Shown here in pieces: positions 1 to 64,000 of a DNA stretch of 64,000 bases. Position 1 is the first letter of the stretch, and each line of letters opens with the position of its first letter. Location of the stretch: NCBI RefSeq assembly GCF_008039615.1, contig NZ_VDUZ01000015.1, forward strand, positions 1-64,000, given 5' to 3'. This DNA is from Vineibacter terrae (lineage in GTDB: Bacteria; Pseudomonadota; Alphaproteobacteria; Reyranellales; Reyranellaceae). The notes under the pieces were generated by a model. That model ran no database searches and had not been told where the DNA came from. It saw only the letters and a program-made list of their open reading frames with translations. The translations under genes and the position numbers were made by a program.

Positions 1-50
1 GCCTTCCAAGGCGCGCAGCACATGCACCCTCTTCACTCCACCCTCACCAC

Positions 51-1783
<1,733 letters not shown>

Positions 1784-1787
<4 letters not shown>

Positions 1788-1972
1788 GGCGCATCCTTCG
1801 GAAGGGAATCCGAACGATACGCCTCCCCTGGACTCGTGCTCAATTGCTTTTCGTGGTCGGCCTTGGCCGCATGACGCGCAAGGAGCCGGGCGATCGCCAC
1901 AAGGCGCGGATCGGCCGCTTGCGGTTTTGATTCCGCTTCGCCGCTTCGTGCCTTGATCTTGCTGACCCGCAT
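1784..1972 (-). CDS. Small protein translationally coupled to the recombinase
   Basis: About 62 aa, charged, with an Ala/Arg-rich helical middle (VAIARLLARHAAK). I do not recognise a family. The stop codon overlaps the recombinase start as ATGA, which is the main support for it being real. The start is uncertain: ATG codons in frame lie at 1972 and 1984 and neither has a well-spaced ribosome site. Confidence 0.45.
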
Positions 1973-2215
1973 GGCCCGCCACATGCCCCTGGATGGGACG
2001 CGCAGCGGAGAGCGCTGCGACAAACCTAATTTTGGCGTGGTTCCGGGTTTTGGAAGGAACGCCCCTTGGTCATGGGCTGGACACGCGCTTTTGCCCGGTC
2101 CCCTTGCGGCACGAGCAAGCCGCTGCGCCGCAGCCTGACCGGCGTCGCCTTAATCAATTGTTAATACCCTTGCTTGTACTATGGAAATTAAGACAACGTA
2201 CGATTGAAGGCAGCT

Positions 2216-2500
2216 ATGGACACGTCAAAACGCAGCGGACCCTTTGAGCCAAACGGCTTCACGATCAGCTACAAGAACCTCGGCACAATCCACATCGATG
2301 AGTTCAGGCAGGCGCTGCTGGAGGACATCAGAATCCTCAAGGAGGACTATGGCCTTCACTACGTGAAGGGCTCCCGCCTCAAACTTTACTTCACCAACGA
2401 GTATGGCGAGCCTGTAAGGGTGAGAAAGCCCGGTTGCGGCCATACCCACTTCATCGACACGCACCACTACCGGCCTTCCTGCAAGGACTACGACCTTTAG
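2216..2500 (+). CDS. Hypothetical element protein, 94 aa
   Basis: Begins MDTSKRSGPFEPNGF and ends with a His/Cys-containing stretch (CGHTHFIDTHHYRPSCKDY) that could bind metal. The start ATG has GAAGG five bases upstream. It lies 18 bp before the next small gene and probably shares its transcript. No family is recognised. It is divergent from the recombinase, so it may help control integration or excision, but that is only inference from position. Confidence 0.6.
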   Translation: MDTSKRSGPFEPNGFTISYKNLGTIHIDEFRQALLEDIRILKEDYGLHYVKGSRLKLYFTNEYGEPVRVRKPGCGHTHFIDTHHYRPSCKDYDL

Positions 2501-2518
2501 CCGGCGAATGGAGGAGGG

Positions 2519-2758
2519 ATGCAACAGCCTTGCTACATCGACCTGGAACAAGCCCGGCAAGTGCTCGCCGAGATGGGTATCGAACTGAATGCCCGCCAGA
2601 TGAAGCGCGCGGCCGACAAGGACGCAAACGGTCAGCGCAAGCTTCCGTTCTTCGTCGATCCCATCGAGGGCAAGCTCAAGATCGAGAAAGGCTCGCTCGT
2701 TCGCATCTATCGGGAATTGCAAGTGCAAGCCGAAAACAGCGCAAAGACGCCGCCATGA
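2519..2758 (+). CDS. Hypothetical 79-aa protein, possible excisionase-like factor
   Basis: A strong ribosome site (GGAGGAG) lies just before the ATG. The protein has a helical N-terminal half (IDLEQARQVLAEMGIEL, then ARQMKRAADK) followed by KLPFFVDPIEGKLKIEKGSLV. The helix-turn-helix-like half followed by a beta hairpin resembles small MerR/Xis-type DNA-binding proteins, which are often encoded before tyrosine integrases, as here. There is no recognisable signature, so the function is a guess. Confidence 0.6.
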   Translation: MQQPCYIDLEQARQVLAEMGIELNARQMKRAADKDANGQRKLPFFVDPIEGKLKIEKGSLVRIYRELQVQAENSAKTPP

Positions 2759-2807
2759 TGCACTCGATGATTGATTTTACAAATACTATGCGTAATTATA
2801 GTTGCCC

Positions 2808-4022
2808 ATGTCCGATATAAGAAAAAGGGTAGGCGCGAAAGGTACAACTTACCAAGTCCGTTATCCGAGCAAATCGACGAAGTCAGGCTATGCCTACGCG
2901 ACCTTTGAGACGCGGAAGGAGGCGCAGGCGTTCCTTGAAAGCGGCAAGACGCAAAGCAGCGACAGCAGCATCCGCGATGGCGAGATCACAACGGTCAGTC
3001 AGGCCGTGGACAAATGGCTTGCGCTTTGCGTCAAGGAAGGCAGGGACGGCCGCGACCCCATAACCAAGCATACCGAGAAGACCTATGATCGTCGCGCCGA
3101 TGCAATGAAGGCCTACGATTGGCCCAAGGGCCTGCGGGACATCAGGCCTCCCGACGTTGTCGAGTTTCGATCCTGGCTGCTAACGCACTACAGCCGCTAT
3201 CAGGCTTACAAGATTCTGTCCTCGTTTCACTCCGTCATGAAGGAAGCGGCGATGCGCGGCTACATCGCGAGCAACGTTGCGGCAGGCATCAGCATCCGGG
3301 CCGACTCCCGCTACGATGAGCCCGTGGTGATTCCGACCCCGGCAGACGTGAGCGCTCTGCTGGCTGCGGCCGACCGGCTCGCCAATTCCAAGAACCGGCA
3401 GACCGCACGTACATGGGAGCGTTATCGGCCGATGCTCTACCTGGCGGCCGATACCGGGATGCGTCCGCAGGAGTACCTCGTCGTTCAGCACTTCAACATC
3501 ACCGACGAAGGCGTCAAAATTGATCGCGCATTGGAGGGCGGCGGCTATAAGCTGTCGGTGCCGAAAACACCGGCCAGTCGCCGCACGATTGATCTCAGCC
3601 CGCAGACGCGGGACCTGGTGACGCACTATCGCGACCACAAGATGGTCGCGAACAAGCATGATCTCCTGTTTCCGACTTCAACCGGCCACTGGCAGAGCAT
3701 CGACAACTGGCGCAAGCGCGGGTTCTACGAAGCCTGCTTTGAAGCGGGCCTGGTGAAGGTGGTCGAAGAGGACGGTGAGACCGTCGAGAAGCCGAAATAC
3801 AAGCCCTACGATCTTCGCCACTTCTATGCGTCGATGCTCATCGAGCAGCGAACGAATCTGAAGCGGATTCAGAAATTGATGGGCCACGAAGACATCAAGA
3901 CGACGCTCAACATCTACGGGCACCTAATCGAACGTGCCGAGCAGGGCCGAGAGGGCGAAAGCGGGCTCATTGCCAAGCTGGCCGCAAAATCATGTGGCGA
4001 GTCTGTGGCGCAGCATCCCTAA
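2808..4022 (+). CDS. Tyrosine recombinase / phage-type integrase
   Basis: 404 aa. It has an N-terminal arm-binding region, a SAM-like core-binding domain at about 60-165, and a catalytic domain at about 175-385. Catalytic residues visible are Arg219 (TGMRPQEY), a beta-strand Lys near 253, Arg337 and His338 (YDLRHFYAS), His360 (LMGHEDIKTT) and the nucleophile Tyr370 (NIYGH). The usual His of the HxxR box is Tyr here (PYDLRH), a tolerated variant. A TTG six bases upstream is an alternative start. The gene stops just before a tRNA-Asp 3' fragment, the natural target of such enzymes, so it is probably the integrase of a second, older element. Confidence 0.93.
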   Translation: MSDIRKRVGAKGTTYQVRYPSKSTKSGYAYATFETRKEAQAFLESGKTQSSDSSIRDGEITTVSQAVDKWLALCVKEGRDGRDPITKHTEKTYDRRADAMKAYDWPKGLRDIRPPDVVEFRSWLLTHYSRYQAYKILSSFHSVMKEAAMRGYIASNVAAGISIRADSRYDEPVVIPTPADVSALLAAADRLANSKNRQTARTWERYRPMLYLAADTGMRPQEYLVVQHFNITDEGVKIDRALEGGGYKLSVPKTPASRRTIDLSPQTRDLVTHYRDHKMVANKHDLLFPTSTGHWQSIDNWRKRGFYEACFEAGLVKVVEEDGETVEKPKYKPYDLRHFYASMLIEQRTNLKRIQKLMGHEDIKTTLNIYGHLIERAEQGREGESGLIAKLAAKSCGESVAQHP

Positions 4023-4050
4023 CCATCTGAAAGATTAGAAAACGGCGCGC

Positions 4051-4096
4051 CCTGTCACGGCTGAGGTCGCGGGTTCAAGTCCCGTCGCTCGCGCCA
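4051..4096 (+). pseudogene. 3' half of tRNA-Asp (GTC), attachment-site remnant
   Basis: The sequence starts at the anticodon loop (CTGTCAC, anticodon GTC at 4054-4056) and continues through the T-arm (GGGTTCAAGTCCC) to an encoded CCA-like end (GCGCCA). The 5' half of a tRNA is absent. The fragment sits 28 bp after the tyrosine integrase stop, as expected of an attachment site for an integrase using the tRNA 3' half. No second copy was found in this window. Confidence 0.75.
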
Positions 4097-4137
4097 TAAT
4101 CCGATCAATCACTTAGCTGACACTTACGGAAACAAAT

Positions 4138-4158
4138 CGGCCCTTCGGGGCCGTTTTT
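4138..4158 (+). terminator. Rho-independent terminator
   Basis: A perfect six-pair stem CGGCCC/GGGCCG closed by a TTCG tetraloop and followed by five T. It lies downstream of the integrase and tRNA-Asp fragment, and could also have ended the tRNA transcript at the original site. Confidence 0.85.
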
Positions 4159-4287
4159 GCCACAAGACCCTAGTCCTCGCTAAACCGCAGAAATCCGCCA
4201 TTGTCCGTTTCGGTCCGTCCCGGCTTGTGGCGAGCTTGTGGCAGGAGCTTTGCGTTAAACGAACGTGGAGTCGCAGCAGGCCAGCAG

Positions 4288-5424
4288 TTACGCTCGGATA
4301 ATCGAGTCGGCCTGAGGCTTCCGGTATCGGGGTCCCCAGGTATTTTGGATCAGCCCTTCCTTCGCCAAGTCCACACAGATGTCCTTCACGTTCGTCTCGC
4401 GGAGCATGAAGGCTTGAAGGACGCTGTCCACGATGTCCGAAAACCTGGCTTTGGTTCCGGCCTGCATAGAGTTCCGAAGCTGATCTTTGGCGAGCGCTTT
4501 CTGTTCCAGTACCAATTCATCAACTGTCGCCTCTTGAATCTCCGCATCAACGCCTGCGAAAAAGTCTGGCGTCCCGGTGCGCTCCTCTCGCTTTCGTTCC
4601 TTAGCATGGGCGCGGTTCTTCGCGTGGCTGCGCAGCGCCGAATATTCAGTTTCCCGAAACGCCTTTAGGCCTGCCCGATCCTTAGTGCCATAAGCCAAGA
4701 AGAAATGCGGCCGGTCAGCAGTGCTCTTGTCGACCCTGGTCGAGATCACATACCTAAAGTCCCCTGCCGCCTTCAGCGTTTCTCTGAAGAGCTTCTCGAC
4801 CGCAGGACCGGGCTCCATGTTCCTGTCGAGGCGGGCATACCAGCCGGGGCCTCCTAATATTGGATCAAGAGATGCGATCGTTTTCTCGTCCGGGCTTGTG
4901 ACGAAACGGCTGATGTGCCCGTACATGAAATTAATCAGCACCTCGCACTTGGAGGAGTTAAAAATCTCTCTAATCTTCGGAAAGGCATAGCCAGTCCACC
5001 CTGTCGGATCGATGAAGATCAACGGAAATGCGCCGCTGATCGCCACCCGAATTTGAGGGACTGCATCCTCGAAGGCACCGCAAAATGTTTCGATCTCGAA
5101 ACCCTCGTCAGGCTTGTGGTGGCAACTTACTGCCTTCGCGAGCTGCGCATATGCGACGGGGGCCTTTTCAACAAAGAGGCATTTGATCCGGCGCCGGCGG
5201 CCAGTCTTCGCGGCGAGCTGGAGCTGGGCGTCCCTTAGAACCCCAATCGCAATCATGAAGGAAGTGTCGGAAAAATCGGCCGTTCTGGATTCCCATGGGC
5301 CGGAAAAACCATCGACGTACGTAATGTCCCAATTATGCAGGACCTTAAATGCAAGCTCCTGAAGATAGCGTCTCAATATGAAATGCTTGGCTTCAGTCTG
5401 CTCCCTGTCGACGTAGACGCTCAA
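4288..5424 (-). CDS. tcmP: Three-Cys-motif partner protein TcmP
   Basis: 378 aa, matching the TcmP family in length and in signatures such as ITYVDGFSGPW, CLFVEKAP and PLIFIDPTGWTGY, which resemble a methyltransferase-like Rossmann fold. The gene follows the DUF5131 gene at 12 bp on the same strand, and the two families are typically found together. TcmP has no established biochemical activity. Its position beside a large restriction operon in a mobile element suggests defence or a modification role. The identification is by remembered family features. Confidence 0.8.
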   Translation of the reverse strand: MSVYVDREQTEAKHFILRRYLQELAFKVLHNWDITYVDGFSGPWESRTADFSDTSFMIAIGVLRDAQLQLAAKTGRRRRIKCLFVEKAPVAYAQLAKAVSCHHKPDEGFEIETFCGAFEDAVPQIRVAISGAFPLIFIDPTGWTGYAFPKIREIFNSSKCEVLINFMYGHISRFVTSPDEKTIASLDPILGGPGWYARLDRNMEPGPAVEKLFRETLKAAGDFRYVISTRVDKSTADRPHFFLAYGTKDRAGLKAFRETEYSALRSHAKNRAHAKERKREERTGTPDFFAGVDAEIQEATVDELVLEQKALAKDQLRNSMQAGTKARFSDIVDSVLQAFMLRETNVKDICVDLAKEGLIQNTWGPRYRKPQADSIIRA

Positions 5425-5436
5425 ATTTTTGCCCCA

Positions 5437-6201
5437 TCAATAGGAAGCCCCGTGGACACTCTCCACGCGGCGCTTGGCTGACTTGTCCGGGTATTGATTC
5501 CACTCGCGGCCCCGCAGCAGACGGCCCCCTGTCTTGGGTCGAGTTCCGCCCCACTGCTTGAAGAAGAAGGCGACTTTGTCAGACTTGCACTGATCCCGGA
5601 TTTCCAGGACCCACGCTTCATCCATCGGACGTGCGCGCGGGCCGCTTTCACCACCCACGATGACCCAGTCAATTCCTTTGAGGCTGATTGGTCCGACCGG
5701 CCCTATCAGGGGCTCGAATGAAACAAACCTTGTGCTGGCCTTAGCGGCTTTGAGGTGTGCGAGCCGCACGGTGTTCTTTGCGTCCTCGATGGACACGCCC
5801 AACCAGATGTGGCGCGGAGCAAGATCGCCTTTGTAACGGCGTGAAAGATACCGTGCCATGAGCGAGCTGCGTTTGGTCAGCACCTGATAGGTATGCCAAG
5901 ACGCCTGCTCCATGGTGTCGAACACGGAGTCGATGAACGACACGGGCACCTCTTTGTGAAAGAGGTCGCTCATGGAATTGACGAATATGCGGCGAGGCTG
6001 TCGCCACCGAAGCGGCTGCTCCAAGCGCCCGTGTCGAAGCGTCAGATCGAAACCATGCTCAAAAGGATGGCCCTTGACCCCCCGGAAGCGCTCGGAGAAC
6101 CGCTCGGCATAACAAAGGTCACATCCCGCCGTGACCTTGGTGCAGCCCGTTACGGGGTTCCAGGTCGAATCCGTCCATTCTATTTCGGTGGAATCAGCCA
6201 T
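5437..6201 (-). CDS. DUF5131 (phage Gp37/Gp68) family protein, three-Cys motif
   Basis: 254 aa. The N-terminus IEWTDSTWNPVTGC and the cysteines C20, C27 and C30 (Cx6CxxCY) form the three-Cys motif, which resembles a radical-SAM iron-sulfur cluster motif. Later segments NSMSDLFHK, WLGVSIED, RFVSFEPLIGP and VIVGGESGPRARP are characteristic of the family. It forms a two-gene unit with tcmP and is divergent from the RHH/restriction operon, with about 128 bp between them. The reaction is unknown; a DNA or nucleotide modification or damage role is often supposed. Confidence 0.85.
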   Translation of the reverse strand: MADSTEIEWTDSTWNPVTGCTKVTAGCDLCYAERFSERFRGVKGHPFEHGFDLTLRHGRLEQPLRWRQPRRIFVNSMSDLFHKEVPVSFIDSVFDTMEQASWHTYQVLTKRSSLMARYLSRRYKGDLAPRHIWLGVSIEDAKNTVRLAHLKAAKASTRFVSFEPLIGPVGPISLKGIDWVIVGGESGPRARPMDEAWVLEIRDQCKSDKVAFFFKQWGGTRPKTGGRLLRGREWNQYPDKSAKRRVESVHGASY

Positions 6202-6301
6202 AGGACAGGATAGAACAAAAAAGGAACAACCGCAAGACCGCCCACTCCGACGGAAGACGGAGTCTGCACGCAAAGCAGCAGAGAAAATCCCCTACCAATT
6301 T

Positions 6302-6320
6302 GTGTATCCATTGGGTACAC
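6302..6320. promoter_or_regulatory. Palindromic operator candidate before the RHH/restriction operon
   Basis: GTGTATCCATTGGGTACAC is a 9+1+9 palindrome with one mismatched pair. It lies 10 bases upstream of the RHH gene start and between the divergent DUF5131 and RHH genes. RHH proteins bind short palindromes in their own promoters, so autoregulation of the defence operon is likely. Confidence 0.55.
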
Positions 6321-6329
6321 TTTTCCACC

Positions 6330-6542
6330 ATGAAGGATGCCGGTCTCCGCATCAGGGTTCAGCGCGAGCTTCGCGAGCAGTTTTTGGACGTGTGCAGGGC
6401 GCAAGATAGGCCCGCTGCCCAAGTCCTCCGCGAGTTCATGCGGGGCTTTGTGGCGCAACATGGGCTCGCCGCTCCTGATACCGGGAGTCAGAGCCCTACC
6501 AAGAGTGGTCCGGGACCAGAGGCCCCGATTCCTAAGCAATAG
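6330..6542 (+). CDS. Ribbon-helix-helix-like small regulator
   Basis: 70 aa. The N-terminus MKDAGLRIRVQRELREQF gives a short strand followed by a helix, then a second helix (PAAQVLREFMRGFVAQHG), the RHH pattern of antitoxins and repressors. The C-terminal tail is Pro/Ser-rich. It is the first gene of the restriction operon, 18 bp before hsdM, and has a palindrome just upstream. It most likely controls expression of the operon. No toxin gene accompanies it. Confidence 0.7.
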   Translation: MKDAGLRIRVQRELREQFLDVCRAQDRPAAQVLREFMRGFVAQHGLAAPDTGSQSPTKSGPGPEAPIPKQ

Positions 6543-6560
6543 CAAAAGTCGGAGGGGGCT

Positions 6561-8585
6561 TTGTCGAAAACCACTGCAAAAGTTCAGAGCCTGAGTTCCT
6601 TTGTCTGGTCGATCGCGGAAATCCTCCGAGGCGATTTCAAGCAATCCGAATACGGCAAGGTAATTCTGCCATTCGTCGTCATGCGCCGTCTCGACTGTAT
6701 CCTCGAAGGCTCTAAACAGGCCGTCCTTACAGCCGAGAAGAAGCTACCCAAGGGGGTCGATGAGGCCACGCGCGACATGATCCTGTTCGGAGCGGTTGGC
6801 GGCAACGTAAAGGTCTACAACCTATCGCGGTTCACATTTGAAACTCTGAAGGGACAGGACCCTGGCCAGCTCCACGCCAACCTGATCGATTACATCACCA
6901 AGTTCTCCGGCAATGTCCGTGACATCTTCCTCGACAAGTTCCTTTTTACCGATCAACTCAAGCGCCTCAAAGACGGCGGTATTCTCTGGCAGGTCTTCGA
7001 GCGGTTTTGCGAGATAGACCTTCACCCGGACAAGGTTTCCAACATCGAGATGGGCTACCTCTTCGAGGAGCTGATCCGAAAATTCTCGGAAATCTCAAAT
7101 GAGACCGCAGGCGAACACTTCACCCCGCGCGAGGTCATCCGGCTTATCGTTGATCTGTTGATCGCCAATGACGATGCAAAGCTCACCGGCAAGGGCATTA
7201 TCCGTCAGGTGTACGACCCCGCCTGCGGAACAGGCGGTATGCTTGCTCTTACTGAAGAGGCCCTGAAAGATTTCAATCCATCGATCCGCGTGGAACTGTT
7301 TGGCCAGGAGATAAACGGCGAATCGTTCGGCATCTGCAAGTCCGATATGCTCGTGACCGGCCATGATCCGGAGCAGATCGCATTTGGCAACACGCTCACC
7401 CAGGACGCACACAAGGGCAAGAAGTTCCACTACATGCTTTCCAATCCACCCTATGGTGTGGACTGGAAGAAGTATCAGGACCCTATCAAGAGCGAAGCCG
7501 ACACGCTCGGCAAGGATGGCCGGTTTGGAGCTGGTCTGCCGCGCATATCCGACGGTCAGCTTCTCTTCCTTCAACACATGATATCAAAGATGCGCGACGA
7601 CGAGACAGGCTCGCGCATCGGCATCGTTATGAATGGATCACCCCTGTTCACCGGCGGGGCAGCGTCAGGCGAAAGTGAAATCCGCCGTTGGATGCTGGAA
7701 AATGATTGGGTCGAGGCAATCGTCGCTCTGCCGACCGACCTCTTCTACAACACCGGCATTCAGACTTTCGTGTGGCTTTTGACGAACCGAAAGTCCAAAC
7801 AACGGCGCGGTAAGGTGCAGCTGATCGATGCAACTGGCGAGCGCTTCTGGAAATCGATGCGCAGGAGTCTTGGTTCTAAGCGCCGCGAAATACCCGAAGA
7901 GGCGAGAGCCGAGCTCGTTCGCATCTACGAAGGCTTCCTGAACGGCGAGAGCGCAGAGTCCGAGGTCGCGAAGATCTTCGATACCGCCGATTTCGGGCAT
8001 CGCGAAATCCGGGTCGAGCGGCCTCTGCGCCTGAATTTTCAGGCAAGCGAAGACAGGGTTGCTCGTTTGCGCAACGAAAAGGTTTTTCTGAAGCTGGATG
8101 AACCCGAACGCGAGGAAATTAAGGTTGTTCTTCTCGGCATGAAGAACGTCCTATTCACAAACCGCGACGATTTCGACAAAGCCCTTTCAAAGGCCTTCAA
8201 GGCTCGAGCGACTAAAGTTTCAGTGCCTGTTAGAAAGGCGATCTTTTCCGCCCTCTCTGAGCGTGATGCAAACGCTGATATCTGCGCCGATAGCCAAGGC
8301 AAGGCAGAACCCGATCCCGAGTTGCGTGACCATGAATTGGTACCGCTCAAGGAAAATTGGCAAGCGTATATGGAGCGCGAGGTTACACCCTTTGTGCCTG
8401 ATTGCTGGATCGATGAGAGCTATCGCGACGCCCGCGATGGCCAAGTCGGACGGATTGGCTACGAGATCAACTTTAATAGATATTTTTACCGTTACGTTCC
8501 GCCGCGCCCTCTTCTGGAAATCGAGAGGGAGCTAAAGGCCCTGGAGGCCGAGATTTCGGAACTGCTTATCAAGGTGCAAGCATGA
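6561..8585 (+). CDS. hsdM: Type I restriction-modification methyltransferase subunit HsdM
   Basis: 674 aa. It has an N-terminal HsdM domain (LSSFVWSIAEILRG), the SAM-binding motif DPACGTGG at 219-226 and the catalytic motif NPPYG at 295-299 of N6-adenine methyltransferases. The C-terminal third is longer than in minimal HsdM and charged. The start is TTG with a strong GGAGGGGG ribosome site; the stop overlaps hsdS (ATGA). HsdM with HsdS methylates adenine in a bipartite target and with HsdR forms the restriction complex. Confidence 0.96.
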   Translation: MSKTTAKVQSLSSFVWSIAEILRGDFKQSEYGKVILPFVVMRRLDCILEGSKQAVLTAEKKLPKGVDEATRDMILFGAVGGNVKVYNLSRFTFETLKGQDPGQLHANLIDYITKFSGNVRDIFLDKFLFTDQLKRLKDGGILWQVFERFCEIDLHPDKVSNIEMGYLFEELIRKFSEISNETAGEHFTPREVIRLIVDLLIANDDAKLTGKGIIRQVYDPACGTGGMLALTEEALKDFNPSIRVELFGQEINGESFGICKSDMLVTGHDPEQIAFGNTLTQDAHKGKKFHYMLSNPPYGVDWKKYQDPIKSEADTLGKDGRFGAGLPRISDGQLLFLQHMISKMRDDETGSRIGIVMNGSPLFTGGAASGESEIRRWMLENDWVEAIVALPTDLFYNTGIQTFVWLLTNRKSKQRRGKVQLIDATGERFWKSMRRSLGSKRREIPEEARAELVRIYEGFLNGESAESEVAKIFDTADFGHREIRVERPLRLNFQASEDRVARLRNEKVFLKLDEPEREEIKVVLLGMKNVLFTNRDDFDKALSKAFKARATKVSVPVRKAIFSALSERDANADICADSQGKAEPDPELRDHELVPLKENWQAYMEREVTPFVPDCWIDESYRDARDGQVGRIGYEINFNRYFYRYVPPRPLLEIERELKALEAEISELLIKVQA

Positions 8586-9862
8586 CGGGGACAATGCTCG
8601 CCCATAAGCCAGACGGATGGGACATCGCCAAACTTGGGCAATATTTTGAGCAGCGCAATGACAAGGTGAACGATGAAGAATATCCGCCACTGTCGGTAAC
8701 TTATGATGGTGTCGTCCCTCAAATGGAACATGTCGCCAAATCCGAAGACAGGGATAACAGAAAAAAAGTCTGTCAAGGTGATCTGGTGATCAACAGCCGG
8801 TCAGACCGCCGAGGCGCAAGTGGGTTGTCTGACTACGATGGTTCAGTTTCTCTGATCAATATCGTCCTGAAACCGCGACTGGGCTGCCCTCGATTTTTTC
8901 ATTACCTAATGAGAAGCATAGCGTTTCAAGAAGAATATTACAGGTATGGCCACGGCATCGTGGCAGACTTGTGGACCACCCGCTACACGGAGTTAAAGAA
9001 CATTTGCGTTGCAGTTCCAGATTGGGAAACGCAACAGCGGATCGCAAATTTCTTGGATAGGTTCAGTTCGCTAATTGACAGCTTGATTGACAAAAAGCTG
9101 AGACAAATAGCTTTGATAAAAGACGAAGAAAATGCCTGTGTTGCTGGTCACATGAGCGACGGTGGACGACGTTCATTCAGGAAAACCGACCTACCGTGGA
9201 TACCGGAAATCCCAGATGATTGGAAGCTCAGGCGTGCAAAATACCTATTCCGATGCCTCTCTCGTCCTCCGCTCGATGATGACAAGATAGTAACTGCATT
9301 TAGGGATGGGCAGGTGACGCTTCGAGAAAACCGGCGTCTGACTGGGTACACGCTGGCAGTCAAGGAAGTTGGTTATCAACACATCAATCAAGGCGATCTT
9401 GTAATTCATACAATGGACGCCTTTGCAGGAGCTATCGGAGTTTCTGACTCTGATGGAAAGGCTACAGGCGAGTACGCGGTTTGCGAACCCATTGCGGCCG
9501 GCATAAACAATCACTTCTTTGCACAAATTTTGCGGTATATGGCTGCGCAAAACTATATTTACGTGCTCTGTCCTTCGGTACGTGAGCGCGCCCCAAGATT
9601 TCGTTTTTCAAAACTAGCCCCTGTCATGCTGCCGGTGCCCACGAAGGATGAGCAGGATCGAATTGCCCTAGTTATCGAACGATCTCGCGCACTTCGGAAC
9701 CGGCTTCAGAGATCGATCTTCCTTCTCAAGGAGCATCGTTCCTCTCTCATCACGAAAGCCGTCACCGGCGAGATAGAAGTTGCGTCTGAGCACTGGGGTG
9801 ACGCGGAGCGCAGCATGAAGCGGATCGAAGGGAAGCTATGCCGGAGGGAGGCAACGGCATGA
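8582..9862 (+). CDS. hsdS: Type I restriction specificity subunit HsdS
   Basis: 426 aa with two target-recognition domains, at about 10-150 and 205-360, each followed by a long helix (ETQQRIANFLDRFSSLIDSL and KDEQDRIALVIERSRALRNR) that forms the conserved spacer. It decides the DNA sequence recognised by the complex. The gene is visibly more AT-rich than its neighbours, as often seen for hsdS genes exchanged by recombination. It overlaps hsdM and the next gene by four bases each. Confidence 0.94.
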   Translation: MTGTMLAHKPDGWDIAKLGQYFEQRNDKVNDEEYPPLSVTYDGVVPQMEHVAKSEDRDNRKKVCQGDLVINSRSDRRGASGLSDYDGSVSLINIVLKPRLGCPRFFHYLMRSIAFQEEYYRYGHGIVADLWTTRYTELKNICVAVPDWETQQRIANFLDRFSSLIDSLIDKKLRQIALIKDEENACVAGHMSDGGRRSFRKTDLPWIPEIPDDWKLRRAKYLFRCLSRPPLDDDKIVTAFRDGQVTLRENRRLTGYTLAVKEVGYQHINQGDLVIHTMDAFAGAIGVSDSDGKATGEYAVCEPIAAGINNHFFAQILRYMAAQNYIYVLCPSVRERAPRFRFSKLAPVMLPVPTKDEQDRIALVIERSRALRNRLQRSIFLLKEHRSSLITKAVTGEIEVASEHWGDAERSMKRIEGKLCRREATA

Positions 9863-12081
9863 AAGACGCCCAGAAGCCAGACCATGTGAGTCTCAACACC
9901 CTGATCGGACGGCTGCGCGAAGGCCGCTTCGTGATCCCGGACTTCCAGCGCGAGTTTGAGTGGAAGCCGTGGGACATTCGCGAGCTGATGCGCTCGATCT
10001 TCCTGGACTACTACATCGGTAGCCTGCTGCTGTGGAAGGGCAAGACCGAGAATTTCAAGGCTCTTTCGTGCGAGGCGATCTACGGCTTCGACGGCAACGG
10101 CCGCAATGAGTATATCGTGCTGGACGGTCAGCAACGACTAACCGCTCTGTACTATGCGTTCCTCGCTCCCGATGTACCCCTGCCGAGCCGCTCCACGCGG
10201 GCTATCTATTTTGTTCGCGTCGATAAGTTCATGAAAGAGGAGTACGACGAGGCGTTCGATTACGATTGGCTGTCGAAACGCGTAGCAAAAATCCTCAAGG
10301 ATCGCGAGACACAGTTTGCCGAACACATATTCCCGCTGTCCATTGTGGGCGCTGGCGGATGGGAATTGCCGAACTGGGTGCAGCAGTATGAGCAGTACTG
10401 GCGGAAGGCAGCTGAGAGCGCCAGCGGCGAAGAGGCCATTCAGGAGGCTCAACGTCACGCCGACAATGCAAAGGAGTTTGGCGAGCACCTGAGAGGGATC
10501 ACCGATCAATACCAGGTGTCCTACATCGAGCTAGACCAGGAGCTGGAGCTCGACAAGGTCTGTGACATCTTTACCCAGATCAACAGCCGGGGCGTGCGGC
10601 TGGACGTATTCGATCTGATCAATGCGTTGCTGACACCGAAGGGCGTCCAGCTCAAGCATATGTGGCGGGATGCGCAGGCCCGCCTTGAGTTCGTCGATAC
10701 TGAAAAGATGAACGTCTACATCCTGCAGGTGATGTCGATCCTGCGGCAAGCTTACTGCTCGCCCAAATACCTCTATTTTCTGATGCCGGGTCAGGAAAAG
10801 CAGGTTCGCGATCCCGATGGAACGCGCCGCAAGGAAATCCTCGTTTCCGACATCAAAGAGTTCACGACCGCTTGGAACGAAGCGGTGATCGCCCTGGAGC
10901 GCGCAATCAAGATGCTGCGCCACCCCCAGGAATTCGGTGCAGTTTCATCCACATATCTTCCCTATGTTTCGATACTTCCCGTCTTCGCGGCAATTCAGGC
11001 TTACGTGAAAACGCGCCCCGCCGGATTGCAACTCGATGCGCAGCGAAAAATTCGGCACTGGTATTGGGCTTCTGTGTTTACAAACCGGTATTCGGGGTCG
11101 GTCGAGTCCACCAGTGCTCGCGACTATCTCGATGTGAAGGCGTGGCTGGAGGACGACGCTGGAGAGCCAGCCCTGATCCAGGAGTTCAAGACCCGCTTCC
11201 GCACAATGGAGCTGCGCCGCGAAATCAAGCGCGGAACGTCGGTCTATAACGGCGTCTACAACCTTCTTATTATCCAGGGAGCGAGAGACTGGATCACGGG
11301 CAACATCCCCCAGCACGACGATCTGGATGATCATCACATCGTCCCGAGTTCCTGGGGATCGAAGCACCTCAAGGGCAATATCGTCCATACGATCCTTAAT
11401 CGCACGCCACTTACCGGCGATACCAATCGCAAGGTGATCGCCGACAAACTTCCGAACGCCTATTTGCCCGAACTCATCAAACAGAACGGCGAGAAGGCGG
11501 TTCACGCGATCATGGAATCGCATTTCATATCGCCCGCTGCGCTTGCCATCCTGCTGAGAGACCCGTTCACGCCGGATGACTTTGAAGCCTTTATTACGGA
11601 GCGACAGCGCACCATCCAGGATGCGATCGAAAACCTTCTGGTAAAGGAGCGCCTAGACCTTCCACCCAACCTGCGCGAGCTGGACGCAAACGTGGAAGCG
11701 ATCGAGCTCAAGCTGCGCGACAACGTCGCCGTCGCCCTCAACGGCACTACGGAAGCGTTGCCGCCGCACATTCTTCAGAAGATCGAAGAGCGAATTCAGC
11801 GTGCGGCGAAGAAGAATGCCGCGCTGGACATCGAGCGGTACCAGACGCTTCAGGGAAAGCTGGAATATTGCGATCTGCGCGAATTGCAGGAGATCATCAC
11901 CGGCAAAACGTCATGGCCGAACTTTCAAGCACGGTTCGCGAACAAGGAAACGCTTTTTGGAAAGTTCGATCAGCTCGCCGAACTTCGCAATGGCATCCGC
12001 CACAGCCGCACGGTGGATGAAGTCACCCGGAAGGAAGGTGAAGCGGCCATTATCTGGTTTAAGCAGGTGCTTGAGAAATGA
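9859..12081 (+). CDS. GmrSD-like DUF262/HNH protein with C-terminal HEPN-like motif
   Basis: 740 aa. The DUF262 domain has IPDFQREFEW (26-35) and the ParB/Srx-like motif LDGQQRLTAL (88-97). An HNH-type (DUF1524-like) segment around 490-530 contains DDHHIVPSSWG and Asn residues after it. The last 30 residues hold RNGIRH (about 710-715), an Rx4H motif of HEPN ribonucleases as in Swt1-like domains. DUF262/DUF1524 proteins include the GmrSD type IV enzymes that use NTP and cut modified DNA. The start overlaps the hsdS stop as ATGA, so it is translated with the type I system and may widen its range to modified phage DNA. The HEPN call is the weaker part. Confidence 0.85.
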   Translation: MKDAQKPDHVSLNTLIGRLREGRFVIPDFQREFEWKPWDIRELMRSIFLDYYIGSLLLWKGKTENFKALSCEAIYGFDGNGRNEYIVLDGQQRLTALYYAFLAPDVPLPSRSTRAIYFVRVDKFMKEEYDEAFDYDWLSKRVAKILKDRETQFAEHIFPLSIVGAGGWELPNWVQQYEQYWRKAAESASGEEAIQEAQRHADNAKEFGEHLRGITDQYQVSYIELDQELELDKVCDIFTQINSRGVRLDVFDLINALLTPKGVQLKHMWRDAQARLEFVDTEKMNVYILQVMSILRQAYCSPKYLYFLMPGQEKQVRDPDGTRRKEILVSDIKEFTTAWNEAVIALERAIKMLRHPQEFGAVSSTYLPYVSILPVFAAIQAYVKTRPAGLQLDAQRKIRHWYWASVFTNRYSGSVESTSARDYLDVKAWLEDDAGEPALIQEFKTRFRTMELRREIKRGTSVYNGVYNLLIIQGARDWITGNIPQHDDLDDHHIVPSSWGSKHLKGNIVHTILNRTPLTGDTNRKVIADKLPNAYLPELIKQNGEKAVHAIMESHFISPAALAILLRDPFTPDDFEAFITERQRTIQDAIENLLVKERLDLPPNLRELDANVEAIELKLRDNVAVALNGTTEALPPHILQKIEERIQRAAKKNAALDIERYQTLQGKLEYCDLRELQEIITGKTSWPNFQARFANKETLFGKFDQLAELRNGIRHSRTVDEVTRKEGEAAIIWFKQVLEK

Positions 12082-15068
12082 CAGACCGGCACCATGCAAC
12101 AAACGTTCATCTGGAACGAGTGCTCCAGCAGCATCTCATTGCGAAGCTTGTTGCTGGCCAGGGGTATGACGAGCGCGCACCAGACGACTACGACCGGAAG
12201 AGCGCCCTCGACCAGGCGCTGATGCTGCGGTTCGTTAAGGCGACGCAGGGGGACGAGTGGGCCAAGCTCGAAGCGCACTACAGCGCATCAGCCGAGGCGG
12301 AGTTTTTCAAGAACCTGGAGAAGGCTCTAAAGAGCCGTTCGACGCTCGACGTGCTGCGAAACGGGATCAAGATGATTCCCGGCATAAAGTTTGCGCTTTG
12401 CTACTTCAAGCCGGCGAGCGCCCTGGAGCCAAAGAGAATTAAGGAATACGAAGCGAACATCCTCTCGGTGATACAGGAGGTCGAGTACAGCCAGCGGCAT
12501 GATGGCCGCGTCGACGTAGTCCTTTGCGTGAACGGCATCCCGGTTGCAACGATGGAGCTGAAGAACCTCCTGACCGGTTCGACCTTCAAACACGCTGAAA
12601 GACAATACCGTACGGACAGATCGCCCGGAGGGGAGCCGCTCCTCACCTTCAAGCGGGGCGCTTTGGTTCATTTCGCAGCAGACGAAGACAACGTGTCGAT
12701 GACCACGCGCCTTGCCAACGGAAAGACGCGTTTCTTGCCCTTTAACCGGGGCCGGGAGGGCGGAGCCGGAAACCCCGACATAGAGGGCGAATTCCGTGTC
12801 GCCTATCTCTATAGCGACGGCGAATGGGGGAAGGCGATCTTTTCGCGTGAGGTGCTCCTCGACGTGATCGGGAAGTTCATGCACCTCGAAGTCAACGAGA
12901 TGAAGGAAGATGTGATGATCTTCCCGCGCTTCCAGCAGCTTCACGCGGTGCGGAAGATGATGGCGCACGCCCGTACGCATGGCGCGGGCCGTAACTATCT
13001 CATCCAGCACTCGGCCGGGTCCGGTAAGTCGAACACGATTGGATGGACGGCGCACCAGGCGATCAATCTGCATGACGATACCGATCAACCGATCTTCAAT
13101 ACAGCGGTCATCGTAACCGACCGGATCGTCCTCGACCGGCAGCTTCAGAGCACCGTTTCGCAGTTTGAGCAGACGCAGGGTGTCGTCAAGAAGATCGATG
13201 GCACCTCCAGGCAGCTCAAGGAAGCGATTGCCAAGGGCGCGAGGATCATTGTCACTACGATTCAAAAGTTCTCGACCGAGCACCTAAAAGAGATTTCAGG
13301 ACAGGGGAAGCGCAAGTTCGCGGTGATCGTCGATGAAGCGCACGGCAGTCAATCGGGGAAATCCGCTCAGGCAATGACCGATGCGCTTACCCGCGAGGCC
13401 TCATCGAGCGATGATATTGAGGATTTGATCGCCGAGTACCAGAAGCAGCGGGGGCCGCAGGCAAACATCAGCTTCTTCGCCTTCACGGCGACGCCCCGGA
13501 ATGTAACGCTTGAACGGTTTGGCGTGATGGGGCCGGACGGTCTCCCCCACCCGTTCCATCTCTATTCGATGCGGCAGGCGATTGAAGAGGGCTTCATTCT
13601 GGACGTGCTCCAGAACTACATGACCTACAAGGCCTACTATCAGCTGGAAAAGGCAATCGAGGATGACCCCGAGCTAAGCGGCCGGAGGGGGCAGCGCAAA
13701 GTGGCGCGCTTTGCCTCTCTGCATCCCACCGCCATCGGACAGAAGGTAGAGGTGATCGTCGAACATTTCCGCCGCCACGTCATGAAAGAGATCGATGGGC
13801 AGGCAAAGGCGATGATCGTCACCCAGAGCCGGGAACACGCGCTGAAGTATTATTTCGGTGTCCGCGACTACATCAAGACGCAGGGCTACACGGACCTGAA
13901 GGCATTGGTCGCGTTTTCGGGTGATCTGACCCTGGACGGGGAGACCTACACCGAGGTTGACCTCAATGGGTTCTCCGAGACCGAGCTTCCCGGACGCTTC
14001 GACGGCTTGAAGCCAGATGGCACGCCCTATCCGGAGAAGTACCAAATTTTGATCGTCGCCGAGAAGTACCAGACCGGCTTCGATCAGCCCAAGCTCTGCG
14101 CCATGTATGTTGATCGCAAGCTCGCCGGATTGCAGGCCGTGCAGACGCTCTCTCGCCTGAACCGCACTCGTGCAGGCAAGGAGCGAACCTACATCCTCGA
14201 TTTTCAGAACGCGATGGAGGACATCCAGGCGGCCTTCCGGCCTTACTACGAGGCAACGAGCCTGGAGGCAATGTCCGATCCGAACCAAGTGTACGAGCTG
14301 GAAGGACGTCTGTTTAAGTTCGGCTTCCTGGATCGCGCAGAGATCGACCGCTTCGCGCAGACTTTCTACAAAGGGCCGCTCGATGGCGGGGATCGTGCCC
14401 GGCTTGAAGGGCTCGTCCGGCAGGCCGTCTCCCGTTTTGAAGCGGAGGATGACGAAGGCAATCAGGAGGAATTCAGGCAGCTTGTTCGGAGCTACATGCG
14501 CTTCTACAGTTTCGTCGCGCAGGTGATCCGGCTTGAGGATACGGGCCTTGAGAAGCTCTACTCCTATTCATCATGGCTTTCGCGCCTTCTGCCTAACCGG
14601 GTGTTGCCGCCGGACATCGAAATCACCGAAGACATGCTCCGCCTTCAGGCCTTCCGCGTGGAACAGAAGGAGGAGGGCAGCGCTTCATTGTCGCCCGGCG
14701 ATAGCGATCCGCTCCAGGCCATCAAGGAATTCGGGGCGAAACCCTACACGGAAGACGAAAAGAAGGAGCTTTCGGAAATCGTGAAGGCCTTCAACGACCG
14801 GCACGGTACAGACTTTACGGAAGCTGACATGATCCGCTTCGAGCAGGTCAACCGGGAGGTGCTCACTGACGATATGACCGAGATGCTGCGCAACAACCCG
14901 CCCGATGTCGTGTACGCCGCCTTCCGGGATGCGTTCTTCCAGGGTGCGATCCGCATGTTCCAGCGCGACAATGAAATGCGGAACATTGTTCTGACCGATG
15001 CAGCGGCACGGGACAAGGCGACACGCCACTTTTTCGGCAGAGCGCTGCGCGAGGTCCGGGAGAGCTGA
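12078..15068 (+). CDS. hsdR: Type I restriction endonuclease subunit HsdR
   Basis: 996 aa. The N-terminal PD-(D/E)xK nuclease is visible at about 146-162 (DVVLCVNGIPVATMELKN). The translocase has Walker A HSAGSGKSNT (311-320), DEAH box VDEAHGSQSG (from 418), FTATP motif III, and a helicase C-domain with VAEKYQTGFDQPKL and LSRLNRTRAGK. The C-terminus carries the subunit-interaction domain. It overlaps the DUF262 gene by ATGA. HsdR pumps DNA with ATP and cleaves at a distance from unmethylated sites. Confidence 0.96.
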   Translation: MTDRHHATNVHLERVLQQHLIAKLVAGQGYDERAPDDYDRKSALDQALMLRFVKATQGDEWAKLEAHYSASAEAEFFKNLEKALKSRSTLDVLRNGIKMIPGIKFALCYFKPASALEPKRIKEYEANILSVIQEVEYSQRHDGRVDVVLCVNGIPVATMELKNLLTGSTFKHAERQYRTDRSPGGEPLLTFKRGALVHFAADEDNVSMTTRLANGKTRFLPFNRGREGGAGNPDIEGEFRVAYLYSDGEWGKAIFSREVLLDVIGKFMHLEVNEMKEDVMIFPRFQQLHAVRKMMAHARTHGAGRNYLIQHSAGSGKSNTIGWTAHQAINLHDDTDQPIFNTAVIVTDRIVLDRQLQSTVSQFEQTQGVVKKIDGTSRQLKEAIAKGARIIVTTIQKFSTEHLKEISGQGKRKFAVIVDEAHGSQSGKSAQAMTDALTREASSSDDIEDLIAEYQKQRGPQANISFFAFTATPRNVTLERFGVMGPDGLPHPFHLYSMRQAIEEGFILDVLQNYMTYKAYYQLEKAIEDDPELSGRRGQRKVARFASLHPTAIGQKVEVIVEHFRRHVMKEIDGQAKAMIVTQSREHALKYYFGVRDYIKTQGYTDLKALVAFSGDLTLDGETYTEVDLNGFSETELPGRFDGLKPDGTPYPEKYQILIVAEKYQTGFDQPKLCAMYVDRKLAGLQAVQTLSRLNRTRAGKERTYILDFQNAMEDIQAAFRPYYEATSLEAMSDPNQVYELEGRLFKFGFLDRAEIDRFAQTFYKGPLDGGDRARLEGLVRQAVSRFEAEDDEGNQEEFRQLVRSYMRFYSFVAQVIRLEDTGLEKLYSYSSWLSRLLPNRVLPPDIEITEDMLRLQAFRVEQKEEGSASLSPGDSDPLQAIKEFGAKPYTEDEKKELSEIVKAFNDRHGTDFTEADMIRFEQVNREVLTDDMTEMLRNNPPDVVYAAFRDAFFQGAIRMFQRDNEMRNIVLTDAAARDKATRHFFGRALREVRES

Positions 15069-15071
15069 CCT

Positions 15072-16334
15072 ATGGCGACCACAACACTACATAATCCGGA
15101 CCGGTACATGGTGGACTTGCGCCAGATTCTGTCGCAAGGGCGAAAGCGTGTTGGGTTGTTGATCGGAGCTGGAGCCCCAACTGCCGTAAAGGTCGATGAC
15201 AAAGGTCAGTTAAAGGATGACGGCAAACCCCTCATACCGGATGTCGCCCGCCTCACGGATGCGGTCGTCAACGCTCTTCCCGCAGCCGACCAAGGCGTCA
15301 TAGCCAAGCTCAAAACCAAACCTGATGAGAATCCAAACATTGAGGCTATCCTGACTCGCGTCCGCCGGCTTGCCCAGGCGATCGCAAGTGAAAAGGTACA
15401 TGGCCTCGACGCGACAGGGTACACCTCGCTGGCCGAGCGTATCTGTCAAGAGATTGGGTCGAAAGTCGGAGAGCGTCTGCCAGATGGGCAGACGCCGTTT
15501 ACCGAACTGATTTCCTGGATCGGCGGCACGCACCGCGACCATCCAGTTGAAATTTTCACTCCAAACTACGACCTCCTCATCGAGGAGGCTTTTGAACGCG
15601 CCCGGCTGCCGTATTTTGACGGGTTTACTGGCGCACATATGCCGTTCTTCGATCCGGTCAGCGTGTCAGGTGACAAGCTTCCGCCACGCTGGTCCCGGTT
15701 GTGGAAGATCCATGGTTCCCTAGGTTGGGATGTCCATGGTGACTCAATCATTCGCACAGGACTCCGCACCGCGACGAAGCTGATTTACCCAGATCATCTC
15801 AAGTACGATGAAGTTACGCGCCAGCCATACTCTTCCCTGTTTGAGCATCTTCGACAGTTTCTCATTACGCCGGATACACTGCTGATTTGTTCGGGATTCT
15901 CGTTCTTTGATGCTCATATCTGTGCAGTGCTGGATGAAGCGCTTGCTGCGAACACGCACACCGCAATTTTTGCCTTTCAATACCAGAATCTGGACAAAGA
16001 AACGCTGGCCACAAAATTCGCCATGAACCGGCCAAATCTCAGTGTCTACGCGCGGGACGGCGCCGTCATTTTCGGCGTTCCGGGACAATGGCAGCCGGGG
16101 CAACCACCAACCGATGATTGGGAGAGCATACGACAGACCTTCTGGCAGGCCGGTACGAGCAAGGACCCTGCCCAGTTTCTGCTCGGAGATTTCGCCAAGC
16201 TGGCCCGATTCTTCTCGCTCACGCAGGCTTCAAAGATGATTCCTGCACCAACGCCCGCACCGACGCCGGCCGACCCGAGTGCGTCAGGCACAGCTCCGAG
16301 CCCGCCAGCCGGAGGCGCTCATGCTAAGTCGTGA
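15072..16334 (+). CDS. SIR2-family NADase-like effector
   Basis: 420 aa. The Rossmann motif LLIGAGAP (29-36), TPNYD at 163-167 (Asn165 and Asp167) and the catalytic HG of KIHGSLGW (His214) mark a SIR2 domain; such domains in phage defence usually hydrolyse NAD. The C-terminal tail is a Pro/Ala/Ser-rich linker. It starts 3 bp after hsdR and overlaps the herA-like gene by 14 bases. SIR2 next to HerA matches the two-gene SIR2-HerA defence system. The SIR2 call is firm; NAD hydrolysis here is inference. Confidence 0.9.
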   Translation: MATTTLHNPDRYMVDLRQILSQGRKRVGLLIGAGAPTAVKVDDKGQLKDDGKPLIPDVARLTDAVVNALPAADQGVIAKLKTKPDENPNIEAILTRVRRLAQAIASEKVHGLDATGYTSLAERICQEIGSKVGERLPDGQTPFTELISWIGGTHRDHPVEIFTPNYDLLIEEAFERARLPYFDGFTGAHMPFFDPVSVSGDKLPPRWSRLWKIHGSLGWDVHGDSIIRTGLRTATKLIYPDHLKYDEVTRQPYSSLFEHLRQFLITPDTLLICSGFSFFDAHICAVLDEALAANTHTAIFAFQYQNLDKETLATKFAMNRPNLSVYARDGAVIFGVPGQWQPGQPPTDDWESIRQTFWQAGTSKDPAQFLLGDFAKLARFFSLTQASKMIPAPTPAPTPADPSASGTAPSPPAGGAHAKS

Positions 16335-18156
16335 CCCCACATACCTTGGGACGGTAGCGTCCGTTTCCGGCTCCGCGGTGAGTATCCACCTCGCGCAGTC
16401 GGTCGCATCGGGGCTCTCGATCATTAACGGACGAACCTACCGGATTGGCCAAGTTGGCAGCTTTGTGAGAATTCCCCAAGGCTACCAGGACCTTTTCGGC
16501 GTCGTTTCGCAAGTTGGCGCTAAAGCGGCACCACTACCGCAACAGAGTGTTGATGACGACACCGGCCGCTGGATGGAGGTGCAACTAGTGGGTGAAGCCA
16601 TTGGTGGCACTTTTGAGAGAGGGATCAGTCAGTATCCCAATATCGGAGACGGCGTTCATCTCGCAATCGAATCCAATCTCAGAAGAATCTATGGGACGGC
16701 TGAGCAGGGGCATATCGTTGTCGGGACGCTCTCAAGCGCAGAAAGCATCCCCGCAAAAATCGCATTGGACGAACTGCTCACGCGACATTCAGCCGTTCTG
16801 GGTTCGACTGGCTCTGGTAAGTCTACAACAATTGCGAGCCTACTTCGCTCGATTACCTCTCCCCCTGTCGACACGGAGGCCTACCCAAGCGCGCGAGTTC
16901 TGATGCTGGATATTCACGGAGAATACTCGACTGCACTCGCCGATGTAGCCAAGGTCTTTAGTGTTGATCCCCAAGCTGGTGAGGAAAAGCTTCTCATTCC
17001 GTATTGGGCTTTGGAAGCGGGTGACCTCCTTGCTTTCCTGACGGGTGGCGTCGATGGACCCAGAGAAACGGCGTTTACGGACAAACTCTTTGAACTGAAG
17101 ATCGCTTCTCATAAGGCCACCCCTTTTCCCGGAGTCGACGAAAGCTCGATTACGGTGGACACGCCGATCCCATACAGCCTCAAACAGCTTTGGCATGATC
17201 TCATCGACTTTGAAATCGCTACGTTTGATGGACCGCAACGCGATCAATCAACCCGTCAGGATGCTGGCGATGCCGACAAACTGATAGCGCCGAAATACAA
17301 GCCTCATGCGATGGGGGCAGCAGGACCATTTCTCAATCAGCAAGCCTTCGGAATACGGCGGCAGCTCAACCTTCTCCGATCCCGCCTCCTTGATCGTCGC
17401 TATGACTTCCTGCTGCATCCGGGTTCGTGGGAACCAAACCTCGGTGGCAAGACGAAACAGGACCTCGATGCTCTGCTCGCCGGATGGTTGGGTGGCTCCA
17501 AACCAATTACGATCCTGGACCTGTCAGGAGTGCCGAGTGCGGTGCTGGAGCGCTTGATAGGGTCGATCCTGAAGATCGTCTACGAGTCCCTGTTCTGGAG
17601 CCGCGAAAAGACGGAAGGCGGGATCGAACGTCCACTTCTTGTCGTGATGGAAGAGGCACATCGCTATCTTTCGACTAATACCGAAAGCCTCGCCTCCGAA
17701 ACTGTGAGAAAGATCGCGAAGGAGGGACGGAAATACGGTGTGGGTGCAATGATTATCAGTCAGCGGCCATCAGAGGTGGATGAGACCATCCTCTCGCAAT
17801 GCGGTACGTTTTTTGCGCTCCGCCTTTCCAATCCCTCAGACCGTCAGCGTGTCCAAGGGACACTGCCCGACGGATTGGTAAGTCTCCTCGATGTTTTACC
17901 AGTCCTGCGAACAGGTGAGGCGATTATTATGGGCGAAGCGGCCAGGCTTCCCATGCGTTGCCGCATCACTTTGCCATCGCAAGAGCACAGACCGCGCAGC
18001 AGCGATCCTGAGGTGACTCAACAATGGTCTCTGCAACGTCGGGCCGAAGGGTATGATCGCGTTGTGGCTTCGTGGCGTGCACAACGGCCTAGAGCGGTTG
18101 TCCGCGATGCTAAAGTCAAAAGAGACAAAGTCACCGATGAATCGGCGGAGGATTGA
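16321..18156 (+). CDS. herA: HerA/FtsK-like ATPase, partner of SIR2
   Basis: 611 aa. An N-terminal HAS-barrel-like beta domain covers about 1-140 (GTVASVSGSAVSIHL). Walker A GSTGSGKSTT is at 161-170, Walker B LLVVMEEAHRYL at 439-450, and the sensor region IISQRPSE at 479-486, the pattern of HerA hexameric translocases. The start (MLSRDPTYLG) has GGAGG upstream and overlaps the sir2 stop. HerA proteins assemble with a nuclease or SIR2 effector into large complexes; here it would hold and gate the SIR2 subunits. Confidence 0.92.
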   Translation: MLSRDPTYLGTVASVSGSAVSIHLAQSVASGLSIINGRTYRIGQVGSFVRIPQGYQDLFGVVSQVGAKAAPLPQQSVDDDTGRWMEVQLVGEAIGGTFERGISQYPNIGDGVHLAIESNLRRIYGTAEQGHIVVGTLSSAESIPAKIALDELLTRHSAVLGSTGSGKSTTIASLLRSITSPPVDTEAYPSARVLMLDIHGEYSTALADVAKVFSVDPQAGEEKLLIPYWALEAGDLLAFLTGGVDGPRETAFTDKLFELKIASHKATPFPGVDESSITVDTPIPYSLKQLWHDLIDFEIATFDGPQRDQSTRQDAGDADKLIAPKYKPHAMGAAGPFLNQQAFGIRRQLNLLRSRLLDRRYDFLLHPGSWEPNLGGKTKQDLDALLAGWLGGSKPITILDLSGVPSAVLERLIGSILKIVYESLFWSREKTEGGIERPLLVVMEEAHRYLSTNTESLASETVRKIAKEGRKYGVGAMIISQRPSEVDETILSQCGTFFALRLSNPSDRQRVQGTLPDGLVSLLDVLPVLRTGEAIIMGEAARLPMRCRITLPSQEHRPRSSDPEVTQQWSLQRRAEGYDRVVASWRAQRPRAVVRDAKVKRDKVTDESAED

Positions 18157-18165
18157 GGTAAAGTC

Positions 18166-18378
18166 ATGCAACGATACTCTGTCGCATCGTCAAACATTGC
18201 ATCAATAGGTTATGATGAACCCACTCAAACTCTGGAAGTGGAGTTTGTGAATGGTTCGATCTATCAGTACTACAATGTCCCTCAGAACATGTATGACAAT
18301 TTGATGCGGGAAGGGTCGAAGGGCCGCTTTCTAAATACATACATTAAGAATGCTTACCCGTACTCGCGAGTTGGATGA
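18166..18378 (+). CDS. KTSC-domain small protein
   Basis: 70 aa. The sequence SSNIASIGYDEPTQTLEVEF, then YQYYNVPQNMYDNLM and GRFLNTYIKNAYPY, matches the KTSC domain, a short beta-rich unit that is sometimes fused to Lys-tRNA synthetase or phage and defence proteins. It follows herA by 9 bp and closes the operon. Its role in the system is unknown. Confidence 0.8.
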   Translation: MQRYSVASSNIASIGYDEPTQTLEVEFVNGSIYQYYNVPQNMYDNLMREGSKGRFLNTYIKNAYPYSRVG

Positions 18379-18396
18379 CACCTGCGATAAGGTAAC

Positions 18397-19878
18397 TCAC
18401 GACGCCATCTGACGGATACCATCCAGCAGAACGCGCGTTGCAATGCAGTCATCCTCGTTATAGTCGAGGATTCGCTGACGCACCTGCGGGTCGCCTGTCT
18501 TAACCCAGCGGTCGAACCATTCGATCGAGGCGGCACCGGAAGGGTGGGTGTCGCGCCAGTTGAAGCCAAGGAACTTGGCGAGCGTTTTGATCGAATGGTC
18601 CCATGTAGGCCATTCGGTCGCTTTCGTAACAACGTCGTTGTAGAGATCGACTGCGTGCGCAGGGTCGAACATTTCTTCTATCTCTTCGGCGGTGCAGACA
18701 TCCGGGTATTTGCCTTGAAGCTTGCGGTAAAGCGTTCGTTCGTACTTTGAATAGTAGTAGATCGCGCATGGACGCTTCGATTTCACGTACGTCCAGGCAT
18801 CCGCGAACGCCTTCTTTTCGGCTTCCGGCGTCGGCTCTTCGGCGAAGGTGTAGAAGAACTTTTCGGTTGTAGCATCGCGGCCCTGGCGCTCAACGAAGCC
18901 GTGCAGGTAACAGACATCCCGCATCGGATCGACCTCGATATCGAAGAAGAGTTCACGGTCATGGCCGGGCAGGGTGACGGGAGCGCGCAGATAGGGCTTC
19001 GCGTCCTTGGTTGTCAGCAGTTTCGCGCGTTCATGAAACTTCTGGAGCGTGTCGGGGCCGATTCCCGCGAAGGCGGTCTTCTTTCCGGTGATGAAGGCCG
19101 CCGGATTTGCGCCGGCGAGTTCGGTCGCGGTGGGCAGCGTGCCGATCATCACGTCGCGCTTTGATCGCCCCAGCTCGGGGATCATCGTCAGATCATCGCT
19201 CTCCTTCAGGCGTTTGGTGCAGGCGGTATACCAGTGGCAGAGTTTGCAGACCCCGCTGTACGCAGGGAGCGTCTCTTGTTGGCGGTCTATGATCGCCTGC
19301 GCCTCGTGAAGGGCGTCCTGATAGTCCTGCCAGAGCGTCCTTGGATTGCGCTTGCCGTACGGTTCATGGAAGTCGTAGGGAACTTCCGCGCCGTGAATGT
19401 CCCACACAAAGGCGCGGCGGCCTGAAGAGAGGCCTTTGCGTTCGAGGATGTCGGTATAGAGGCCAAGCTGGACCGCGTAGTGGATTTTCGGTTTGGAATT
19501 GTCTTCAGGGCCTTCTTCGCCTGAACCAGATTTTATGTCGCCCGCGATGTAGCCTGTGCTTTCCTTGCGAAGGAGATCAGGTTCGCCGAGCAGCCCATCG
19601 GCCTGAATGCGGCCGCTGTAAATAAGCGGTTCGCCGCGCTCCATCGCCGCCAGCGTGAGGTGCTCTTTCTCATTCCCGGCATACGTCGAAAGATCAAGGA
19701 AAGGCACCTTGAGGGTGGCGATCACCTGTTGCTCGTAAAGCGAGCCCTTTTCCCAGAGAAGCTCTACAAACGGATTGGGAGCATCGCGCTCTGTCGCATC
19801 GCCAAACAAATCCATCGTGACACGGTGCGAACACGCTACAAGATCGTACAGCATCGACGCGGTGACAGGCGGTTTCAT
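18397..19878 (-). CDS. TM0106-type RecB-like nuclease with RNase H-like domain
   Basis: 493 aa. The N-terminal PD-(D/E)xK region includes GEPDLL and GDIKSG with the cysteines of an iron-sulfur or zinc site later (CKLCHWYTAC, near residue 220). The C-terminal RNase H-like exonuclease has FFDIEVDP and the terminal YNEDDC motif. This is the layout of predicted RecB-family nucleases of the TM0106 family. It is convergent with the defence operon, leaving 18 bp between the genes. The start ATG with GGAG upstream was preferred to one 36 bases earlier. Confidence 0.82.
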   Translation of the reverse strand: MKPPVTASMLYDLVACSHRVTMDLFGDATERDAPNPFVELLWEKGSLYEQQVIATLKVPFLDLSTYAGNEKEHLTLAAMERGEPLIYSGRIQADGLLGEPDLLRKESTGYIAGDIKSGSGEEGPEDNSKPKIHYAVQLGLYTDILERKGLSSGRRAFVWDIHGAEVPYDFHEPYGKRNPRTLWQDYQDALHEAQAIIDRQQETLPAYSGVCKLCHWYTACTKRLKESDDLTMIPELGRSKRDVMIGTLPTATELAGANPAAFITGKKTAFAGIGPDTLQKFHERAKLLTTKDAKPYLRAPVTLPGHDRELFFDIEVDPMRDVCYLHGFVERQGRDATTEKFFYTFAEEPTPEAEKKAFADAWTYVKSKRPCAIYYYSKYERTLYRKLQGKYPDVCTAEEIEEMFDPAHAVDLYNDVVTKATEWPTWDHSIKTLAKFLGFNWRDTHPSGAASIEWFDRWVKTGDPQVRQRILDYNEDDCIATRVLLDGIRQMAS

Positions 19879-19988
19879 GCGTTGTGCTCCGATCCTGAAG
19901 ACACGTCCAAGCACGTTCCTTCATGCGCCAAAAATTCAATGCTCTTTGATTCGTGATTCATCAGCATAAGCATAGCATACTGAGTGTC

Positions 19989-20114
19989 CGGCGCGTCCGG
20001 CTGCGCCGGACCGGGCTCTAGTCGGCCGCATAGGGATGTTCAGCGTCCTCCCGAAGCCGCCCTCCGGTAAGTTGAGGGGAGAGCGTCTTCGCCATCCGGT
20101 GACGATCCCTCGCG
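19989..20114. repeat. Direct repeat copy 1 with hairpin
   Basis: Bases 20007-20114 match 21588-21695 over 108 bp with only three differences. A hairpin precedes it in each copy: here TCCGGC pairs with GCCGGA (19996-20010), while in copy 2 the stem is TCCGAT/ATCGGA, so two base pairs changed together. On the minus strand both copies read RDRHR...LTGGRLRE...EHPYAAD and a stop, a possible gene remnant. The 470-bp stretch 19879-20349 holds no convincing gene beyond this. Confidence 0.8.
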
Positions 20115-20349
20115 GCGGAAGCTGTTGCGCTACAACGGTCCTCTATAGCCCGTATTGACATCTTCGGGCGAATCGATGTGCAATGATTTTGGCCTCCGAT
20201 GGCCAGAAGCAATAAGAACGCCCGACTGAGCGGGTCCCCGGAAGAATGAATAAGCGGCGTTCACGCCGCCTCCCATCGGAATCACAAAAGCAACAACTGT
20301 CCGCAGGCAGCCAGTGATGGCGCGCTCGCGGCAACGATGGGAGTTGACC

Positions 20350-21189
20350 ATGAAATACGCGATCGTTGATGGGCAGCGCCGGGAGGCTTTGCGCGGGCTA
20401 AAGGGCACATGCGAGGTTTGCGAAGTCCCGGTGACGCCGAGATGCGGCAGATTCAGAGTGCCGCACTGGTCGCATCCTCCCGGCACCGTCGATCACCACT
20501 GGGAGCCCGAAACCGAATGGCACCGGCAATGGAAAGCCTGCTTTCCGGAAGGGTGCCAGGAAATCGTCCATCAGGCGGACAACGGCGAAAGGCACTTCGC
20601 GGACGTGAAGACCGGGCACGGGCACGTCATCGAGTTTCAGAATTCGCCGATCTCTGAAGAAGAGCGCTCATCTCGTGAAGCGATCTACCGCCCGATGTTC
20701 TGGGTGGTGAATGGCCTGCGACTGAAAGGGGACAGGCGAGCGTTCTTTGAGGCACTGCGCCTCGGGAGAGTTGCGCGCGCGACTCCCCTGACGTTGGTCG
20801 TTCCGACGGAAAACTGCCTGCTGCTACAAAAATGGGAGAATAGCCGCACGCTCGTTCTTTTCGATTTCGGAGAGGTCATCGATGTAAGCGATGCGTTGCG
20901 CTTCGGGTCTCCGGTCCTGTGGGTTTCACATCCGGGAAGCCCGAAGGGCAGGGCCGTATTGACGCCGGTTTATCGAAAGCGGTTTCTGGAAGCCATGACC
21001 AAAGGCGAGCCCCTCAAGGGCATCAGCTGGGGGAAGAACGTTGCACCTGTGGTCCGGCTCCCGCATCTGGTGATTCCGTGGCAATCGCATCGCCGGAAGC
21101 CAAGGCCTCCAGGACGCAAGCGATACGCCGCACGCAAGCGCCGGTCATGGTCCGGAAGCGGCATCAAAGCGCGTCGGAGCTGGAGGTAG
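20350..21189 (+). CDS. CoiA-like competence-family nuclease
   Basis: 279 aa. The N-terminus has a CxxC pair (CEVCEVPVTP) and the CoiA-like sequence FRVPHWSH; a nuclease core follows with EWHRQWKACFP, RHFADVKTGHGHVIEFQNSPI, typical of the restriction-fold domain in CoiA proteins. The C-terminus is very basic (KRYAARKRRSWSG). CoiA family members help process incoming single-stranded DNA in transformation. In a mobile element it may act on transferred strands. The gene is bracketed by the two long direct repeats, so it could have been inserted or duplicated as a unit. Confidence 0.75.
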   Translation: MKYAIVDGQRREALRGLKGTCEVCEVPVTPRCGRFRVPHWSHPPGTVDHHWEPETEWHRQWKACFPEGCQEIVHQADNGERHFADVKTGHGHVIEFQNSPISEEERSSREAIYRPMFWVVNGLRLKGDRRAFFEALRLGRVARATPLTLVVPTENCLLLQKWENSRTLVLFDFGEVIDVSDALRFGSPVLWVSHPGSPKGRAVLTPVYRKRFLEAMTKGEPLKGISWGKNVAPVVRLPHLVIPWQSHRRKPRPPGRKRYAARKRRSWSGSGIKARRSWR

Positions 21190-21270
21190 AGGACTTGCCA
21201 GAACGGCAACTAACCGAAAAGGAGCAGGACGAGATGTTTCGCGGCTTACAGAAGGACCAGATGCAGCGGC

Positions 21271-21504
21271 TTAGCCTGCCTTTGCCAATAGCTGGAGCTC
21301 TGCGATAAATCGCTCGAACTGGTCCTGCGATAGCGTCGTGCCGTAGTACCCGTCACAGAGTTCGACGATGCGGTAGCCTTTCTCCGTCCTGTCGATCACG
21401 AACAGTTTCGCCCGTTTCTCCAGGCACTCAATGATTGTCGGGTGCTCCTCGACAAGAATCTCGTCATGCCACGGTGACGATCCTGCGAAAGCTGCATCGC
21501 TCAT
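21271..21504 (-). CDS. Hypothetical 77-aa protein
   Basis: Begins MSDAAFAGSSPWHDEILVEEHP with AGGAG eight bases upstream, and continues ECLEKRAKLFVIDRTEKGYRIVELCDGYYGTTLSQDQFERF. The alternation of strands and helices suggests a small compact fold. No family is recognised. It is convergent with the CoiA-like gene and lies within the repeat-bracketed segment. Confidence 0.6.
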   Translation of the reverse strand: MSDAAFAGSSPWHDEILVEEHPTIIECLEKRAKLFVIDRTEKGYRIVELCDGYYGTTLSQDQFERFIAELQLLAKAG

Positions 21505-21568
21505 AGCTTCTCCTGACGTTTGCGACTTTGTCCTTCGGACCCCTTTGCTGTTCCTACAGTACGCAATT

Positions 21569-21695
21569 CGGCGCGTCCGATGAACATCGGACCGGGCTCT
21601 AGTCGGCCGCATAGGGATGTTCAGCGGCCTCCCGAAGCCGCCCTCCGGTAAGTTGAGGGGAGGGCGTCTTCGCCGTCCGGTGACGATCCCTCGCG
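21569..21695. repeat. Direct repeat copy 2 with compensated hairpin
   Basis: Second copy of the repeat at 19989-20114. The hairpin stem is TCCGAT/ATCGGA (21576-21591) around the loop GAAC, differing from copy 1 by two compensated base pairs. Lies 295 bp upstream of ardC. Confidence 0.8.
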
Positions 21696-21740
21696 CGAAG
21701 GATTCGCGGACAGCCTCCGGCTGACTTCCTTTCTGTTTTG

Positions 21741-21788
21741 AAGTGGGGGCGTGCCGCCCGGTCTTTCAAGAAGTGGGGGCGTGCCGCC
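21741..21788. repeat. Two tandem 18-bp repeats upstream of ardC
   Basis: AAGTGGGGGCGTGCCGCC occurs at 21741-21758 and 21771-21788, exactly 30 bp apart. The spacing of about three helical turns would put bound proteins on the same face of the DNA. A role in ardC promoter control is possible. Confidence 0.6.
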
Positions 21789-21941
21789 CCCTAGCCGTCA
21801 AGGCAACCCCTTCGGGCTGCGGCGGGGCGTATCCCCGTCTTTCGGATTCTTCTTTTTTGGATTCTTCGGACTGCCAAGACGGGTGATCCCCCTCACCCCG
21901 CCTCCGGCCTGTGACGGCCAGCCCCCGCTCATCGGCGCGGG

Positions 21942-21980
21942 CCTAGTTCGGTTGCAGCAGCAGCGCAACCGCAAACTAGG
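21942..21980 (+). promoter_or_regulatory. Long hairpin covering the ardC ribosome site
   Basis: CCTAGTTCGGTTGC pairs with GCAACCGCAAACTAGG in a 14-pair stem with a two-base bulge and a nine-base loop. The right arm ends in the AGG of the ardC ribosome site (AGGAGA), so folding would hide it. This looks like a translational control element. Confidence 0.6.
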
Positions 21981-21989
21981 AGAAAGTCC

Positions 21990-22889
21990 ATGAAACCCGA
22001 TCTTTACCAGCGTATCACCAGCAGAATCGTTGCAAGTCTGGAGCAGGGAGTCCGTCCCTGGCTGAGGCCGTGGAACGCGCAGCACGCGGCAGGCCGCATC
22101 ACAAGGCCGCTGCGCTGCAATGGCATCCCGTATCAGGGAATCAACGTCCTGATGCTGTGGGGCGAGTGCGTCGCGAAGGGTTACAGCGCACCCATCTGGA
22201 TGACCTTCAAGCAAGCGCTTGAACTCGGCGCATGTGTCCGCAAGGGCGAGCATGGATCGCTTGTCGTCTATGCCGACCGCATCCGCCGCACAGAAACCAA
22301 CGAGCAGACCGGGCAGGACGTGGAACGCGAGATTCCGTTCCTCAAGGGTTACACCGTGTTCAACGTGGAGCAGATCGACGGACTGCCCGAGCGCTACTAC
22401 GGCAAGCCCGAGCCGCGCCTTGATCCCATCCAGCGCATTGAGAAGGCCGATGCGTTCTTTGCCGCGCTGCGCGCCGACATCCGCCACGGTGGCAATCAGG
22501 CCTACTACACCATGGCGCACGACTATGTGCAGATGCCGCCGTTCGAGTCCTTCCACGATGCTGAAAGCTACTACGCAACGCTTGCGCATGAATGCACTCA
22601 CTGGACTCGGCACGGCTCACGCCTTGAGCGCGATTTCGGGCGCAAGCGCTTTGGCGATGAAGGCTACGCCATGGAGGAACTTGTTGCCGAACTCGGCGCG
22701 GCCTTTGTCTGCTCTCACCTCGACCTGACGCCGGAGCCCCGCGAGGATCACGCCGCCTACATCGCCTCATGGCTCAAGGTGCTGAAAGACGACAGGCGCG
22801 CGATCTTCACTGCCGCTTCCCACGCGCAGCGCGCCGCCGACTTTCTCGAAGCGCGGCAAGCGCCCGCGCAGGCGAAGGAGGCCGCATGA
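21990..22889 (+). CDS. ardC: ArdC-type antirestriction protein
   Basis: 299 aa. The N-terminal single-stranded-DNA-binding part (MKPDLYQRITSRIVASLEQG, then PWLRPWNA and NGIPYQGINVLML) is followed by a zinc metallopeptidase-like domain with LAHECTHWT (His200, Glu201, His204) and the downstream acidic helix YAMEELVAELGAAF. ArdC proteins protect transferred DNA from type I restriction in the recipient. It is notable beside a resident type I system. The following small gene overlaps its stop codon. Confidence 0.94.
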   Translation: MKPDLYQRITSRIVASLEQGVRPWLRPWNAQHAAGRITRPLRCNGIPYQGINVLMLWGECVAKGYSAPIWMTFKQALELGACVRKGEHGSLVVYADRIRRTETNEQTGQDVEREIPFLKGYTVFNVEQIDGLPERYYGKPEPRLDPIQRIEKADAFFAALRADIRHGGNQAYYTMAHDYVQMPPFESFHDAESYYATLAHECTHWTRHGSRLERDFGRKRFGDEGYAMEELVAELGAAFVCSHLDLTPEPREDHAAYIASWLKVLKDDRRAIFTAASHAQRAADFLEARQAPAQAKEAA

Positions 22890-23107
22890 AGCGGCCCGAC
22901 ACGATCATCATCGAGGGGCGCGCCTATTCGTGGCGCGCCCTCCTGGAGGCGCGCCGCGTGCAGCTTGAAGCATGGGAGGCAGCGCAGTCCCGGCAGCCCG
23001 CGCTGTTCGCCCTCAAGGTAGATTGCCGCCCGCAACCGGAGCGCAGCGCCGCCGGGCGCTATCGCGAACCGACCTTGCTCGCGTTGCTGCGCGAGCGCGG
23101 GGGATGA
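22886..23107 (+). CDS. Small protein coupled to ardC
   Basis: 73 aa, basic, beginning MKRPDTIIIEGRAYSWRALLEARR and ending in REPTLLALLRERGG. The start overlaps the ardC stop (ATGA). No family is recognised. The ardC coupling suggests a role in establishment of the element in a new host. Confidence 0.6.
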   Translation: MKRPDTIIIEGRAYSWRALLEARRVQLEAWEAAQSRQPALFALKVDCRPQPERSAAGRYREPTLLALLRERGG

Positions 23108-23163
23108 AGAGGGCAAGAAAATTTCGCGCCCGCCTGGGGCGGGCGCGGAACTCTCTGGTCCTT

Positions 23164-23823
23164 CTAATCATTCATGAACCGGGCGACGCCGCCCATCGTG
23201 AGTATGGCCGCGTCTTCGCACAGGGATTCAAGCGGAACCTTCTCATCGATTCTCGCGTAGTGACCGCCGGTGATCCCGGCGAGATGACGGAACACTGCTT
23301 CCGTCATTTCATCGTTGCCTTCCTGAAAGCAGTAGAGCCTTGTGCCAAGGTCCTTGAGCCTCAACGCAATAGCTTCGGCGGCGAGGGGGTCCTGCAAGAA
23401 CCTCCCGCCGACGAGGATGATGGCGGCGGGGCGGAAGCAGGGAATATCGATTTCAAAGCCCGCAAGCGCCTCGGTAAATCCAGTCAACGAAGGTAGAGTG
23501 CTAGCGCCCCCGCCTTCCATCCTCGCCAGATTGAATTCGATCTGGCCAGGATCGCCGCTGGGAAAAATGGTAATCGCCTGAAGGCCGGTGAAATAGACCG
23601 CGCGCATAGTGATGGGACCAAGGCCCTTCGCGGCGCGCGCGATCCGGCTCGGCATGGTCTTCATCCTCGTGACCATGCTTTCACTGCCCGTCGCCGCGTC
23701 AATGATGATTCCCATGTAGACCGTCAGTGGCGCGGCCGGATCGTCAAACATGCGCATGAAGCGCTCTCGCTCGCGCAGAAAGGCTTCCTGCGTTATGGGC
23801 CGTGCGTTTGCCGTTCGCCTCAT
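23164..23823 (-). CDS. vWA-like hypothetical protein
   Basis: 219 aa. After a basic N-terminus, alternating strands and helices (LTVYMGIIIDAATGSESMV, MRAVYFTGLQAITIF, AAIILVGGRFLQDP, TRLYCFQEGNDEM) follow the order expected of a von Willebrand A-like Rossmann fold, and IDAATGSES could be a degenerate metal site. A GGAG ribosome site supports the start. Convergent with the ardC unit. The fold call is tentative. Confidence 0.6.
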   Translation of the reverse strand: MRRTANARPITQEAFLRERERFMRMFDDPAAPLTVYMGIIIDAATGSESMVTRMKTMPSRIARAAKGLGPITMRAVYFTGLQAITIFPSGDPGQIEFNLARMEGGGASTLPSLTGFTEALAGFEIDIPCFRPAAIILVGGRFLQDPLAAEAIALRLKDLGTRLYCFQEGNDEMTEAVFRHLAGITGGHYARIDEKVPLESLCEDAAILTMGGVARFMND

Positions 23824-23950
23824 GTCCGTCTCCGTTCTCAGGCGAAATATGTGAAGGCGACGGAACATCCGGAATGGCGAAGGCAGGTCACATCCTGGTC
23901 ATGCGGAAAAGAGGCGCTCCGGCTCCCTTGGGGAACCGGAGCGCGCCGCG

Positions 23951-24130
23951 TCAGAAGGGACGAGGCCCGGCGGGCGGATGCTTGCGCTTCCTGCGCCGCT
24001 CCGCCTCGCGGCGGTCGTCATCGTCGATGATCGCGATGGCGATGAGCAGCAGCCAGAAGACGCTGACGCCGGGAGCGGCGTCGGTCTCGCCGCTGGCGGC
24101 AAGGGTGAATGTGATACGAAGTGATTGCAT
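23951..24130 (-). CDS. Small single-pass membrane protein
   Basis: 59 aa with one hydrophobic segment (VSVFWLLLIAIAII), then an acidic patch IDDDDRREAE and a basic Pro-rich tail RRRKRKHPPAGPRPF. GGAGG lies just before the ATG. No family is recognised; such small proteins are common in mobilisation regions. Confidence 0.5.
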   Translation of the reverse strand: MQSLRITFTLAASGETDAAPGVSVFWLLLIAIAIIDDDDRREAERRRKRKHPPAGPRPF

Positions 24131-24386
24131 GGTTTCCTCCATTGCTTTGAAGGCCCGGCCAATCCGGACCTTTCTTGCCGCCACGAAGGGAAGCAGGGAG
24201 GGTGCGGGGCGCATCCCGCAGGGACCGCAACGAAGAGGAGGAGCTTCACGCTTGCGCCCGGATAGCGAACTTCCTGCCAGTCTCGTGGCCTGAAAGTCCG
24301 TATGGCTGAAGGCGTTCTGCTTGCTTTATGGAGGACCTTGCGATCCCGTATCGCGTTCAATCCGTGCCACGCGGGGAGGCGCGCCG

Positions 24387-24708
24387 ATGAAAGTCCTGTT
24401 CGTCTGCACCGCGAACAAGCTGCGGCAGCGAGGCCGCCGAGGCGGTATTCGCGGCGCATCCCGGTCTTGAAGCGCGCTCGGCTGGCCTTGATGCAGCGGC
24501 AGGCCGCCCGCTCACCGCCGATCTGGTCGCCTGGGCCGACCGACTCTTCGTCATGGAGCAGCGCCACCGTGAGGCGATCCGCAAGCGCTTTCGCAAGGCG
24601 CTTGGCTCAAGGCCCGTGATCGTTCTCGGCATCCCGGATGAGTTTGCCTTCATGCAGGATGAACTTGTCGCCCTGCTGAAAGAGCGCGTCCCGCCGCTTC
24701 TTGACTGA
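24387..24708 (+). pseudogene. Low-molecular-weight phosphotyrosine phosphatase-like gene, frameshifted
   Basis: Translation starts MKVLFVCTANKLR and then, after one extra base near 24427, continues in the next frame as SEAAEAVFAAHPGLEARSAG through WADRLFVMEQRH and IVLGIPDEFAFMQDELVALL to the stop at 24706. The P-loop-like VCTANKLRS and the ADRLFVM segment are family features, although the usual Cx5R is altered (CTANKLR). Either the gene is broken by a one-base insertion or the base is a sequencing error. Confidence 0.7.
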
Positions 24709-24820
24709 GCGGTGGTAGCGTCGCACGCGACGCGCGCAATGGCCGCGGCCGCGTTCTTCTTCGTCCTCGCTTGCCGGTTCTCAAGGTTGACGCAGACCTA
24801 GCCGGGCGCGCCGTCCGGTC

Positions 24821-24880
24821 AACGGGCTGCCCGCGCCAAGAGACCGTGTTGCCCGTTTCCTGCCCCAACAGAAGGGGCAG
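24821..24880 (+). ncRNA. Structured leader, copy A, before the DUF2958 gene
   Basis: AACGGGC (24821-24827) pairs with GCCCGTT (24851-24857), enclosing TGCCCGCGCC and CCGTGTT. A second hairpin CTGCCCC/GGGGCAG follows (24860-24880). Copy B at 26284-26341 keeps the enclosed blocks but has AATGGGC/GCCCATT, a compensated change. Both lie 70-100 bases before a gene whose ribosome region shares AACCTT and AAAGGAGA. Placement resembles RNA motifs in the leaders of DNA-processing genes, but no named family is assigned. Confidence 0.6.
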
Positions 24881-24952
24881 TGACCGTCCGGCTGATGCCC
24901 CCGGCCCTTCGTTTCCGCGTCTTGAGAAACCTTCAAGCGAAAGGAGACGAAG

Positions 24953-25357
24953 ATGAAACTCTTGACCAAATCCATCCACGCGCAGCTTTTGCGCAACGGC
25001 CGCCTCCGTCAGGCGCGGCAGGAATCGGGGCGCGCGGAGGACGACTTCATCCCCGTGGTGAAGCTGTTCACACCTGATGCGCAGTGTACCTGGCTTCTGA
25101 CCGAACTCGATCCTGAAGATCCCGACATTGCCTTCGGCCTTTGTGATCTCGGCATGGGCTGTCCGGAACTGGGCGCAGTCCGCATATCCGAACTTGAGTC
25201 GGTGCGCGGCAGACTCGGCTTGCCGGTCGAGCGCGATCTTTCCTTCTCGGCGAGCCATGCGATCTCGGTTTACGCGCGAGCCGCCTGGAACGCGGCTGCG
25301 ATCACCGAAGACGACGCTGCATTGACGCAAGCCGCCGCGCGGGGAGGTGCGTCATGA
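24953..25357 (+). CDS. DUF2958 domain protein
   Basis: 134 aa. The segments FIPVVKLFTPDAQCTWLLTE, DIAFGLCDLGMGCPELGAV and RDLSFSASHAISVYARAA are those of DUF2958, a domain commonly carried by plasmids and integrative elements and often near antirestriction genes. The ribosome site AAAGGAGA precedes the ATG, and a structured leader lies upstream. The stop overlaps the next gene (ATGA). The function is unknown. Confidence 0.88.
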   Translation: MKLLTKSIHAQLLRNGRLRQARQESGRAEDDFIPVVKLFTPDAQCTWLLTELDPEDPDIAFGLCDLGMGCPELGAVRISELESVRGRLGLPVERDLSFSASHAISVYARAAWNAAAITEDDAALTQAAARGGAS

Positions 25358-25986
25358 CGCACCCATCCGTCCAGCTTGGCTTTGAGGCGCTGCTTGCGTC
25401 AGCCGAGGCCAGTAACCACGCCCGCGAGCAGGAGCGCGCAACCGCGCACCTGCCGTCTTCGATGCTGGAGGGCATCCCCTACTATCGCCTGCTGATCCGT
25501 CAGCACCACGCGGCGATGCTGGCGGCCGACGTGGACGAGGCCATGCGGCTTCGCGTGGAGGCCGCTCTGCTCGCGCGCCGTCTGAACGGCGGTGAGACCG
25601 GCATCCTCGCGGACGATGACGCGCCGGGCTGCGTCCTTGCCCGCGAAACTTCCGCCGAGATCGGCACGGTTCCCCTCTGGGGCCAGGAGGGCGAGTTCAT
25701 CGTTACCGTCGGTGCCATGCGTGTCCGTATCGAACTCAAGGGCATGTTCTGTATCGGCAGCCGCGTTTCGTTTTGGCCGGGGTTCGCCGCCCACGCGGTT
25801 GACATGGATCGCCCTTACTTGAGCGAAACCGGCTATCGCAGCTTTCTCGGCATCCACGCCGATCCGGTGCCGGGACTTCTTCCGGATGAATTCGTGAGCA
25901 AGGTGATCGCCGCCCATGTCGCGGGCGAACTCAAGGGCAGGCTGCTCGCGATCAAGCCGCTTCGCAAACGGGAGGAGGGCGCTTAA
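25354..25986 (+). CDS. Element-conserved hypothetical protein, 210 aa
   Basis: An N-terminal helical half (MTHPSVQLGFEALLASAEAS, then YYRLLIRQHHAAMLAADVDEA) is followed by a beta-rich half (VPLWGQEGEFIVTVGAMRVRI, then SVSFWPG-like and GYRSFLGIHADPVPG). Translation is coupled to the DUF2958 gene. I recognise the general type from conjugative elements of alphaproteobacteria but not a named family. Confidence 0.75.
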   Translation: MTHPSVQLGFEALLASAEASNHAREQERATAHLPSSMLEGIPYYRLLIRQHHAAMLAADVDEAMRLRVEAALLARRLNGGETGILADDDAPGCVLARETSAEIGTVPLWGQEGEFIVTVGAMRVRIELKGMFCIGSRVSFWPGFAAHAVDMDRPYLSETGYRSFLGIHADPVPGLLPDEFVSKVIAAHVAGELKGRLLAIKPLRKREEGA

Positions 25987-26194
25987 CCGCGCCCTTCTTC
26001 GGCCTGCAAGCAGAGGCGGGTTGCGCAGAATTGCCGAGGGCGTCCGTTCACACCGGGCGGGGTCCATGGACATCACCCTTGTCGTCCTGACCAAAGCTGC
26101 CCGATGGCAATCCAGAAATGTCAAAGCCGCGCCTGTGCATGTCATGGAGCGGCGGCTTGCGGGGCCGAGCGGTTGTTTGGTTTTTGCGGCGTTG

Positions 26195-26213
26195 TACGAC
26201 AGGCCGTGTCGTA
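26195..26213. other. Short perfect hairpin in the 25987-26423 gene gap
   Basis: TACGAC pairs with GTCGTA around a seven-base loop (AGGCCGT). No T run follows, so it is a weak terminator candidate for the DUF2958 unit. The rest of the 437-bp gap holds leader copy B; no convincing gene is seen. Confidence 0.45.
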
Positions 26214-26283
26214 GCTTCTCCCGCTTTTCGGCCGGTTTTACTCGACTTTCACGCCATCACCTGACCGTGCGCGCCGCCGATGC

Positions 26284-26341
26284 AATGGGCTGCCCGCTCC
26301 ATTCCCCCGGATCAAGTGTCCGGGGTCCCGTGTTGCCCATT
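26284..26341 (+). ncRNA. Structured leader, copy B
   Basis: AATGGGC (26284-26290) pairs with GCCCATT (26335-26341), the compensated counterpart of copy A at 24821. The enclosed blocks TGCCCGC and CCGTGTT are shared. An extra hairpin CCCCGGA/TCCGGGG (26305-26325) fills the apex. It lies about 80 bases before the 80-aa gene at 26424. Confidence 0.6.
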
Positions 26342-26423
26342 CCCCTTGCGGTGCATCGCCGTCTTGTCCGCACGATCTATCGGTGGGGCGTTCGAGTAAA
26401 CCTTAACCGAAAAGGAGAAGACC

Positions 26424-26666
26424 ATGACGACACGTAACGACAGCCGCAAGGAATCCAAACGCGAAACCCAGCCCCCGGCGCTCATCGCCTACCATGTGAG
26501 CCAGCGCGGCGAGAAGTCCTTCTGGACGCGCATCGGGGCAGCCTGGAAGCACGAGGACGGCAAGGGCCTGAGTGTTCATCTCGACCTGGTGCCGGTGAAC
26601 GGCGGACGCCTCGTTCTGCGGGAACCCACCGAAGAGGTGCAGGCCATCGAGGAGAAGGGCGCGTAA
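26424..26666 (+). CDS. Conserved element protein, 80 aa
   Basis: After a polar N-terminus, the core IAYHVSQRGEKSFWTRIGAAW, then KGLSVHLDLVPVNGGRLVLR looks like a small all-beta fold; this sequence type is frequent in conjugative plasmids of alphaproteobacteria. AAAAGGAGAAG precedes the ATG, and the structured leader copy B is upstream. The function is unknown. Confidence 0.8.
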   Translation: MTTRNDSRKESKRETQPPALIAYHVSQRGEKSFWTRIGAAWKHEDGKGLSVHLDLVPVNGGRLVLREPTEEVQAIEEKGA

Positions 26667-26685
26667 GCGCCCTTCTTTCTTTGCT

Positions 26686-26916
26686 TCATGCGGCTTGGGA
26701 TTTTGGCGGACGGCCGGGCTTGCCGGGCTTTCGCCTGGCCGTGAGCATCAGACCGTTTTCCTTGATGATCCGCCGGACTTCCGCGAGCGCGCGCTCCTGC
26801 CGCCCGCTTTCGCGATCCGCAAGAAGCTTCCTCGCCCGCTCGATCACGGCGCGGAGCCGCTCATCGGGAAGATGGGTCAGCGAGTCCAGCAGCGGGAATT
26901 CTTTCGCATCGGACAT
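26686..26916 (-). CDS. Small protein with AT-hook-like tail
   Basis: 76 aa. Helical N-terminal two thirds ([35 protein letters not shown]) and a basic C-terminus KPGKPGRPPKSQ that contains GRP, the core of AT-hook DNA-binding motifs. The layout recalls small nucleoid-type or plasmid regulatory proteins. It is convergent with the 80-aa gene at 26424, and the first gene after the 26928 gene on its strand. Confidence 0.6.
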   Translation of the reverse strand: MSDAKEFPLLDSLTHLPDERLRAVIERARKLLADRESGRQERALAEVRRIIKENGLMLTARRKPGKPGRPPKSQAA

Positions 26917-26927
26917 GACCGGCTCCG

Positions 26928-27248
26928 TCAGAAGGGGATATCGTCATCGGGATCGGGGTTGTCGCCACCGGCAAGGCGCACATGTCCGCCTTCGTCTTCG
27001 ACAATCCGCAGGTCGTCATCATCGTCGTGGCGCGTTTCCAACGGCGAAGACGCCCCTTCCGCGAGCAAGCGCTCATCGTGTGCCCGCCATTCCCACAGCG
27101 CCGGGGTGAGCACGCTCTGGATGAAATCTACCGGACCGAAGTACCCTTCGCGTTCGGCAAACCGCGTTGCGAACTCAAAGTCGTCTTCGTCAACGAGCAG
27201 AGCGACGAGGACATGTCCATTCCGGCGCAGATAGCGATGCTTTGTCAT
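26928..27248 (-). CDS. Hypothetical protein with SSB-like C-terminal tail
   Basis: 106 aa. The N-terminal part (MTKHRYLRRNGHVLVALLV, DDFEFATRFAEREGYFG, VDFIQSVLTPALWEW) is compact; the rest is acidic and ends NPDPDDDIPF. DDDIPF is the terminal motif by which single-stranded-DNA-binding protein recruits repair and replication proteins, yet no OB-fold is evident here. The start overlaps the stop of the gene before it on the minus strand by four bases. The tail may let the element recruit host SSB partners during transfer. The function otherwise is unknown. Confidence 0.7.
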   Translation of the reverse strand: MTKHRYLRRNGHVLVALLVDEDDFEFATRFAEREGYFGPVDFIQSVLTPALWEWRAHDERLLAEGASSPLETRHDDDDDLRIVEDEGGHVRLAGGDNPDPDDDIPF

Positions 27249-27934
27249 GACCGCTTCCCTTGTTTCGGGCCGCCGAGCAGCGGCCGTTTCTCATGCGTGA
27301 TAGCGGGACTTTTCCCACGGGGGAGCGCCGGCTGATTTTGCGGCGGGGTGGAGCGCTTTTCCTGCTGCGTTGCCTGCGGCGGAGCGAGCGTGGATTCCAT
27401 GCGCTCGACCTCATAAGAAGACAGCGTTCCGCTGACGCGAGCGCGGGCACCGCACCCCTCATGGCAGACGAAGATGAAAGCGCCGTCTTTGTCCACGTAG
27501 GAGCGGCCCGTGCACACCAGTTCGCGGCATGTGCCGCAGCGCACATGAAGATATTTGCGATAGCCCCTGCACCAGGGGCAGGGGCTCAGGAGGAGTTGAG
27601 CAACCTTCGCGGACGGAATGTGCGCCGTAGTCGGCATTGCCGGCCCGTCCTTTCCGTTCGCAGCGCCAATTTCCGCCTTCACCGGATCGGAGCTCGGGAC
27701 ATACGTTCCGGATTGATCGCGATGCAGGTGCGTTCGGGAGTAGTGTCCGTGCACGGCGCAGCGGACAAAGAGATGGAACGCCTCCGGTTCTGCCTGCTGC
27801 CCGAACTTGAACCCCGTGAGCCTTTCGAGCTCGGGGCCGATGTCCTTCGGGGCGCGCGCCTTGCGAAAACGCTCAAGAGCGCGGGAGAACGCGCTCTTTG
27901 TCGGCGGCTTCGGATTGATCTTGGCGGGAAGCAT
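27245..27934 (-). CDS. Zinc-ribbon hypothetical protein
   Basis: 229 aa. A central cysteine cluster (CPWCRGYRKYLHVRCGTCRELVC split over about 125-150, then FVCHEGCGARARV) gives two CxxC pairs and further Cys, suggesting zinc binding. The C-terminal 50 residues are Gln/Pro-rich and basic. It forms an overlapping pair with the next minus-strand gene (ATGA). No named family is recognised. It could be a mobilisation accessory protein. Confidence 0.65.
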   Translation of the reverse strand: MLPAKINPKPPTKSAFSRALERFRKARAPKDIGPELERLTGFKFGQQAEPEAFHLFVRCAVHGHYSRTHLHRDQSGTYVPSSDPVKAEIGAANGKDGPAMPTTAHIPSAKVAQLLLSPCPWCRGYRKYLHVRCGTCRELVCTGRSYVDKDGAFIFVCHEGCGARARVSGTLSSYEVERMESTLAPPQATQQEKRSTPPQNQPALPRGKSPAITHEKRPLLGGPKQGKRS

Positions 27935-28023
27935 CGGTTGATCCTTCGCAATGGTTTCCGTTGTATCGACAATCTGGTGAGACGCGCCGGGATGAGGAGG
28001 GCTTGATCCTGGTCACGGGCTGG

Positions 28024-28587
28024 TCAACGCCAGCCGCGACGGCGCGCCACGCAATCCCGCGCGGTGTTGACGGCTTGCGCTTTTTCCTTTGATCCGCCCG
28101 TATCGGGATGAGCCTTACGGATCGCGCCCTTGTAAGCGCGGTTGAAATCGGCCCGTGTGAAGTCCCCCGGGAGGCCGAGAAGGCTAAGCGCTTCAAGGTA
28201 AGGATCAGGCGGTGGCAGCGGTTCTTTTTCTTGCTCCTGTCGCGGCGGCTCTTCCTCTGGCGCGGGCTCTTCGGGCGGCGGATCGTTCAGCTTGAACTGC
28301 GAGAAGAAGGAGTCGTCCCACTGTTGCTGATTGGGAGGCGGCTCTTCTTGCGGAGCGCCGCGCCGCCATTCATCGATCAGGACAATCAGAAAGGAAACGC
28401 AAAGCGCTGCGCCCCGGCCAAGGGCAAGGAGGCCCTGCCCGGCCATGAGGACGACCTGCCACAGGCAGATCGCAAAAAAGCGCAGCAGGTAGCCGACAAG
28501 GCAAAGAAAGCCATAGAAGACCATCGCGAGCAGGTCCGAGAGGGCCAGCAGGATGATGAAGCCGACGAAGGCGTAGACCGGCTCCAT
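28024..28587 (-). CDS. Membrane-anchored J-domain protein
   Basis: 187 aa. Two or three N-terminal hydrophobic segments (VYAFVGFIILLALSDLLAMV, FYGFLCLVGYLLRFFAICLW, GAALCVSFLIVLI) are followed by a Pro/Glu-rich linker and a C-terminal J-like domain with YLEALSLLGLPGDFTRADFN and RKAHPDTGGSKEKAQAVN, including the HPD tripeptide that stimulates Hsp70 ATPase. Its start is one base from the coupling protein stop, so they are one unit. It may recruit DnaK to the transfer apparatus or to relaxase unfolding. Confidence 0.8.
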   Translation of the reverse strand: MEPVYAFVGFIILLALSDLLAMVFYGFLCLVGYLLRFFAICLWQVVLMAGQGLLALGRGAALCVSFLIVLIDEWRRGAPQEEPPPNQQQWDDSFFSQFKLNDPPPEEPAPEEEPPRQEQEKEPLPPPDPYLEALSLLGLPGDFTRADFNRAYKGAIRKAHPDTGGSKEKAQAVNTARDCVARRRGWR

Positions 28588-28588
28588 G

Positions 28589-30193
28589 CTAGCTGCCTCG
28601 CACATGCGCCACCGCAAAGAGGATGACGAACCAGAGGATCAGCAGCGCCGCCATGGGGTGCGGGGTGAGCCACCAGGCCGCGAGGTAGACAAGCCGGCCC
28701 CACAGCACCCTTGCGCCGGTGCCGAACTCGGCCCCCCGTTCCTTGCCGTAGTAGGGATTGCGGTGGTAGCGGCCCGCGAATTCAGGGCGGTTCCAGTAGG
28801 GCGTCTTGTTCAGGCGAAGCGGATAGAGATTGTCGATAAAGGCGATCATCTCGGTGTCGGCCCAGCGCAGGACCTCATCGAGCATGACGAGCTCGCGCCC
28901 GGTCTCCGAGAGCGTGAATCCGCCGCCGGAGCTCCGGCTTCTGACCGTGATGGTGCAGCGCCCGCAATAGACCTCGACTTCCTTCGCCGTCTCGGGGTCA
29001 CGCACGCCGATAAAGCGCTTGAGGCCCGCGTTGCCCTGAAACGTCTGCCATTCCTTTTCGTAGAGGTATTTGGGCTGCGCGACGTTCTGGAACTGAAGGC
29101 TCCACTGGACGCGGTACTTGCGCAGTTCGGCGAGCCACTGCGGCAGCGACTCGATGCGCCCCAGCGAGGCGGCTTCGTCGATTTCAAAGAGGACCTTCTC
29201 GCGCGCCAGGGTGCCGCGCTCCATTTCCCAGACGGCGGACTGCATCGCAAGGCGCGGGATCGCCTTGTGCGTTTCCTTGTATTGGAGCGGCAGGATGACG
29301 GCGATCACCGCGCCCTTTTGCTTGCGAAGGCCCTTGAGCGCTGAAAAATCCACATCGCTCCGGCTGACCGCCGCGCGCGCCTTGGGTTCCGCGATCCATT
29401 CGAGGTTCTGCTGGACGGTGCTCAGAACCGCGCTGAATTCCTCCGAAGCCTGCTTTTCCATCCGCTCCATGTCGATGGCAACGCTGCGCACGAACCCGCC
29501 GCACGCAGGGTTCGCCTTCATCGCCGCCAGCAGCTTCTTCCAGCCGGCGACATCGAGATGCACATGGTCGTACATCGTGCCGGGGTTCTGCCGGTCACGC
29601 GGTTCTGTCGTCTTGATATGGACGATGCTCGCGTGCTTCCAGGTCTGCGCGCGGTCGATGAAATACTTCGCGGAGCCGTTTTCGCGGCCCGATCGCGGGG
29701 TGAGGATTTCCGCGCAGAGTTTGGCGTCCGCCGCAAACGTCTCGCTCGCGGGATCGAGGAAGTCGAAGGGATTGAAGGCGTGCGAGGGCAGTTCCCAGGG
29801 CTTGCCCCTGTGCATCCCGAACGGATTGATGGCGTAGACGGCAAAGCCGCGCTTGCGCCATTGCCTGATCGCGACGGCGGCGTTCTCACCGCCGGGATCA
29901 TTGAGGAAGATGAAGCGGTAGTGCAGCAGATTGGGAATGATGACGGTCGTGCCCTTGCCCGAGCCCGCAGCCCCGTAGGTGATCGCGTGGGTGCCGTCGT
30001 AGTGGACGGGCAACAGGCCCGTCCAGTCGCCGACCATGAGCCCTCTTTTCCTGAAGAGGCCGTAGCGGAAGGCATCAAAGACGGAGAGCCACCCGGCGGA
30101 GCCGTAGGTCCTGGGCGTAGACCGGAAGCGCCATGCCAGAAGCGCAAGTCCGGCAACGCCGGCTGCCGCGTACGCGAGGATGCTTCCAACCAC
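28589..30193 (-). CDS. VirD4/TraG-type coupling protein (T4CP)
   Basis: 534 aa. An N-terminal membrane segment (ILAYAAAGVAGLALLAW), Walker A GAAGSGKG (74-81), conserved FLNDPGGENAAV, Walker B-like VLFEIDEAASLG, and the LQFQNVAQ segment identify the hexameric ATPase that brings the relaxase-DNA complex to a type IV channel. Unusually, there is also a C-terminal hydrophobic segment (AALLILWFVILFAVAHV). No channel genes are in the window, so it must work with a helper system. Confidence 0.92.
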   Translation of the reverse strand: MVGSILAYAAAGVAGLALLAWRFRSTPRTYGSAGWLSVFDAFRYGLFRKRGLMVGDWTGLLPVHYDGTHAITYGAAGSGKGTTVIIPNLLHYRFIFLNDPGGENAAVAIRQWRKRGFAVYAINPFGMHRGKPWELPSHAFNPFDFLDPASETFAADAKLCAEILTPRSGRENGSAKYFIDRAQTWKHASIVHIKTTEPRDRQNPGTMYDHVHLDVAGWKKLLAAMKANPACGGFVRSVAIDMERMEKQASEEFSAVLSTVQQNLEWIAEPKARAAVSRSDVDFSALKGLRKQKGAVIAVILPLQYKETHKAIPRLAMQSAVWEMERGTLAREKVLFEIDEAASLGRIESLPQWLAELRKYRVQWSLQFQNVAQPKYLYEKEWQTFQGNAGLKRFIGVRDPETAKEVEVYCGRCTITVRSRSSGGGFTLSETGRELVMLDEVLRWADTEMIAFIDNLYPLRLNKTPYWNRPEFAGRYHRNPYYGKERGAEFGTGARVLWGRLVYLAAWWLTPHPMAALLILWFVILFAVAHVRGS

Positions 30194-30299
30194 GGGGGCT
30201 TTCCTTTGCTACAATCCGGCGCGGCGCGCGCCTTGAGTAGCGTTGAGATCGTCGCGTGCGCGGAAGTTTTCGAGAGCGGGGGCAGGTCACGGGCTGGTC

Positions 30300-31133
30300 A
30301 TGGCGGAAGCACTCGACACATTCAGCATCGAGGAGCGCGCGCGCATCAGAAGCGCCTTGCAGCGCTACAAGCAGCTCAAGGGCGGCATCGGCGACACAAG
30401 GCTCCAGCAGCACATGGAAGAGGTGTTACGCCTGCCCGTTCGCCTCAAGGCCCTTCAGCGCTTTATCGCGGGCACGCACCGCACCGATGACATCACCGTG
30501 CATCGTTACCGGCTGTTCCTGCGCAAAGCGGCACCGCCGCCTCCCGAGGATGATCTTGCCAAGGCCTTCCGGACATTCCTGCCCCTGTCCGTGAGCTTTG
30601 GGCCGAAAGGGGCGGTAGGCCGCCTTGCGGGCAAATACCAGGCCTTCAGGAGGCCTTATCAGGACGGCGCTGATGGCGCGGACGAAAGCAAGCAGACAGG
30701 CCGATTGCAAAGATTTGCGCGGTTCATGCCAAGGCCGTCGCATGGAAGCGGATTTGACCCTGCCTGCCTTAACTTCAACCTTGAGCGATCAGGCGAGCCC
30801 GGCTTTCTTCGCGTGAGCGAAACGATCGATGAGCGCATGGACGAAGAGGCGGGAGCAACGAGTCCGGCGAAGGCCATGTTCGGAAGCAACGGCTTCATAC
30901 TCCCGTGCGCAAGGCGCGAGTTCTTCATGATGACGCGCGGATTCGGAGAGACGCGCCTTTATCTCCTGCACATGATCTCGGAAGACCCGGCCGTGCTGCG
31001 CGGGCTTGTCTTTGAGGCGCAAGACATGCTGGACCTGAGAAAAAACAAAGAGAGCGCCTGGAATCCGTCCTTTGAGATCGTCCTGGGAAGAAGAACGAAC
31101 GCGAAGAGCCAAGTCCCGAGCACGAGCGCATGA
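30300..31133 (+). CDS. Hypothetical mobilisation-region protein, 277 aa
   Basis: Begins MAEALDTFSIEERARIRSAL with a helical N-terminal domain (LQQHMEEVLRLPVRLKALQR, FIAGTHRTDDITVHRYRLF) that reads like a DNA-binding bundle. The C-terminal half has GFLRVSETIDERMDEE and GETRLYLLHMISEDPAV. It is divergent from the coupling protein gene, about 106 bp away. No family is recognised. Confidence 0.65.
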   Translation: MAEALDTFSIEERARIRSALQRYKQLKGGIGDTRLQQHMEEVLRLPVRLKALQRFIAGTHRTDDITVHRYRLFLRKAAPPPPEDDLAKAFRTFLPLSVSFGPKGAVGRLAGKYQAFRRPYQDGADGADESKQTGRLQRFARFMPRPSHGSGFDPACLNFNLERSGEPGFLRVSETIDERMDEEAGATSPAKAMFGSNGFILPCARREFFMMTRGFGETRLYLLHMISEDPAVLRGLVFEAQDMLDLRKNKESAWNPSFEIVLGRRTNAKSQVPSTSA

Positions 31134-31209
31134 GATGACCAATGTTTGACCAACGACATTAGAGCCTGATACTGATTGATATTCCTTCCGCCATGCCGGT
31201 AAGGCGAAG

Positions 31210-31228
31210 CATTAACCGCACGTTAATG
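31210..31228. other. Inverted repeat, candidate oriT component
   Basis: CATTAAC pairs with GTTAATG around CGCAC in an otherwise gene-free stretch (31134-31617) upstream of the MobC-like and relaxase genes. MOBP-type origins usually have an inverted repeat beside the nick and lie next to these genes. No nick-site match was confirmed. Confidence 0.4.
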
Positions 31229-31272
31229 GTTGAAGCCGGACAATAGAGAAATACATCGTGAAGAGACGATAC

Positions 31273-31601
31273 AAGATGTGCGCGGGGTCCCCGCGCCATC
31301 TTGGGAAGGGGGCTCAATCGCCGCCCCCGTTCCATCCCCGTCTGTCGGCCGTCTCGGGCATCGAACCCTCGTCAGCCGATAGCACCGTGTCGCCGGTGCA
31401 TCACGACCAAAGAGCCTTCGTGCCCTTTGGAAACCAGACCAGGAGACTGCGCTCTCCTGGACCATCGCGGAGCGTTTCGCCGCTCCACCACGACCGGGGC
31501 TTTCGCGCGCCCGGACCACGACCAAAGGGAGACTTCCGCTCTCCCCTTGGCACCCCATCGACCCGGCACGCGCGGCCGGGAACGCGCATGAAGGAGGCGC
31601 G
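31273..31601 (+). ncRNA. Tandem hairpin array with shared loops and linkers
   Basis: At least nine hairpins follow one another: 31273-31302, 31304-31333, 31382-31399, 31407-31430, 31439-31460, 31469-31486, 31494-31514, 31522-31550, 31562-31580, and a weaker one to 31601. Stems differ completely (for example CCAGGAGA/TCTCCTGG, GGAGCG/CGCTCC, GCACCG/CGGTGC) but loops share the form NNNCGC (TGTCGC, CTGCGC, TTTCGC twice, CTTCCGC, ACGCGCG). The linkers of the middle units are ATCACGA or ACCACGA. It lies immediately before the mobC-like gene. It could be RNA or single-stranded DNA structure; strand is a guess. Confidence 0.7.
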
Positions 31602-31617
31602 CGAAAAGTGAAACGCC

Positions 31618-31971
31618 ATGCCCGGCAGCGGCAGTGAGACGAGGCAGCGCGGTGAAGTCCTGAAGACGCGCTGCACCAAAGAGGAAGCCGCCCTGTTCCG
31701 AACGTGGGCGAAAGCCGCCGGCGTCTCGGTTCCCTCGCTGATGCGCTATGCCATGTTCGGAATTGCACCGCCTCGCGCCAGCCGCCAGCCGCAGGTGAAT
31801 GTGCAGGAAGTCGCGCGCCTGATCGGTGAAATGGGCCAGCTCAAGGCCGCACTCAAAGAGGTGGCGGCGAAGGGTTCGCCCGAGGCTTGCGACCGCGCGC
31901 ATGATGCCGCCTGCCGTGACATCGCCGATATGTGCTATCGCGCCTTCACCGCGCTCGGGAGAGAGCCGTGA
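31618..31971 (+). CDS. MobC-like relaxosome accessory protein
   Basis: 117 aa. The segment RGEVLKTRCTKEEAALFRTW, then GVSVPSLMRYAMFG, is the ribbon-helix-helix-like core of MobC/TraJ-type plasmid mobilisation proteins, followed by a helical C-terminus (VARLIGEMGQLKAALKEVAA). It overlaps the relaxase start by GTGA. It probably binds the transfer origin and helps the relaxase open the nick region. Confidence 0.82.
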   Translation: MPGSGSETRQRGEVLKTRCTKEEAALFRTWAKAAGVSVPSLMRYAMFGIAPPRASRQPQVNVQEVARLIGEMGQLKAALKEVAAKGSPEACDRAHDAACRDIADMCYRAFTALGREP

Positions 31972-33584
31972 TCCTGAAGGGCAGCCAGCGCGGGGAAGGC
32001 ACGGACCTAGCCACCCACCTGATGAACACCTACGACAATGAGTTCATCGAAATCGGCGAAGTCCATGGCGCGGTCGCAGAGGATCTTCACGGCGCGTTTG
32101 CCGAGTTCGAGGCGGTGTCGCTCGGCACGAAAGCGAGGGAATATCTCTATAGCCTGTCCATCAGTCCACCCTCGAAAATGAGCCGCGAGCAATATGCCGA
32201 CACGATCCGTGAAATCGAGAAGGGCCTGGGACTGACCGGACAGCCGCGCGCCGTGGTCTTTCATGTCAAGGACGGGCGCGAACATTGCCATGTCGTGTGG
32301 TCTCGCATCAACGTCGAGACGATGCGCGCAATCCATATGTCCCACGATCACAGCCGCCTCATGGACATGGCCTGCAAGCTTGCCCGCAAATACGGCTTTG
32401 AGCTGCCGGACGGCCTCAAGAAATGGGAGGCGAAGCAGAGATTCGAGAAGGACTATCTTGAGGCAACCCGCGCCGAAAATGCGCAGGCTGAAGAGACCGG
32501 CATCACGCCCGAAATGAGGGCCGCGCAGATTACGGAAGCCTACAATCAGTCGGACACGGCAGAGGCCTTTCGGGCGGCTTTGGAGCAGCAGGGCTACATC
32601 GTCGCGAAGAGCGACCGCCGCGACTTCGTGGTCGTCGATGAATTCGGAAATGTTCATAGCCTGTCCCGGCACATCAAAGGCCACAAGCCGAAGGACAAGA
32701 AGGCGAAACTGGCGGGGCTTTCAGCCGTACACCTGCCAAGCGTGGAGCAGGCGAAGGAACTGGCCCTACAGATCGCGCAGGCGCGGCTGGATGCGCAGCG
32801 CAAACATGAAGAAACCTCCGAGGCCATGGCGAAGGCCCAGGCCGAGCTGCGGGCGCTTAAGGATAAGCGGCAGCGCAAAGAGCAGGAATCTGCGATCAGA
32901 CAAGCCGCCCGCCGTCTGAAAGTGCAGATCGCCGAACAGGAATTGCTGACCCGGCAGCAGGAGGAACGGCTATTGCTGCACGTGGCGCAGCTAGCCGAAA
33001 GCAAGGGATTCCTGTTCCGCATTCGCAGCACGGTTGCCGACCTGATCGGACGGGTGCCAGGCCTGCGGTCCGTCCTCGGCCCTCTCCAGAACCTCACCCA
33101 CCTCGATCCCAAGGAAAGGCACCGCCTGGAGGATGAGGCGCTTTCGCGTCGTCATGCGCGGGAGCGGCAGTCCATCGAGCGCCGCAAAGGCAAGCTCGCG
33201 CTCGTCGAAAAGCGCGAACAGCAGTCACGCGCGAAAGCGCTGCGGCTTGAGCAGCGGCTTGAAGGAAAGATACGCCTCACGGCCGAGCAGTCCGCTCATA
33301 TCAGCAAAGAGACTCTTGCGCAGGCTGAGCACAAGGCGATGCAGGATTTCTACGACGCTGCGCGCGATCAGGGCCTGTGGCAGCAGAGAGTGTTCGAGGA
33401 AGGGGAACTGCGCCAGACATTCAATGATGCGGCTGGGATCGATGCGACCCCGCCAAATTCGGGTGATGGCGACAGCCACACGCCTGACCCCCACGACGAT
33501 CCCGACGATGATGGTGATGATGATGATCCGAAGATGAGGCGGCGACGCGGCAAGGGTTATGGGTATCGAAGGGATTCGGATTAG
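31968..33584 (+). CDS. MOBP-family relaxase/mobilisation nuclease
   Basis: 538 aa with GTG start overlapping the mobC-like stop. The N-terminal relaxase domain has a candidate nucleophile Tyr in LMNTYDNE, and the metal-binding histidine segment REHCHVVWSRIN preceded by AVVFHVKDG, as in VirD2/TraI proteins (PF03432). From about 270 on it is a long coiled coil (EELRALKDKRQRKEQESAI-like, HARERQSIERRKGKLALVEK) ending in an acidic tail (DPHDDPDDDGDDDD) and basic last residues, possibly the secretion signal. It nicks the transfer origin and pilots the strand. Confidence 0.9.
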   Translation: MILKGSQRGEGTDLATHLMNTYDNEFIEIGEVHGAVAEDLHGAFAEFEAVSLGTKAREYLYSLSISPPSKMSREQYADTIREIEKGLGLTGQPRAVVFHVKDGREHCHVVWSRINVETMRAIHMSHDHSRLMDMACKLARKYGFELPDGLKKWEAKQRFEKDYLEATRAENAQAEETGITPEMRAAQITEAYNQSDTAEAFRAALEQQGYIVAKSDRRDFVVVDEFGNVHSLSRHIKGHKPKDKKAKLAGLSAVHLPSVEQAKELALQIAQARLDAQRKHEETSEAMAKAQAELRALKDKRQRKEQESAIRQAARRLKVQIAEQELLTRQQEERLLLHVAQLAESKGFLFRIRSTVADLIGRVPGLRSVLGPLQNLTHLDPKERHRLEDEALSRRHARERQSIERRKGKLALVEKREQQSRAKALRLEQRLEGKIRLTAEQSAHISKETLAQAEHKAMQDFYDAARDQGLWQQRVFEEGELRQTFNDAAGIDATPPNSGDGDSHTPDPHDDPDDDGDDDDPKMRRRRGKGYGYRRDSD

Positions 33585-33632
33585 GGTCTACTTCCCGACC
33601 CGTACCGAGCCCGCGCGGAGAGCTCAGAACGG

Positions 33633-34538
33633 CTACTGTGCAGTTTGCACAAGGGAGGTGATGAGAGCGTCCGCTTCTTTGCGCCGCCGTTGCGCGTTGT
33701 CTGAGACGAGTGCTTGTTCGGGCGGCGTGAGATCAGACAGGAAGCGAAATCCATCGACAACACGGCGGATTGTTGCGTCCAGGTCCGGCCGCTGGTCCTT
33801 GCGCAGCAGATTGGTCAGGTCAGCAACGTCGTAGTCGCCATCCTCCATGATCCGGGTGCGGAAACGTTCGTAGTCAAGGCCCGGCCCGCCGCTGTTCCAG
33901 AGCTTCAGGACAGCAAGAGAGCGGATGAGATCGCGATTGAGCGGACGCGCCGCGAGTTCCGACAGGTCATGAAGGTCGCGGATTTTCGAGCGCTGACTGG
34001 CGGCCCGGATTTTCTCTGCAACAACCTCCTCGAAGGCAAGGCAGGGAACCGCCGCCGGTGCAAAGCCCAAGAGTTTGAAATAGTCCTGCTCGATCTGCGG
34101 CAGGGCGAGAACCGGGAGGACCGGGAACTCGCGGGTGCTGACCTGGAGCTTGATCTTCACGCCCCTCTCATTCTCGGCATGAGCGCAAACCGGGTTCGCG
34201 GCGCAGCCTTCCTCGATCAGATACCAGTCCTTATCCTTGTCGAACCGGAACGAAAGGCCGTGGTAGGGGGCCTGGAGCGCATCCAGCATCATCAGCATCA
34301 GATCGTCGGTGCTGATTTGCGTGCGGCAGGTGAAATCAAGGTCGGTTGATAGCCGGCCGCGTGGACCGAAAATCATCTTGCGCAACATCGTTCCGCCCTT
34401 GAAAGCCAGATGTTCAGTGACTCCTCTTTCCGAAAAGAGTTGGAGCAGATGGGTCAGGATCACATCGATTTCGACGTTGCCGATGTCTCTTGCTCCGGAG
34501 CGCCCCGCGACCTGACGTAGCTGGCCTGTCGTCAGCAT
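33633..34538 (-). CDS. abiEii: AbiEii/AbiGii nucleotidyltransferase toxin
   Basis: 301 aa. FKGGTMLRK and LSTDLDFTC are motif I and II of the DNA polymerase-beta-like nucleotidyltransferase fold, and EEVVAEKIRA the later Lys motif of the AbiEii/MenA-like toxins. These toxins transfer nucleotides to RNA acceptors and stop translation until the antitoxin represses them. The start shares one base with the antitoxin stop (TGATG), so they are coupled. AbiE systems give abortive infection and stabilise elements. Confidence 0.92.
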   Translation of the reverse strand: MLTTGQLRQVAGRSGARDIGNVEIDVILTHLLQLFSERGVTEHLAFKGGTMLRKMIFGPRGRLSTDLDFTCRTQISTDDLMLMMLDALQAPYHGLSFRFDKDKDWYLIEEGCAANPVCAHAENERGVKIKLQVSTREFPVLPVLALPQIEQDYFKLLGFAPAAVPCLAFEEVVAEKIRAASQRSKIRDLHDLSELAARPLNRDLIRSLAVLKLWNSGGPGLDYERFRTRIMEDGDYDVADLTNLLRKDQRPDLDATIRRVVDGFRFLSDLTPPEQALVSDNAQRRRKEADALITSLVQTAQ

Positions 34539-35383
34539 CAGGCTTCCTTCCCGGAGCGCAGGCGCGGCACTTCGGCCAGCAAGTCTTCGCTCCGTGCATT
34601 TACGAACAGGCCCCATGCGGCGACATAGCCGAGATCGCCTTCCTTGCGCTTTGGGCGGCCAAGGGTCGAGCGGGTGGATTTCGGGATGGCCTGCCGGATG
34701 CGCTGGCGGGTCTCCTCTGGAAGGGGCTTGCCGACGATGTCCGTCAGAAAGCCGAGCCGCTGGAGCAGCGAAGTTGACTTCATGGTCAGCCCGGCATCGG
34801 CAAGGGCGACCGCGTCAATCTCGCTCATGGCGCTGTAGATGATCCGCGCAAGTTCAGCGGGGCCGCCTGCGAGTTCAGGCCGGTCGATGCAATCGATCAC
34901 CGTCTTTTCGGGCGTTGAGATCATCACGTTGCGCCCGTAGACGTTATAGCTCTTGAACCCAAAGAATTTTTGCTCCGCAATCGTCACGAAGCGGACTTCG
35001 CTACCTTCGATGAGCCGCGCCCTGGCCTGCCGCAGGACGGCGACAGTTACGGCCATCGGCTTCTGCGTTGTGAACCCATGAAAGGCGGCGGCGGACCACC
35101 ATCCGACATAGGAGGGCTCGATCACAGCGGAGGCGAGCGCAAGCATATTGTTCTCGCCGATATTCTCGGGACCATGCTCCGGCGGCAGCAGCATGTAGCG
35201 GCCGCCGACGAGCCGGGAGAGCCAGCCTTTGCGGATGAGGTTGCGGATGACCTTGCGCCCAGTCTGCTCGGAGCCGAGCAGGTCAATGATTTCGGCGGCG
35301 CGCACGACCTCGCGGCCCTGTTCCCGGAAGGACAGGACAACCTTGGTTTCGTTAGGTCCTAGTGTTCGTAGATTGGTTTCCAT
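34538..35383 (-). CDS. abiEi: AbiEi-type antitoxin / transcriptional regulator
   Basis: 281 aa. The N-terminal winged helix (VVRAAEIIDLLGSEQTGRK, LIRKGWLSRLVGGRYML) is followed by the AbiEi C-terminal domain (SYVGWWSAAAFHGFT, KSYNVYGRNVMISTPEKTVI, AELARIIYSAM). AbiEi represses its promoter and neutralises AbiEii. The start at METNLRT was preferred to one 24 bases earlier. Inverted repeats lie just upstream. Confidence 0.9.
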   Translation of the reverse strand: METNLRTLGPNETKVVLSFREQGREVVRAAEIIDLLGSEQTGRKVIRNLIRKGWLSRLVGGRYMLLPPEHGPENIGENNMLALASAVIEPSYVGWWSAAAFHGFTTQKPMAVTVAVLRQARARLIEGSEVRFVTIAEQKFFGFKSYNVYGRNVMISTPEKTVIDCIDRPELAGGPAELARIIYSAMSEIDAVALADAGLTMKSTSLLQRLGFLTDIVGKPLPEETRQRIRQAIPKSTRSTLGRPKRKEGDLGYVAAWGLFVNARSEDLLAEVPRLRSGKEA

Positions 35384-35419
35384 ATCAAAATAGCCCCTTG
35401 AGGGCACATCTGATATACA

Positions 35420-35462
35420 AATTAATCTAGAATCCAGTTATTGTCAAGATATTGGATTAATT
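35420..35462. promoter_or_regulatory. Candidate AbiEi operator
   Basis: AATTAATC (35420-35427) is matched in reverse by GATTAATT (35455-35462), within longer imperfect arms in a very AT-rich stretch 37 bases upstream of abiEi. AbiEi proteins bind inverted repeats in their promoter. Two small GC palindromes (near 35393 and 35477) flank it. Confidence 0.5.
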
Positions 35463-35590
35463 AATATGCAAAAACAGCCCTCCAAGGGCGAAACTGCCAT
35501 AAGGACTAATCTATGTCAAAAACCCCCAATCAATCCCAGCCGGGCAGCTCCTCCTTACCAGCCGGCAGCTGCGATCCTCGCGCACGGAAG

Positions 35591-35624
35591 AGCAGGTTAA
35601 GGTGGTTGCGTGCCCCCGCAACCA
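35591..35624 (-). repeat. attR-like element end
   Basis: AGCAGGTTAAGGTGGTTGCG (35591-35610) is the reverse complement of 120-139 with one mismatch, and is followed by TGCCCCCGCAACCA (35611-35624), identical to the end of tRNA-fMet. Together these give the right end of the island. The 550-bp gap 35384-35956 otherwise holds the AbiEi operator region and the terminator at 35637. Confidence 0.75.
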
Positions 35625-35636
35625 CATCACAACCAC

Positions 35637-35662
35637 AGCCCCAGCACACAAACGCTGGGGCT
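35637..35662 (+). terminator. Hairpin, probable original tRNA-fMet terminator
   Basis: AGCCCCAGC pairs perfectly with GCTGGGGCT around an eight-base loop, 12 bases after the right core repeat. Before the island arrived it would have followed the tRNA directly. The T run is poor (GTTCGCGTTTGT). Confidence 0.65.
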
Positions 35663-35956
35663 GTTCGCGTTTGTACCCGCTAACTCCCCTGCTAAAGGGC
35701 ACACCTTCTCACGCGGCGCGCACAGGTCGGTCGCCCAGCGGCGGTAGAACGGTAGGACTCTGCCAGGTTCGGGCTGTTGCCGGCGGAGGGCAACGATCCC
35801 TGCCAGCTGCGAGCCCGGCCACCGATGGCGATGTGTCAGGAACGCTCCTGCCGCCTTCTCCATCTGCTTCGGCCGCAGGCCGCTGAAGAAATCGGCGGCT
35901 GCGCATGCGACGCGGCGGTGAGGATGACCTAGTTGCTGATGACCCACCGCTCGCGA

Positions 35957-36595
35957 TCACCGCGCGCGAGCGTTGCTTTTGGCCGCCTCGACAATGAGGC
36001 TTGCGTCGTGGGCGGGAACGTTGAGCGTCAGGCGCATTCCATCACGCACCGATCTGCGCAGCGCATGCGATCCGCGCGGGAAGATGGTCAGCTCTCCGCT
36101 TCTTTCCAGGCTCTGGATGCGGCTTCGAGGCAACCGCAATTCAACCGCAAGAAGCCGATCCCCGCGCAGGGTGATCGGATGCGGAACAGCGCAAAGAATT
36201 TCCAGCTGGCACGTCGGCGCGCTTCTTTCCGACAGCACCTCCTTCAGAACCACAACGTCGTTGAACTCCTCCAGCTGCCATGCACAGCGCCTGAGGTCCT
36301 CGGCATCGAAAGCCAAGCGACGTGCCAGCGTGAGATCGTTCACGCGCAGCGCGCTCAGGAAGAGCGGATCAATTGACTGGACATGCCGGCGCTCCGGGAT
36401 AGGCCGGTTCCAGGTGTTGTCACACGACGTACACTTATAAATCAGCCATGCATCGATCCGTTTGCCATTGGCGTTGATCCTGATCTTGTCGCTGGTTCTG
36501 AAGCTTCTTGTGCCGCGGCACCGGTTGCAGTGCAGCAGAGGCTGAGGTGGTGTCTGGGGAGCAATGGTCCACTTGACCCGTAAGATCTCGGACAT
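35957..36595 (-). CDS. DUF1062 family protein
   Basis: 212 aa. The sequence LRVKWTIAP, CNRCRGTRSFRTSDKIRINA, NGKRIDAWLIYKCTSCDNTW is the DUF1062 signature, with two CxxC pairs that probably bind zinc. The rest is helical (DPLFLSALRVNDLTLARRL, DVVVLKEVLSE). ATG at 36595 starts at the conserved N-terminus; an upstream in-frame ATG would add an unrelated 43 residues. The function is unknown. Confidence 0.85.
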   Translation of the reverse strand: MSEILRVKWTIAPQTPPQPLLHCNRCRGTRSFRTSDKIRINANGKRIDAWLIYKCTSCDNTWNRPIPERRHVQSIDPLFLSALRVNDLTLARRLAFDAEDLRRCAWQLEEFNDVVVLKEVLSERSAPTCQLEILCAVPHPITLRGDRLLAVELRLPRSRIQSLERSGELTIFPRGSHALRRSVRDGMRLTLNVPAHDASLIVEAAKSNARAR

Positions 36596-37059
36596 GCCGG
36601 TTCGCACTTCCCGTTGGGAAGCCCACCAGGCAACGGCCCGATCAAGCGCGGTATGGCAGGGATCGTAAGGCGAATAGGGACGTGATGGCGGCCGGGCAAA
36701 GCCGGCGCGGTTCAGCCATGCCAAACCGGTCTCGAGCCGCCACCATGAAGAGACTTCGCGCTAAAAAGCACGGCGACGCGTTGGCGTTGCCGCACCTATC
36801 TGGTGGAACTGACGAGACCGGCGGTTACGTAGGCAAAGCAGAACTCACCGTTCAGTATGGAAGTGGCTATTAGCCCGAGGCGCTGAAATTAGGAAGCCTT
36901 GGCCTCGCGGGAGATCTTGTCGCTCTGGACGGCCACTCCATTCGGCCACGCCCGCACGGTGGTTCAAGCTCAACGACCCGAAGACGAAGATCGAGTTCGT
37001 GGTTGTGGTGGCCACGGTAGCGGACCTACCCTCCTGCCGTCCGCAACGCGGAGGTCCCC
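36596..37059. other. Gene-free stretch
   Basis: About 460 bp between the divergent DUF1062 and cupin genes. Short open frames are present but none has a ribosome site, a recognisable product or neighbour coupling. No repeat or clear hairpin was seen. Confidence 0.5.
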
Positions 37060-37516
37060 ATGACCATGAGCAAGGGTGTCGTTGTGCCACCAGGCGGCGG
37101 CAGGCGTCTCGAGGAAGCGTCAGGCCAGGTCATGTCCATGAAGCTGTTCGGTCGCGAGACCGGCCAGAGCGTGACCTTGTTCGAGCAGACCGTGCCCGCC
37201 GGCTCCAAGAGCAGGCAGCTGGCTGCATCTGCATCATGACAGCGACGAGATCGCCTGGGTGCTCGAAGGAGAGTTCACGTTCGAGATCGGCGAGAAGGTG
37301 ACGACCGGCGGACCGGGCACCTGCGCCTTCCTGCCGCGCAACGTGCCGCACGCCTGGAAGAACAGCGGCGACCAGCCGGGCCGAGTCGTGTTCCTCTATA
37401 CCCCGGCCGGCGCCGGCCGCTTCGTCGAGGAGATGCTCGAGCGGCCGCCCGAAGGCGATCTCAAGAAGCGGCTGGAGGAATCCGGCTGGGAGGTGCTCGG
37501 GTCCAATCCGCTCTGA
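37060..37516 (+). pseudogene. Cupin gene with frameshift
   Basis: The start MTMSKGVVVPPGGGRRLEEA to PAGSKSRQ reads in one frame and then stops; from 37223 the next frame gives LHLHHDSDEIAWVLEGEFTF, VTTGGPGTCAFLPRNVPHAW and on to the end, a normal cupin barrel with the metal-binding His residues. One extra base (or two missing) near 37210-37222 breaks the gene. The rest is intact, so the change is recent or a sequencing error. Confidence 0.75.
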
Positions 37517-37588
37517 GGGCGGCAGAAGGGCTGCAGCGCTGCATGTCGTGAAAAACGTCTCTCACCTGACGGCCTGAAGGAGCCAGCC

Positions 37589-37936
37589 ATGAAAATCCTG
37601 AAGACCAGCGACATCGAGGCCAAGGAGCGCAGCGGCGGCCTCTTCAAAGGACGGGTCACCGTCCAGCCGGTCCTCGATTCGGACGACAGCGCGCTGCGGA
37701 CCAACCTGATCAACTTCGATCAAGGTTCGGTCAATGTCTTCCACGTGCACGATTTCGACCAAGTCCTCTATGTCACGGCAGGAGAGGGGATCATCGCCAC
37801 CGAGACGGAAGAGATCCGGATCGGGCCCGGGGATTTCGTCGTCATTCCGGCCGGCGAGAAGCACTGGCATGGTGCCACGCCCAATTCGGCATTCTCGCAC
37901 ATCGCGATCTCGATCCGCGGCAAGACGAGCTTCTAG
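37589..37936 (+). CDS. Cupin domain protein
   Basis: 115 aa, a single cupin barrel. The first motif is VFHVHDFDQVLYVTAGEG, with HxH and Glu-like positions; the second, GDFVVIPAGEKHWHGA, has the closing His. Such proteins bind a metal and can be small oxygenases, isomerases or sensors. The product here cannot be narrowed. It follows the broken cupin gene by 72 bp on the same strand. Confidence 0.85.
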   Translation: MKILKTSDIEAKERSGGLFKGRVTVQPVLDSDDSALRTNLINFDQGSVNVFHVHDFDQVLYVTAGEGIIATETEEIRIGPGDFVVIPAGEKHWHGATPNSAFSHIAISIRGKTSF

Positions 37937-37985
37937 CGATCGTCGGACAGCAGCGCGTCGGTCGGTGGCGGCGGGCGAGCGGCGT

Positions 37986-38684
37986 TCACCAGAGGCCGGG
38001 CACAAGCCGAAACCGGGTGCGCTGCGCGTAGTCGGCGTAGCCGTCGAGCTCGGCGCGAAGCAGCGCGTCCTCCCGCTGCGTCCGCAGGATCAGGATCGCG
38101 CTCGCCCAGGCCGCCGGGATGAGCGCCCACCACGACGCCAGCGCGAGCGCCAGGCCGGCAAACACCATGAGCGCGCTGACGTAGCCGGGGTGGCGGACGA
38201 TCGCGTAGGGGCCGGTGCTGATGACATGCTGGCCGCGCTCGCGCTGGAGGCGCACGCCCGGCTCGAAGAAGCGGTTGACCGCCTGGGCCCACGTGCCGAG
38301 CGCGATGCCGGCGCCGAGCAGGACATAGCCCAGGACCACGATGAAGGCCGGGACCATCGACCACGACATCCTGCCGGCGTCGAGGGCGGCGAACGGGATT
38401 TCGGCGATCATCGCCGGCAGCATCAGCCAGAGCAGGATCAGGTCCCAGCGCTTGGTGCCTGGCTGGAAGCGGCTGCGCGCCCGGTAGATGACCGGGTTCA
38501 CCCACGCCAGGATCAAGGCTGACGCGCCGTATGCGACGACAAGGAACCCGATGAAGAGCCAGCCGGGTGGCCAGTCGAAGTGGCCGACCGGCAGGAAGAC
38601 GAGCTCGACCAGCGCCAGCGGCAGACCGACCGCGTAGCAGATCGCGGCCACGCGGGACATGGGCTTGGGTTCGATGACGCTCAT
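37986..38684 (-). CDS. Isoprenylcysteine methyltransferase-like membrane protein
   Basis: 232 aa with about five or six membrane segments (for example WLFIGFLVVAYGASALILAW and MVPAFIVVLGYVLLGAGIAL). Near the C-terminus, STGPYAIVRHPGYVSALM and LRTQREDALLRAELDGYADY are the conserved RHPxY and Glu-rich motifs of the ICMT/PEMT-type membrane methyltransferases, which use SAM. The substrate in bacteria is not known. Confidence 0.85.
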   Translation of the reverse strand: MSVIEPKPMSRVAAICYAVGLPLALVELVFLPVGHFDWPPGWLFIGFLVVAYGASALILAWVNPVIYRARSRFQPGTKRWDLILLWLMLPAMIAEIPFAALDAGRMSWSMVPAFIVVLGYVLLGAGIALGTWAQAVNRFFEPGVRLQRERGQHVISTGPYAIVRHPGYVSALMVFAGLALALASWWALIPAAWASAILILRTQREDALLRAELDGYADYAQRTRFRLVPGLW

Positions 38685-38818
38685 CCGTCCAATTCCTTCC
38701 CATTGCCGTGGCGCGGGCGCTGCGCCTTCCTGCGCGCATTGACACAGCTGCGTGCCGGGCTGACGCTCACCGGCCGCCGCGACCTCGATTGAGGCTTTGC
38801 CCCGCCGGCGGTGATGCC

Positions 38819-39235
38819 ATGGTGCCCGATATCGCCGCGTTCTACGCCGTCATCATCCTGATGTTTCCCATGGCGTACTTCATGTTTGCGTCGGTTGCGT
38901 TCCTCTTTGTGAGCCTGGACATACCCGAGGTGGCGCAGCTGCTGCGCGGCCTGCTCAATGTCTACTTTCAGATGGTCATGATTGCCGGCGTCATCGCGGC
39001 GGCAGCCTTTGCGGCGACCGCGCGTCCGTTGTTCGCCGTCTTCATGTGCCTGATCGCGTCCCTCTCCATCGTTGCACGCCGCTGGTTCCTGCAGCGCATG
39101 GACGCCGACCGCGGTGCCAGGGAAGCGGGCGACCGCAACGCAATCCGACAATTCCGCCGGCTGCATTGGGGCGCGATGGCCGGCAACGTCGTCCAGCTCG
39201 CCGCCGTTATGGCCAGCGTCCCGTTCATCGCTTAG
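38819..39235 (+). CDS. Four-helix membrane protein, unknown
   Basis: 138 aa with four hydrophobic segments (FYAVIILMFPMAYFMFASVA, YFQMVMIAGVIAAAAFAATA, LFAVFMCLIASLSIVA, GNVVQLAAVMASVPFI). A positively charged loop (RRWFLQRMDADRGAREAGD) lies before the last one. The ATG at 38819 begins at the first helix. No family is recognised. It is divergent from the methyltransferase-like gene. Confidence 0.7.
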   Translation: MVPDIAAFYAVIILMFPMAYFMFASVAFLFVSLDIPEVAQLLRGLLNVYFQMVMIAGVIAAAAFAATARPLFAVFMCLIASLSIVARRWFLQRMDADRGAREAGDRNAIRQFRRLHWGAMAGNVVQLAAVMASVPFIA

Positions 39236-39345
39236 GTTCCGCGGCCATGCGCCTTCTCCTGCGGTCGCGACCGCCACGGCGTCGAAGAGCCCGCCGGGGT
39301 CCGTGTCGGACAGCCCGGCAGGCTCATGCGCACCGCGCTCGATCC

Positions 39346-40818
39346 TCAGCGCATGACGAACGGGTTCGCGGGCGAGCCTTCGGCCATGGAGATCCAGACA
39401 CTCTTGGTCTCGAGATACTCGCGGATCGCCTCGATGCCGCTCTCGCGCCCGATGCCGGAATGCTTCATGCCGCCGAACGGCATCATGTAGCTGATCGCGC
39501 GGTAGGTGTTGATCCACACGGTGCCGGCCTTGAGCGCGGCCGACATGCGCAGCGCCCGGTTCATGTCCTTGGTCCACACGCCCGCGGCCAGGCCATAGAT
39601 CGTATCGTTGGCGAGCCTGATGGCCTCAGCCTCGTCATCGAAGCCGATGATCGACAGCACCGGCCCGAAGACCTCCTCGCGGGCGATGCGCATCTGGGGC
39701 TTGACGTCCGTGAAGATGGTCGGCTCGACGAACTGCCCGCCCGGCAGGTCGCTTGCCGCGCCGCCGCCCAGGATGCAGCGCGCGCCCTCGGCCTTGGCGA
39801 TCTCCATGTAGTCGAGGATCTTGCGGTACTGCGGCCCGGTCGTAACCGGCCCGATATTGGTGTCGGGCTGCATCGGATCGCCCTTGCGCGCGGTGCGGCC
39901 GAGCTCGGCGACCTTCTTGCTGAATTCCTCGCGGATCGAGTTCTGCACCAGAAGCCGTGAGCCCGCGATGCATGTCTGTCCCGTGGCGGCGAAGATGCCG
40001 GAGATGGCGCCCGCCGCCGCGGCGCCCAGATCGCAATCCTCGAACACGATGTTCGGCGACTTGCCGCCCAGCTCGAGCGAGACGCGTTTCAGTGTCTTGG
40101 CTGCCTGGGCGTAGATCTTGGCGCCGGTTGCGTCCGAGCCGGTGAAGGTGATCTTTGCGACCCCCGGATGGTCGACCAGCGCCGCGCCCGCTTCCTGGCC
40201 CAGGCCCGTCACGACATTGAAGACGCCGTCGGGAAAGCCCGCCTCCTTGGTGAGCGCGGCGAATTCCAGGGTCGAGGCCGAGGCGAACTCCGACGGCTTG
40301 ACCACGACGGTGCAGCCGGCCGCGATCGCCGGCGCGCATTTCCACGCGATGAACAGCAGCGGCGAGTTCCAGGCCGTCAGCGCCGCCACGACGCCCATCG
40401 GCTCGTGCCGCGTGAAGGCGAACGTGTCGGGCTTGTCGATCGGCACGACGGCGCCCTCGATCTTGTCGGCCAGCCCGCCGAAATAGCGCCACCATTCGGG
40501 GTGATAGGCGAGCTGGCCGCGCATCTCGGCCAGGAGCTTGCCGTTGTCGCGGACCTCGATCTCGGCCAGGCGGTCGACATTGGCGGCGACGAGATCGGCC
40601 AGCTTCAGCATCAGCTTGCCGCGCGCCGAGGGCACCATCTTCGACCACGGGCCCTGCAGGGCCTGCGACGCGGCGGCGACCGCTCGGTCGACATCGCGTG
40701 CGCAGCCCTGCGGAATGCGCGCCCACGCCTCGCCGCGGTAGGGATTCATGCTGTCGATCCACTTGCCGCCGAGCGGGTCGACATAGTGGCCGCCGATAAA
40801 GTGCTGATAGGTCTTCAC
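39346..40818 (-). CDS. NAD(P)-dependent aldehyde dehydrogenase
   Basis: 490 aa, the usual family length. It has the cofactor-binding segment VVKPSEFASASTLE, FTGSDATGAKIYAQAAK, the catalytic Glu in LELGGKSPN and the catalytic Cys in GQTCIAGSRLLVQ, and EEVFGPVLSIIGF. It starts with GTG after AGGAGGGG. It oxidises an aldehyde to the acid; related sequences act on betaine, hydroxymuconic or other aldehydes, so the substrate is open. Confidence 0.93.
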   Translation of the reverse strand: MKTYQHFIGGHYVDPLGGKWIDSMNPYRGEAWARIPQGCARDVDRAVAAASQALQGPWSKMVPSARGKLMLKLADLVAANVDRLAEIEVRDNGKLLAEMRGQLAYHPEWWRYFGGLADKIEGAVVPIDKPDTFAFTRHEPMGVVAALTAWNSPLLFIAWKCAPAIAAGCTVVVKPSEFASASTLEFAALTKEAGFPDGVFNVVTGLGQEAGAALVDHPGVAKITFTGSDATGAKIYAQAAKTLKRVSLELGGKSPNIVFEDCDLGAAAAGAISGIFAATGQTCIAGSRLLVQNSIREEFSKKVAELGRTARKGDPMQPDTNIGPVTTGPQYRKILDYMEIAKAEGARCILGGGAASDLPGGQFVEPTIFTDVKPQMRIAREEVFGPVLSIIGFDDEAEAIRLANDTIYGLAAGVWTKDMNRALRMSAALKAGTVWINTYRAISYMMPFGGMKHSGIGRESGIEAIREYLETKSVWISMAEGSPANPFVMR

Positions 40819-40969
40819 ATGCCCCTCCTCTGGATCGCGTTCCGGATCGGACCCGACTCTATGCCTGTTGCGGCGCGCTTGTACGGACCGCGACCTTGGA
40901 CCTGCCATGTCCCTACGTTATAGTTTTTCAAATATAGCGGACGTCGCGGCATGGGCAGAGTCCCGGATA

Positions 40970-40998
40970 CCCTCGCCCCGCGGGAGCGGGGGAGAGGG
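40970..40998. repeat. REP-like GC-rich palindrome
   Basis: CCCTCGCCCCGC pairs with GCGGGGGAGAGGG with one bulge and one mismatch. Palindromes of this composition are dispersed in many GC-rich proteobacterial genomes. It is the only structure seen in the 310-bp gap 40819-41128. Confidence 0.5.
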
Positions 40999-41128
40999 AG
41001 GGGCCCATCGCGCGAAGCGGTCGGGCGGCGAAGATTTTCTTTTCCATCCATGCGCCGAAAGTGAGTCGCCCTGCGATGATAGGAGCCGTAACCTCCGTTT
41101 GGAGCTGTGTCGAAGGAGAGTGAAGCGA

Positions 41129-41998
41129 ATGGTCGATACTGGCGAGCCCGTGCCCTACATGGAGCGCACCCGGCAGTGCTATCGCGCGCTTGGCTACGCG
41201 AAGGACTATGTCTGGGCCCGGCATGACGATGTGCCCTTTTCGAAGCTGCCCAAGCCGCTGTCCGAATCCCGCCTGGCCTTGATCACGACGGCAAATCCGG
41301 TTGACTACAGCGGCACCCGGCAATTGTGGTCGGGGGCGATACATCCGGCGCCGCCCAGGCTGCATACCGCGGATCTCGCCTGGGACAAGGAATCGACGCA
41401 TACCGACGATCGGGGGACGTTCCTGCCTATCGAGGTTGCCGAGAAGCTGGCGGGGGAGGGCGTGTTCGCCGCGCTGGCGCCGCGATTTCACGGCGTGCCG
41501 ACCGACTACAGCCAGCGCAGCACCACGGAGGATGTCGCCCCCAAGGTTCTGCAACGCTTGCGGGACGACGGCGCCGATGGTGCGGTTCTCTGTCCACTTT
41601 GACCCGTCTGTCACCAAACCGTGAGTTTGGTCGCCCGACATCTCGAAGCCAATGGCATGCCGACCGTGATCGTCGGATCGGCACTGGACGTCGTCGAGCA
41701 TTGCGGCGTTCCTCGCTTCCTCTTCACCGACTTCCCCTTGGGCAATCCGTGCGGTCATCCGTGGGATCGGGAGATGCAGGAGGCCATCGTGCGGCAGGCG
41801 CTCGGCCTCCTGGTGACAGCCTCGGGGCCGCGAACGACCGTCAAGGCTCCCTTCGGGTGGAAGGAAGGCGATCCCCGGTGGCGCGCCCGTTATGGACGCG
41901 TCGATCCCGCCGAGCGGGACCGTCTGCTCGCGCTCGGCGAGGAGCGTCGCCGCCAAAGAACCAAGGCTGCGGCCACGAGAGCGACAAGGGAGGGATGA
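41129..41998 (+). CDS. GrdB/PrdB-family reductase-like selenoprotein (UGA read as Sec)
   Basis: 289 aa if UGA at 41600-41602 is selenocysteine (residue 158). The frame is open on both sides: upstream VPYMERTRQCYRALGY, RLALITTANPVDY, FHGVPTDYSQR; downstream PVCHQTVSLVARHLEANGMP, CGVPRFLFTDFPLGNPCG, all typical of the glycine/sarcosine/betaine/D-proline reductase selenoprotein B family. The UGA sits in CPLUPVC, where the family has its redox CxxC/UxxC. A hairpin follows at 41613-41631. Start has AAGGAGAG upstream. If UGA is a stop, the gene is a pseudogene of two halves. Confidence 0.8.
41613..41631 (+). promoter_or_regulatory. Candidate bacterial SECIS element
   Basis: ACCAAAC pairs perfectly with GTTTGGT around the loop CGTGA, which includes GT. 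The loop centre is 20 bases after the UGA, within the distance needed for SelB. Further pairs (GTC/GAC region, 41606-41639) extend the lower stem. Confidence 0.65.
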
Positions 41999-42002
41999 GC
42001 CG

Positions 42003-43304
42003 GTGCCCCAGGACAGATATGGCAACGCGTTGACGACGAGCTCCTCGGCGGCGCGCGATGCGTATGTTGCCGGTGTCGACAGGTTGCTCAGCGCCGACGC
42101 CAGGATCGAGGATGCGTTCCGCGAAGCCATCGCGGCCGACGATGGCTTTGCCCTGGCTCACATCGCCCTGGCGCGAACGCTGCAGGTGCTGGGCCGGGGC
42201 GCGGAGGCGAAGGCCCCCCTTGAACGGGCGCTCGTGCTTGCCGCGGGCACAACCGGGCGCGAGCAAAGCCACATCGCCGTCTTCGCCAGGATCCTTGCGG
42301 GTCAGGGTGCGGCGGCGATTGCGCTGATCCTGGAACACGCCAGGACATGGCCGCGAGACGCGATGGTGCTGGCACCCATCACCGGCGTCTTCGGACTCAT
42401 TGGATTTTCAGGAAAAGCTGGCCGGGAGGCGGAACAGCTTGCAGTCCTTCAGCCGTTCGCCTCGGCGTACGGTGACGATTGGTGGTTCCGCACGGTCCTG
42501 GCGTTCGCCGAGGTCGAGCTGCATGACTTCAAGAACGGTCTTCGGAATATCGAGATCGCGTTGCGCGGCAATCCGCGCAACGCCCACGCCGCGCACATCC
42601 GCGGCCATCTCCATTACGAGCTGGGCGAGCGTGAGGAGGGGCTGACGTTCCTCAAGGACTGGGCGAAGGCGTATCCCAGGGACGGCATGCTGCATTGTCA
42701 CGTCAGCTGGCATCAGGCGATCTGGTCGTTGGAGACGGGCCGGCGCGAGGATGCGTGGCGCATCTACGCCAGCGACCTGCGTCCCGGCGGATCGTGGGGA
42801 CCGCCGCTCAATGTTCTCACCGACTGCGCCTCATTTCTCGCTCGGGCGCAGATGGCAGGGGAAGAAGTCGATCCGGACCTCTGGCGCGCCATCAGCCGCT
42901 ATGCCGGACAGTGGTTTCCCAACTCGGGAATGATCTTCGCCGACATGCACAGCGCGCTGGCGTTTGCCATGGCAGGTGACGGCGGCGCCCTGCGTTCGCT
43001 CATCGACAATCCCAAGGGTCCTGCCGCGGACATCCTCGCGCCGATCGCCCGTGGGCTGGGCGCCTTCGCTGGTCGGAAGTGGGATGAGGCCATCCAGGAG
43101 CTTCAGCCCGTCCTTGCCGTCCATGAGCGCGTGGGCGGCAGCCGGGCACAGCGGGATCTGCTGGAGTACGCCGTGACGAGCGCCTTGCTTCGGAACGGCC
43201 AGGCTGACGAGGCGCGGCGGCTCATCTCGACGCGCCGCCCCAGGAACGGACGCGGCGGATTTCCGCTTGCCGGGCTGACGGCGGATATCGCATCGCAGGC
43301 GTGA
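42003..43304 (+). CDS. TPR protein of the TTC38-like family
   Basis: 433 aa. Helical repeats run along the whole length (ADDGFALAHIALARTLQVLG, KNGLRNIEIALRGNPRNAHA, GHLHYELGEREEGLTFLKDW), and HCHVSWHQAIWSLETG and the later ALLRNGQADEARRLI are typical of TTC38-like tetratricopeptide proteins. GTG start with AGGGATGAG upstream, five bases after the selenoprotein gene, so probably co-translated. No enzymatic motif; a scaffolding or partner role for the reductase is inferred. Confidence 0.85.
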   Translation: MPQDRYGNALTTSSSAARDAYVAGVDRLLSADARIEDAFREAIAADDGFALAHIALARTLQVLGRGAEAKAPLERALVLAAGTTGREQSHIAVFARILAGQGAAAIALILEHARTWPRDAMVLAPITGVFGLIGFSGKAGREAEQLAVLQPFASAYGDDWWFRTVLAFAEVELHDFKNGLRNIEIALRGNPRNAHAAHIRGHLHYELGEREEGLTFLKDWAKAYPRDGMLHCHVSWHQAIWSLETGRREDAWRIYASDLRPGGSWGPPLNVLTDCASFLARAQMAGEEVDPDLWRAISRYAGQWFPNSGMIFADMHSALAFAMAGDGGALRSLIDNPKGPAADILAPIARGLGAFAGRKWDEAIQELQPVLAVHERVGGSRAQRDLLEYAVTSALLRNGQADEARRLISTRRPRNGRGGFPLAGLTADIASQA

Positions 43305-43384
43305 TGGGCACGCCCCAGCGGATCTCGCTGGGGCGGCTTTCGCAATGGCACCTGGCAACGCGTGCCGCGCCGGCTTCGCGGCGA

Positions 43385-44941
43385 TCAGTTGCCCGACGAA
43401 TCGTCGAGCCAGATGTCGCGCACGAGGACGATGTTGCCGCGCGGCGCCGGCACGTTCTTCACCTTCTTGCCGGCGATCATGTGGCTGACCAGGCGGATCG
43501 GCATGATGAGGATGGCGTCATCGGAGACCAGCCGCTCGATCTCGCAGTAGATCTTCTTGCGCTTGGTGGTGTCGGTCTCCGTCCGGCCTTGTTGAATCAG
43601 CGCATCCATCTTTGCGCTGCTATACTTGCTGACGGTTCGCGCACCCTCCGTGCTGTACATCAAGGATACCATGTGATCCGGATCGCCGTCCGGTATCTGC
43701 GGACGCCACGACGCCATCTGGAAGTCGTTGGCATAGAAGTTGCGCACGTGCTGGGCCTGATCGACAAGCTTGATCTTGGCCTGGAATCCAGCGGCTTGCG
43801 CGAACTGCTGTGAGATCGACGCGAGGCGGCGGCCGCCCGGCGTGTTGGTGCTGTTCATGGTGAGCTGGACCGGCTTGCCGATCTCCTTCAGCAACGCCTT
43901 GGCGGCTGGGAGATCATAACCCCGCCATCCGTTGCTGCCACCACAGTACCATGGCGAGTTCGGTGCGAAGATGCCATCGGCAACCTTGACCGTGCCCATG
44001 AAGTAGCCATCGGCAAATGCCTGGCTGTCGAAAGCTGCGATGATGGCGCGGCGCGCACGCAGGTCGTTGAACGGCGGCTTGGACTGATTTAGCCCCCATC
44101 CCGTCGTGCTTCCGCCGACATAGTCGATAATCTGGAGGTTCGGCGCCTCGCGTGCATCAACCACCGGCTGCGCCGTGTTTCCCAGCGCCATATGGATTTC
44201 GCCCGACTTCACGCTCTGGTGCAGGGTGACCTGGTCCGGCACGATCCTGAAGATGATGCGGTCGAGATAGGGACGATCCTTGTCCCAGTAGTTCTCGTTG
44301 CGTGACACGATCACGCGATCGCCGGTACGCCATTCGTCGAAGACGTATGGTCCCGTGCCGATCGGCTTGCGCTGGAAGCCGTCCGGATCATCGGTCAGCG
44401 CCTTGGGCGATCCGATCAGGTTTATCACCGAGTCGAGCGCCAGCGCCGACTTCAGCGCGGCCCAGGGATGCTTGAGGTTGAACCTGACCGTGTACGCGTC
44501 GACGGCCTCGACGCTTTCGATCGGAGAAAGCATCGAAGCGGCCGAGATGCTGTTCTGCGGATCCAGAACACGTCTGTAGTGGAAGATCACGGCATCGGCG
44601 TTGAACGGTGTGCCGTCGTGGAACGTCACGCCCTGCCGCAGTGTGACCGTTGCGCTCTTGTGATCAGGCGCATCCTTCAGCTCCAGCCCCAGACGAGGCT
44701 CGATAGTCTGGTCATTGCCGTACGCGAACAGTCCCTCCATCACGGTCAGCGAGGGAGCGAGGGTATTGGAGTTCATACCCTTCACTTTTATGGGATTGAA
44801 GCCATTGAACTCCGCTTCCGACCCGACGATCAGTGTGCCGCCGCGCTTCTGCGCCCAGCCCGGCGTGGCAGCGAGCGCGGCCGCGGCGATGCACATCCCG
44901 ACGGCGGTCGACCGCAGCCAGCAGTTCTTCGGAAACATCAT
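43385..44941 (-). CDS. Peptide-type ABC transporter substrate-binding protein
   Basis: 518 aa. A signal peptide (CIAAAALAATPGWAQ) is followed by an SBP_bac_5 (DppA/OppA) fold: VTLRQGVTFHDGTPFNADAV, KPIGTGPYVFDEW, FAPNSPWY. It binds ligand in the periplasm for the permease and ATPase genes upstream on the same strand (52 bp to the nearest). It comes last in the transport operon. Confidence 0.93.
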   Translation of the reverse strand: MMFPKNCWLRSTAVGMCIAAAALAATPGWAQKRGGTLIVGSEAEFNGFNPIKVKGMNSNTLAPSLTVMEGLFAYGNDQTIEPRLGLELKDAPDHKSATVTLRQGVTFHDGTPFNADAVIFHYRRVLDPQNSISAASMLSPIESVEAVDAYTVRFNLKHPWAALKSALALDSVINLIGSPKALTDDPDGFQRKPIGTGPYVFDEWRTGDRVIVSRNENYWDKDRPYLDRIIFRIVPDQVTLHQSVKSGEIHMALGNTAQPVVDAREAPNLQIIDYVGGSTTGWGLNQSKPPFNDLRARRAIIAAFDSQAFADGYFMGTVKVADGIFAPNSPWYCGGSNGWRGYDLPAAKALLKEIGKPVQLTMNSTNTPGGRRLASISQQFAQAAGFQAKIKLVDQAQHVRNFYANDFQMASWRPQIPDGDPDHMVSLMYSTEGARTVSKYSSAKMDALIQQGRTETDTTKRKKIYCEIERLVSDDAILIMPIRLVSHMIAGKKVKNVPAPRGNIVLVRDIWLDDSSGN

Positions 44942-44993
44942 TCACCCTCCTCGGTGTGCTTTCGGTTCGTTGCGAAGGATCGCCGGCCGTGCC

Positions 44994-45997
44994 TCAGGCG
45001 CGGCCTGCCGGTGCGCGCTCGCGCACCGCCGGGCCGAGCACGAACGGCTTGTGGCAGGCAGCCGATCTGGCGTCCTGCAGTCCCGCGAGCTCGGGCGGCA
45101 CCCGGCGACAATGATCGTCCGCCGCGGGGCAGCGGGTCTGGAACCGGCAGCCGGGCGGCGGCGCGAGCGGCGAGGGGATCTCGCCGGACTTCATGGGCAG
45201 GCGCTGCAGGGCGGCGTCCGGATCGGGCTCGGGCACGGCGCTCAGCAGGGCTGCCGTGTAGGGGTGGGCCGGGCCGTTGAAGATGCTGTCGGCCGCGCCG
45301 ATCTCGGCAATGCGGCCGAGATACATGACGGCGACCCGATCGGCGATGTTCCTGACCACCGCAAGGTCGTGCGAGATGAACAGCATCGCCAGGCCGAGCC
45401 GCTCGCGCAATTCGTTCAGCAGGTTCAGCACCTGCGCCCGCACCGAGACATCAAGGGCCGACACCGGCTCGTCGCAGACCAGCAGCGCCGGCTCCAGCAC
45501 GAGCGCACGCGCGATCGACAGGCGCTGGCACTGCCCGCCGGAGAATTCATGCGGGTAGCGGCCGAGCACCGCCTGGGGATCGAGGCCGACCAGGTCCAGC
45601 ACCGTCGCGACGCGCCGGGCGCGCGCGGCGGCGTCGCGCATGCCGGTGATGCGCAGCGGCGCCTCCAGGATCTCGCGCACGCGGCGGCGCGGATTGAGCG
45701 AGGAGATCGGATCCTGGAAGATCATCTGGAAGCGCGGCCGCAGCGCCTTCAGGGCGCGGCGCGAGAGGCGGCGCAGATCCTGCCCGTCGACCAGGATCTG
45801 CCCTTCCGTATGCGCCTGCAGCTGCATGATCGCGCGCGCGACGCTCGACTTGCCGCAGCCCGACTCGCCGACCAGCGCGAGCGCCTCGCCGGGATGGACG
45901 TCGAAGCTTATGTCCTCGGCGGCCCGCAGCGTCCTGCCGCCGCCCAGCGGATAGATCACGGCAAGGTCGCGGACCGACAGGATCGGGGTGGTGGCGC

Positions 45998-46001
<4 letters not shown>
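44994..46001 (-). CDS. Peptide ABC transporter ATPase, DppF/OppF-like
   Basis: 335 aa. Walker A GESGCGKSS, signature EFSGGQCQRLSIARAL, Walker B LLVCDEPVSALD, and the C-terminal oligopeptide-type extension with GCRFQTRCP. It overlaps the preceding ATPase gene by four bases (ATGA). It powers import together with the paired ATPase. Confidence 0.94.
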
Positions 46002-46980
<979 letters not shown>

Positions 46981-46984
<4 letters not shown>

Positions 46985-47862
46985 GACAGCCCGCCCTCCT
47001 TGGCCTCGGTCTTCTGCCGCAGCGCATCGCCCAGCAGGTTGAGGCTGAGCACGGTCAGGAACATCGCGAAGGCGGGGATCAGGCAGACATGCGGCGCCCG
47101 CTCCAGCGCCTCGCGGCCTTCGGCGATCATGCTGCCCCAGCTCGGCGTCGGCGGCGGGATGCCGACGCCGAGGAAGCTCAGCGAGCCTTCGGCCACGATC
47201 ATGATCGACATCACCGTGAGGGCGTAGGTGACCAGCGACATCGCCATGTTGGGCAGGATCTCGCGGAACATCACGTAGAGGTCGCCGGCGCCGGCGGTGC
47301 GCGAGGCCAGCACGAACTCGCGATTGAGCAGCACGATCGCGTTGGCGCGCGCGATACGGGCGAACGCCGGAACCGACATGATTCCCAGCGCCAGGGTGAC
47401 GTTGAGCAGGGTCGGCCCCAGCACGGTCGTGAGCCCCAGGGCGAAGATCAGGCTGGGGAACGCCAGCATCGCGTCGAGCACGCCCAGGATCGCCATGCGC
47501 GGAACGCCGCCGTAGAAGCTCGCGATCAGGCCGAAGAACGTGCCGAACACGAGGCCGATCAGCGGCGCCGCCACGCTGACGATCACCGACACGCGCGCGC
47601 CGTGGGCGAGGCGGGACAGGATGTCCCGGCCGTCGAGGTCGGCGCCCAGAGGATGCGCCAGGCTGGGCCGCGCCTCGGCGGCGTCGAAATCCATGTGCGT
47701 GGGCGACGGCACCGGCAGGAAGTCGGCAGCGACCACGAGCACGGCGACCAGGGCGACCCAGATCGCCGGCAGGATGACGCGCAGGCCGGTCCGGGGCTTG
47801 CGCCGCGGCGCTGCCGCGGCCGCGACGGTGGCCGGCTGGATGCCGGCTTCGCTAACGGCCAT
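46981..47862 (-). CDS. Peptide ABC transporter permease, DppC-like
   Basis: 293 aa with a cytoplasmic N-terminus, a first membrane segment (VILPAIWVALVAVLVVAADF), the soluble segment with HPLGADLDGRDILSRLAHGA, and five further helices including the EAA loop region (LASRTAGAGDLYVMFREILP). This is the DppC/OppC layout. It overlaps the partner permease by 11 bases. Confidence 0.93.
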
Positions 47863-48814
47863 GGCGCAGCCTCGGGTCGAGGACGGCGTAGATCGTGTCG
47901 ACCAGGAGGTTCACGAGCACGAAGGCGGCGGCGATGAACAGCACCACGCCCTGGACCATCATCAGGTCGCGCGTGTTGATGGCCTCGATCAGCAGGCGGC
48001 CGATGCCGGGCAGCGCGAACAGGGTCTCGATGATGACGGTGCCGCCGATCAGGTGGCCGATATTGATGCCCATCACCGTCACCAGGCTGAAGGAGGAGGG
48101 GCGCAGCGTGTGGGTCAGCAGGATGCGCCAGTCGGAGAGGCCCTTGGCGCGCGCCACGACGACGAACTCCTCGCGCAGGGTGCTGGCGACGTCGCTGCGC
48201 AGCAGCCGCAGGTAGACCGGCGCCTCGACCAGGGCCAGCGTCAGCGACGGCAGGATCATGGAGCGGATATTGCCGATCGGATCGGTCTCGAAGGCGACGA
48301 AGCCGCTGGCCGGCAGCCAGCGCAGCCAGACCGCCAGCAGCAGGATCAGCACGATGCCGAGCACGAAATGCGGCACCGCGAGGACCCCGAACGCGCTGCC
48401 GGAGATGAGGCGGTCGATGGTGCCACCTTCGCGGTAGCCGGCCCACAGGCCCAGCGGCAGCGCCAGCAGCAGCGCCAGGATCTGCGCCGCGATCATCAGC
48501 TGCAGCGAGACCGGCAGGCGCTGGGCGATGGCGTGGCTGACCGTCTCGCCGGTGGCATAGGACTTGCCGAGGTCACCGGCGAGCGCATTGCCGAGCCAGC
48601 CCAGGAAGCGTTCCGGCAGCGGCCGGTCGAGCCCCAGCTCCTTCTCGACCCGGGCGATGGCCTCGGGCTGGGCACCCTCGCCGAGGATCGAGTAGGCGAG
48701 GTTGCCGGGCAGCAGCTCGAGCATGCCGAAGGTGGCGACGGAGACCAGCAGCAGCACCGCCACGAGATGGCCGATCCGCTGGGCGAGGTTCGAAATACGT
48801 GTCGGCATGGCCAC
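47852..48814 (-). CDS. Peptide ABC transporter permease, DppB-like
   Basis: 320 aa, six membrane segments starting with IGHLVAVLLLVSVATFGMLE. The EAA loop is visible in VVARAKGLSDWRILLTHTLR, and the periplasmic segment has LGLDRPLPERFLGWL. It is the first transport gene, 119 bp after the deacylase gene on the same strand. Confidence 0.93.
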   Translation of the reverse strand: MAMPTRISNLAQRIGHLVAVLLLVSVATFGMLELLPGNLAYSILGEGAQPEAIARVEKELGLDRPLPERFLGWLGNALAGDLGKSYATGETVSHAIAQRLPVSLQLMIAAQILALLLALPLGLWAGYREGGTIDRLISGSAFGVLAVPHFVLGIVLILLLAVWLRWLPASGFVAFETDPIGNIRSMILPSLTLALVEAPVYLRLLRSDVASTLREEFVVVARAKGLSDWRILLTHTLRPSSFSLVTVMGINIGHLIGGTVIIETLFALPGIGRLLIEAINTRDLMMVQGVVLFIAAAFVLVNLLVDTIYAVLDPRLRHGR

Positions 48815-48933
48815 GGACGCAGGAGGCAGCGCGGCCGCTTCCCCGGTCGGCCCGGGGCGCGCAACGCCGCCTATCGTCGAGAGAAAGCAGCCACCCTCTG
48901 CGGCAGCGCAGAGGGTGGCTGCGGTGCTGGATG

Positions 48934-50670
48934 TCAGGCTGCGGCGGGGGCGGCCTGCGGGCCGCGCACCAGGCGGCCCGGCAGGGCGGCCGTCGGCTCG
49001 CCGTCGCGATAGGTCACCTGGCCCGAGACGATCGTGGCGACATAGCCGCGCGCCGGCTGCAGCAGGCGCTTGCCGCCGGCCGGCAGGTCGGCGCTCATGT
49101 AGGGACGCTCGACGCGCAGGCGGTCGAGGTCGATCACGTTCACGTCGCCCTTCATGCCCGGCGCCAGCACGCCGCGGTCGAGCAGGCCCACGGCCCGCGC
49201 GTTGTCCTGGGTGTGCTTGCGCACCAGCCGCTCGATCGGGAAGCGGCCGCTGGCGCGATCGCGGCCCCAGTGCGCCAGCAGGTAGGTGCTGAAGCTGGCG
49301 TCGGAGATGATGCTGACATGCGCGCCGCCGTCGCCGAGCCCGACCAGGGTGTGCGGATGGTCGAGCATCTGCCGGCAGACCTCGAGGTTGCCGTCGGCGT
49401 AGTTGGCGAACGGCGCCAGGATGAAACTGCGCCCGTCCTGCTCGAGCAGGATGTCGTAGGCCAGATCGGCGGCCGCGCGGCCCTCGCGCGCCGCGCGGGC
49501 GGCAATCGAATCGGAGAGCGGCGGCTCGTAGTCCGGCGGATCGCCGAGCGCGAACATGCGGTCGAAGGCGGCCAGGCGGCGATGGGCGGCGTCGCCCGTC
49601 GGCAGCTCCTTGGCCTCCTCGAGCAGGCGCTTGCGGAACTCGGGTTGACGCATGATCGCGACCCGCTCCTCGAGCGGCCTGTCGGCGATCTCGCGGTAGG
49701 CGCGCAGCGAGAAGAACGGATTGCGGCTGCCCTGCAGGCCGAGCAGGACGCCGATCGGCCGCGGCGCGACCTGGGCCCGGATCGAGAGGCCCTCGCGCGC
49801 CGCCGCGTCGGTGAGCTCCAGCAGCTTGCGCCAGGCATGCGGCTCGCTGTGGCGCTGGCCGAGCGAGAACGACAACGGCCGCCCGGACTGCGCCACCAGC
49901 CGGCGCACCATCGCGAACTCGGTCTCCGCATCGGGTGTGTTCCAGTCGGAGATGAACTCGAGCACGCCGCGCCCGGCGTCCTTCAGGCCCATGGCGATCG
50001 CCAGCAGCTCGTCCTCGGTGGCGCGCAGCGACGGCGTCGGGTCACCGGTGATCGTGCGGTGATTGAGCGTGCGCGAGGTCGAGAAGCCGATCGCACCGGC
50101 CTCGGCGGCTTCGCGCGCCAGGCGGCGCATCGCGGCGATGTCGTCGGGGTTGGCCGCCTCGAGGCGCGCGCCGCGTTCGCCCATCACGAAGACGCGCAGC
50201 GCGCCATGCGGAAGCTGGGCGCAGATATCGATGTCGCGCGGCCGCGCCTCGAGCGCATCGAGGTAGTCGCCGAACGACTCCCAGCTCCAGCTCAGGCCTT
50301 CGTGCAGGGCGGCGCCCGGGATGTCCTCGACACCCTCCATCAGCTCGATCAGGCGCTGGCGGTCGCCTTCACGCACCGGCGCGAAGCCGACGCCGCAATT
50401 GCCCATCACCGCGGTTGTGACGCCATGCCAGCTCGACGGCTGCATCCGGCTGTCCCAGACCGCCTGACCGTCATAATGGGTGTGGATGTCGACGAACCCG
50501 GGCGTCACCAGCTTGCCGCGTGCGTCGATCTCCTCGCTGGCGTTGCCGAGGTCCTTGCCGATCGCCACGACGCGGCCGTCCTTCAGGGCGACATCGGCTT
50601 CGCGGACCGGCGCGCCGGTGCCGTCGGCGACGGCGCCGCCGCGGATCAGGATATCGCTCTTGCCCAACAT
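48934..50670 (-). CDS. N-acyl-D-amino-acid deacylase family amidohydrolase
   Basis: 578 aa. The metal-binding HTHYDGQ follows LVTPGFVDI, then [17 protein letters not shown], and later [13 protein letters not shown] and the closing [10 protein letters not shown] of composite amidohydrolases. Related enzymes remove acyl groups from D-amino acids or N-acyl-D-glutamate/aspartate. The start has GGAG upstream. It precedes the peptide-type ABC genes, so uptake and hydrolysis of an acylated amino acid or peptide is likely. Confidence 0.9.
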
Positions 50671-50848
50671 GATGGATCTCCACTTCCCTCGAATTGTCTT
50701 GTTGATTGTGGCGCCAGGCGCCTGCCGGCGTCGCGTCGTGCGCGAGCTGCGCTCATCTCGTGTCCGCGCGACCGTAGACGCAAACAGCATGATCACAAAG
50801 GCAGCATTTCAACATGCTTGCTATGCAACAAGCAAAGAACGCGGCGAG

Positions 50849-50885
50849 CTCTCGAGGTGAATCTCCATTGGGAGCACCTCGAGAG
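50849..50885. other. Perfect 11-bp hairpin
   Basis: CTCTCGAGGTG pairs with CACCTCGAGAG across a 15-base loop in the gap 50671-51114. No T run; possibly a protein-binding site or part of the adjacent repeat. Confidence 0.5.
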
Positions 50886-50952
50886 TCGCGCGTGTGCGAT
50901 GACAGATGGCGGTGACCTACTACCGGCTATCGGTGGAAGGTGAGTCGCGACT

Positions 50953-51052
50953 GTCATCCCGAGCGCAGCGAGGATCTCCTGCGAATGACGCACCGTGCGT
51001 CCCACACGGGAGATCCCTCTCCTGAGCCTGTCGAAGGGGCACTCGGGATGAC
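50953..51052. repeat. Dispersed palindromic repeat (REPIN-like)
   Basis: GTCATCCCGAG at 50953-50963 is the inverted form of CTCGGGATGAC at 51042-51052, with inner matching blocks (GGATCTC and GAGATCC). Sequences with these termini are dispersed in intergenic regions of many bacterial genomes as short non-autonomous repeats. Confidence 0.65.
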
Positions 51053-51114
51053 GGATGTATCAGCGACCTGCGATTCCCAGCACTAGGCAGCCGGGGAGCT
51101 GCTGCCGATGACGT

Positions 51115-52185
51115 TCAGCGCCATTGCTTCAGGACGGGCAGGACCTCCTTCGCGAACAGCCGCAGCGAGGATTCGGCCTCCTCATAGGGGATGCCGCCGA
51201 AACGGAACGATGTCGCCAGCTCGAAGCTGCCGAGCAGCGCACGGCGCTCCTCCAGCTTCCGCAGGATGCGGTCCGGTGTCCCCCAGGTGGTGGCGTTCAT
51301 GAATCCTTTCAGGAATCCGTCCTTGCCCATCTTCTTCAGGCTGCGGGACGCCTCGGCGTAGGCGGCATAGCCCTTGGTGGCCGTGAAATGGTCACCCATG
51401 ATCTCGTAGTGCTCGAGGATGCTGTCGAGATAGGTGCTGAGATGGCTTGACGCGCGCGCCTGCGCCGATGCCGCGTCTGCGGTGCAGTAGCAGAAGTCGC
51501 ATGTCATCGGCGGCGGCGCCTCCGATCCATGCAGGTCCAGGTAGCGGGCGCGGTGCTTCTGCACCGACGGCAGGCGGTGCTCCCACGAGCGGTCGGCGAA
51601 CATCACCATGCGGCCGCGCAGGCGGGCTGCCGATTCGATCGAATCGTCGCTCGAGGCGACGGCATAGAGGCGATCACCGAAGCTGCGTTCGGGCTTGGGG
51701 CGGATAGCGGCGCGCGGCTGCGGGTAGAACTTGCCGCTGCCCTCCATGTAGCCGTCGCGCAGCGCCCCCAGGATGAGATCGGCGGCCTCGTCGAAGCGCT
51801 CCCGCGATTCGTCCATGCCGATGCCGCGGAACGCCGCGAACTCGCGCCGCGACAGGCCGCGGCCGATGCCCAGGCGCAGGCGCCCGCGCGCCAGGTGATC
51901 CAGCAGTGCGACCTTCTCGGCCACCCTCAGAGGCTCGTTCCACGGCAGGATCACGGCCGCCGTGCCGACCTCGGCCTGCGTCAGCCGGGGGACGAGGTAG
52001 GACAGGATCTGGGTGTTGTCCGGGCAGAACGAATAGTCGAAGAAATGGTGCTCGACCGACCAGATGACATCGAAGCCGAGCTCGTCCGCCAGCAGGGCGA
52101 GCCGGATCTCCTCGTCATAGACCTGCCCGTCGGAAATACCGTTCCAACCATGGCTGGTGAACACCATCTGCATGCCGACGTCCAT
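51115..52185 (-). CDS. LLM-class flavin-dependent oxidoreductase
   Basis: 356 aa, luciferase-like monooxygenase fold: MQMVFTSHGWN, ELGFDVIWSVEHHFFDYSFC, LLDHLARGRLRLGIGRG, and the phosphate-binding KPERSFGDRLYAVASSD region. Uses reduced FMN or F420; substrate unknown. It lies 42 bp after the SDR gene on the same strand, so they may be one unit. Confidence 0.9.
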   Translation of the reverse strand: MDVGMQMVFTSHGWNGISDGQVYDEEIRLALLADELGFDVIWSVEHHFFDYSFCPDNTQILSYLVPRLTQAEVGTAAVILPWNEPLRVAEKVALLDHLARGRLRLGIGRGLSRREFAAFRGIGMDESRERFDEAADLILGALRDGYMEGSGKFYPQPRAAIRPKPERSFGDRLYAVASSDDSIESAARLRGRMVMFADRSWEHRLPSVQKHRARYLDLHGSEAPPPMTCDFCYCTADAASAQARASSHLSTYLDSILEHYEIMGDHFTATKGYAAYAEASRSLKKMGKDGFLKGFMNATTWGTPDRILRKLEERRALLGSFELATSFRFGGIPYEEAESSLRLFAKEVLPVLKQWR

Positions 52186-52227
52186 CCGGCCCTCCTTTCG
52201 TAGCCAAGACCCGTTGCTGGCGCGTCG

Positions 52228-52986
52228 CTAGCCCACGAACGCGCCGCCATTCACGTCGAGCACCGCGCCCGAAATGTATGACGCCGCCGGCGAGCACAGG
52301 AATGCGATCGGCCAGGCGATCTCGTCGACGCGCCCCATGCGCCCCAGCGGCAGGGCCGACGGCGCGAACGGCAATCCCCGGGCGAGCGGCGTATCGACCG
52401 GCCCGGGCGCGACGCCGTTCACCAGCACGTTGCGGCCGACGCCGTGCCGCGACAGGCTGCGGACCAGGGTGTGAACGGCGCCTTTCGATGCTGCGTAGTC
52501 CAGCGGCGTGCCGCCGGCGATCCCGCCGCCGTTGCGGCCGGCGGCCGACCCGACAAGGACGATGAAACCGCCGCCGCGTTCGCCCATCCGGTCGACGAAG
52601 GCATTGCCCAGCACCAGGGGCGCGCGGACATTGATGCGCATGAGCAGGTCGAACCGCGCCTCGGCGGAAAGATCCTCGCGCCAGCCTTCGCGGCTGAACA
52701 CGGCGGCGCAGTTGGCGAAGGCGAAGATCCCTTCTTCCGCCGCAAGCGCCTGCAGGAACGGTTCGTCCGCCAGGTTCCCGACCCGCGTCGTGGCCTTGGC
52801 GCCGGCGCGTCGGACCTCGGCCTCCACCTCGGCCAGAGGTGCGACATCCACCAGCACCAGCTCGGCGCCCAATCCGGCCAGCAGGGTGGCCGTCGCGCGC
52901 CCGATGCCGCTGGCGGCGCCGGTGAGCAGCACGCGTTTGCCGTCCAGTCCAAGGCCCGCCGAGCCGGCGCGCGCGTCGTGATCCAC
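52228..52986 (-). CDS. Short-chain dehydrogenase/reductase (SDR)
   Basis: 252 aa. Cofactor motif LLTGAASGIGRA, NADP/NAD region, catalytic Ser in VLVGSAAGRNG and YAASK with the catalytic Tyr and Lys. GTG start with GGGAGGATC upstream; later in-frame starts would lose the first strand. Divergent from the IclR gene, about 150 bp away, and likely controlled by it. Confidence 0.9.
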   Translation of the reverse strand: MDHDARAGSAGLGLDGKRVLLTGAASGIGRATATLLAGLGAELVLVDVAPLAEVEAEVRRAGAKATTRVGNLADEPFLQALAAEEGIFAFANCAAVFSREGWREDLSAEARFDLLMRINVRAPLVLGNAFVDRMGERGGGFIVLVGSAAGRNGGGIAGGTPLDYAASKGAVHTLVRSLSRHGVGRNVLVNGVAPGPVDTPLARGLPFAPSALPLGRMGRVDEIAWPIAFLCSPAASYISGAVLDVNGGAFVG

Positions 52987-53139
52987 GAGATCCTCCCGTC
53001 TTTGGCCGCACCTTCTGCCCGGGATGATTAATTTGTCAATAACAAACATATTTGATAATAGCGAATAATGAACGAGGCACTCGCTCCGCGGCACGGCACG
53101 CGGTAGCAAGCCGCGATGGCAGCAGGGGAGACAGCAGCG

Positions 53140-53916
53140 ATGAAAAGTCAGCAACGCGGCATCCAGTCGGTGGAGATCGGCTGCGCGCTGCTCCTGGCGC
53201 TGGCGCGAAGCCGTGTCGCGATGCCGCTCAGGGACCTCGCCAAGGCGGCGGACATGACGCCGTCGAAGGCGCATCCCTATCTCGTGAGCTTCGCCAAGCT
53301 CAAGCTGATCGCCCAGGACCCTGCCACGGGACAGTACGACCTGGGCGAGGCGGCGCTGCAGATCGGCCTGGCCGCCTTCCAGAGGCTGTCACCGCTGCGC
53401 GCGGCCCAGGAGGAGCTCAAGACGATCGAGGTCGGTGCACATTATTCGACGGCGGTGTCGGTCTGGGGCAGCCAGGGGCCGACCATCGTGCAGTTCACCG
53501 AAGCGGACTATCCGTTGCAGGTCTACATCCGGTGCGGCACGGTGCTGTCGCTGGCCAACACCGCCGCCGGGCAGGCCTTTGCCGCGTTCATGCCGCGCAA
53601 CGTCATCGCCAGCGCCCTCAAGCAGGAGCGCCATCGCTTCGCGGGCCGCACGGAGGCCATATCGATGGCCGCCCTCGACGAGATCACCGCCGAGGTGCGC
53701 AAGCTGGGCATCGCCCGCAGCATCGGCACGGTCGTGCCGGGCGTGAACTCGATCAGCGCCCCCGTGTTCAACGACCGCGGCGAGATGGTGCTGGCCATCA
53801 GCCTCATGCGCCCCGGCCTGCCGGCCGACGCCGATCCCCAGGGCGCGACGGCACGGGCGGCCAAGCAGTGCGCACTGCGCATCTCCCGGCGCCTGGGCTT
53901 CACGCCACCGGAGTGA
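53140..53916 (+). CDS. IclR-family transcriptional regulator
   Basis: 258 aa. N-terminal winged helix (MPLRDLAKAADMTPSKAHPY) and C-terminal effector domain (VWGSQGPTIVQFTEADYPLQ, LANTAAGQAFAAFMP, GVNSISAPVFNDRGEMVLAI). The ATG at 53140 has AGGGGAG upstream and is preferred to one 24 bases earlier. It probably controls the divergent SDR/LLM genes and the downstream transport and CoA-ligase genes. Confidence 0.9.
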   Translation: MKSQQRGIQSVEIGCALLLALARSRVAMPLRDLAKAADMTPSKAHPYLVSFAKLKLIAQDPATGQYDLGEAALQIGLAAFQRLSPLRAAQEELKTIEVGAHYSTAVSVWGSQGPTIVQFTEADYPLQVYIRCGTVLSLANTAAGQAFAAFMPRNVIASALKQERHRFAGRTEAISMAALDEITAEVRKLGIARSIGTVVPGVNSISAPVFNDRGEMVLAISLMRPGLPADADPQGATARAAKQCALRISRRLGFTPPE

Positions 53917-53966
53917 GTTCGTTAATATGGAATCTGTTTGACATATGCGAACGTCCTTCCTAACGT
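53917..53966 (+). promoter_or_regulatory. Promoter with inverted repeat before the substrate-binding protein gene
   Basis: TTGACA (53938-53943), 17 bases, then TAACGT (53961-53966) forms a sigma-70-like promoter. GTTCGTTAATATG (53917-53929) and CATATGCGAAC (53942-53952) form an inverted repeat over the -35 region, a likely IclR operator. Confidence 0.5.
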
Positions 53967-54020
53967 CGCGCGATACCGCCGGACGTGCCCAACAGCGGCG
54001 GCTCTCGGGAGGACGCGATT

Positions 54021-55226
54021 GTGAAACGACGGCTTGCGCTCAGTCTTGGTCTCTGCCTGCTCGGCCTTTCGCCCGGGCATGTCGCGGCGCAGGAGACGCC
54101 GCTCAAGATCGGCGTGCTGACCGACATCACGGGACCGTTCGCCAGCATCGTCGGTGAGAACTCCGTCGAGGCGGCGCGCATGGCGGTCGAGGATGCGGGC
54201 GGCACCGTGGCCGGCCGCCGTGTCGAGGTCGTCGCCGCCGACCACCAGAACAAGGCTGATATCGGCGCCAACATCGCGCGCCGCTGGTTCGATACCGAGA
54301 ACGTGGAGGTCATCGTCGACGTGCCGGTGTCCTCGGTGGCGCTGGCCGTGCAGGCGGTGGCGCGCGAGAAGAAGAAGGTGGTGCTGTTCTCCAGCGGCCT
54401 CACCGACCGGCTCAGCAACGAGGATTGCGCGCCCTACAGCGTGCAATGGATGCTGGACACCAACGTGCTGGCGCGCGGCACCGTCAGATCGATCCTCGAC
54501 GGCGGCGGCGATACCTGGTTCTTCATGACCGCCGACTATGCGTTCGGTCATTCGATGGAGAAGATCAGCCGCGACATGATCGCCGCCAACGGCGGCAAGT
54601 TCCTCGGCAGCGTCAGGAACCCGCTCAATACGCCGGACATGTCGTCGTTCCTGCTGCAGGCGCAGGCCAGCAAGGCGAAGATCATCGGCGTCGCCAATGT
54701 CGGCCAGGATTTCCGCAACATCGTGATCGGCGCCGCCGATTTCGGCCTGATCGCCAGCGGGCAGCGGCTCGCCAGCATGATCGTCTACGACAGCGACATC
54801 ATCTCGCTTGGCCTCGACAAGGCCCGCGGCCTGTACCTGACCACGGCGTTCTACTGGGATCTCGACGATGCCACGCGCGCCTTCTCCGAGCGCTTTTTCA
54901 AGCGCCGCGGCGCGATGCCGAACATGATCCAGGCCAGCATCTATTCGTCGATCACCCATTACCTGGCGGCGGCCAAGGCGACCGGCAGCTTCGAGCCGGA
55001 CAAGGTCCTGCCGCAGATGCGCGCCACCCCGGTGAACGATTTCTTCGCCAAGAACGGCAAGCTGCGCCCCGACGGGCTGATGCAGCACGACACCTTCCTC
55101 ATGGAGGTCAAGGCGCCGTCCGAGTCGAAATCGAAATGGGACATCCTGAAGCTGGTGCGGCGCATCCCCGGCGATGTCGGCTATGCGCCGCTGGCGGACT
55201 CGAAATGTCCCACGCTCGCCAAGTGA
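54021..55226 (+). CDS. LivK-type ABC substrate-binding protein
   Basis: 401 aa, GTG start with GGAGGA upstream. Signal peptide (LALSLGLCLLGLSPGHVAA), then TPLKIGVLTDITGPFASI, NKADIGANIARRWFDTENVE, KKVVLFSSGLTDRL and TWFFMTADYAFGHSME, the periplasmic type I fold for branched-chain amino acids, amides or aromatic acids. No permease or ATPase genes are alongside, so it works with a transporter elsewhere. It precedes a CoA ligase by 13 bp, pointing to an acid substrate. Confidence 0.92.
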   Translation: MKRRLALSLGLCLLGLSPGHVAAQETPLKIGVLTDITGPFASIVGENSVEAARMAVEDAGGTVAGRRVEVVAADHQNKADIGANIARRWFDTENVEVIVDVPVSSVALAVQAVAREKKKVVLFSSGLTDRLSNEDCAPYSVQWMLDTNVLARGTVRSILDGGGDTWFFMTADYAFGHSMEKISRDMIAANGGKFLGSVRNPLNTPDMSSFLLQAQASKAKIIGVANVGQDFRNIVIGAADFGLIASGQRLASMIVYDSDIISLGLDKARGLYLTTAFYWDLDDATRAFSERFFKRRGAMPNMIQASIYSSITHYLAAAKATGSFEPDKVLPQMRATPVNDFFAKNGKLRPDGLMQHDTFLMEVKAPSESKSKWDILKLVRRIPGDVGYAPLADSKCPTLAK

Positions 55227-55239
55227 CCGGGGGCCGTTC

Positions 55240-56895
55240 TTGATCGACCTGTTCGGCAATCCGCGCCTGGGCGACCTGCCGCTTCAGGCCGCCCGCAACT
55301 GGCCGCAGCGCACGGCCCTGGTATTCGGCGATGCGCGTTGGACCTTCGCCGAGCTGCACGCGGCGGTCGACCGCAGCGCCTGGGCGCTGATGCGTGCCGG
55401 CTTCGGTCCTGGCGACCGGATCGGGCTGTGGTTCACCAACCGGCCCGAGTACATCTTCCTGCTGTTTGCCGTCAGCCGCATCGGCGCCATCGCCGTGCCG
55501 CTCAACACGCGCTACCGCTCCCGCGACATGGCCTATTGCCTGGCCCAGTCCGAATGCAATGCGCTGATCTACGCCGAGCAGTCGGGGCCCATCGACTACG
55601 GCGCGATCCTGGCCGAGGTCCTGCCCGGCCGGAAAGCGGCGCCGGGCGGTGGCGTCGCCTGCGCCGCCTTTCCGCATCTGCGGCGGCTGATCGCCATCGG
55701 CGACAGCAAGATCGACGAAGCCGACACGCTCGCCGGCCTGATCGCCGCTTCAGGTCCGGTGGATGCGGCGGCGGTCGCCGCCCGCGCCGCGGCGGTGGCG
55801 GTCGATGACCTGGCGATGATCGTCTACACCTCGGGCACCACCGGCAACGCCAAGGGCGCGATGCTCAGCCACGCCGGCGTGCGCCTCTGCATCCTGCGCA
55901 GCGTCATCTGGGGGACCTCGTTCCGCGACGTGCAGATGCACTATTTGCCGCTGTTCCATCTGTATGCGATCGGCTTCGTCACCGTGCCGTCGATCGCGCT
56001 GGGCGCCTCGCAGATCCTGATGGAGACCTTCGAGCCCGAGCTGGCGCTCGATCTGGCCGAGCGCGAGAAGGCGACCATCGTGCACGGCTTCGATCCGCAC
56101 TATCGCGACCTGCTCGACAGCCAGCGGCGCCGGGCGCGCGATCTTGGCAGCCTGCGCATGGGCAGCTTTCCGTCGGGGCCGGACAACTGCGTCGCCATCG
56201 TGCGCCGGGCCAATGCGGAGCTGTGCCCCATCTACCCGTCGTTCGGCATGACGGAGACCTGGGGCGGCATCACGGCCGGGTTCATGGACAGCGACGTCGA
56301 GCAGCGCAGCGAGGCCTCGGGCTTTCCCGTGCCCGGGGTCGAGGTGCGCATCGTCGATCCGGAAACCGGTCGCGCCCAGCCCGCCGGCGCGCTGGGCGAG
56401 ATCCAGGTCCGCAGCTTCTCGCTGATGCAGGGCTACTACCGCATGCCGGCGGAGTCGGAAGCGGCCTTGCTGCCCGACGGGTTCCTGCGCACCGGCGATG
56501 CCGGCTACCTGCGGGAGGACGGCTATCTGCGCTTCACCGGCCGCTACAAGGACATGCTGAAGGTCGGCGGCGAGAACGTCGCGCCGGCCGAGGTCGAGGC
56601 CTTGCTGCTGGAGCTGCCCGGCGTGCTCGATGCGTCGGTCGTGGGCTATCCCGACGATCGGCTCAACGAGGTGGCCGCGGCTTTCCTGATCGTCGACAAG
56701 GCGGCCGCGGTCGATATCGCCGCCGTCCAGCGGCATTGCCGCGGCCGGGTGGCGAGCTTCAAGATCCCGCGGCACGTCTTCATCGTCGACGGCTTCCCCA
56801 TGACACCATCGGGCAAGGTGCAGAAGGTGAAGCTGCGCGAGGTCGCCGGCCGCCATCACGCGCAGGTGCAGTCTATGGCTCGGGGGCAAGCATGA
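55240..56895 (+). CDS. Acyl/aryl-CoA synthetase (AMP-forming)
   Basis: 551 aa from a TTG start. AMP-binding motif YTSGTTGNAKGAMLSH, A5-like YPSFGMTETWGG, TGDAGYLREDGYLRFTGRY with hinge, KVGGENVAPAEVE and the catalytic Lys in GKVQKVK. Forms an acyl-adenylate and then a CoA ester. An ATG at 55174 overlapping the previous gene is a less likely start. Translation of the following SDR is coupled by ATGA. Confidence 0.92.
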   Translation: MIDLFGNPRLGDLPLQAARNWPQRTALVFGDARWTFAELHAAVDRSAWALMRAGFGPGDRIGLWFTNRPEYIFLLFAVSRIGAIAVPLNTRYRSRDMAYCLAQSECNALIYAEQSGPIDYGAILAEVLPGRKAAPGGGVACAAFPHLRRLIAIGDSKIDEADTLAGLIAASGPVDAAAVAARAAAVAVDDLAMIVYTSGTTGNAKGAMLSHAGVRLCILRSVIWGTSFRDVQMHYLPLFHLYAIGFVTVPSIALGASQILMETFEPELALDLAEREKATIVHGFDPHYRDLLDSQRRRARDLGSLRMGSFPSGPDNCVAIVRRANAELCPIYPSFGMTETWGGITAGFMDSDVEQRSEASGFPVPGVEVRIVDPETGRAQPAGALGEIQVRSFSLMQGYYRMPAESEAALLPDGFLRTGDAGYLREDGYLRFTGRYKDMLKVGGENVAPAEVEALLLELPGVLDASVVGYPDDRLNEVAAAFLIVDKAAAVDIAAVQRHCRGRVASFKIPRHVFIVDGFPMTPSGKVQKVKLREVAGRHHAQVQSMARGQA

Positions 56896-57686
56896 CGACG
56901 ACGGAAGCACCGCTGCGCAAGGCGCAGCGCTACGCGGCGGGAGCGGCGGCAATCGCCGGCGGGTCCGGCGGCCTGGGCGGCGCCATCGCCCGCACCCTGG
57001 CGCGGTCGGGCGCCAACGTCGCGGTGACCTACAACCGCAACCGCCAGGCCGCGGAAGAGGTGGCGGGCGCCATTGCCGCGCTCGGGCGCGAGGCTGCCGC
57101 CTTCCAGGTCGATCTGCGCGATGCCGATGCCGTCGCGCGCTTCCATGCCCAGGTGGTGGCGCGCTTCGGCGGCCTGCATACCGCCGTCTATGCGGCTGGC
57201 CCCTACATCGAGATGCGTCACATCGGCAATCTCGAGCCGGCCTTGTTCGAGCGCACGCTGGGCAGCGACGTCTTCGGCGCCTACAACTTCTTCCATCACG
57301 CGATAAGCGGGCTGCGCGCCGCGCGCGGTGTCGCGATCTGCCTGGGCACGCCTGCGATGCGGCGCTATGCCAAGAAGGACATCCTGTCCTCGGCGCCCAA
57401 GGCCGCGCTCGAATCGCTGGTCAAGGGGATCGCGGCCGAGGAGGGCCGTCACGGCATCCGCGCCAACATGGTCGGCGTCGGCATGATCGGAGACGGCATG
57501 TTCCACGAGCTGATCGCCAAGGGCGATTTCGACGAGCGCTTCATCGAGGCCACGAAGAAGGCGGTCGCCCTCGGGCGCCTGGGCACCGCGGCCGAGATCG
57601 CCCAGACCGTCGATTTCCTCGCCTCCGACGATGCGTCCTACATCACCGGCCAGACCCTCATGGTCGATGGCGGCTACGCGATCTGA
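56892..57686 (+). CDS. SDR-family protein lacking the catalytic Tyr
   Basis: 264 aa. The glycine-rich cofactor motif is present (AGGSGGLGGAIARTL), with NVAVTYNRN and the C-terminal DDASYITGQTLMVDGGYAI typical of FabG-like enzymes. The usual YxxxK is replaced by SSAPKAALESL: the Tyr position is Ser while Lys remains, and the Ser motif is LGTPAMRR. It may be a non-catalytic or altered-activity member. It closes the operon with the CoA ligase. Confidence 0.88.
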   Translation: MTTTEAPLRKAQRYAAGAAAIAGGSGGLGGAIARTLARSGANVAVTYNRNRQAAEEVAGAIAALGREAAAFQVDLRDADAVARFHAQVVARFGGLHTAVYAAGPYIEMRHIGNLEPALFERTLGSDVFGAYNFFHHAISGLRAARGVAICLGTPAMRRYAKKDILSSAPKAALESLVKGIAAEEGRHGIRANMVGVGMIGDGMFHELIAKGDFDERFIEATKKAVALGRLGTAAEIAQTVDFLASDDASYITGQTLMVDGGYAI

Positions 57687-57706
57687 GCCCGGTCCGTATC
57701 CCTGGA

Positions 57707-58108
57707 CTATTTCGGGATGACGGCCATGGCCTGGATCTCGACCTTGGCCCGGTCCTCCACCAGGGCCGTGACCTCGACCGCGGCCATCGCCGGAAAGTGC
57801 CGCCCGATGATCTCGCGGTAGGCGCGGCCGATGCCGGCGAGGTTGTTCAGGTAGTCCTTCTTGTCGGTGAGGTACCAGGTCATCGTCACGACATGCTCCG
57901 GGCCGGCGCCGGCCTGGGCCAGCACCTCGACCACGTTGCGCAATGTCTGGCGCACCTGCTCGACCAGGTCGTCGGTCTCGAACCGGTTCTGGCTGTTCCA
58001 GCCGATCTGGCCGCCGACAAAGACCAGCCGACCTTCGGCTGCGATGCCGTTGGCGTAGCCCTTGGGCTGGACCCAGCCCGGGGGTTGCAGGATCGTGTGC
58101 ACGGTCAT
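57707..58108 (-). CDS. RidA/YjgF family protein
   Basis: 133 aa. RLVFVGGQIGWNSQNRF, QTLRNVVEVLAQAG, and the C-terminal PAMAAVEVTALVEDRAKVEI-like block with the conserved VEI strand. RidA proteins hydrolyse reactive enamines and imines to ketones and ammonia. Last gene of a catabolic operon for which an amino-aromatic substrate is likely, where an imine or enamine intermediate would form. Overlaps the ligase gene by ATGA. Confidence 0.92.
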   Translation of the reverse strand: MTVHTILQPPGWVQPKGYANGIAAEGRLVFVGGQIGWNSQNRFETDDLVEQVRQTLRNVVEVLAQAGAGPEHVVTMTWYLTDKKDYLNNLAGIGRAYREIIGRHFPAMAAVEVTALVEDRAKVEIQAMAVIPK

Positions 58109-59730
58109 GGCTGGCCTTGCTTCCTGAGCTGGTAGCGCTGGATCTTGCCCGTCGCCGTCTTGGGCAGGGCGGGCGTGAACTTCACCGAGCGCGGATACTT
58201 GTAGGGCGCGATCGTCGCCTTGACGTGGTCCTGCAGGCGCCTGGCCGTCTCGTCGTTCTCGGCGACGCCGTCGGCCAGCACGACATGCGCCTGCACGATC
58301 TGGCCGCGCTCCTCGTCGGGCACGCCGATCACGGCGCATTCGCGCACGTCGGCGTGGGTCAGCAGCGCCGCCTCGACCTCCGGCCCGGCGATGTTGTAGC
58401 CCGACGAGACGATCATGTCGTCGGACCGCGCCGCGAAGTGGAAGCACCCGGCCTCATCCTGCACGAAGGAATCGCCGGTGAGGTTCCAGCCGTCGCGCAC
58501 ATAGTTGCGCTGGCGCGCATCGGCGAGGTAGCGGCAGCCGGTCGGGCCGCGCACGGCCAGCCGGCCGACCGTGCCGCGCGGCACCTCGTTCATCTCCTCG
58601 TCCACGATCCGGGCCTCGTAGCCGGTGACCGGCCGTCCGGTGGAGCCCGGCGCGAGATCGTCGAGCCGATTGGAGATGAAGATGTGCAGCATCTCGGTGG
58701 CGCCGATGCCGTCCAGGATCGGCTTGCCCGTCTTGCGGATCCAGTCGTCGAACACCGGCGCCGGCAGCGTCTCGCCGGCCGAGACCGCCAGGCGCAGCGA
58801 CGACAGGTCGGCGCCCTTGTCGTGGGCCGCCAGCATGGCGCGGTACGCCGTGGGCGCGGTGAAGCTGACGGTGGCGCCGTAGGTCTGGATGATCTCGATC
58901 ATGTTGGCGGGCGAGGCGTCCTCCAGCAGTGTCGCCACGGCGCCGAAGCGCAGGGGAAAGACCGCCAGCCCGCCCAGGCCGAAGGTGAAGGCCAGCGGCG
59001 GCGAGCCCACGAACACGTCGTGCGGCGTGACGCCCAGCACCTCCCTGGCGTAGCCGTCGGCGATCACCAGCAGGTCGCGATGGAAATGCATGGTGGCCTT
59101 GGGCACGCCGGTCGTGCCGGACGTGAAGCCGAGCAGGGCGACGTCGTCGCGGCCCGTGCGCACCGCCTGGAACTGCACCGGCTTGTTGAGGGCGACGCGG
59201 TCGAGCTCGGCATCGTGGTTGGCCGTGCCGTCGAAGCCCACCACCTGCTTGAGGTGGCGGCTGGTCTTGGCGCAGGCGGCCAGCTCGTCCATCAGCCGCG
59301 TGTCGCACAGCGCCAGCGCCACCTCGGCCTTGTCGACGATCTGGGCCAGCTCGCCGGCGCGCAGCATCGGCATGGTGTTGACCACCACGGCGCCGGCCTT
59401 GGTGGCGGCCAGCCAGCAGGCGACCATGGCCGGGTTGTTGGCCGAGCGGATCAGCACCCGGTTGCCGGGCCGCACGTTGTAGGTCTCGACCAGCGCGTGG
59501 GCGAGGCGGTTGGTCCAGTCGGACAGCTCCTTGTAGGTGCGGCGCCGCCCGTTGCCGATCAGCGCCGTGTGATCGCCGAACCCTTTCTCGACCATGCGGT
59601 CGGTGAGCTCGACGCCGATATTGACGTGCTCGGGGTAGTCGAAGCCCGACAGCAGGAAGTCGGGCCACTGGTCGGCCGGCGGGAGATTGTCCCGGGCGAA
59701 CGTGTCGACATGCGCGCTCGGTCCCAGCAT
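58105..59730 (-). CDS. Aryl-CoA ligase, 2-aminobenzoate/benzoate-CoA ligase-like
   Basis: 541 aa. LLGFTSGTTGVPKATMHFHR is the AMP motif; DGIGATEMLHIFISN, NLTGDSFVQDEAGCFHFAAR, DDMIVSSGYNIAGPEVEAAL and the terminal Lys in TATGKIQRYQLRK follow as in benzoate- and 2-aminobenzoate-CoA ligases. It would activate the ring acid to a CoA ester for the monooxygenase at the start of the operon. The start (MLGPSAHVDTF) lies 4 bp after the hydratase stop. Confidence 0.92.
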   Translation of the reverse strand: MLGPSAHVDTFARDNLPPADQWPDFLLSGFDYPEHVNIGVELTDRMVEKGFGDHTALIGNGRRRTYKELSDWTNRLAHALVETYNVRPGNRVLIRSANNPAMVACWLAATKAGAVVVNTMPMLRAGELAQIVDKAEVALALCDTRLMDELAACAKTSRHLKQVVGFDGTANHDAELDRVALNKPVQFQAVRTGRDDVALLGFTSGTTGVPKATMHFHRDLLVIADGYAREVLGVTPHDVFVGSPPLAFTFGLGGLAVFPLRFGAVATLLEDASPANMIEIIQTYGATVSFTAPTAYRAMLAAHDKGADLSSLRLAVSAGETLPAPVFDDWIRKTGKPILDGIGATEMLHIFISNRLDDLAPGSTGRPVTGYEARIVDEEMNEVPRGTVGRLAVRGPTGCRYLADARQRNYVRDGWNLTGDSFVQDEAGCFHFAARSDDMIVSSGYNIAGPEVEAALLTHADVRECAVIGVPDEERGQIVQAHVVLADGVAENDETARRLQDHVKATIAPYKYPRSVKFTPALPKTATGKIQRYQLRKQGQP

Positions 59731-59734
59731 GGCG

Positions 59735-60547
59735 TCAGGCTCCCTCGAAGATCGGCTTCTCCTTGGCGACGAAAGCGCGGTAGGCATGCTCGAAATCACG
59801 CGTCTGCATGCAGATCGCCTGAGCCTGGGCTTCCGCCTCGATGGCCTGCTCCAGCCCCATCGCCCATTCCTGGTTGAGCTGCGTCTTGGTGATGCCGTGC
59901 GCGAAGGTCGGCCCCGACGCGATGCGCCGGGCCATGTCGAGCGCATCGGCCTCCAAAGACGCGGCGTCGACCAGGCGATTGTAGAAGCCCCAGCGCTCGC
60001 CTTCGGCGGCCGACATGGCGCGGCCGGTGTAGAGCAGCTCGGCCGCGCGGCCCTGGCCGATGATGCGCGGCAGCATCGCGCACGCGCCCATGTCGCAGCC
60101 GGCGAGGCCGACGCGCGTGAACAGGAAGGCGGTCTTGGCCTCGGGCGTGGCGATGCGGATGTCGGATGCCATGACGATGATGGCGCCGGCGCCGACGGCG
60201 ATCCCGTCGACCGCGGCGATGATCGGCTTGCCGCAGTTCAGCATCGCCTTGACCAGGTCGCCGGTCATGCGCGTGAAGGCCAGCAGCGCTTTCATCTCCA
60301 TGCCCACCAGCGGGCCGATGATGTCGTGCACGTCGCCGCCGGAGCAGAAATTGCCGCCATTGGGCAGGAACACGACCGTGTCGATGTCGTCGGCGTCGCG
60401 CAGGGCGCGGAACGTGTCGCGCAGCTCGGCGTACGAATCGAAGGTGAGCGGATTCTTGCGTTCGGGCCGGTCGAGCCGGATGCGCGCCACCTTGCCGTCG
60501 GCCTGCCAGAGGAAGTGCTTGGGCTTCAGCCCGGCCATGCTGCTCAT
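59735..60547 (-). CDS. Enoyl-CoA hydratase/isomerase family protein
   Basis: 270 aa crotonase fold. [14 protein letters not shown] is the oxyanion-hole strand, and [20 protein letters not shown] and [20 protein letters not shown] follow. It would hydrate or cleave a CoA-bound ring product. Coupled to the MarR gene by ATGA. Confidence 0.92.
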
Positions 60548-61020
60548 TCCTGCTTCTCCCAATTGCTGCGAAACGTCTTCAACATTGTCGCCAGCCGCCG
60601 CGCGTCGTTGCCGGACACGCCGCCCAGCAGCGCGTCGATCCATCCTTCGTGCGCGGCGGCCATGGTGCGGAACTGCTCCTCGCCGGCGCGGGTGAGGCGC
60701 ACGATCGACGTGCGGCGATCGCCGTCGCGCTGGGCCCGCAGCACCAGCCCCTCGGCGGCCAGCCGGTCGATGATGCCGGTGACGTTGCCGTTGGAAACCA
60801 GCAGGAAGCGCGACAGGTCGCTCATCAGCATGCCGTCCGGGGCGCGATAGAGCGCCGCCAAGACATCGAAGCGCGGCAGCGTCGTGTCGAACGTCGTGCG
60901 CAGCCGCTCGCGCAGCTCGGCCTCGATGAGGCGGTTGGCGCGCAGCAGCCTGATCCACAGCCGCAGCCGGTCCTTGCTGTCGGACGACAGCTCCGGCGCG
61001 GCCTGCGGCGTGCTCACCAT
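60544..61020 (-). CDS. MarR-family transcriptional regulator
   Basis: 158 aa. Helical dimerisation ends and a central winged helix ([36 protein letters not shown]). The gene lies inside the catabolic operon, overlapping the SDR stop by 7 bases and the hydratase start by 4. It is likely an aromatic-acid or CoA-ester responsive repressor of this operon. Confidence 0.9.
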
Positions 61021-61772
61021 GTCTCGCCTCCCGACAGCGACAGCGCCTGGCCGGTGATCGATCCCGCCGCATCGCCGCACAGCCACAGCACGGCGGCCGC
61101 CACTTCCTGCGGCTGGATGAAGCGGCCCTGCGGATTGGTGGCGGACAGGCTGGCGCGCGCCTCCTCGGCGCTGCGGCCGGTCGTGCGCACGATGCGCTCG
61201 ACCGACTGCGCCAGCATGTCGGTCTCGACGAAGCCGGGGCATACCGCATTGACGGTGACACCCGTCCGGACCATCTCGGTGGCGAGCGCCCGCATCAGGC
61301 CGATCACCCCGTGCTTGGCGGCGACATAGGGCGCCACATAGGCGTAGCCCTTCAGGCCGGCCGTCGAGGCCACGAAGACGATCCTGCCGGCCTTGCGCTT
61401 GGCCATGCCGGCCAGCGCCGGCTTCACGGTCAGGAACGACCCGGTCAGGTTGACGTCCAGCGTGCGCTGCCAGTCGGCCAGCGACGTGCGGTGCGCCGGG
61501 CTGCTTTCCGACATGCCGGCGTTGACCACGACGATGTCGAACGGTCCGCGCGCCGCTTCGGCCTCGGCATGGAGCTTGGCCATCGCGGCTTCGTCCGTGA
61601 CGTCGGCAGCGACGGCGAAGATGCGGTCGTTCTCGCCGGCCGTGGCCTCCAGCGGTGCCGGCCGACGGCCGCAGATCGTGACGGCGACCCCGGCGTCGGC
61701 GAGCGCCAGCGCCACGGTGCGGCCGATGCCCGAGCCGCCGCCCGTCACCAGCGCATGACGTCCCATGATCAT
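61014..61772 (-). CDS. SDR-family dehydrogenase
   Basis: 252 aa. TGGGSGIGR cofactor motif, VVNAG, catalytic Ser in [11 protein letters not shown] and YVAAK. FabG-like 3-hydroxyacyl-CoA dehydrogenase function would fit after the hydratase. An ATG six bases later ([10 protein letters not shown]) is an alternative start. Overlaps the fused monooxygenase gene by ATGA. Confidence 0.92.
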
Positions 61773-64000
61773 ACTTTCAACCCCATCGTTGCAGTGCGTT
61801 CGGCCAGCCGCAGAGCCTGATCGCGTCCGGGCAGGTACGGGTCCGGCCACCTGGTGTCGCGGTCGCCCAGGGCGACGGCGGCATGCAAGGTCCAGTAGGG
61901 ATCGGCGAGATGCGGCCGCGCCAGGCAGACGAGGTCGGCGCGCCCGGCCAGCAGGATCGAGTTCACGTGGTCGAACTCGTAGATGTTGCCCACGGCCATG
62001 GTGGCCATGCCGGTCTCGTTGCGGATCCGGTCGGAAAAGGGTGTCTGGAACATGCGGCCGTAGACCGGCCGCGCCCGGATCGACGTCTGGCCGGCCGACA
62101 CGTCGCAGATATCGACGCCGGCGGCCTGCAGCAGGCGCGCGATCTCGACCGCCTCGCCAGGGGTGACGCCTTCGCCGTCGACCCAGTCGGTGGCCGAGAT
62201 GCGCATCGAGATCGGCTTGTGCGCCGGCCATGCGGCGCGCACGTCGTGGAAGACTTCGAGCGGATAGCGCAGGCGGTTCTCGAGCGTGCCGCCATAGGCA
62301 TCAGTGCGCCGGTTGGTCAGCGGCGTGATGAAGGACGACAGCAGATAGCCGTGCGCCGCATGGATCTCGAGCATGTCGAAGCCGCAGCGCGCCGCCATCC
62401 CGGCGGCGGCGACGAACTCTGCCCGCACGCGCGCCATGTCGGCGTGATCCATCGGCCGCGGCACCTGGTTGGCCGCCGACCACGGCACGTCCGATGCGGC
62501 CATGACCGGCCAGTTGCCGCGCTCGAGCGGCGCATCCATCTCGTGCCAGCCGAGCTGGGTCGAGCCCTTCGGGCCGGAATGGCCGATCTGGGCGCAGATC
62601 TTCGCGTCCGTCTCGCGGTGCACGAAGTCGACCAGCCGCCGCCACGCCGCCTCGTGCGCGGGCGCGTAGAGGCCCGTGCAGCCCGGCGTGATGCGGCCTT
62701 CGGGGCTGACGCAGGTCATCTCGATGCAGACCATGCCGGCGCCGCCCTTGGCGCGCTCAGCGTAGTGCGCGAAATGCCAGTCCGTGGGGCAGCCCTCGAC
62801 GGCCTTGTATTGCGCCATGGGCGACACGACCACGCGGTTCTTCACGGTCATGTCGCGCAGCCGCAACGGCGCGAACATCGGGGCGCGCCGCACGTTGTCG
62901 CTGTTGCCGGCGCGGCGCTGGAACCATGCCTCGGCATCGCTCAACCAGCGCGGGTCGCGCAGCCGCAGGTTCTCGTGGCTGATGCGCTGCGAGCGCGTGA
63001 GCAGGGAGTAGTTGAGCTGCACCGGGTCGAGGTCGAGATAGCGCTCGACCTCCTCGAACCACTCCAGGGAGTTGCGCGCGGCCGATTGCAGCCGCAGCAC
63101 CTCGACGCGCCGCGCGCTTTCATACTTGGCGAAGGCCGCCTCCAGGTCGGGCTCGGCGTGGAGATAGTCGGCCAGCGCGATCGCGCTCTCCAGCGCCAGC
63201 TTGGTGCCCGAGCCGATGGAGAAATGGGCGCTGGCGGCTGAATCGCCCATCAGCACCAGGTTCTGGCACGACCAGCGGGCGCACAGCACGCGCGGGAAGT
63301 TGATCCAGGCCGAGCCGCGGAGGTGGCTCGCGTTCGACATCAGGCGGTGGCCGCCGAGATGTCTGGCGAAGATCCGCTCGCAGGCGGCGATGGACTCCTC
63401 GCGGCTCATGGCCTCGAAGCCGAAGCCGCGCCACGTCGCCTCGCTGCATTCGACGATGAAGGTCGCAGTTTCGGGCTCGAACTGGTAGGCGTGCGCCCAC
63501 ACCCAGCCATGCGCCGTCTTCTCGAAGATGAAGGTGAAGGCGTCGTCGAACTTCTGCTGCGTGCCCAGCCAGACGAACTTGCACTTGCGCACGTCGATGT
63601 CGGGCTTGAAGACGTCCGCGAAGGCGGCGCGGGCGCGCGAGTTCAGCCCGTCGGCGGCGACCACCAGGTCATGTGTCGCCATGTAGGGCTTGGGGTCGTC
63701 GATCTCGGTCTGGAACACCAGCTTGACGCCCAGCTCGCGGGCGCGGCGCTGCAGCAGCAGGAGCAGCCGCTTGCGGCCGATGCCGCAGAAGCCATGCCCG
63801 CTGGAGACCGTGCGCACGCCCTTGTGGAAGACGGCGATGTCGTCCCAGTACGCGAAGTGCTCCCGGATCCAGTCGGCGCTGACGGCGTCGTTGGCCGCGA
63901 GGTTGTCGAGCGTCTCGGCTGAAAGAACGACGCCCCATCCGAACGTGTCGTCGGGCCGGTTGCGTTCGAACACGGTGATGTCGTGGGCAGGATTCCTGCC
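61769..64000 (-). CDS. Fused FAD monooxygenase/OYE reductase (2-aminobenzoyl-CoA or salicylyl-CoA type), partial
   Basis: 744 residues are seen; the 5' end lies beyond the window, missing about 20-30 residues including the first GxGxxG. The N-terminal half is a class A flavoprotein hydroxylase ([45 protein letters not shown]). The C-terminal half is an old-yellow-enzyme-like NADH:flavin reductase ([47 protein letters not shown]). This fusion is known from 2-aminobenzoyl-CoA monooxygenase/reductase and salicylyl-CoA 5-hydroxylase. With the ligase and RidA in the operon, aminobenzoate is preferred but not proven. Confidence 0.9.

Follow-up and report, generated by a model that had tools for sequence, protein, structure and literature searches.

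A predicted MOBP-like transfer origin with a conserved hairpin array that may fold in the transferred strand

The stretch of Vineibacter terrae DNA analysed here, 64,000 nucleotides in length and referred to below as the window, carries a mobilisation module made up of a coupling protein, mobC and a PF03432 relaxase. Upstream of mobC lies a core of two hairpins followed by an array of further ones. We propose, with a probability of about 0.6, that this feature represents a mobilisable element's oriT region, with a hairpin array folded in the transferred strand (T-strand) as its accessory. Sequence comparison makes it very probable that the first part of the feature is an oriT whose nick falls on the minus strand, and the array is conserved, its stems changing in sequence yet keeping their pairing. 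It is this pairing, conserved in relatives, that gives the array its strongest support. The MOBP-like oriT is of a known kind; the novelty would lie in its association with a T-strand-folded hairpin array, and no such array was found described in the open-licence literature, covered by titles and the beginnings of abstracts.

Results

Gene layout of the window

The VirD4/TraG-type coupling protein (PF02534; 28589-30193, minus strand) is probably part of the element that carries the array. Between it and the array stands a gene (30243-31133, plus strand) with no match in Pfam or NCBIfam; a partly similar open reading frame was also seen by eye left of the core in a Roseococcus locus (L007). A promoter-like pair, TTGACC-16-GATACT (31146..31173, plus strand), proposed by a consensus scan alone, reads into the core, the array and mobC, and similar boxes are present, by eye, in the aligned L007. 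The product of mobC (31618..31971, plus strand) is NikA-like (PF21983, E 2.2e-8), with a weak similarity to TraJ that lies under the cut-off, and the relaxase gene (PF03432, E 3e-16; 31968..33584, plus strand) has a GTG start at 31968 according to the codon model. AbiEii/AbiEi genes come after the relaxase (33633-35407); on Sinorhizobium meliloti pSymB (L036, 5907-7305), AbiEii/AbiEi genes also lie 3' of the relaxase, with one gene between. A tRNA gene is located at the window edge (51-124), and a tRNA was the only Rfam 15 match in the window above the gathering threshold; seven related loci searched at E<=1 gave three weak hits to unrelated families.

Hairpins at the locus

Ten hairpins lie within 31272-31580, left of mobC, together with a weak eleventh at 31583-31601 that has no assigned strand, overlies the ribosome-binding region of mobC and may be due to chance. 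An earlier note on this DNA had counted nine or more hairpins before mobC, a count that holds and is far beyond that of dinucleotide shuffles. The nic hairpin P1, CAAGATG-T-GCGCGGG/CCCGCGC-CATCTTG (31272..31303; minus strand, as for all the following), adjoins P2, GGAAGGGGGC/GCCCCC-G-TTCC, which has a bulged G (31304..31333). P3 (31345..31379) consists of an outer stem TCGGC/GCCGA enclosing an inner hairpin GGGCATCGAACCC (31356-31368), and P4 (31382..31399) reads GCACCG-TGTCGC-CGGTGC. Further along, the hairpin finder returned CCAAAGAGC-CTTCGT-GCCCTTTGG (31407..31430), CCAGGAGA-CTGCGC-TCTCCTGG (31439..31460), GGAGCG-TTTCGC-CGCTCC (31469..31486), CCAAAGGGAGA-CTTCCGC-TCTCCCCTTGG (31522..31550), CCCGGC-ACGCGCG-GCCGGG (31562..31580) and the weak last hairpin, while an imperfect hairpin CCGGG..CCCGG (31494..31514), absent from its output, was recognised by eye. 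A 40-nt stretch around the hairpin at 31407-31430 shares 97.5% identity with a Sphingopyxis plasmid.

The regular design that the earlier note had described applies to part of the units. Hexaloops of the form NNNCGC occur in four of them (TGTCGC, CTGCGC, TTTCGC and, in the imperfect hairpin at 31494-31514, TTTCGC again), the loops CTTCGT, CTTCCGC and ACGCGCG being of other forms; 7-nt linkers ATCACGA or ACCACGA occur three times, the other linkers measuring 8-11 nt; and the stems, said to be fully paired, contain one A.C mismatch each at 31407-31430 and 31522-31550 and are imperfect at 31494-31514. Between 31260 and 31600, seven perfect hairpins (at least 6 bp, loop 3-9) were counted; 1000 dinucleotide shuffles gave 0.8 on average and never more than 4, with 0/1000 reaching seven. 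When 464 kb of this genome were scanned, consisting of the window and 400 kb of other stretches, a total of seven was attained by three more segments of 330 nt, and REP-like repeats make up one of the three. Since hairpin number alone is matched elsewhere in the genome, relatives were needed to decide. The REP-like repeats of this genome have the form TCCTCTCCCG-N4-CGGGAGAGGA with CCCATCGC-N-GCGATGGG and were seen at L215 1-500, L224 ~14030 and L218 ~12800. Sites of the attC type were considered as well, and a coding reading of the array was set aside, the window and L007 differing by small indels not divisible by three (by eye).

Relatives and spread of the core

Matches to the relaxase, the own genome included, were obtained in 5/75 genomes of the family, 25/385 class-sampled genomes and 5/76 genomes of the order, with further matches in one Roseococcus contig and in 18 plasmid records, of which four match in the C-terminal part alone. 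Similar arrays upstream of mobC are found in seven loci (L003, L004, L007, L008, L009, L010 and L029), in S. meliloti pSymB (L036) and Bradyrhizobium barranii (L037), and on the plasmids pSREG01 of Sphingopyxis (L087) and pcai42B of Frigidibacter (L089). Acidithiobacillus pTF4.1 (L038) has a short version of the array, and plasmids of Xanthomonas hortorum and Methylomagnum (L090, L091) carry the core with little or no array (by eye).

A core model (R1) was built from the first two hairpins of ten sequences. Among 44 non-viral sources, made up of the window and 43 loci, it matched 17 at E<=2e-5, always upstream of the relaxase; ten of the 17 are the model's own sequences, and the independent matches number 7/34. 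It matched 0/46 viral contigs, picked by a TACAAG pattern. Under strict filters, R1 was found in 11/398 phylum-sampled genomes (own included), and in 32/295 and 39/297 genomes of two families that had been selected for containing matches. It also matched 1/11 genomes of a third family, the one being a source of the model. In the own genome, an assembly of 8.76 Mb, R1 matches at this locus only, and the array DNA likewise has a single match. The 83-locus set used below lies apart from three R1 matches (L024, L032, L033) and the core-only L090 and L091.

The predicted nick site

On the minus strand, the left arm of P1 reads CATCTTG↓T (arrow, predicted nick), one mismatch away from the MOBP nick consensus (C/T)ATCCTG(C/T), which has an inverted repeat directly 5' of it in the passages of PMC3772185 on RP4. 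The arrangement is the same here, the inner stem of P1 standing immediately 5' of CATCTTG, and a PF03432 relaxase gene and a NikA-like gene lie beside the core. The hexamer in the window is ATCTTG and not the ATCCTG of IncP oriTs, so that the site is not filed as a canonical ATCCTG oriT. Among the 82 loci with CAAG (L004 is without it), 64 have CATCTTG as their minus-strand heptamer, 9 CACCTTG, 6 CAGCTTG and 3 TGGCTTG, and the base 3' of the predicted nick (+1) is a pyrimidine in 81/82. The mirror-image right arm, read on the plus strand, has a variable first base and a G at +1 in 63/81. In loci with a layout like that of the window, the minus strand reads ..IR-ACATCTTG↓TA.

A similar site exists in the IncP plasmid R751, where the strand opposite traJ carries GCAGGATGTGTG beside an inverted repeat, as the strand opposite mobC does here, the 12-nt nic region being nearly identical; a second CATCCTGC lies on the other strand of R751, nearer traJ. 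At least 9/12 positions of the R751 12-mer are matched in 72/83 cores, compared with 29/57,120 background positions, and the window matches 9/12 (hand count). We take this nic-region motif to be where R751 is cleaved. Nick-motif conservation and the R751 match lead us to predict that the cut in the window, 5'-CATCTTG↓TA-3', falls between 31271 and 31272 on the minus strand, and P1 with its minus-strand left arm is, with high confidence, the relaxase hairpin and nick site. The two systems also differ. The R751 stretch offers R1 no convincing match (best E 0.014, away from nic), no comparable hairpin run was seen by eye between R751 nic and traJ, and the relaxases are only distantly alike (31% over 74 aa), so that the resemblance is one of sites.

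The core is regularly accompanied by a relaxase. Of 79 genomes with a core match, 70 carry a PF03432 gene, and, among the matches listed, at least 68/102 cores have such a gene on the same contig; 65 of these 68 relaxases are downstream, within 30 kb, and 3 upstream. Nine of the 65 are on the same strand and 506-970 nt away, as in the window, and 56 are on the opposite strand and 5.1-29.8 kb away, again among the matches listed. The link to a NikA/TraJ-like gene is that seen in the window, while the relaxase link is seen in other genomes too. The transfer origin suggested in the earlier note is thereby strengthened, by an inverted repeat beside a MOBP-like nick motif, by the match to R751 nic and by the conserved relaxase link.

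Two other readings were dropped. TTTGAA hairpins upstream of mobC in array-less relatives, tried as a second oriT, turned out by eye to be codons of a conserved protein. The core as the border of an integrated element had been suggested by partial repeats left of some cores; 14/15 larger loci proved to have no right-end repeat of more than 13 nt (in the fifteenth, L193, the core could not be placed), and the core of G1279 sits within a larger region flanked by a tRNA-Arg and a thioredoxin-like gene (the latter by eye), and for these two reasons the border reading was given up. None of the 60 loci searched with ARAGORN contained a tRNA. The partial repeats, GCRAGATGTG.., resemble the core start, lie up to ~140 nt left of the core (L109, L110/L187, L120/L190, L127) and are in tandem in some loci.

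Conservation of pairing

In the alignment of P1 and P2 (A4, 75 rows fitted to the model, including two opposite-strand hits due to the palindrome), standard pairs fill 94.5% of pair cells. Double-change cells number 177 versus 46.6 in shuffles, and the covariation score is 0.325 versus 0.112. Two of the five covariation measures were near the shuffles; further pair types amounted to 28 versus 28.7 (393/500 shuffles as high), and pairs with a double change to 11 versus 8.9 (13/500 as high). The outer part of P2 is variable with compensation, by eye in the printed loci.

P3 and P4 were analysed in 50 loci picked by, and anchored on, the inner motif of P3. P4 has 24 distinct stems there, with 47-50/50 Watson-Crick pairs at five inner positions, and the outer stem of P3 is 4-10 bp long in many sequences, six having only 4 bp; these stems are the best found within a short search range, a procedure that leans towards pairing. 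MAFFT alignments of the P3-P4 region (A5 and A6, 49 of the 50 sequences, without L132) were set aside because they misalign the outer stem, hence the anchoring on the motif. The covariation in P1/P2 and P3/P4 confirms the selection on structure proposed in the earlier note, which had looked to alignments of related elements for conserved pairing.

Variation of the array and cargo

P1, P2, P3 and P4 follow one another in this order in the 50 P3-motif loci; after P4, the modules vary in number and order between loci, and blastn between downstream regions finds the same pieces at different places (among the matches listed). Hairpins are denser after the core than before it (4.9 versus 2.1 per 500 nt), at least five being present after it in 50/83 loci and before it in 5/83, and 65/83 loci have more after the core than before. 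Two hairpins or fewer are found in 18/83 loci, at least three of which (L115, L147, L148) still have P3/P4. In others of the 18 (L094, L095, L143, L146, L154 and L163) the core is followed by unrelated sequence, and L188, L194 and L195 have the core and the relaxase part in common, with non-homologous DNA between. A core without an array thus exists, which makes the array an accessory and not the cleavage site, and whatever function the core has can be performed without it. The earlier note held that absence of the array from close relatives that still mobilise would count against it; core-only loci, known as such from their sequence, do exist and go part of the way towards that objection.

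The first gene after the array was identified by a codon model that recovers the window's genes, and 30 of 39 first-gene proteins were searched against Pfam. Twelve of the 30 had no match; the others included ArdA (2), HsdM-type methylases (3), MmeI-type proteins (2), another DNA methylase (1), toxin/antitoxin families (2), AAA_13 (2) and transposases (2). A full type I restriction set is present in one core-plus-array element. Core-plus-array elements may constitute a family of mobilisable elements that carry defence genes at a fixed cargo site. In other genomes, the loci L189, L119, L144, L133, L122, L145, L110 and L113 have genes for restriction, methylases or ArdA behind the array.

Which strand folds

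Internal mismatches of the stems, sought with a finder that scores Watson-Crick pairs only, are unevenly divided. Counted on the plus strand, A.C mismatches number 48 and G.T 16 in the 51 loci (out of 83) that have at least five hairpins, with A.C dominant in 28 loci and G.T in 5. A re-run with controls in 50 loci gave 45 versus 16 (p 0.003 when segment composition serves as the reference, 3e-4 when stem composition does), the expected A.C share being 0.56 from segment composition, 0.52 from stem composition, 0.54 in shuffles and 0.51 in the genome background. When distinct stems are counted once, the figures are 38 versus 16 and the strand signal is weaker; all these statistics treat loci as independent, kinship being ignored. 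The inner pair of P3, for which the search motif allowed CG, CA, TA and TG alike, is CG in 29, TA in 8, CA in 13 and TG in 0 of the 50 loci. An A.C on the plus strand is a G.T on the minus strand, and it is therefore the minus strand that tolerates the wobble. With RNA parameters, the minus strand also has the better fold energy (-198 versus -172 kcal/mol). Fold z-scores for 31250-31620 were -4.5 (plus, RNA), -5.6 (plus, DNA) and -5.8 (minus, RNA); with DNA parameters the minus strand folds no better than the plus, at -3.6 over the shorter stretch 31268-31600, the stretches compared being different (333 and 371 nt). The minus strand, which is the predicted transferred strand, seems to be the strand that folds, on the mismatch statistics and with fold energies that do not all agree. 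The earlier suggestion of a single-stranded-DNA structure gains from this asymmetry.

A folded minus strand could also be an RNA, noncoding and transcribed leftwards from near mobC, for example an antisense regulator. The strand test and the RNA fold energy favour it, and we consider it unlikely: the consensus scan found no minus-strand promoter-like site in 31000-31900, no T run follows P1 on the minus strand and hence no obvious terminator is seen at the core end, and merely 16-37 nt separate the last hairpins from mobC. Similarly improbable is a leader RNA on the plus strand, in which the array would be the 5' UTR of the mobC operon, or of a cargo gene, and control its expression. It would account for the promoter-like site upstream and the similar boxes in L007 (by eye), and, of the 50 loci, 32 have a plus-strand gene, pointing away from the core, as the first one past the array, 7 have a minus-strand gene there, pointing towards the core, and 11 have no call; for the gene that last precedes the core, the numbers are 18 plus, 12 minus and 20 without a call. 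These calls replace those by longest open reading frame (plus 27, minus 23), which had missed mobC of the window. A plus-strand RNA would be expected to show G.T wobbles on that strand, whereas A.C dominates, and the inner pair of P3 is CA in 13 loci and TG in none. Of the structured RNA considered in the earlier note, the mobC leader is thus disfavoured by the mismatch test, and the minus-strand RNA stays as a rival.

Discussion

We propose that the relaxase would cut the minus strand at P1 and that the transferred strand would run leftwards, which would place the array just inside P1, at its trailing 3' end. If the minus strand is transferred, as we infer, the array would be the trailing end and single-stranded in transit. 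It is likely, on the statistics given above, that selection has kept the array, a modular succession of hairpins, able to fold in the transferred single strand. Its task is a more tentative matter, and we infer that it might serve the single-stranded stage as a start for the second strand. The array could offer several landing sites for a primase or RNA polymerase, and if synthesis of the second strand began close to the 3' end of the transferred one, the whole of the latter could be copied, as happens with single-strand origins (sso). Priming is preferred over transcription because the linear consensus scan found no promoter-like sites inside the array, -35/-10 boxes included; second-strand priming is in our analysis the weakest step of the proposal. 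Alternatively, the array may be a marker or brake that helps the relaxase to recognise the strand end, or a set of binding sites for a relaxosome protein.

A precedent for second-strand start by the array is sso1 of ICEBs1, which, in the passages of PMC4595007 devoted to it, has three predicted stem-loops and one active orientation and adjoins the relaxase gene. The likeness lies in several stem-loops beside a relaxase gene, and the three stem-loops there compare with as many as ten or so, modular in kind, in the present arrays. A trait of sso, the restriction of structure to one strand, is seen here statistically in the mismatch asymmetry and not in the DNA fold energies. Single-stranded promoters (Frpo/ssi), as presented in the passages of PMC11541004 that treat them, lie in leading regions and have -35/-10 boxes. 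They resemble the proposed arrangement in the folding of a transferred strand near oriT and in the ArdA genes that follow some arrays, and they differ from it in that the array is predicted to be trailing, the linear consensus scan having found no such boxes inside it. ArdA, which is found after some arrays, would be expected in the leading region, and this counts against a trailing array.

The hairpins might instead act as double-stranded palindromes, that is, operator-like sites or cruciforms to which a protein of the relaxosome, or one that binds the chromosome, attaches. Covariation is expected of inverted repeats in duplex DNA as well, and mobC is a relative of NikA, whose family consists of ribbon-helix-helix DNA binders. 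This interpretation has little probability, in that stem sequences differ freely between units, which a protein reading the sequence would not allow, and duplex sites give no strand asymmetry of mismatches. The least probable alternative, self-spreading REP-like passenger repeats piled up beside oriT, is in keeping with modules common to loci in different order and with REP-like repeats elsewhere in the genome, but the array DNA and the core model found none of the dispersed genomic copies that mark REP/BIME elements, hairpins are concentrated to one side of the core, and P3 and P4 keep their order and pairing in 50 loci.

Returning to an oriT with a T-strand-folded array, a broader picture can be sketched, which we regard as doubtful in its full extent: widespread mobilisable elements, seen mostly in Alphaproteobacteria, in which recombining single-stranded hairpin cassettes at the trailing end would launch the second strand and the first expression of defence or anti-restriction cargo. 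If this is true, the array would be the trailing-end counterpart of leading-region single-stranded promoters, providing sites for priming or for transcription of single-stranded DNA. In non-model bacteria, it is poorly known how transferred single strands become double-stranded and are expressed, and a conserved oriT with a strand-specific array would be a direct genetic test case for that question. The core model, for its part, can mark the oriT of mobilisable elements that carry restriction and other defence genes.
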